Virus record (IMG/VR): IMGVR_UViG_3300007777_000027
Span: 1-21,105 of that record
Length of the DNA: 21,105 nucleotides
DNA from: a virus
Reading direction: 5' to 3' (one strand)
The notes under the pieces are model-generated. The model had not been told where the DNA came from, did not search any database, and worked only from the letters and a program-made list of their open reading frames with translations. Of this stretch, positions 1 through 21,105 are shown one piece after another (the stretch's first letter is position 1; each line of letters starts with the position of its first letter). A program made the translations under genes and the position numbers.

Positions 1-155
1 TTTCCTTCTCCTTCGTACCACTCTTTGTTTTTCTTGACGTACTTCTTGACTACTGCCGACACTCGCTCTCTGAGTTGTTGTGTATGTCCAAACTTGGTAG
101 CTACCACGGTCAACTCTGAAACCATCTCACTTTCGATGTGCTCTTTAAATTTCAT
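1..155 (-). CDS. Unknown protein, N-terminal part only
   Basis: An open reading frame starts with ATG at 155 and runs off the left edge of the window, giving about 50 residues beginning MKFKEHIESE. A GGAG seven bases upstream of the ATG supports this start, and the frame has no stop to the edge. It overlaps the last 11 bases of the upstream transglycosylase gene, so the two are probably translationally coupled. The visible part is hydrophilic and rich in Lys, Glu and Val, with no membrane segment or recognisable motif. Function unknown. Confidence 0.6.
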   Translation of the reverse strand, partial: MKFKEHIESEMVSELTVVATKFGHTQQLRERVSAVVKKYVKKNKEWYEGEG

Positions 156-804
156 TTAGTCTCCGGATTTTCTTGGTGATTTTCTTGATGTACGTCACGT
201 TATTGGAACCGCCATTGTATTTTGAAACAGCGTATCTCCAAGGATTCTTAAGCCCTGATTTCTTAGCCCGTTCGTAGTTCCACTGTAAGAAGTTAACTGC
301 GATGATGGCTGAGAACCTGTGGTCATTCAATAATCTGTTAATTAGACGTGTTTCGTTAGATAGAAGTGACATGTATTGGGTCAAGTCACGTTTAACAATA
401 ATGTCCCGAGCGGTAGAAGGCTTGATTTGAAAAGAACCTAGTGACGATTTAGAAAGTGGTTTCCACTCTAATTCTGAGTAAACCTTCTTGAGGAATTTCT
501 CACCCCAAGCTTCCATGAAAGTGTACCTGATACCGTCCTCGACGAAAGTATCTGACTTCTTAACTGATACGTCTTTACCTTGGTGCATGTAATAATAACG
601 TTGACCCTTAGCGTCGCCAATCACAAAATGACCGAAACTAGATTCTTGCCAAGTGATAGCCTGAAGTGTTTTAGTGAAGCAAATGTCGAAACAATGAGTC
701 TCACCAACTTCTTTCGCTACGTTTTTGACATTCTGCTGCGTTCCTGACAACGCATGTGCTTGTGTTCCTATTATAAGTATTGACACAAAAATAATAAATT
801 TCAT
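145..804 (-). CDS. Secreted lytic transglycosylase-like (SLT) endolysin
   Basis: 219 aa. Residues 1-18 form a Sec signal peptide (Lys, then a hydrophobic stretch, then THE likely cleavage site after QAHA). The remainder resembles the SLT/goose-type lysozyme fold: ITWQESSFG gives the catalytic Glu54, SSLGSFQIKPSTA matches the conserved Gly-Ser/Ala-x-Gln motif, and AVSKYNGG near the C-terminus matches the Tyr-Asn-Gly motif. Enzymes of this family cleave the MurNAc-GlcNAc bond of peptidoglycan. A signal peptide implies host Sec export to the periplasm of a Gram-negative host. The likely role is lysis, although a virion or exclusion role cannot be ruled out. The start ATG overlaps the upstream stop (ATGA) and has a GGAG eight bases before it. 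The nearest promoter seen is the GTTTAC-type promoter at 1077-1105, not a late one. Confidence 0.8.
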   Translation of the reverse strand: MKFIIFVSILIIGTQAHALSGTQQNVKNVAKEVGETHCFDICFTKTLQAITWQESSFGHFVIGDAKGQRYYYMHQGKDVSVKKSDTFVEDGIRYTFMEAWGEKFLKKVYSELEWKPLSKSSLGSFQIKPSTARDIIVKRDLTQYMSLLSNETRLINRLLNDHRFSAIIAVNFLQWNYERAKKSGLKNPWRYAVSKYNGGSNNVTYIKKITKKIRRLNEI

Positions 805-1058
805 AGAAATAACTCCGGGTGACTGTCTTTTAAATATTGGAACTGTTTGTCAAGTTCTTGAACTTCCAATTTTCTGCGTTTTAGTTTGAGTTCCAATTCA
901 TTTATATAATTGACTTTGCCAGTTCTTGTTTTCTGGTAGAAAGATACGAGCGCTTCTTCTTTAGTGTTGAAGCTGGAGTCGTACATTTTAGAATTAGGTT
1001 CAATCTCTTTAAGCCCTAGTGACTCGCTGTAGAAATATCTATTTTGTTGGGTGGTCAT
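801..1058 (-). CDS. Small unknown protein, helical C-terminus
   Basis: 85 aa, not recognised. The N-terminal half is polar and the C-terminal half (about residues 50-80) is rich in Leu, Lys, Glu and Gln in a pattern that suggests a coiled coil. There is no signal peptide, lipobox or membrane segment, so it does not look like a spanin. The ATG at 1058 follows a strong AAGGAG at six bases, and a promoter lies immediately upstream. Its stop overlaps the start of the secreted transglycosylase by four bases, so the two are co-expressed. The first gene of this short transcription unit may be a partner or simply an early accessory gene. Confidence 0.65.
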   Translation of the reverse strand: MTTQQNRYFYSESLGLKEIEPNSKMYDSSFNTKEEALVSFYQKTRTGKVNYINELELKLKRRKLEVQELDKQFQYLKDSHPELFL

Positions 1059-1076
1059 CGTATCTCCTTATGGACG

Positions 1077-1105
1077 ATACTAACCATGGATTACTGAGAA
1101 GTAAA
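1077..1105 (-). promoter_or_regulatory. GTTTAC-type promoter (P1)
   Basis: Reading the minus strand, the -35 is TTTACT (1100-1105), the spacer is 17 bases and the -10 is TAGTAT (1077-1082), followed by CGTCC and then the ribosome binding site of the 85-aa gene. An AAATAAA tract lies just upstream. The same layout recurs at 9938-9966 and 10206-10234, which supports a real promoter class. The GTTTAC -35 resembles that of T4 early promoters. Confidence 0.7.
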
Positions 1106-1135
1106 CACTTTATTTCAAGTCACACGATTTTTTTA

Positions 1136-1354
1136 TTAAATAAGGTGCTCGGCGTAGTTCGCAGTATGAGCTTTCAGTCGCTCGTTAACTTCCTCAAGCG
1201 CAGTAGAAACTTGTATTTTGTCCTCTATGGTGCCTTGAATCTCACCATTAGCATATTGCAGCAAATAAGACTCTAGGAGCTCTATGTCCCATTTAATAGT
1301 CTGACGACTAATCATAATAGAACGCAGAGGCTCATCAAGTTCGAACATGTTCAC
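1136..1354 (-). CDS. Small unknown protein
   Basis: 72 aa if the GTG at 1354 is used, or 70 aa from the in-frame ATG at 1348. Neither has a clear Shine-Dalgarno sequence, so the start is uncertain. The protein is predicted mostly helical and acidic, with no membrane segment or known motif. It follows the 274-aa gene after 12 bases and ends about 30 bases before promoter P1, so it is probably the last gene of the unit that starts at the late promoter at 2642-2649. Function unknown. Confidence 0.5.
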   Translation of the reverse strand: MNMFELDEPLRSIMISRQTIKWDIELLESYLLQYANGEIQGTIEDKIQVSTALEEVNERLKAHTANYAEHLI

Positions 1355-1366
1355 GAGACTAGTAGA

Positions 1367-2191
1367 TTATTCGGCGTTTTCTGACACTGAGCGTCTGAAG
1401 TCAACAGTTACGCCAACTTCTTCGATACATTGTATAATGTATTCGTTGACCGGTGAGTCCATGTAATTTTTTATATAAACAGTGTTTATTTCAAAATACT
1501 CTTGATAAATTTTCAATCTTTCGGCTACTAAACAGTCGCCAGTTGAGTCGTATACTTTTTTTGACAGGTTAGTGACTATAAGGAAAGGCATTTGACCCGG
1601 TCCCGTGTGCTTCACGTTTTTTGTGTATGACTCGACCTTGAACGAGTTAAATAGCATATTCAACTCGTGTATTTCTGCTAGAGTGTATTGCATAACTTCG
1701 CACAGTTCATCGACTATTCCAACGAACAACTGGGCAACTGTGTACCCAGTAGTGTTTGAAATAGCGTGTAAGATGTAGCGCTCAACACGAACGTGTTGAC
1801 GCAACCAAATTTCAGCGAACTCCTGATTAAATCTGGACTTGTTTAAAGTGATAACGTCACGGTAAGCGGCAATAGTCTTCTCCGCCAGTGTTTTCACTAG
1901 CGCAACGTCTCGCTCGTCAACTTTCTTGAATTTTGAATCGGTAGAAATCTCAATACATAGATTCTCAACTTCGTAAAGCCACCTAGACCAAAGGTCATAG
2001 GTCAACAACAACAACTCTCGTCGGTCTTGTGGGAAGAAAAACTTCCCATTCACTAACTGATTTAACTGGAACGACTGAATATTTTTCCATTTTTCCAAAG
2101 CACTAGAACTACAAATTCGAAAATCGATACTATTTGCGTGAAAATCGTACGTGCTAAGGAATTTTTGATAACGGGCCGTGTTGTGTGGCAT
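1367..2191 (-). CDS. Unknown phage protein, 274 aa
   Basis: Not recognised. The protein is soluble-looking and largely helical, with several aromatic residues and no signal peptide or membrane segment. The ATG overlaps the upstream stop by one base (TAATG) and has a GGGAG eight bases before it, so it is coupled to the membrane coiled-coil gene. Downstream of a late-type promoter, it may be a virion or late accessory protein, but this is inference from position only. Near the C-terminus the segment MPFLIVTNLSKKVYD looks like a beta strand and turn in an otherwise helical protein. Confidence 0.65.
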   Translation of the reverse strand: MPHNTARYQKFLSTYDFHANSIDFRICSSSALEKWKNIQSFQLNQLVNGKFFFPQDRRELLLLTYDLWSRWLYEVENLCIEISTDSKFKKVDERDVALVKTLAEKTIAAYRDVITLNKSRFNQEFAEIWLRQHVRVERYILHAISNTTGYTVAQLFVGIVDELCEVMQYTLAEIHELNMLFNSFKVESYTKNVKHTGPGQMPFLIVTNLSKKVYDSTGDCLVAERLKIYQEYFEINTVYIKNYMDSPVNEYIIQCIEEVGVTVDFRRSVSENAE

Positions 2192-2592
2192 TATCTAAGC
2201 TCCCTGTTGCCGAACCCGTCAGAGCGATTGTACATCAAGTGTCCCTGTATCTGATTCAACATGTCTTTAATATTCTCAACATCCTTTTTGATGTCCTTCA
2301 CATCCCGGTCGACTCCAGTCTCAGTGTCAGAAATATCTTCTGCTACTGCTACTAACGTGTTCAACCGTGTAACTAACTCTTGAAAATTCTTCTGGTCAGA
2401 AACTTGCATTTCGTCCCGAACATCTTCTAACTGCTTCCGTGTCAGTAAGTCTTCAACCGCCGTTTTTAATGGCTTAATAACATATTTATATAAAAGGGCC
2501 AATCCTGCAACCAGGACCATAATTAGTCCTGAGTCGATTATAACACCATGATTTGCTAGCGATTCTAGACCCGCATCAATTAATATTTCCAT
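2191..2592 (-). CDS. Single-pass membrane protein with coiled coil
   Basis: 133 aa. Residues about 18-39 are a hydrophobic segment (IIDSGLIMVLVAGLALLYKY) followed by Lys-rich flanking sequence. Residues about 45-120 are highly charged with heptad-like spacing, typical of a coiled coil. It sits in the same orientation as the secreted transglycosylase about 1.4 kb downstream and has a late-type promoter at 2642-2649. A single N-terminal membrane segment plus a soluble domain is compatible with a holin or membrane-anchored accessory protein, but no family signature settles this. The ATG at 2592 has a GGAG about 11 bases upstream, rather far, so initiation may be modest or helped by leader structure. 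Confidence 0.65.
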   Translation of the reverse strand: MEILIDAGLESLANHGVIIDSGLIMVLVAGLALLYKYVIKPLKTAVEDLLTRKQLEDVRDEMQVSDQKNFQELVTRLNTLVAVAEDISDTETGVDRDVKDIKKDVENIKDMLNQIQGHLMYNRSDGFGNRELR

Positions 2593-2610
2593 GCCTGAAG
2601 AAACTCCAAT

Positions 2611-2636
2611 AAAAAAAATTGGCTTCCTGCCAATTC
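2611..2636 (-). terminator. Intrinsic terminator downstream of the VWA gene
   Basis: On the minus strand AATTGGC, loop AGGAA, GCCAATT form a perfect 7-bp stem followed by a run of eight T. It would end transcripts coming from the VWA-like gene. It lies between the late promoter motif at 2642-2649 and the next gene, so it would also be the extreme 5' end of that late transcript. Confidence 0.75.
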
Positions 2637-2641
2637 TACTT

Positions 2642-2649
2642 TATTTATA
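2642..2649 (-). promoter_or_regulatory. T4-type late promoter TATAAATA
   Basis: A perfect TATAAATA on the minus strand, the octamer recognised by T4 gp55-containing polymerase. It is intergenic and about 50 bases upstream of the ATG of the membrane coiled-coil gene. The expected start site falls at the beginning of the hairpin at 2611-2636. Confidence 0.6.
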
Positions 2650-2688
2650 TAAACAAAGATTAAATCCAATTAATAGTGCTCGTTAGCG

Positions 2689-3936
2689 TCAGTTATTTGT
2701 CGCTTTTAATTTGATAGCTATCATTTTTCCGGTGTTCATTCCGTCTAGAATTTCACCATCTTTTTCTATTAACCAGATGACCCGTTTTTTAGTGTTACTA
2801 AACTGTTCTAGCTCGTCTGAGTACAGACCGCCATCTGTTAAAACTACGATGGCTTGGTAATCAATTTGGTGTTCTTCAGCTACTTTTAACGCTGGAGACA
2901 ATCGAGTACCGCCTTGACCTTTCCGAGCTATCAAAGTTGTCGTGTGTCCTAATTTTTCTGGCGGGAACGCTTTAGTGTCGACCTGGATTAAGTCCACGTC
3001 TGTTTTCGTGACGTCGCAAACGTGCCGAACTTCTGCTAGCGTTGCTAGCATAGCAACATCAGACATACTGCTGGAAACGTCTGCTACCACTAAAAGGTTG
3101 AACGTGCGGTCTTTGACTTTCCCTCTAAGGTCTGCTCGTCCGGGGAATCGGCGGTCACGACGCATGATAGTCGAGCGAGAGCCGATTCTCTTGTTTCCAA
3201 CTATGCAACGCAAAATAGCTTTCCAATTGTACTCAGACTTGGTCGTGTGAAGTTTTAACCACTCGTCACATTCGGCTGGTGGCTCTCCGATAGTTCTGAT
3301 GGTCTCACCAGAAGCAGTCTCAATCATCTTCTTAGTAATGTCCGCCTGAATTTCTTTCTCACCGATTGAATCTTCCCACGTTGGATGCCCTAGATATTCG
3401 CTGTCACCATCTCCTTCAGAATCCTCAGGTAATTTGTCCTTTATCAAGTTGTAATAATATTCTGACGATTCCATCTTTTTCACTTTTTTAGGTGCGCACA
3501 TCAACTGAAAGAGCTCGGGTAAAATTACACTCTTCGGCAAGTGTTCTTTGTCGATGAACTGGTTGATAGCGCAGTCCGTCGAGTAGTTCCACGGTTTCAT
3601 TTTCCTGTCTTCAATACGGTGAATGTGGTCGTTTAGGATGTGAAGCGCTTCGTGTTTCAAGATAGCTAGGCGCTCGTTCAACGTGTAATCATCGAAACCT
3701 TTGATAAATTTTAGACCTTCTTTACACTTACACTCCCCAGATTCTGCTCGGATGTGTAGCTCGTAATGGTCAATGTTAAACAAAACACCTGCTGTCGCTG
3801 GTAAATCCTTCACCATCTTAATACTACATTGCCCGATAATATGAGCGTAAAACAAATAGCTCCTAAGTGTCTCGCCGTTCTGACTACTGTACATAACCGC
3901 GAATGTCTCGTCTAATGTCCCACGTGAATTGTTCAT
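2689..3936 (-). CDS. Metallopeptidase-like plus VWA-like domain protein
   Basis: 415 aa with two parts. The N-terminal half carries HEALHILNDH (residues 95-104), an HExxH zinc-binding motif in a helix followed by another His. The C-terminal part begins about residue 278 and carries ADVSSSMSD, a MIDAS DxSxS motif (Asp286, Ser288, Ser290), with later GGTRLSP and LTDGG segments. This is the layout of the DUF2201 family (putative metallopeptidase domain fused to a VWA-like domain), known in bacteria often near MoxR-type AAA ATPases. No such ATPase is in this window. The role in a phage is unknown. The ATG is supported by AGGAG at six bases. The gene is monocistronic: divergent from the endonuclease VII fragment and closed by a terminator. 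Confidence 0.75.
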   Translation of the reverse strand: MNNSRGTLDETFAVMYSSQNGETLRSYLFYAHIIGQCSIKMVKDLPATAGVLFNIDHYELHIRAESGECKCKEGLKFIKGFDDYTLNERLAILKHEALHILNDHIHRIEDRKMKPWNYSTDCAINQFIDKEHLPKSVILPELFQLMCAPKKVKKMESSEYYYNLIKDKLPEDSEGDGDSEYLGHPTWEDSIGEKEIQADITKKMIETASGETIRTIGEPPAECDEWLKLHTTKSEYNWKAILRCIVGNKRIGSRSTIMRRDRRFPGRADLRGKVKDRTFNLLVVADVSSSMSDVAMLATLAEVRHVCDVTKTDVDLIQVDTKAFPPEKLGHTTTLIARKGQGGTRLSPALKVAEEHQIDYQAIVVLTDGGLYSDELEQFSNTKKRVIWLIEKDGEILDGMNTGKMIAIKLKATNN

Positions 3937-4006
3937 TTCTGTCTCCTAAAATTGAAGCATACAACATATTAACCTAAAAATACAATTTTAACAGCATAAA
4001 TAAAGT

Positions 4007-4192
4007 ATGACATCATTATTCGACCAATTCACACAACTTAAAACCACCGACATTCCTAAGGTAAGAGAAGAAATTCTTGAAGAGCAATCTGGTAAATGTG
4101 GGTTGTGCGGCGACGTGATAACCAGTGTTGACGGGATTTCTCTAGACTATCAACACAAGCGCAAGTCAGACCCAATAGGTGTTGATGGCTAA
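4007..4192 (+). pseudogene. Endonuclease VII, 5' fragment (interrupted)
   Basis: 61 aa that match the start of the phage endonuclease VII family (T4 gp49), which resolves branched DNA before packaging. Visible features are CGLCG (first zinc-binding Cys pair, Cys31 and Cys34) and SLDYQHKRK, whose Asp-x-x-His corresponds to the catalytic His region. The frame stops right after GVDG, exactly where the antisense homing endonuclease gene ends; the two stop codons overlap. The second half of the enzyme continues at 5625-5933. The conserved Gly-x-x-Arg-Gly and second Cys that normally follow are absent from both pieces. The first in-frame ATG is at 4007 and has a weak ribosome binding site. It is either a broken gene or half of a split enzyme; loss of codons makes the former likelier. 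Confidence 0.75.
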
Positions 4193-5598
4193 TTTACCAC
4201 GATAACAGATATTTTCTCGTCATTCATCCACACGTTTGGACCTTTTAATTTGTGTATAGGCGTTTTGTCTCCATTACGCAATTGTTCCATGAAAACAGTC
4301 TTACTATATTTCGGGTTGTCTTTAATAAACTTTTCTAAATACCCCATAAATATTATTCTGTTTGATTTCTTTATCTTGACTTTCTTGGTTTTTACTCCAA
4401 CCAAGTCAGACCTAGACTTGAATTCGTCCTTTGTAACACAAACCTTCTCGTCTGTTTCTATGTGCTTTGCAAATACCATATCGTTGGTATTGAATGTTTC
4501 CCTGTGAACCTGACCGTTGCGCCAGGCTGGATTTAAAGACAAGAATTCGTCTTTTAGTGTCTTTGACGTGAAATGTTTCTGTGATATACCATCAGTGACG
4601 ATGTATAAATTATAATCGCCTTTAGGACCTTTCTTTTTCCACCCGGCCTCCACATATTTCTCTAACTCGCATTCCAAAATCCATTTGAACTCATCGTTCT
4701 TAGTTATGGATATTTTATTTTTTACTCCAATATTGACACGACCCAGACGAAAGCCTTTGTGATGTTCAACGTCACGCTTCATTACGCGCTTGTCTTCAAC
4801 CCCGTTCGTTATCCAAGTAAAATTTTTGTTGTGCGAATATCCTATACCCCAACCAGGGTTGTCGCGCAAAAATGACGGTATGTCGTCGATGTTCAGCCGC
4901 TTATCTTTGTTCCCATTTGTTACGTATTTGCTCAATGTCCCGAGCGAATAACGTTCAGTGTTTTCTGTATATCGTGATTTAGGAATATAATAATTTTTTG
5001 TGCCATCGTTCACGTGTACGTGTTTCTCACATCTACCGTACGACCAATCGCTACTACACACTAAAGTCTCCGCGTCCTTACTGTTCATAAGTCGATTTGT
5101 TTTACCATTAGTAACCCATTTCTTCTTATAGTTATTTCCGTGGATATAATCAAGATTGTAGTAGTCTTTAATTGAACCTTCTATTTTATAAAATTCCGGT
5201 TCGTTGCGATACCTACCGAGTATATTTTTGTTATAGTATAACTTATACCCATCTGGTGTCACGTGTAATACATTTCTCTCAATCTGTTCTTTGGCTTCTA
5301 AATACCCCGCGTCGCCCTTTGTGCGGCACAAGTGTAAAATGCTCCGTTTGAAATTGTGTTTTCCGTATTTTGCAATATCTTCAGCTAACCAATCCGATGA
5401 CCCGTAATAATCTCCCCAATCAGACTCAATAGCTATTCTCTTGCCTTTGTGTTTCGTTTTGTTATAGAATGTTTTTTTCCCTATATAATATATCGGCGAG
5501 TCGGAACATTCTAATATATTCAATCGCTCTATGATGTAAACGAACGAATCGAACTCACTCAAAATATCATCAAACAACTCATCCTTATAATACCACAT
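4189..5598 (-). CDS. GIY-YIG-like homing endonuclease inserted in endonuclease VII gene
   Basis: 469 aa, antisense to the gene it interrupts. Residues 19-110 look like a GIY-YIG-type nuclease domain: FVYII, IYYIGKK, a DWGDYYGSS segment, HNFKRSIL and an acidic EAKEQ that could supply the catalytic Glu. The remaining 350 residues form a chain of related modules of roughly 30-40 residues that probably bind DNA (see repeat entry). Nearly the whole insertion is this ORF, leaving no room for an intron. It has its own late-type TATAAATA (5614-5621) and ribosome binding site (AGGAG six bases before ATG). Its codons look more AT-rich than those of the neighbours, consistent with mobile origin. Assignment as a homing endonuclease rests on the domain pattern plus the gene-interrupting position. 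Confidence 0.75.
   Translation of the reverse strand: MWYYKDELFDDILSEFDSFVYIIERLNILECSDSPIYYIGKKTFYNKTKHKGKRIAIESDWGDYYGSSDWLAEDIAKYGKHNFKRSILHLCRTKGDAGYLEAKEQIERNVLHVTPDGYKLYYNKNILGRYRNEPEFYKIEGSIKDYYNLDYIHGNNYKKKWVTNGKTNRLMNSKDAETLVCSSDWSYGRCEKHVHVNDGTKNYYIPKSRYTENTERYSLGTLSKYVTNGNKDKRLNIDDIPSFLRDNPGWGIGYSHNKNFTWITNGVEDKRVMKRDVEHHKGFRLGRVNIGVKNKISITKNDEFKWILECELEKYVEAGWKKKGPKGDYNLYIVTDGISQKHFTSKTLKDEFLSLNPAWRNGQVHRETFNTNDMVFAKHIETDEKVCVTKDEFKSRSDLVGVKTKKVKIKKSNRIIFMGYLEKFIKDNPKYSKTVFMEQLRNGDKTPIHKLKGPNVWMNDEKISVIVVN
4270..5118 (-). repeat. Tandem degenerate protein repeats in the homing endonuclease
   Basis: Within the endonuclease, residues 161-443 contain about eight diverged copies of one module: an aromatic plus V/I-T-N/D-G start, then a basic patch, then a helix-like stretch, ending in G-W/F-x-x-G-R/Y. 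The clearest starts are WVTNG (161), HVNDG (195), YVTNG (225), WITNG (262) and IVTDG (333). Later copies from about 375 and 414 are more degraded. Such modules are typical of DNA-binding tails of phage homing endonucleases. Confidence 0.6.
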
Positions 5599-5613
5599 GC
5601 TAACTCCTTTGTT

Positions 5614-5621
5614 TATTTATA
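5614..5621 (-). promoter_or_regulatory. T4-type late promoter TATAAATA for the homing endonuclease
   Basis: A perfect TATAAATA on the minus strand, 16 bases upstream of the ATG at 5598. It lies in the few bases between the start of the endonuclease gene and the resumption of endonuclease VII coding sequence, so it appears to have travelled with the insertion. The distance leaves a very short leader that still contains the AGGAG. Confidence 0.55.
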
Positions 5622-5624
5622 ACA

Positions 5625-5933
5625 GAATGTAACGTTTGGGAAGGGAAACTATGGAACAACACCGGGCGGTACCGCCAGCCAGAATCTGTGCAAGACAGAA
5701 TCGAGATGTTAGAAGATTTGATTCGGTACTACCAAAAGGGGACGTACGACCTGATACACCCTAGTGAGAAGAAGAAAGAGCCGATAGTGTCAAAAAGTAA
5801 CTACAACCGGTTGAAAAAGGTTTATTCTGGAAAGAAAAAATTCCCAGAGTACCCAAAAAGTAAAAAGCTCACAAAATTACTTGGAGAGCTTTTCGAAGAG
5901 TACAACATTTCACCTTGGAACGGGTTAAAATAA
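5625..5933 (+). pseudogene. Endonuclease VII, 3' fragment
   Basis: Endonuclease VII-like sequence resumes at about 5625 with ECNVWEGKLWNN. In T4 gp49 the corresponding CNAAEG supplies the last zinc Cys and the catalytic Asn62; both are present here. It continues with a leucine-rich helix and YDLIHPSEKKKE, which matches the family's 'IHP' segment, then a basic C-terminal domain. There is no ATG at the start of this piece; the first plausible initiator in frame is GTG at 5688, which would leave out the catalytic Asn. The gene ends two bases before the convergent late-coactivator gene. As it stands this piece is probably not translated as an active enzyme half. Confidence 0.75.
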
Positions 5934-5935
5934 TC

Positions 5936-6190
5936 CTACCACTCGTCAGCGGTTAACTCTTTCGGTTTTCTGAAAATATCGTGGTGGACGCAGTCTTTTT
6001 CAATGAACAGCTTCAAATATTCGTCTTCAGAAATAGCGTCGCCTAGTAATTCTAGGTCGATGTTTTGCTTCTTACTAAAATCAACGATGATGTCAACTAG
6101 TGACATTTTAGGGTCTTTAGTCTTGACCTCTTTGATGTATTCCATCACTTCCATGATTAGAAATGGGTAAGTTTCGACTGTATAAGCCAT
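5936..6190 (-). CDS. Candidate late transcription coactivator, gp33-like
   Basis: 84 aa, acidic and helical. The pattern in MSLVDIIVDFSKKQNIDLEL followed by a short linker and a charged helix resembles the core of T4 gp33-type proteins, which bridge the RNA polymerase flap to the sliding clamp for late transcription. The similarity is weak by eye. The main support is position: it begins two bases after the gp55-like gene and would be co-expressed with it. The obvious hydrophobic C-terminal clamp-binding tail of T4 gp33 is not seen; the protein ends in LTADEW. A GAGG about 11 bases upstream is the only ribosome binding site. It could be an unrelated small protein. Confidence 0.45.
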   Translation of the reverse strand: MAYTVETYPFLIMEVMEYIKEVKTKDPKMSLVDIIVDFSKKQNIDLELLGDAISEDEYLKLFIEKDCVHHDIFRKPKELTADEW

Positions 6191-6192
6191 GT

Positions 6193-7014
6193 TTATTTAG
6201 ACCTCATGATTGAAACTTTACCTTTTAACAATTCTTTCATCTCGCTGTAATCCTCGAACGTGATAATGTATTTTTTAGGAATGAAAATATTGAGCTGGTC
6301 GACTACTGGTAGCAAATGTTTGTGCTTGTTGATTTCGTCAAATAATGACCCGGTAATAGTCTCAATAACTACTTCCTTCACGACCATCATCTGCTCTGCT
6401 TCGTAGTGCGTATCAACATACACGTCATGGTTCATCATACCGAACTCGTGATTCGCCTCTTCGATGGCCTTCAATTTCTGGTAATTCTCGTACTCTTTTT
6501 TCTTCGTATTAATGACGTAAATGACCGAGTTGTGAATAATTTGTGAGATGTACGCGAAGGCGTTACCCGGCTGACCGGTCCGCTCGCTAATCATCTTGTG
6601 ATTAAAGTTGTGCAAGTATTTCAAAATTTTATTGATAGCGTCCGAGTAAAACTCGTCGTGGTAAGTGTAACTAGAAAAGTTAGACTTCGTTAAAATCTTA
6701 CTAATCATCAAGAGGATGACTTTACCAAATCTCTCGTAAGAATAATCGTCGACTTGAGTCATTTCGCTCAGTTCAATGATTTTCTGTTTGAGATTAGCCT
6801 TGACTACAGCTTTCTTCTTTTTCATAGGCACTTCGTACTTGACGAGGTTAAGGGCTGTGTGCCACTTCAAATATTTAGTAATTCGACGATTCAGGGACGT
6901 GTCACCAATGTCATCTTGCTTGTTTTTGATGCGAATAAGTAACGACTTCAACTCAAGTTCGCTAGTGTAATTATGCTTCATTTTTTGTGGTTTTGGCGTC
7001 TCTGGTAAAATCAT
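6193..7014 (-). CDS. gp55-like late sigma factor
   Basis: 273 aa. Residues about 112-175 match the sigma region 2-like core of T4 gp55: NFSSYTYHDEF, then DAINKILKYLHNFN, then AFAYISQIIHNSVIYVINTK, the helices that bind core polymerase and melt the TATAAATA promoter. T4 gp55 is about 185 aa; this one has a roughly 90-residue N-terminal extension and a longer C-terminal domain. The short hydrophobic clamp-binding tail of T4 gp55 is not obvious at the C-terminus. The presence of perfect TATAAATA octamers upstream of baseplate and tail tube genes fits this function. The ATG at 7014 has GGAG ten bases upstream. Its own promoter was not recognised; a plus-strand tail gene separates it from upstream minus-strand genes. 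Confidence 0.8.
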   Translation of the reverse strand: MILPETPKPQKMKHNYTSELELKSLLIRIKNKQDDIGDTSLNRRITKYLKWHTALNLVKYEVPMKKKKAVVKANLKQKIIELSEMTQVDDYSYERFGKVILLMISKILTKSNFSSYTYHDEFYSDAINKILKYLHNFNHKMISERTGQPGNAFAYISQIIHNSVIYVINTKKKEYENYQKLKAIEEANHEFGMMNHDVYVDTHYEAEQMMVVKEVVIETITGSLFDEINKHKHLLPVVDQLNIFIPKKYIITFEDYSEMKELLKGKVSIMRSK

Positions 7015-7033
7015 TAATTATTAACTCCTAAGG

Positions 7034-7041
7034 TATAAATA
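7034..7041 (+). promoter_or_regulatory. T4-type late promoter TATAAATA for the tail tube gene
   Basis: A perfect TATAAATA on the plus strand, 34 bases upstream of the tail tube ATG at 7076, an ordinary spacing for a T4-type late leader. It is the only clear plus-strand late promoter in the window. Confidence 0.7.
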
Positions 7042-7075
7042 GTACCACAAGACTAGTTAATATTTTCGAGGGTTT

Positions 7076-7564
7076 ATGAATTACACCAACTTAGCACAGA
7101 AGACAAATTTCATAGCTGGAAGTGACCAGTTCGAGAACTTACCATTTTACTTAACTACGGTTTCAATACCAGGCATCACGTTCAGTCACATCGAGTTAGG
7201 CGGTCGAACCGGTGCTAAAATGTTGGCCCAGGGTGACACTGCGACATTTAACAACTTGACCTTCGAGATGTTAATCGACGAAGATTTCACGATTTATCAC
7301 GAGTTCATGGACGAGGTAAGGAAATCTATCAACGTTGAGACTGGGACTTTCGCTGACCGCTCATTCAGTTTCTGGGTAGAAATTAACAATTCGAAGGGTA
7401 ACCCGTTATTCAAAATTGAATTTTACGAGTGTCGCATCGAGTCTATTGGTGACATTGAGTTGAGCACCCAGGATTCTGAGACCGAGTACACGATGTCGGT
7501 GGATGTTAAGTACACCCACCACAACGTCATCAAAACTCTAGTGACACCAACGCTAAAAGTTTAA
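7076..7564 (+). CDS. T4 gp19-like tail tube protein
   Basis: 162 aa, essentially the length of T4 gp19 (163 aa). The order of segments fits the tail-tube fold: NFIAGSDQFENLPFYL near the start, the VSIPGITFSHIEL strand, a GGRTG loop, DTATFNNLTFEMLIDEDF and a C-terminal beta-rich part (ECRIESIGDIELSTQDSE). Such proteins stack in hexamers to form the inner tube of a contractile tail; related tube-fold proteins also form the baseplate end of the tube, so either role is possible. The ATG has GAGGG close upstream and a late promoter at 7034-7041. It is alone on the plus strand and converges with the dNMP kinase, their stops overlapping by four bases. Confidence 0.75.
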   Translation: MNYTNLAQKTNFIAGSDQFENLPFYLTTVSIPGITFSHIELGGRTGAKMLAQGDTATFNNLTFEMLIDEDFTIYHEFMDEVRKSINVETGTFADRSFSFWVEINNSKGNPLFKIEFYECRIESIGDIELSTQDSETEYTMSVDVKYTHHNVIKTLVTPTLKV

Positions 7565-8106
7565 TCACCTAATAACGAGTTGGTTATTAATGTGACTGGC
7601 CGCGTCAAATCTTTGTGACCAGTGTTGTCAATAGTCCACAAAAAGTCAAAATCACCGAGTGAGTTTTCAGAAGCGTGAGAGTCGATAGATTCTAGCTCGT
7701 CGTTCTTGATGTGAATAGTGAACTTCGAAATATCTTCGAACGGAAATCTGAATGACGGGACTAGAATAAAATCAGCCTTTGATTTCACTGCTCGTTCTCG
7801 TAATAAGTCGACCCAGACACTTTCACCGAACACAGACATCATTCCCTCTCTACCGAAGCGTTGAAGGATTTCTCTGAAGTCAGTGATTGATTTGTCAAAC
7901 GTTACTGGGTACAAGCCAGGTAAGTTTTTGTACTCGTCGAGTTCGTCTTGTGTTATCAAGAACGTCTCAGCAATGATTTCTTTCAAGGGGTCCGCGAATG
8001 ACATAATTTTGACAGTTTTACCATGTGTTTCTAACTCAGTTTTAAGTAAATCAGCCAAGAAGTCTTTCCCTGAGTACGCTTTTCCGTTAATCAGCACTAT
8101 TTTCAT
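7561..8106 (-). CDS. Deoxynucleoside monophosphate kinase
   Basis: 181 aa. The N-terminal strand and Walker A loop are clear: MKIVLINGKAYSGKD, with GKAYSGKD at residues 8-15. Further on, SFADPLKEI, LQRFGREG and LVPSFRFPFE are the pattern of the phage dNMP kinase family (T4 gp1 type), which phosphorylates dTMP, dGMP or hydroxymethyl-dCMP to diphosphates in the cytoplasm. The T4 enzyme is somewhat longer (241 aa). The start has GGAG six bases upstream and overlaps the preceding small gene by 20 bases. Together with dCMP deaminase and ribonucleotide reductase it supplies dNTPs for phage replication. The exact substrate cannot be told from sequence here. Confidence 0.75.
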   Translation of the reverse strand: MKIVLINGKAYSGKDFLADLLKTELETHGKTVKIMSFADPLKEIIAETFLITQDELDEYKNLPGLYPVTFDKSITDFREILQRFGREGMMSVFGESVWVDLLRERAVKSKADFILVPSFRFPFEDISKFTIHIKNDELESIDSHASENSLGDFDFLWTIDNTGHKDLTRPVTLITNSLLGD

Positions 8107-8278
8107 CGTTGTCTCCGTAAAGTTCTTGTCCTTCTACGCAGTGTAACTTGTGTGACACCGATTCTACTACATTACCAATAACGTTGTTATTCATAGCGAT
8201 GTTCCCGTAGTAAATTTGTAATACTTGCTCGTGGCACCATTCTAGGTACTCTTGTCTGTTTTTAAATTTCGGTTCCAT
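8087..8278 (-). CDS. Small unknown protein
   Basis: 63 aa, not recognised. Acidic, with a helical N-terminal half (FKNRQEYLEWCHEQVLQIYY) and no membrane segment. The ATG follows the dCMP deaminase stop directly and is preceded by AGGAG located at the end of that gene, a clear ribosome binding site. It overlaps the dNMP kinase start by 20 bases, so it is part of the same operon. Confidence 0.65.
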   Translation of the reverse strand: MEPKFKNRQEYLEWCHEQVLQIYYGNIAMNNNVIGNVVESVSHKLHCVEGQELYGDNDENSAD

Positions 8279-8722
8279 TTAATCTCCTAAAATTGTTAGT
8301 TCGATGCGTGCTTCTTCGAACAGTTCTGTGACTAACTGCATCGACGCAACCCACTTACTGTTATGGTCAATAGCTGTGTCGTAAACGACACGAGTTATGC
8401 CTTGTTGTATAATAACCTTTGCACACTCATGACAAGCGGGTTTTCCGTGGATGTAAATCGTGCAACCATTTAATGATTGTGTTGCGTTTAACATTGCGTT
8501 AAGTTCACCATGAATCATCAATTTGTTTTTTACTTCTACATTTCCTAATCTAACAGCAGAATCGTCTATACCCTTGGGAAAACCGTTAAAACCAAACGAC
8601 ACTATGTGGTTGGAACTGTCAGTTATTACTGTTCCGATACTCGCGTTTGGGTCTTTACTCCATGTAGAAATTTCCTTAGCTAAAGATAAAAATCTGCGGT
8701 CCCATTTATCTAACTTAGACAT
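8279..8722 (-). CDS. cd: Deoxycytidylate (dCMP) deaminase
   Basis: 147 aa from the ATG at 8722. The zinc-binding deaminase motifs are complete: MIHGELNAML supplies His71 and the catalytic Glu73, and PACHECAK supplies Cys97 and Cys100. KDPNASIGTVI near the start and GFNGFPKG are typical of the dCMP/CMP deaminase family. It converts dCMP to dUMP on the path to dTTP. It is shorter than the T4 enzyme (193 aa), mostly lacking an insertion. An in-frame TTG at 8740 would add six residues, but neither start has a good Shine-Dalgarno; the ATG overlaps the end of the upstream gene by eight bases, suggesting translational coupling. Confidence 0.85.
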   Translation of the reverse strand: MSKLDKWDRRFLSLAKEISTWSKDPNASIGTVITDSSNHIVSFGFNGFPKGIDDSAVRLGNVEVKNKLMIHGELNAMLNATQSLNGCTIYIHGKPACHECAKVIIQQGITRVVYDTAIDHNSKWVASMQLVTELFEEARIELTILGD

Positions 8723-9200
8723 TGATTTTGTACCAGACAAAATATTTATTATTTTTCATTTTAATAGCTCCGTCAATCGTCGATTTTGAATAGCAGTGTA
8801 AATAATCCTCGTGATTTAACACGTACCCGACGCAACCTCGGACATTAGAGACAAATTCTGGGTCGAACACGTAGAAAGGCTTGCCAGCAATTTTAATCTT
8901 GTCAGTAATAATACCAGATTTTACGAAATCTCGCTCGGTCGCGGCGTACTCGGCTCTGACAAACGTGACGGGTAACTTGTCGGTTAAATCCGTGAAATCG
9001 TTTTGCTCGATACCTTCCCTGATATTTTTTGGTAGTTTGTGTGACTGTGTGTTGATGAAGTTGCAATTATTCAACTTCTGAATCGTGTAAACATCGTCGT
9101 GTGATTCAAACTCTTTCCTGAGAATCGAAATATTGGCGATGTGGATTCCCATTTTCTGGACGAGTTCGTTAGCTAAAATAAATTTTTGTGGTAAGAACAT
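8715..9200 (-). CDS. Unknown protein, 161 aa
   Basis: Not recognised. Mixed helix and strand, no membrane segment. The first 60 residues (ANELVQKMGIHIANISILRK) are helical and could form a small DNA- or protein-binding domain; the last 50 residues are rich in aromatic and Lys residues (MKNNKYFVWYKINV). The ATG has GGAG ten bases upstream and overlaps the upstream stop by one base. It belongs to the nucleotide-metabolism operon by position only. Confidence 0.65.
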   Translation of the reverse strand: MFLPQKFILANELVQKMGIHIANISILRKEFESHDDVYTIQKLNNCNFINTQSHKLPKNIREGIEQNDFTDLTDKLPVTFVRAEYAATERDFVKSGIITDKIKIAGKPFYVFDPEFVSNVRGCVGYVLNHEDYLHCYSKSTIDGAIKMKNNKYFVWYKINV

Positions 9201-9442
9201 TATGAGAAATCTCCTGAGTCCATAGCTTTGGATAAGAATTTATTGGCCAACTGGTTTGCGTCCATCTCCTGTATCATCTCCTCGTCCCAATACAGGTTAT
9301 ACGTCAGGTTTTCCCCGTCGATGTCGAGGTCTGAGATAATAATTTTGTTGTTGATTCGGTACCCCTTGTCAATTTTAACTACTTCCGTCACTTCTTCGGT
9401 CACTTCTTCGCCGCGATTTCCATCCATGGTATTTCTCGTCAT
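9200..9442 (-). CDS. Small acidic unknown protein
   Basis: 80 aa, strongly acidic, with an N-terminal run of Glu, Val and Thr followed by alternating strand-like segments (KIDKGYRINNKIIISDLDI). No known motif. The ATG at 9442 is supported by AGGAG at seven bases and overlaps the upstream small gene by four bases (ATGA). It is coupled to the 161-aa gene by a one-base overlap. Confidence 0.65.
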   Translation of the reverse strand: MTRNTMDGNRGEEVTEEVTEVVKIDKGYRINNKIIISDLDIDGENLTYNLYWDEEMIQEMDANQLANKFLSKAMDSGDFS

Positions 9443-9585
9443 CGTCTATCTCCTAAGTTGTGTTCTTCTCTATTGTCATCACTAATCCGTTGGCTTCTGG
9501 GTGTCGCGTTCTCGTCCTTGTGCTTTTCCCACAATACATTTTGTGTCATGGCCCCCTCACATACGTTGAATTGGTAATTTCTCAT
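9439..9585 (-). CDS. Very small unknown protein (48 aa)
   Basis: The ATG at 9585 follows a GGAG at five bases, better than the longer in-frame start at 9630, which overlaps the preceding 25-aa gene and lacks a ribosome binding site. The product is polar and basic to neutral (MRNYQFNVCEGAM start), without known motifs. Its stop overlaps the next start by four bases. Confidence 0.5.
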   Translation of the reverse strand: MRNYQFNVCEGAMTQNVLWEKHKDENATPRSQRISDDNREEHNLGDRR

Positions 9586-9595
9586 TTTGGCTCCT

Positions 9596-9673
9596 TCAGT
9601 TCTCTGATTTTTTCGCTTTGTCGTTTTCAAACTCTATCACGACCTTTGATATTTCTGTTTTCTTCTCGCTCAT
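9596..9673 (-). CDS. Tiny unknown protein (25 aa)
   Basis: MSEKKTEISKVVIEFENDKA is the first 20 residues of a 25-residue highly charged peptide. The ATG has a strong AGGAG five bases upstream and the reading frame fits snugly between its neighbours. No function can be assigned; its reality rests on the ribosome binding site and the tight packing. Confidence 0.45.
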   Translation of the reverse strand: MSEKKTEISKVVIEFENDKAKKSEN

Positions 9674-9681
9674 ACTTTCTC

Positions 9682-9816
9682 CTAAACAAATAATAGTGGC
9701 GTGTAAATCATAACGACTAAGCAGACAACCATGACACTACCTTGTAAAATGTAAGTGCCAATGTCGTCGACAGTTAACTCGTTGTGAATCCTTTGGTTAG
9801 CAAAATCCTTGACCAT
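9682..9816 (-). CDS. Small membrane protein (44 aa)
   Basis: A polar N-terminus is followed by a single hydrophobic segment at about residues 22-43 (YILQGSVMVVCLVVMIYTPL). The ATG overlaps the upstream stop by one base (TAATG) and has AGGAG seven bases before it. Likely an inner-membrane peptide of unknown role. Confidence 0.5.
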   Translation of the reverse strand: MVKDFANQRIHNELTVDDIGTYILQGSVMVVCLVVMIYTPLLFV

Positions 9817-9917
9817 TATACGTCTCCTGAGAACATGTAAATCAACAGTAAAATCACACAAATCTCTTTAAAATACATCCAACAAAATCCTAACGTTCCG
9901 ATAACTACATATTTCAT
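9816..9917 (-). CDS. Small membrane protein (33 aa)
   Basis: MKYVVIGTLGFCWMYFKEIC begins this 33-residue hydrophobic peptide; a second hydrophobic stretch follows (VILLLIYMF). The ATG has AAGGAG eight bases upstream and directly follows promoter P2, so it is the first gene of this transcription unit. It is paired with the next small membrane gene. Confidence 0.5.
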   Translation of the reverse strand: MKYVVIGTLGFCWMYFKEICVILLLIYMFSGDV

Positions 9918-9937
9918 TTGAATATCTCCTTAGGACG

Positions 9938-9966
9938 ATACTACCATTGGAATTGTATCTTGTAAA
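9938..9966 (-). promoter_or_regulatory. GTTTAC-type promoter (P2)
   Basis: Minus strand: -35 TTTACA (9961-9966), 17-base spacer ending ATGG, -10 TAGTAT (9938-9943), then CGTCC and AAGGAG. An AAATAAATG tract precedes the -35. It shares spacing, flanks and much of the spacer with P1 and P3. It would drive the small-protein, dCMP deaminase and dNMP kinase series. Confidence 0.75.
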
Positions 9967-9969
9967 CAT

Positions 9970-10182
9970 TTATTTTTCTGTGGGTGCTTCTTCGACGATT
10001 GACCAGCCATCATCCCAACCGGTGCCATTCCTAAACCGCCAGAATTCGCGCGGCGTGCACTGAATGCCATCTTCAAACGCGAACATGAATCTGCGTCTTT
10101 CGACCCATTCATGTTCGCAAAAATACTTGTGGGTGACACGTAATCCCTCGTCCATTGCTTTGTTTGCTTCATCTTTAGTCAT
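9970..10182 (-). CDS. Small unknown phage protein (70 aa)
   Basis: Starts MTKDEANKAMDEGLRVTHKY and has a central aromatic-rich part ending in a Gly-Trp (RNGTGWDDGWSIVEE). Its composition resembles a class of short phage proteins of unknown function with a 'kVTHryF ... W' pattern; this is recollection, not a search. The ATG at 10182 is supported by GGAGG seven bases upstream and by promoter P3. An overlapping ORF in another frame at 9930-10172 is discounted. The gene ends just before promoter P2. Confidence 0.65.
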   Translation of the reverse strand: MTKDEANKAMDEGLRVTHKYFCEHEWVERRRFMFAFEDGIQCTPREFWRFRNGTGWDDGWSIVEEAPTEK

Positions 10183-10205
10183 TAGTTATCCTCCGATAAT
10201 GGGAG

Positions 10206-10234
10206 AAGCTACCAATGTAATAGTGTATCGTAAA
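10206..10234 (-). promoter_or_regulatory. GTTTAC-type promoter (P3)
   Basis: Minus strand: -35 TTTACG (10229-10234), 17-base spacer ending TTGG, -10 TAGCTT (10206-10211). It has the same AAATAAATG upstream tract as P2. The -10 is poorer than in P1 and P2. It sits just after the terminator of the reductase operon and before the 70-aa gene. Confidence 0.65.
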
Positions 10235-10255
10235 CATTTATTTTTGTCATAAACG

Positions 10256-10280
10256 AAAAAGGACCCTCGAAAGGGTCCCG
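10256..10280 (-). terminator. Strong intrinsic terminator of the reductase operon
   Basis: On the minus strand GGGACCCT, TTCG loop, AGGGTCC then TTTTT: a GC-rich stem closed by a stable UUCG-type tetraloop and a U-tract. It follows the stop of the second nrdA piece by about 25 bases. Confidence 0.9.
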
Positions 10281-10303
10281 TTTATGTTACTAAACGTTAA
10301 GTA

Positions 10304-10762
10304 TCACGTACAAGATTCGCAAACATATTCATTCGATTCTTTTTGCTGACGTAGATAATAGAACGTTTTGAGACCGTGCTTAAACCCGAATATGTGCAAC
10401 ATAGTCATGTCCTTTAATGAGTCAGGCTTAGCGATGTAAACGTTGACTGATTGGGACTGGTCCAACCACTTCTGACGGACGCAAGCGTTTTTGATGAGCC
10501 CGTATTGGTTACAATCGAACGCTCTCTTGTAGAACTGGTTGTTTTTACGGAAGTTTGGAACCACGGTCGGAACAGTTATCGTGCCCTCTTCCTTGTAAAA
10601 TAAGTCGACCATCGGTTCTGTCGATTCGATGGCGTTAACTGCTTTCCCGCTCGTATTGTGTGACACGCATCCGTTACTTAATTGATACTCGTGCACATCT
10701 TGAACTTCAATATCCCAAGTGTTTTTCAGTTCAGTGTTATCCACTATTTTACTTATTCTCAT
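10304..10762 (-). CDS. nrdA: Ribonucleotide reductase large subunit, C-terminal piece with C-half-intein
   Basis: 152 aa. Residues 1-36 are a C-terminal half-intein ending VSHN; residues 37-152 are the C-terminal extein starting TSGKAVNAIESTEPM, which continues the reductase sequence left off at 11624. The reductase tail is complete: LKTFYYLR holds the paired tyrosines (135, 136) that pass the radical between subunits, and YVCESCT ends the protein with the two shuttle cysteines (148, 151) of class Ia enzymes. It has its own ribosome binding site (GGAGG nine bases before the ATG) and overlaps the upstream 176-aa gene by 14 bases. Translated alone it would be inactive; trans-splicing to the first piece gives the full enzyme. 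Confidence 0.9.
   Translation of the reverse strand: MRISKIVDNTELKNTWDIEVQDVHEYQLSNGCVSHNTSGKAVNAIESTEPMVDLFYKEEGTITVPTVVPNFRKNNQFYKRAFDCNQYGLIKNACVRQKWLDQSQSVNVYIAKPDSLKDMTMLHIFGFKHGLKTFYYLRQQKESNEYVCESCT
10655..10762 (-). other. C-terminal half of a split intein
   Basis: 36 residues. ISKIVDNTELKNTWDIEV followed by HEYQLSNGCVSHN matches intein blocks F and G, with the penultimate His35 and terminal Asn36 needed for Asn cyclisation. The following residue is Thr, an accepted nucleophile for the second splicing step. It starts directly at an ATG, as expected for a free-standing half. Confidence 0.9.
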
Positions 10763-11279
10763 TTTCCCTTTCCTCCGAACATGTTAAATTTTGGTTTGTA
10801 TCAACGTCGTATACTATAATAGTTGAATTTTCAACGTACATTTCGCCTTTCTCAAATACCGTTAACAGTTTACTCGCTAGTTTCTTGTATAACCTTAATT
10901 TCCTTGGTTCGCGAGTGTCAATAAACACGTGGTTAAATTTTATTTTTTTAAGTATGTCGAGAATGGTTCCAAACAGCGTGAGCGTTTCTTTAGTGCTTAA
11001 ATTATTCGTTATCCCAGTGGTCCTCCACTCTCTGTTTCTAAAAACTTCAAACATCACACGCACTGCGTCTTTGTTTCTTTCTATTAAAACGCGGTACTCA
11101 AAATCACTAATTGTTAAATAGTACTCCGTCACGTCGCCGGTTTTAACAACTTTATCAATATTGTATTTAGTGTCGAACGTTTCGCTCAACAAATTTATTT
11201 CTTTTAGTTCCTGCTCTTCTAAATAATTGGTAAAGTTAAAATTATACGACTTCATCAGGTGTTTTCCACGATTTGTCAA
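10749..11279 (-). CDS. Gene lying between the two nrdA halves, unknown function
   Basis: 176 aa from a TTG at 11279, which has a strong GGAGG seven bases upstream and overlaps the first nrdA piece's TGA (TTGA). An ATG at 11255 is an alternative start. The protein has a helical first part (NYLEEQELKEINLLSE), then alternating strands and helices, with FNHVFIDTREPRKLRLYKKL near the C-terminus. That part recalls a widespread phage family of unknown function whose members carry an 'x-E-P-x-R-x-x-L-Y-x-x-L' segment; this is recollection only. No GIY-YIG, HNH, LAGLIDADG or Vsr-like nuclease motif is visible, although the position is where homing endonucleases sit in other fractured genes. The gene looks AT-richer than nrdA. 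Confidence 0.75.
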   Translation of the reverse strand: MTNRGKHLMKSYNFNFTNYLEEQELKEINLLSETFDTKYNIDKVVKTGDVTEYYLTISDFEYRVLIERNKDAVRVMFEVFRNREWRTTGITNNLSTKETLTLFGTILDILKKIKFNHVFIDTREPRKLRLYKKLASKLLTVFEKGEMYVENSTIIVYDVDTNQNLTCSEERENENK

Positions 11280-13636
11280 TCCGACACCTCCACAATATCC
11301 ATGTTTTCTGTAATGTCATTCACCTCAACCCATTTTTCACATCCTGATTCGTCTTTAACTAACAGTTTATGGTTAAGCGTAAACGTGTAAGAATTACCAT
11401 CTTCGAATGTAATTGTTCTAGTTGGTTGTTTACCGTTGAACCAAATTCTAGTTGATTGTTTATCGCCAAATCTTGTTGGGACCGTAATAGGCGAGTCAAA
11501 GTTAAACCACCCTTGTTTTCCTTCGGACTCGATATTATTATGGTCAACACCCTGACGGTCCATTAACTCAGCCAAACTTTCGTTGCCCACATCTGTTTTA
11601 ATAATTGAATCTTTAGTTTGGCAGGCGGTTGGCGCGATAGCCATCAACTGAGCGTTTCTGATACCGAAAGTCTTAACTCTCTGAGCCAACTCGTCCCACT
11701 TGTCCCAATCTATTTCGTAAGATGTTAAATTGAACGCGTTCTTGTTAGCCTTGTGAATCGGTAGAACTCCTTTGGCCCATTCAGTCTCGTAGAACTTCTC
11801 AAATTTACCTTTCTCGATGCTCAACTCGACAGACACAGAGATAATCTTGTAGGACAAGTCGTCAAACAACCGGTCAGTTTCTTCTGCTGCTTCTTGCGTG
11901 TCGATGACGATTCCTTTTAGAGCCAAGTAATTCGCGTAGTTCAAAACACCGATTCCTAAGAAGCGGTACATCATGTTAGAGTTCTTGCCCTCCTTAACCG
12001 GGTAATTGGCCAGGTCGATGGTGTTATCAAGTTGTCTCACTACAGTTCTGATAAGAGCCCATTTCTCGTCCTCTGTCATGTAGAACCATCTCTCGAGATT
12101 GAGAGATGACAAGTTACATAGTGCGATTTCACCAGCTTCGTAACGCTTGATGATTCGTGTGTTCCCATCTTCCATAGTTACCAATTCTTCGTCGATAGCG
12201 ATAGAAGGCCTTGAAGGCAACAGAATCTCAGTGCAAAGATTGGAACTTCCGATATATCGGTTAATCAGTGTTTGGATGTTAACGTTCTCGTCGTGGAACA
12301 AGTAAATATTGCCCGTTTCTGAACGTTCTTTGAAAATCTTAGCCCAAAGCTCTCGGGCCGGTACCGATTTGTGACGCAAGCTAGACTTGTTTTTGTACAT
12401 CTCGTACTTTTCGTTGAACTCTTCGCCGTAAATGCCTAATAACTCAGGAACGTCTTTAGGGTCAAACAAAGCTATGTCCTCGTCGTTAATAACTGCGTCG
12501 ATGAACTTTTCATTCAGTTTGATGCCGTATTGAAGACCACGAGCTCGGTTTTCTTCGGTGCCACCATTAGACTTCAAAGACAAAATGTCTGTCACGTCAG
12601 AGTGCCACCAAGAGAAATAGATACAAAGAGCGCCAGGTCGTTTCCCACCTTGGTTCCAAGCTTTCATGATTTTCTCGTAGAACTGCATGAAAGGAACGGG
12701 GCCACTAGACGTTCCTTGCGTCCCCTCGATATACCCGCCTTTAGCTCTCATTGTTGAAATATCCAGAGCTGTTCCACCCTTGAACTTCGAGTAAATACCT
12801 AAGTTTTTACCGGTGTCCAAAATAGAGTGTGAATCATCAGCTAACGTGTTAAGAACGCAAGATGATAATTGCTGGCCAGGTGTCAAAGCGTTCAACATGA
12901 TAGGAGTAGCTTCAGTGTAATGATGCTGTGAAACTTCGTCGTACATTTCCTGAATTCGTTTTAAACGGTCGACCTCGTTAACCATTAGAGCCATGCAAAC
13001 TCTCATGTACGCGTGTTGAGGCAATTCCAATTTCTTAGTCTTGGAATAATTCAAGCAATACTTGTCGAAAAAAGTCACTAAACCTTTATAGTTAAAAATC
13101 AAGTCTCTATCTGGCTTAATCATCCCGTCAATAGCTTTCAAATCATCGTCAGAATATTTACTGACTGTAGTTTTGTCGTAAATTTTATGGTCAACGCCTT
13201 TCTCTAGCACGGTCGACATAGAAGGATATTGGTCAGCCTTTGAGATGTTGAAAGTCTCTTTGTAAATCGACATCAGCTCTAATTTCGCTGAAACCAATTC
13301 CCAATGAACCGCTATCATAGAAATCTTGTTAACGGCTGTCACTATCAACTGTTGGAACATGTCCTTGATGTTAATTTCCTTGTGCAATTTAATTTCAGTG
13401 TCCTGAATAAGTTCGTCAGCTAACCACTCCTTGTTGTCACAAGCCCACATACAGACCTTTCGGAGCTTTTCTGGGTTGAATGGTTGTCTGCGCCCGTCAC
13501 GTTTGATAATGACGATTCTGTTAGCTTTCATCGCGTCCTGGTTAGAGATGTCAATCTTCTCCCTGGACTCTGCGGCGTTAGAAAGTTCCTCTAGTGATAA
13601 TTTTTTGTAGCGTTTTGCTTGTTGATTTTTTGTCAT
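11276..13636 (-). CDS. nrdA: Ribonucleotide reductase large subunit, N-terminal piece with N-half-intein
   Basis: 786 aa. Residues 40-125 form an ATP-cone (IVIIKRDGRRQPFNPEKLRK) for allosteric control. The catalytic 10-stranded barrel carries the active-site residues of class Ia enzymes: SCVLNT (Cys260, cf. E. coli Cys225), NLCTE (Asn466, Cys468, Glu470) and ALCNLSS (Cys507, cf. Cys462). The reductase sequence stops at MAIAPTA (residue 671), where a half-intein begins at Cys672 and runs to the stop. It reduces ribonucleoside diphosphates to deoxy forms, with nrdB as the partner. The ATG overlaps the nrdB stop (ATGA) and has GGAG five bases before it. The enzyme is incomplete without the piece at 10304-10762. 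Confidence 0.95.
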   Translation of the reverse strand: MTKNQQAKRYKKLSLEELSNAAESREKIDISNQDAMKANRIVIIKRDGRRQPFNPEKLRKVCMWACDNKEWLADELIQDTEIKLHKEINIKDMFQQLIVTAVNKISMIAVHWELVSAKLELMSIYKETFNISKADQYPSMSTVLEKGVDHKIYDKTTVSKYSDDDLKAIDGMIKPDRDLIFNYKGLVTFFDKYCLNYSKTKKLELPQHAYMRVCMALMVNEVDRLKRIQEMYDEVSQHHYTEATPIMLNALTPGQQLSSCVLNTLADDSHSILDTGKNLGIYSKFKGGTALDISTMRAKGGYIEGTQGTSSGPVPFMQFYEKIMKAWNQGGKRPGALCIYFSWWHSDVTDILSLKSNGGTEENRARGLQYGIKLNEKFIDAVINDEDIALFDPKDVPELLGIYGEEFNEKYEMYKNKSSLRHKSVPARELWAKIFKERSETGNIYLFHDENVNIQTLINRYIGSSNLCTEILLPSRPSIAIDEELVTMEDGNTRIIKRYEAGEIALCNLSSLNLERWFYMTEDEKWALIRTVVRQLDNTIDLANYPVKEGKNSNMMYRFLGIGVLNYANYLALKGIVIDTQEAAEETDRLFDDLSYKIISVSVELSIEKGKFEKFYETEWAKGVLPIHKANKNAFNLTSYEIDWDKWDELAQRVKTFGIRNAQLMAIAPTACQTKDSIIKTDVGNESLAELMDRQGVDHNNIESEGKQGWFNFDSPITVPTRFGDKQSTRIWFNGKQPTRTITFEDGNSYTFTLNHKLLVKDESGCEKWVEVNDITENMDIVEVSD
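11279..11623 (-). other. N-terminal half of a split intein
   Basis: Residues 672-786 of the first nrdA piece, 115 residues. It opens with CQTKDSIIKTD (block A, Cys1 nucleophile). Block B is visible as SYTFTLNHKLLV with the Thr-x-x-His pair (intein residues 82 and 85). WVEVNDITENMDIVEV near the end matches the strand pattern just before the usual split position. Endonuclease blocks are absent, and the frame stops where a C-half would otherwise follow. Confidence 0.9.
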
Positions 13637-14742
13637 TCTCTCTCCAACTCTTTAAAGTCTAAAATTAGTTGTCCTGCTGGTATGTCGTTTTTCATGATGC
13701 CGATAGAATAAGCGGCCATGTCAGATTCTTGAAGTGCTGAGTTGTCCTTGTTAATATCTTTGTAAGTTTCGAACCACTGGATGACGTCGGTCTTTTCCTG
13801 GTTGAAAATCTTCGGCTGCGCTAGTTGGGTCGAGCGCAAGTCAACGTAATATTTCAAGAAGTTGTCGATTACTGCTTCCGTCAACGATGGGATGTCTCCG
13901 AAACTCATCAAATACTTAGCGAAGTCCTTCTCGTCTGCGTAACATTCCATCAGTGTTCCCTTAACCATGTCTTGGTACCATTGTGATTTCATGATTTCCG
14001 AGAAACCTTCTGTCGGTTCTTTCTTGAGAGTGCCTAACGTGCCCATTCCCATGTTAGTGTGAACATCTTCGTCAAAGTTAATCAGTTTGATGATACGAGT
14101 AGCGCCCAGAATCTTATTGTTATACGAGTTGTTAACAATATAAGTCACTAAAAATGACACGTAGAACTTGATACCCTCTAGCGCGAAAATACTAACAAGT
14201 AATTCAAGCACTATTTTCTTTTTATCTTCCATCTTCGTAATGGTGTCGATGTTCTTGACTCTCGTGTAAAGGTCAATTTCTTTGTCAATTCGGTGCTGAA
14301 TTTCCGGGTAGTCCTTCAGACGGTCGAAAATTACACTAGCGTCAGGAAAAATTCCACGCAAAAGATGACTATAAGACTTACTGTGGATTAGCTCGAAATA
14401 ACCCCAGGTTTTGAACATAGCCTCGAATTCTGGGTTAGTGCAAAGCTCAGCGACTACTTCTTCTAGTCCTTTGTTCTGTCCCGAGTCCATCAGAGTCTGG
14501 AACAGCCAAACTCTAATCATAATTTCTTGGATGTGTTCCGGTAACTCGAAGAACTTCTGGGAGTCTGATTGCATAGAAATCTCATTAGGGTTCCAAAAAG
14601 CGTTCCGTTGCTTCTCTTCCATGTCTACCGCAAACTGATAAGTCGGGTTGTCATATCGTTGAAACCCAGAATACAGACCAAAGAAAATCTTCTCCTTAGT
14701 CTTGTCAGTTATTAAATCGTTAGTATTAATTAATCGTTCCAT
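13633..14742 (-). CDS. nrdB: Ribonucleotide reductase small subunit
   Basis: 369 aa from the ATG at 14742, which has AAGG five bases upstream; a GTG at 14748 would add two residues. The class Ia small-subunit features are all visible: FELIHSKSYSHLLRGI contains the iron ligands Glu and His plus the radical-bearing Tyr (cf. E. coli Glu115, His118, Tyr122), and NFDEDVHTNMG contains the second Glu and His (cf. Glu238, His241). It forms a diferric-tyrosyl radical cofactor that starts catalysis in the large subunit. It is the first gene of the reductase operon and overlaps nrdA by four bases. A TATAAT promoter and an inverted repeat lie just upstream. Confidence 0.93.
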   Translation of the reverse strand: MERLINTNDLITDKTKEKIFFGLYSGFQRYDNPTYQFAVDMEEKQRNAFWNPNEISMQSDSQKFFELPEHIQEIMIRVWLFQTLMDSGQNKGLEEVVAELCTNPEFEAMFKTWGYFELIHSKSYSHLLRGIFPDASVIFDRLKDYPEIQHRIDKEIDLYTRVKNIDTITKMEDKKKIVLELLVSIFALEGIKFYVSFLVTYIVNNSYNNKILGATRIIKLINFDEDVHTNMGMGTLGTLKKEPTEGFSEIMKSQWYQDMVKGTLMECYADEKDFAKYLMSFGDIPSLTEAVIDNFLKYYVDLRSTQLAQPKIFNQEKTDVIQWFETYKDINKDNSALQESDMAAYSIGIMKNDIPAGQLILDFKELERE

Positions 14743-14767
14743 TGTCACCTTCTTCTAAATATAAGAG

Positions 14768-14798
14768 ATTATACAGCACACCGCCTTAAAAAGTTCAA
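14768..14798 (-). promoter_or_regulatory. Promoter of the ribonucleotide reductase operon
   Basis: Minus strand: a consensus -10 TATAAT (14768-14773) with a possible -35 TTGAAC (14793-14798) at a long 19-base spacing. It does not belong to the GTTTAC class or the late TATAAATA class. Its start site would lie about 20 bases before the nrdB ATG. Confidence 0.55.
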
Positions 14799-14805
14799 GG
14801 CAGTG
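14779..14805. repeat. Inverted repeat overlapping the nrdB promoter (operator candidate)
   Basis: CACCGCCTT at 14779-14787 and AAGGCAGTG at 14797-14805 form a 9-bp dyad with one mismatch and a 9-base centre. It occupies the spacer and -35 of the reductase promoter and is not followed by a T-run on either strand, so it is more like a protein-binding site than a terminator. Confidence 0.4.
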
Positions 14806-14816
14806 AAATTGAGAGT

Positions 14817-14844
14817 AAAAAGCTAGGACCTTGTGGCCCTAGCT
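14817..14844 (-). terminator. Intrinsic terminator of the baseplate operon
   Basis: Minus strand: AGCTAGGGCC, loop ACAA, GGTCCTAGCT, then TTTT. Ten base pairs including one G-U. It lies 12 bases after the stop of the 255-aa structural gene and separates the late baseplate block from the reductase operon. Confidence 0.88.
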
Positions 14845-14855
14845 ACTAGTGTGTT

Positions 14856-15623
14856 TTAAAAAGTGATAGTCCAAATGATACGTAAAGTAACGGAGCTATC
14901 TTTGATTTTAGCTTTGAATGTTTTGTGTGAAAAAATACTACCATTAGCGTAAAGAGCTGCTTCTGTAAAAGTTGAAGTCGTCCCAGTTTGTCCAATAGCA
15001 GCGACCCCAGCTACGTCAATTGTGAATGTTACCGAAGAGCCTGATTGAACAACAGTAACCTCAGAACCAGAACCGACATCTGTCTCAACTACTGATAACG
15101 CGGCTGGGGTGGAGTTGTTACCAGGTAAAACGAAATCGATGTTATATGTATAAGGAGCCACTGCTCCGAAAGACGCCCACAACACACCATCAATATCCGC
15201 TTGTGACACTGTCATAGCATTAGGATAATTTGTGGTGCCTAGGTAAACGTAATATCCTGGTACCGCGGCGTCTGTGAAATTAACAACGTCGTTCGTTTGT
15301 AAAACTAAACTTGTTACGCCAACCGTGGCAGTCACACTTTCACCGAACAAGCGCCCACGCTCCATAACATAACCTTCAGCAGGAGTTTTAGGGGTGATGA
15401 TAGATTCAGTCGCCGCGTCATGCGCGTTCAAATGTCCCATAGTCGACAAACGGAAACTGTCGATAAACGGTTTAGGAGTATTTAAATTAGCAAAAATTTC
15501 AGCCATAGTCGTACGAGCGTCTAACATAATCATGTTATCGTCTTCATAAACATCGACCACGTTGTCATTTTTGTCAATCGACTGAATCTTGAAATGTCCC
15601 TTGAACGGTAAAAGGTCTCGCAT
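14856..15623 (-). CDS. Probable tail/baseplate structural protein, 255 aa
   Basis: Low-charge, Thr/Val/Ala-rich, beta-strand composition typical of virion proteins. The N-terminal part (FKIQSIDKNDNVVDVYEDDN) and the C-terminal part (FTEAALYANGSIFSHKTFKA, then a final strand ending in IIWTITF) resemble a domain common in phage tail-associated proteins, apparently with a central insertion of about 100 residues (roughly 100-205). It is the last gene of the late baseplate operon, ending at a terminator, with GAGGA seven bases before the ATG. The precise role (wedge accessory or fibre attachment) is not known. Confidence 0.6.
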   Translation of the reverse strand: MRDLLPFKGHFKIQSIDKNDNVVDVYEDDNMIMLDARTTMAEIFANLNTPKPFIDSFRLSTMGHLNAHDAATESIITPKTPAEGYVMERGRLFGESVTATVGVTSLVLQTNDVVNFTDAAVPGYYVYLGTTNYPNAMTVSQADIDGVLWASFGAVAPYTYNIDFVLPGNNSTPAALSVVETDVGSGSEVTVVQSGSSVTFTIDVAGVAAIGQTGTTSTFTEAALYANGSIFSHKTFKAKIKDSSVTLRIIWTITF

Positions 15624-15626
15624 AAT

Positions 15627-15965
15627 TTATTCCTCAATCCATAATAAAGTTGGTGTTCCGGCGTTATCGATAACTGCCGCTTTGTATTTTTTAGTCGTTA
15701 GTGACAAATTCGCTGAAGACACAGCAGATGAAGGGTTCACCCAAACATCACCGTCGCGTGTTTCAAGCAATGGCGGCGCTGAATACAGCGTGCCATCAGT
15801 CGGCGGGACAACCGTAGTTGACAATGCAGGTGGTAAAGTACCAGATGTGTACCTAACAGTCCTAGCCAAATCCACGTCGATGTTACGCCCACGATGAATC
15901 GCACCGAACGCTTCAGCTGCTGTAATTGATAATGGGTATGAGTTTTCACCACCGAAAATTGCCAT
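15627..15965 (-). CDS. Probable structural protein, 112 aa
   Basis: Not recognised. It begins MAIFGGENSYPLSITAAEAF, then an RGRNIDVDLAR segment, and is otherwise rich in Thr, Ser, Pro and Val with little charge, as virion proteins often are. The ATG has AGGAG seven bases upstream and a late promoter at 15985-15992, so it starts a late unit with the 255-aa gene three bases downstream. It may be a small baseplate or fibre-associated protein. Confidence 0.6.
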   Translation of the reverse strand: MAIFGGENSYPLSITAAEAFGAIHRGRNIDVDLARTVRYTSGTLPPALSTTVVPPTDGTLYSAPPLLETRDGDVWVNPSSAVSSANLSLTTKKYKAAVIDNAGTPTLLWIEE

Positions 15966-15984
15966 TAGTGTCTCCTAAATGGTT

Positions 15985-15992
15985 TATTTATA
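15985..15992 (-). promoter_or_regulatory. T4-type late promoter TATAAATA
   Basis: A perfect TATAAATA on the minus strand in the gap after the 431-aa gene, 20 bases before the ATG of the 112-aa structural gene. The short leader retains the AGGAG. Confidence 0.65.
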
Positions 15993-16000
15993 ATTGTAGT

Positions 16001-17296
16001 TTACGATAAAACAGTAAAGTAGAAGTTATCCGTTGGAATGCCGGTCCCTTCGTCTGATACTAAATAGAAATCGTTAGTGCCGCCTGCCTCGGTCGAGTTG
16101 AGGTAGAACCCACTTAGAGATTGAGTGAACACACTAAAAGTGTCTAGCACGATTGACGGGTTAGTCACTATAATTTCATCTACCCCAAAATCTGTAGTGA
16201 CTTCAGTAGACCAGGTGTCAGTGAACGTGTACTCGAACGCGGTACTATAATCTAAAAACAGAGACCAATGTCCAGAGTAGTCAAACAATGTTGTGTTCAA
16301 ATCAGGAGCAGTTCCTGAAATTCCACTATAGGTCGTGTAAATGACGGTTGTTGGGTTAGTACTTTGTTGCAAATACGTGCCGTCAGTGAACCAGAACTTT
16401 TTGATGGTTCGGCCCGCGTCTGTGGAGTCTGTAAAATCTGACACGACCTTATTAGTATACACAGTCACTTGCTGGTTAAACGTGGAGTCAGTGAAAAACG
16501 TGTTAGTTATCGGGTTGAACCTGGTTAGAAAATCAGCTCTGACTTTTGCGTCCGACGTGTCAGGCGTGAACACATGGAATTGTCCGTCGATATTTCTGAC
16601 TTCTAGGTGTTTGAAATCGGTCAATAATTTAATACCGAACAAGTCGTTGAAAGAATCTTTGATGAGCTGCGTGTAGTTGTAAGTAAATCCAATAGGGTGC
16701 GATAACGGTTTAACAATGTGCTCGTACAATTCTCGGATGATAGTTCCTTCAGTTTTAAAGTGGAACGGTTTAATCTCATCAAGTTTCATGTCGTTAGCGC
16801 CGCCACTGTCATACAGATACCCGGCTAGATTGTACGCGAACTTGACGCTGTTCGCTGTACCTACCCTTTCTTTGTACGGCTTGTTTGTTCCAAAATACTC
16901 GTTATTTAGAACTTCGTCTACTGCTGACTGAAGTGGAATGTCACCGATTGCCCCAGCTGCAATTTGCTCGTCAATGCGTTGTTTTATGACTGGGTTCGTC
17001 TGCGCGTCTTTCAACACGTTGTAAAGAACGTTCAAATAAACGTCTAGTAAACCCTTCCGAATTGTTACTTTAGAGTCTCTCAAAATTGATGACGTGTCAA
17101 TCACGTTACCATTAACATCTTTAATATCGATGATGTCGCTAGCTAGATATTCGGAGTTGTAAATATTAGAAATGTCTTCGGCGACCTGCGCGTTCTTTTC
17201 CAAGTTCTCGATAAAAATTTTCATCGCCGTCTGAATTAACGGCAACTCTTTGATGTTATCTGGTGTTATAGCTTCAAAAATACCTTGTAAGTTCAT
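16001..17296 (-). CDS. Probable baseplate/tail structural protein, 431 aa
   Basis: The first about 215 residues are helical and charged (NLQGIFEAITPDN start), while the second half is Thr/Ser/Asp/Phe-rich and beta-like with a repeated 'FTDST / FWFTDGTY / FTDTWST' flavour. This two-part build suits a baseplate protein with a helical attachment domain and an exposed beta domain. It follows the gp6-like gene by three bases with only a weak AAGG, so it is probably translationally coupled to it. In T4 the gene after gp6 is gp7, but no clear gp7 similarity is seen. Exact role unknown. Confidence 0.6.
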   Translation of the reverse strand: MNLQGIFEAITPDNIKELPLIQTAMKIFIENLEKNAQVAEDISNIYNSEYLASDIIDIKDVNGNVIDTSSILRDSKVTIRKGLLDVYLNVLYNVLKDAQTNPVIKQRIDEQIAAGAIGDIPLQSAVDEVLNNEYFGTNKPYKERVGTANSVKFAYNLAGYLYDSGGANDMKLDEIKPFHFKTEGTIIRELYEHIVKPLSHPIGFTYNYTQLIKDSFNDLFGIKLLTDFKHLEVRNIDGQFHVFTPDTSDAKVRADFLTRFNPITNTFFTDSTFNQQVTVYTNKVVSDFTDSTDAGRTIKKFWFTDGTYLQQSTNPTTVIYTTYSGISGTAPDLNTTLFDYSGHWSLFLDYSTAFEYTFTDTWSTEVTTDFGVDEIIVTNPSIVLDTFSVFTQSLSGFYLNSTEAGGTNDFYLVSDEGTGIPTDNFYFTVLS

Positions 17297-17299
17297 TTA

Positions 17300-19885
17300 T
17301 TAATAACCTTGGAAGAACGTTAAGGATTTAAATCGTGGAACTACCGCGCCATTAGCAGCGAAGTTCAACGTGTTATATCGCACGTTCAAATATCTTAGTT
17401 TGTTGAACAGGTCCATTTTAATGGGGGTGTAATCATACAATGACGTGGATATACGTTTCACGACGTCGCTCGTCAAGTTATTTACTTGTGCTGTACTAGT
17501 TAAATTGTACCCGTTTGACGTCACGTAAGTGTTACCAAACGTGTACTCAGCGCCGCCAATAGGCGTGGTCAAGTAAGACTTAGGATTAGAAATCTCTAAC
17601 TCGGTGTTATCTACCCAACCAGTAGCGTTAACGTGCAAGTTAATCAAAATACTTTTCTTGAACCCGTTAAACAAGTTGTAAGTACCAGCGAACATGTTGG
17701 TCGACACGTCAATAGTGTCTGTTGCTGTCAACGGCGTTCCCAAATTCAACGTGATTTGACGAGGGAACAACGGGTCGTAAGACCACGTATCAACACCTGC
17801 ATTGACGTCGTAAGGAATAACTAATGGCGTTGGAATGCCACCGGGTGTTGTGTTTAGCGTGACGGTCACATGATTAAACGTGTAACCCGCAATCGGGTCT
17901 CCAAAATCAACCATCGTTGGGTCATCGGGTAAAATAGCTATGTTTGTGAACGTAGCAGTAGTAGCGTTCAAACCAGGTGTCACCGTTTCGGATTGTGTTA
18001 TTCTGATAGGTGCTACGATAACTGTCTTATTAACTAAGTTAGCACCGTTTAACCCGTCCCAATCCGTGAACAAGTTAGCTCCTGTCTCTACGCCATATTG
18101 AATAAAATCACGTGTATCAATAGACGGCAAAACACTAGCGACCAAGTTTCCGCCGACGTCAAAATAGTTCTCGAAAGGCGCTGCTAACGGGATGTAAATA
18201 TCGCGATATTCCCTGGGGTAAATTTCACGTGACACGTTAAATTTGGATAGTAAAATTTGGGTAGTGGTTGCCATGTCAAACCCAGTAGTGTCTGCTAGAA
18301 CGGTGTCAATTCGACGTTCTAATGACGACCCAAAATACTCGACTTCGAATTGCTCCATTTTAAGAACGTCACCGACGCCATTGAAGAAACTATCGATAGC
18401 GGTGAACACGTTTTTGTGAACTGTAGCTTTGGGGGTCCCGATGTTGTATTTAGGGATAGTAATTTGAAAGTCGAAGTCCATGTACAACGGAGCACGGTTG
18501 TGGAATTCTAACGTCGGTATTTTGTACTTGTCTAACTCGTCCCATATTCCAGGAGTTATCAATTTTCCGTCACTCCCGTAATCGAACGAACGAATGTTTC
18601 CTTCTCTAATATATAACGTGTCGTACAACGCTTGTGTAGCAGTAACCTGCGACTCGTAAGCGACGGAGTCAGCGATTGGGTCTAAGGTGTAGTCCCAGTC
18701 GACAATCGTCGTATTGTCTCTAGTAATAGAGAACAGAACGCTATCACGAGCAACAAAATTATTGTTCGCACCTATGTTAGTAGGCGTAGTATTTCTCTCT
18801 AACAATGGTAAAAAACTAAACCAAATATGTCCTGGCGCTTTAGGGAACTCGTCGTCGCCACCCCAAACAATAGACGTGTCAACCGACGTTTGACGGTTAC
18901 AAATTGCCTCGTAGTCAATTTTCGTAACGGCTCGGTTCGCAGAGTTGTTGATTTTAGGCGCGTTGGCTTTGATTGACAAAAGGCTCTCTTCAGCAGTCCC
19001 AGGGGTTACTAGTGCACAATCAGTAATTGTGGCATTAGGAATATTGTGCTTGATACCCTGCAAGTTAGTAATGTCACTCATAGCGCCCAATTCACCATTC
19101 GTTGTCAGCACGTTCATCTCAACAATGGTGCCTTCTCTTAAATCAGCACCGACACCAGCTATCTTGAAGTACAACCTAGGAGTTCCAACGTCGATGTTGT
19201 CCAACCTAACGTACTGCCTAGCCAACGTAGTCTCCGCGTCAACTAAAATCTGAGGTGACTTCGACCATTCCTCACGGGTTACTAGGTTACCAATGTTATC
19301 GTAATACGTCAAATACGTGATGATTCCGTTCTCTTCAACATCTGTCAACGGAATATCGACATAATATTGCGGGACAGTGTTACCTAAATCGTCGACGATT
19401 GTACCAATAGTGACAATCAAACTATCTTGGTTATCGACGTATTTGTGTAGCGTGCCTTCTTTTACTGGGATAGTGATAACATCATTTCCGTCAGAATTAA
19501 CGACTTCAATCGGCGCGCCCATGTAATAATACGAGTGACCCCCTTCAGTAAACTCAGTGAACGGTTGAATGGAATGGTTGCCAACCCCCAATTTGATAGT
19601 CAAGTCGTAAACGTAAGAAGTCTTGTGTTTAATCTCATAACCGATAGCTCTAGCGTCAGCTAAAACGTTACGGCGCTGAGTAGCATAGGGTAAAAGTGTC
19701 TCGTTAACATTCACTGCCGTGTTGACGTTCAACATACTAGTCAAATAAGCCATAGCAGTAACTAACTGGGACGTGTTAGAACCCTCAGCGACATCGTAAC
19801 CGGCTTCGAAAAATTTAGTCTGGAGTTCCGTATACAACTCGTCGAAATTGAAAGGGGTAGTATTTGTAATTTGGTTAATTGGCAT
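17300..19885 (-). CDS. gp6-like baseplate wedge protein
   Basis: 861 aa. The N-terminal segment (FNFDELYTELQTKFFEAGYD, then an AMAYLTSMLNVNTAVNVNET helix and the ATQRRNVLADARAIGYE segment) is the characteristic start of T4 gp6 and the baseplate J family, which form the ring of the baseplate wedges. The long central part is beta-rich. T4 gp6 is 660 aa, so this homologue is about 200 residues longer, the extra material lying mainly towards the C-terminus. It follows the gp25-like gene, as is usual for such baseplates, and has a late promoter at 19905-19912. The ATG has TAGGA seven bases upstream. Confidence 0.85.
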   Translation of the reverse strand: MPINQITNTTPFNFDELYTELQTKFFEAGYDVAEGSNTSQLVTAMAYLTSMLNVNTAVNVNETLLPYATQRRNVLADARAIGYEIKHKTSYVYDLTIKLGVGNHSIQPFTEFTEGGHSYYYMGAPIEVVNSDGNDVITIPVKEGTLHKYVDNQDSLIVTIGTIVDDLGNTVPQYYVDIPLTDVEENGIITYLTYYDNIGNLVTREEWSKSPQILVDAETTLARQYVRLDNIDVGTPRLYFKIAGVGADLREGTIVEMNVLTTNGELGAMSDITNLQGIKHNIPNATITDCALVTPGTAEESLLSIKANAPKINNSANRAVTKIDYEAICNRQTSVDTSIVWGGDDEFPKAPGHIWFSFLPLLERNTTPTNIGANNNFVARDSVLFSITRDNTTIVDWDYTLDPIADSVAYESQVTATQALYDTLYIREGNIRSFDYGSDGKLITPGIWDELDKYKIPTLEFHNRAPLYMDFDFQITIPKYNIGTPKATVHKNVFTAIDSFFNGVGDVLKMEQFEVEYFGSSLERRIDTVLADTTGFDMATTTQILLSKFNVSREIYPREYRDIYIPLAAPFENYFDVGGNLVASVLPSIDTRDFIQYGVETGANLFTDWDGLNGANLVNKTVIVAPIRITQSETVTPGLNATTATFTNIAILPDDPTMVDFGDPIAGYTFNHVTVTLNTTPGGIPTPLVIPYDVNAGVDTWSYDPLFPRQITLNLGTPLTATDTIDVSTNMFAGTYNLFNGFKKSILINLHVNATGWVDNTELEISNPKSYLTTPIGGAEYTFGNTYVTSNGYNLTSTAQVNNLTSDVVKRISTSLYDYTPIKMDLFNKLRYLNVRYNTLNFAANGAVVPRFKSLTFFQGY

Positions 19886-19904
19886 ATTCGGTCCTATTTT
19901 CTAG

Positions 19905-19912
19905 TATTTATA
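19905..19912 (-). promoter_or_regulatory. T4-type late promoter TATAAATA for the gp6-like gene
   Basis: A perfect TATAAATA on the minus strand, immediately after the stop of the gp25-like gene and 20 bases before the gp6-like ATG. Confidence 0.7.
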
Positions 19913-20266
19913 TCAATGTGTGAGAGAGATAGCAATTTGTTCGTTGATATTTAACTCTTTGTCCACGTAATTGTAGTGGATGGTAGCGACAACCCGGTTA
20001 AATTCCGGAACGTCTATGACATCAACATTGTTCACGGAAATTCGAGGTTCCCACTTAGCCAACGCTTCTTTGATTAAAGTTTGTAAAATTCCTATAGTGA
20101 CGTGGTCCAACTGGTTAAACAACACCTCGTCAATCCTAGCACCAAACGTCGGTTTGCCAGGGAGTGACCCGCGCCTAGTCAACAAAATATTTTTTATCGA
20201 GTCGTTAATAGCCGCAGCGTCAACAACGGTGCTATTAACGTGTCTGTAATCCGTGTAAATTGGCAT
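19913..20266 (-). CDS. gp25-like baseplate wedge protein
   Basis: 117 aa, close to the usual 120-140. The motif LLTRRGSLPGKPTFGARI followed by a helix and KWEPRISV is diagnostic of the gp25/gpW-type baseplate wedge family; the Glu-Pro-Arg motif (residues 73-75) is intact. The protein joins the sheath and the wedge core and is required for sheath assembly. The ATG has GAAGG six bases upstream and a late promoter about 24 bases upstream. It lies between a 162-aa unknown and gp6, a common order in contractile-tail clusters. Confidence 0.9.
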   Translation of the reverse strand: MPIYTDYRHVNSTVVDAAAINDSIKNILLTRRGSLPGKPTFGARIDEVLFNQLDHVTIGILQTLIKEALAKWEPRISVNNVDVIDVPEFNRVVATIHYNYVDKELNINEQIAISLTH

Positions 20267-20289
20267 ATATAACCTTCATTATTTCTATG

Positions 20290-20297
20290 TATTTATA
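20290..20297 (-). promoter_or_regulatory. T4-type late promoter TATAAATA for the gp25-like gene
   Basis: A perfect TATAAATA on the minus strand, immediately after the stop of the 162-aa gene and 24 bases before the gp25-like ATG. Confidence 0.7.
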
Positions 20298-20786
20298 TCA
20301 AGTGATTTTCACAGTGTAAGAAGTAGTGCCACCACCAGCAAGGTTTTCTGTGACGGTCCACACGATAGACTTGACTTCTGTTTCTATTGATGAAAAGATA
20401 GATTCGTACGGCGGAGTAGAAAGTGTCGAGTTCCCAAGTAGAATATAGCGGATTGGTGTTTCTATTTTGGAAGCATCGTTTGTAACTGAAATGATTCCAG
20501 CAAATTGTGGCGTGCCGGGTGTTGTCTGGGATACCCAATAATCTGTTATCGCTTTAGCGAAAACTGTTGGAGTATTTGTAGAATTACTAACCACAAAATC
20601 TAACAGTGGTTGGTTAGTTGTCATGGAAACTGCCGCGGGTGCAAATGTCCCAGCTGTCGCGTCACCATCATAATAAGTCTTAAAACTTTGGACCCAAGAA
20701 TTCCCTGGGTTAACGGACGGCGAAGCTTTTAAAACATCGTAAGCTGATGCCATGTTACTAGCTAGTGTCACATAATCAAGTGCCAT
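20298..20786 (-). CDS. Probable baseplate-associated protein, 162 aa
   Basis: Not recognised. The first half is helical (LASNMASAYDVLKASPSVNP, later FAKAITDYWVSQ), the second half beta-rich with a Gly-rich turn near the end (NLAGGGTTSYTVKIT). Low charge suits a virion protein. Its ATG overlaps the stop of the spike gene (TAATG) and it precedes gp25, so it is very likely made with the baseplate. Genes in this position are sometimes baseplate or hub accessory proteins, but no family could be named. Confidence 0.65.
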   Translation of the reverse strand: MALDYVTLASNMASAYDVLKASPSVNPGNSWVQSFKTYYDGDATAGTFAPAAVSMTTNQPLLDFVVSNSTNTPTVFAKAITDYWVSQTTPGTPQFAGIISVTNDASKIETPIRYILLGNSTLSTPPYESIFSSIETEVKSIVWTVTENLAGGGTTSYTVKIT

Positions 20787-21105
20787 TATTTAAACCCTAG
20801 TGCAGTTTTAACCCACGTGAAGTCACCCCACCTAACTTTAGGGTCATTGTTTTCTGACTTGTCAGGCACTGCAGTAGGGATACCAGCGTTGCCGATATGG
20901 GTGTGAGCGTTGTAAATCCCAACATTTTTGTCATGTTCATCTCTTAAAGAGCTAAGATTGCCAGAAGCGTCAGCAACTTCTGCTTTAGAACTTACATTCC
21001 CGGCAGCAGTCACGTCACCCGTAACTTCTAACCCGCCTGTGATTTTAACGTCGTTAATAATCTCGAGATTACCAGAAGCAGTAATTTTGAAATACCCGGC
21101 TATAT
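20786..21105 (-). CDS. Baseplate spike-like protein, C-terminal part
   Basis: About 106 residues are visible and the frame is open to the right edge; the GTG at 21013 is internal, since coding sequence continues upstream (FKITASGNLEIINDVKITGG). The short alternating strands with repeated Gly and Val (GLEVTGDVTAAGNVSSKAEV) are the beta-helix pattern of membrane-piercing spikes, and NAHTHIGNAGIPTAVP contains an HxH pair like the iron-binding motif near the tip of P2 gpV-type spikes. Some 25-30 residues follow, rich in Trp and Lys. The N-terminal OB-fold part would lie outside the window. Confidence 0.7.
   Translation of the reverse strand, partial: IAGYFKITASGNLEIINDVKITGGLEVTGDVTAAGNVSSKAEVADASGNLSSLRDEHDKNVGIYNAHTHIGNAGIPTAVPDKSENNDPKVRWGDFTWVKTALGFK

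What the first reader, a model, noticed from the sequence alone, without database searches (positions are those of the whole stretch)
10304..13636. nrdA is a fractured gene rejoined by a split intein
Two separate, differently framed genes encode the reductase large subunit. The first ends in an N-half-intein (Cys672 onwards, blocks A and B visible), the second opens with a C-half-intein ending His-Asn before Thr. Joining APTA to TSGKA gives an uninterrupted 787-aa reductase in which both catalytic cysteines and the C-terminal Tyr-Tyr and Cys-x-x-Cys are present. Fractured genes with split inteins are known from environmental phage sequences, so the principle is established; this particular locus may be a new example and the halves could be a useful new trans-splicing pair.
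Basis: partly seen in the sequence, partly recalled or inferred. Interest (0 to 1): 0.9.

Follow-up and report, generated by a model that had tools for sequence, protein, structure and literature searches.

The report
Phage reductase gene split by trans-intein
A phage's DNA-building-block enzyme is encoded as two separate genes whose ends carry matching halves of a self-splicing protein element that should weld the pieces together; the principle is known, but here the gene between the halves is an unstudied phage protein, not the usual DNA-cutting enzyme.

Summary
On the minus strand nrdA is two genes: 13636-11276 (671-aa extein + 115-aa IntN) and 10762-10304 (36-aa IntC + 116-aa extein). Joined at APTA|TSGKA they give 787 aa, colinear with the uninterrupted NrdA of Vibrio phage pv27 (581/781 identical), with all catalytic residues present. 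The intein halves carry the class-1 residues checked (Cys1, TLNH, His-Asn, +1 Thr). They align to contiguous mini-inteins at the same site in Campylobacter phages, and to split versions at that site in Klebsiella jumbo phages and several IMG/VR contigs. Protein trans-splicing is by far the best explanation; nothing was shown experimentally. It belongs to a widespread, unstudied phage domain family (DUF6934-like, EPSRVKLY motif, GNAT-like predicted fold). In relatives the same slot is empty, or holds an HNH-like, Vsr-like or GIY-YIG gene, so this is an allelic series of one intein site in the RNR phosphate-binding loop. Split inteins and fractured phage RNR genes are known (Dassa 2009), so this is a variant, not a new principle. 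One relative (L047) may carry a naturally three-piece intein.

The parts
13633..14748 (-). nrdB, RNR small subunit; its stop overlaps the nrdA start (one operon)
   Evidence: PF00268 E 4e-41; coordinates
11624..13636 (-). nrdA N-extein, 671 aa (E. coli C225/N437/C439/E441/C462 equivalents)
11276..11623 (-). IntN, 115 aa plus stop: Cys1 and block B T-L-N-H
   Evidence: profile match to solved inteins, weak but several
10749..11279 (-). interposed gene, 176 aa from TTG 11279 (GGAGG 7 nt upstream) or 168 aa from ATG 11255; DUF6934-like phage domain, GNAT-like predicted fold; G+C 0.34 against 0.41 for the window
10655..10762 (-). IntC, 36 aa, ends Ser-His-Asn; strong ribosome-binding site GGAGGAAAGGG just upstream
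10304..10654 (-). nrdA C-extein, 116 aa plus stop, starts Thr; Y-Y and C-x-x-C

Best explanation
The phage RNR large subunit is made as two polypeptides. The first ends in a 115-residue IntN, the second starts with a 36-residue IntC. The halves associate into a HINT fold and trans-splice by the class-1 pathway: Cys1 N-S shift, transfer to Thr+1, Asn cyclisation helped by the penultimate His, then an acyl shift. The product is a seamless 787-aa NrdA. The break lies at the usual C35 split/endonuclease position of inteins; the intein sits in the substrate-phosphate loop (APTA|TSGK). The gene now between the halves is a passenger from a widespread phage domain family, not a recognisable homing endonuclease. 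It was probably acquired, or replaced an earlier endonuclease, after the intein was split. Shown by sequence: anatomy, site, homology, conserved residues, passenger family. Inferred: association, splicing and order of events.
For: Empty site in Vibrio phages, 69% overall in the alignment with pv27 and 581/781 identical after joining. Contiguous mini-intein at the same site in Campylobacter phages PC14/NCTC12673, aligning end to end with IntN+IntC. Split alleles at the same site with the same break: Klebsiella phiKp_21 and KP13-7, L048 (= L011), L049 (= L014), L044, L050, and class II RNR contigs L052 and L054. Against L044 and L047, synonymous sites are saturated (pS 0.77-0.96) while the halves stay 57-69% identical (pN 0.20-0.28), similar to the exteins (pN 0.19-0.24). 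Both downstream genes have ribosome-binding sites and overlap their neighbours. Passenger identity: family profile 24.1 bits against 10.2 for the best of 2000 shuffles; model with a 21-sequence alignment, pLDDT 84.6, best matches mostly GNAT-fold proteins, Z up to 8.7.
Against: No splicing data. The window is one 21-kb IMG/VR record with no independent copy found. Pfam and NCBIfam intein models score below cut-off on these halves, which can happen with split or divergent inteins. Both halves are net acidic (-9 and -3), so the acidic IntN/basic IntC pairing known for DnaE is absent.
Confidence: 0.93

Rival explanations
1. Genes in pieces without splicing: the two NrdA fragments assemble non-covalently, as reported for Aeromonas phage Aeh1 nrdA, and the intein halves are dead remnants.
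For: Aeh1 is a precedent in the same gene (PMC3653736; Friedrich 2007 as cited).
Against: Here unspliced halves would leave 115 and 36 foreign residues in the phosphate-binding loop (E. coli 623|624). Catalytic intein residues and overall IntN/IntC sequence are conserved across lineages with saturated synonymous sites.
Confidence: 0.04
2. Assembly or sequencing artefact: in the real genome the intein is contiguous or absent.
For: Single metagenomic record; Campylobacter relatives have it contiguous.
Against: The split with the same break recurs in isolate genomes (Klebsiella phages, two independent records) and several contigs. The interposed ORF is intact, has a ribosome-binding site, and fits a known phage family.
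Confidence: 0.02
3. Splicing at RNA level by a group I intron carrying the middle gene.
For: Group I introns are common in phage RNR genes.
Against: No Rfam intron match at gathering score in the window. Both ends at the break code for intein residues, so excision is needed at the protein level.
Confidence: 0.01

Closest known systems
Fractured genes with split inteins (Dassa et al. 2009, doi 10.1093/nar/gkp095; paper itself not held, used through and own knowledge)
   Same: Phage DNA-synthesis gene broken by a split intein with an ORF between the halves; nrdA among the hosts (7 nrdA and 2 nrdJ interrupted by inteins in ocean data, as cited in PMC3653736)
   Different: The interposed gene there is a free-standing endonuclease (own knowledge of the paper); here it is a DUF6934/GNAT-like phage protein
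Klebsiella jumbo phages phiKp_21 and KP13-7 nrdA (L008, L003)
   Same: Same insertion site, same break in the intein, one ORF between with short overlaps
   Different: The middle ORF has an HNH/endonuclease VII-like region (phrog_1035 E 5e-4)
NrdA intein of Campylobacter phages NCTC12673/PC14 (and CP220)
   Same: Same site; 50% (IntN) and 49% (C part) identity for PC14
   Different: Contiguous mini-intein, one gene
IMG/VR contig L044
   Same: Closest full-length homologue found (57% IntN); same split intein in a related nrdA
   Different: Only about 24 nt and no gene between halves; nrdA also broken by a second split intein at SNL|C

Membership tests
Class-1 (split) intein | Nucleophilic Cys/Ser at residue 1 | tested here: met
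   C672 of the N gene; Cys in all 12 aligned homologues
Class-1 (split) intein | Block B T-x-x-H | tested here: met
   T-L-N-H; T and H invariant
Class-1 (split) intein | Penultimate His, terminal Asn, +1 Cys/Ser/Thr | tested here: met
   S-H-N|T
Class-1 (split) intein | Halves on separate genes, split near C35 position, exteins join in frame | tested here: met
   IntC 36 aa; spliced 787 aa colinear with pv27 NrdA
Class-1 (split) intein | Splicing activity | not testable with these tools
   Needs co-expression
Fractured gene sensu Dassa 2009 | Enzyme gene broken by split intein, with a gene inserted between halves | tested here: met
Fractured gene sensu Dassa 2009 | Inserted gene is a recognisable free-standing homing endonuclease | tested here: not met
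   No nuclease family in Pfam, PHROGs, NCBIfam; instead member of another phage family. A nuclease of unknown type is not excluded
DUF6934-like (EPSRVKLY) phage domain family | Sequence profile of the family | tested here: met
   24.1 bits against 10.2 best shuffle with a profile built without it; relatives L036 and L034 pass the Pfam DUF6934 cut-off, the window protein itself does not
GNAT acetyltransferase | GNAT fold | tested here: inconclusive
   Model best matches are mostly GNAT fold, Z 8.7 at best, Foldseek E 0.05; acetyl-CoA site not examined

The most novel reading that the evidence does not exclude
Split inteins in essential phage genes act as general docking slots: once the intein is split and both halves are translated separately, the gap can lose its endonuclease and hold unrelated cargo genes at little cost, as the window does with a phage DUF6934-like gene. 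In relatives the same element may even go to three pieces (L047).
Probability: 0.4. Interest if true: 0.65.

Novelty: new variant of a known kind. Interest (0 to 1): 0.52.

Why it matters
It gives a further natural trans-splicing pair, with contiguous, split-empty and split-with-gene relatives at one and the same residue of RNR. That series makes it testable how an intein becomes split, whether the endonuclease is needed to keep it split, and whether a non-endonuclease gene can live in the gap. As a tool, the pair (115 + 36 aa, SHN|T, native flanks APTA/TSGK) would be a candidate addition to the known split inteins; its activity was not measured here.

Tried and rejected
Middle ORF as homing endonuclease: no nuclease family in any library, and family evidence points elsewhere. 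First single-sequence model of it (pLDDT 56) gave mixed fold matches and was set aside for the alignment-based one. Metallo-beta-lactamase and RlmN-like matches of that poor model did not persist and are ignored. Direct searches with the middle ORF found nothing; it took a motif recalled from memory, which led to a real Vibrio phage protein, then to the family. Pfam hit Mt_ATP_synt (E 0.02) is below cut-off and judged chance. A defence-system link was looked for in PADLOC: none for the middle ORF. Bacterial genomes: no relative of IntN found with the patterns used. dN/dS values could not be given because synonymous sites are saturated. The intein tree has weak support at several nodes (35-98), so the number of independent splits or re-fusions was not claimed.

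Full report
What is there. On the minus strand, after nrdB (14748-13633), nrdA occupies two genes. The first, 13636-11276, encodes 786 aa: a 671-aa N-extein and a 115-aa IntN starting at Cys672. The second, 10762-10304, encodes 152 aa: a 36-aa IntC ending Ser-His-Asn and a 116-aa C-extein starting Thr. Between them, in its own frame, lies a 176-codon ORF (11279-10749, TTG start, or ATG at 11255). Its TTG overlaps the IntN stop codon, with GGAGG seven bases upstream, and its 3' end overlaps the IntC start, which has its own strong ribosome-binding site.

The joined extein is 787 aa and aligns without a gap at the junction to the uninterrupted NrdA of Vibrio phage pv27 (581/781 identical). The junction is equivalent to E. 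coli E623|T624, in the substrate phosphate-binding loop (loop role from general knowledge). The radical and redox cysteines, the active-site Asn and Glu and the C-terminal Tyr-Tyr and Cys-x-x-Cys are all present and are divided between the two halves. Neither half carries the full active site.

The intein. IntN and IntC match, end to end, the contiguous mini-intein at the same site in Campylobacter phages PC14 and NCTC12673. A profile of the IntN family reaches solved inteins weakly but repeatedly: an intein of a V-type ATP synthase alpha chain, Mxe GyrA and Pho RadA. Cys1, block B Thr and His, the penultimate His and the terminal Asn are kept throughout. The break leaves a 36-residue C half, which is the usual C35 endonuclease/split position (C35 site: PMC6801210).

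The same site elsewhere. A search of viral contigs and phage genomes turned up an allelic series at this one RNR position. Contiguous: Campylobacter PC14 and CP220, and class II contig L053. Split with no gene between: L044 (about 24 nt), L050/L051 (87 nt), L049 (187 nt), class II contig L052 (97 nt). Split with a gene between: Klebsiella phages phiKp_21 and KP13-7 (HNH/endonuclease VII-like), L048 (a protein whose C-terminal part matches an endonuclease family and reads as Vsr-like), class II contig L054 (GIY-YIG), and the window. No bacterial genome gave a match with the patterns used. The tree is weakly supported, so the number of splitting events is left open.

Selection. Between the window and contigs L044 and L047 synonymous sites are saturated (pS 0.77-0.96), yet IntN and IntC keep 57-69% amino-acid identity with pN 0.20-0.28, much like the exteins (pN 0.19-0.24). 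Dead halves would not be expected to hold sequence this well. Shared descent through recent homing could inflate the similarity somewhat, but the saturated synonymous sites speak against a recent common source.

The middle gene. It has no match in Pfam, NCBIfam or PHROGs above noise. A motif search led to Vibrio phage 207E48.1 (P0007), then to KVP40, nt-1 and Pseudomonas phage PA5oct relatives. A profile of those proteins, built without the window protein, scores it 24.1 bits; the best of 2000 shuffles scores 10.2, and no unrelated ORF comes near. In viral contigs the family is common, sometimes as tandem domains (four at the start of an 1814-aa protein in L026; several adjacent genes in L034). 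Two relatives pass the Pfam DUF6934 cut-off. PA5oct's copy is annotated as a structural protein seen by mass spectrometry. An AlphaFold2 model with 21 sequences (pLDDT 84.6) resembles GNAT-fold proteins best (PanZ/YhhK Z 8.7, 103 residues, rmsd 3.6), although Foldseek alone is not significant. So it is most likely a passenger gene, AT-richer than its surroundings (G+C 0.34 against 0.41). Its function is inferred only as a small phage protein with a GNAT-like fold, possibly virion-associated.

How it most likely works. Ribosomes translate nrdB, nrdA-N, the passenger and nrdA-C from one transcript with overlapping ends (a single transcript is inferred from the overlaps). IntN and IntC pair, fold as a HINT domain and ligate the exteins. 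The passenger stays a separate protein. The split may have been caused by a past endonuclease gene that was lost (as the gap of L044 would suggest) or replaced; which came first cannot be told from these data.

Novelty. Split inteins that mend fractured phage genes, nrdA included, are established (Dassa 2009, cited; that paper itself could not be read here). What differs is the interposed gene: the recognisable free-standing endonuclease that marks those loci was looked for and not found. Hence new variant of a known kind.

Side results. Relatives L044, L047 and L050 carry a second split intein at SNL|C of the same gene, so three polypeptides would have to be joined twice. In L047 the IntN at our site is itself broken after about residue 45, with decayed, endonuclease-like sequence between the parts (my reading), a candidate natural three-piece intein.

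Noticed in passing
window 4007-5933: A second broken gene: an endonuclease VII (gp49-like) gene, uninterrupted in Vibrio phage pv27, is cut in two (about 4007-4192 and 5630-5933, +) by an antisense SegE-like GIY-YIG endonuclease gene (4189-5598, -).
   Followed up: partly
L047 4704-6698: IntN at the same NrdA site lies in two ORFs (about residues 1-45 plus an odd tail, then residues 46-115 behind a new start) followed by IntC: candidate natural three-piece intein, with decayed endonuclease-like sequence between the first two.
   Followed up: partly
L044 1605-5249; L047 1320-6698; L050 3460-6932: nrdA is broken twice by two split inteins (SNL|C and the phosphate-loop site); between the halves of the first are a 542-aa homing endonuclease (L047), a 123-aa ORF (L044) or no gene (L050).
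   Followed up: partly
L026 7043-8752; L034 9881-12451: The family of the middle gene occurs as tandem domains and runs of adjacent genes in phages; most members begin with an L/I-x-E motif near the N-terminus, which might be a prohead-protease or capsid-targeting signal (untested idea).
   Followed up: no
L054 1214-4017: Class II RNR (NrdJ) split by the homologous intein with a GIY-YIG gene between the halves, suggesting that the site allele crosses RNR classes.
   Followed up: partly
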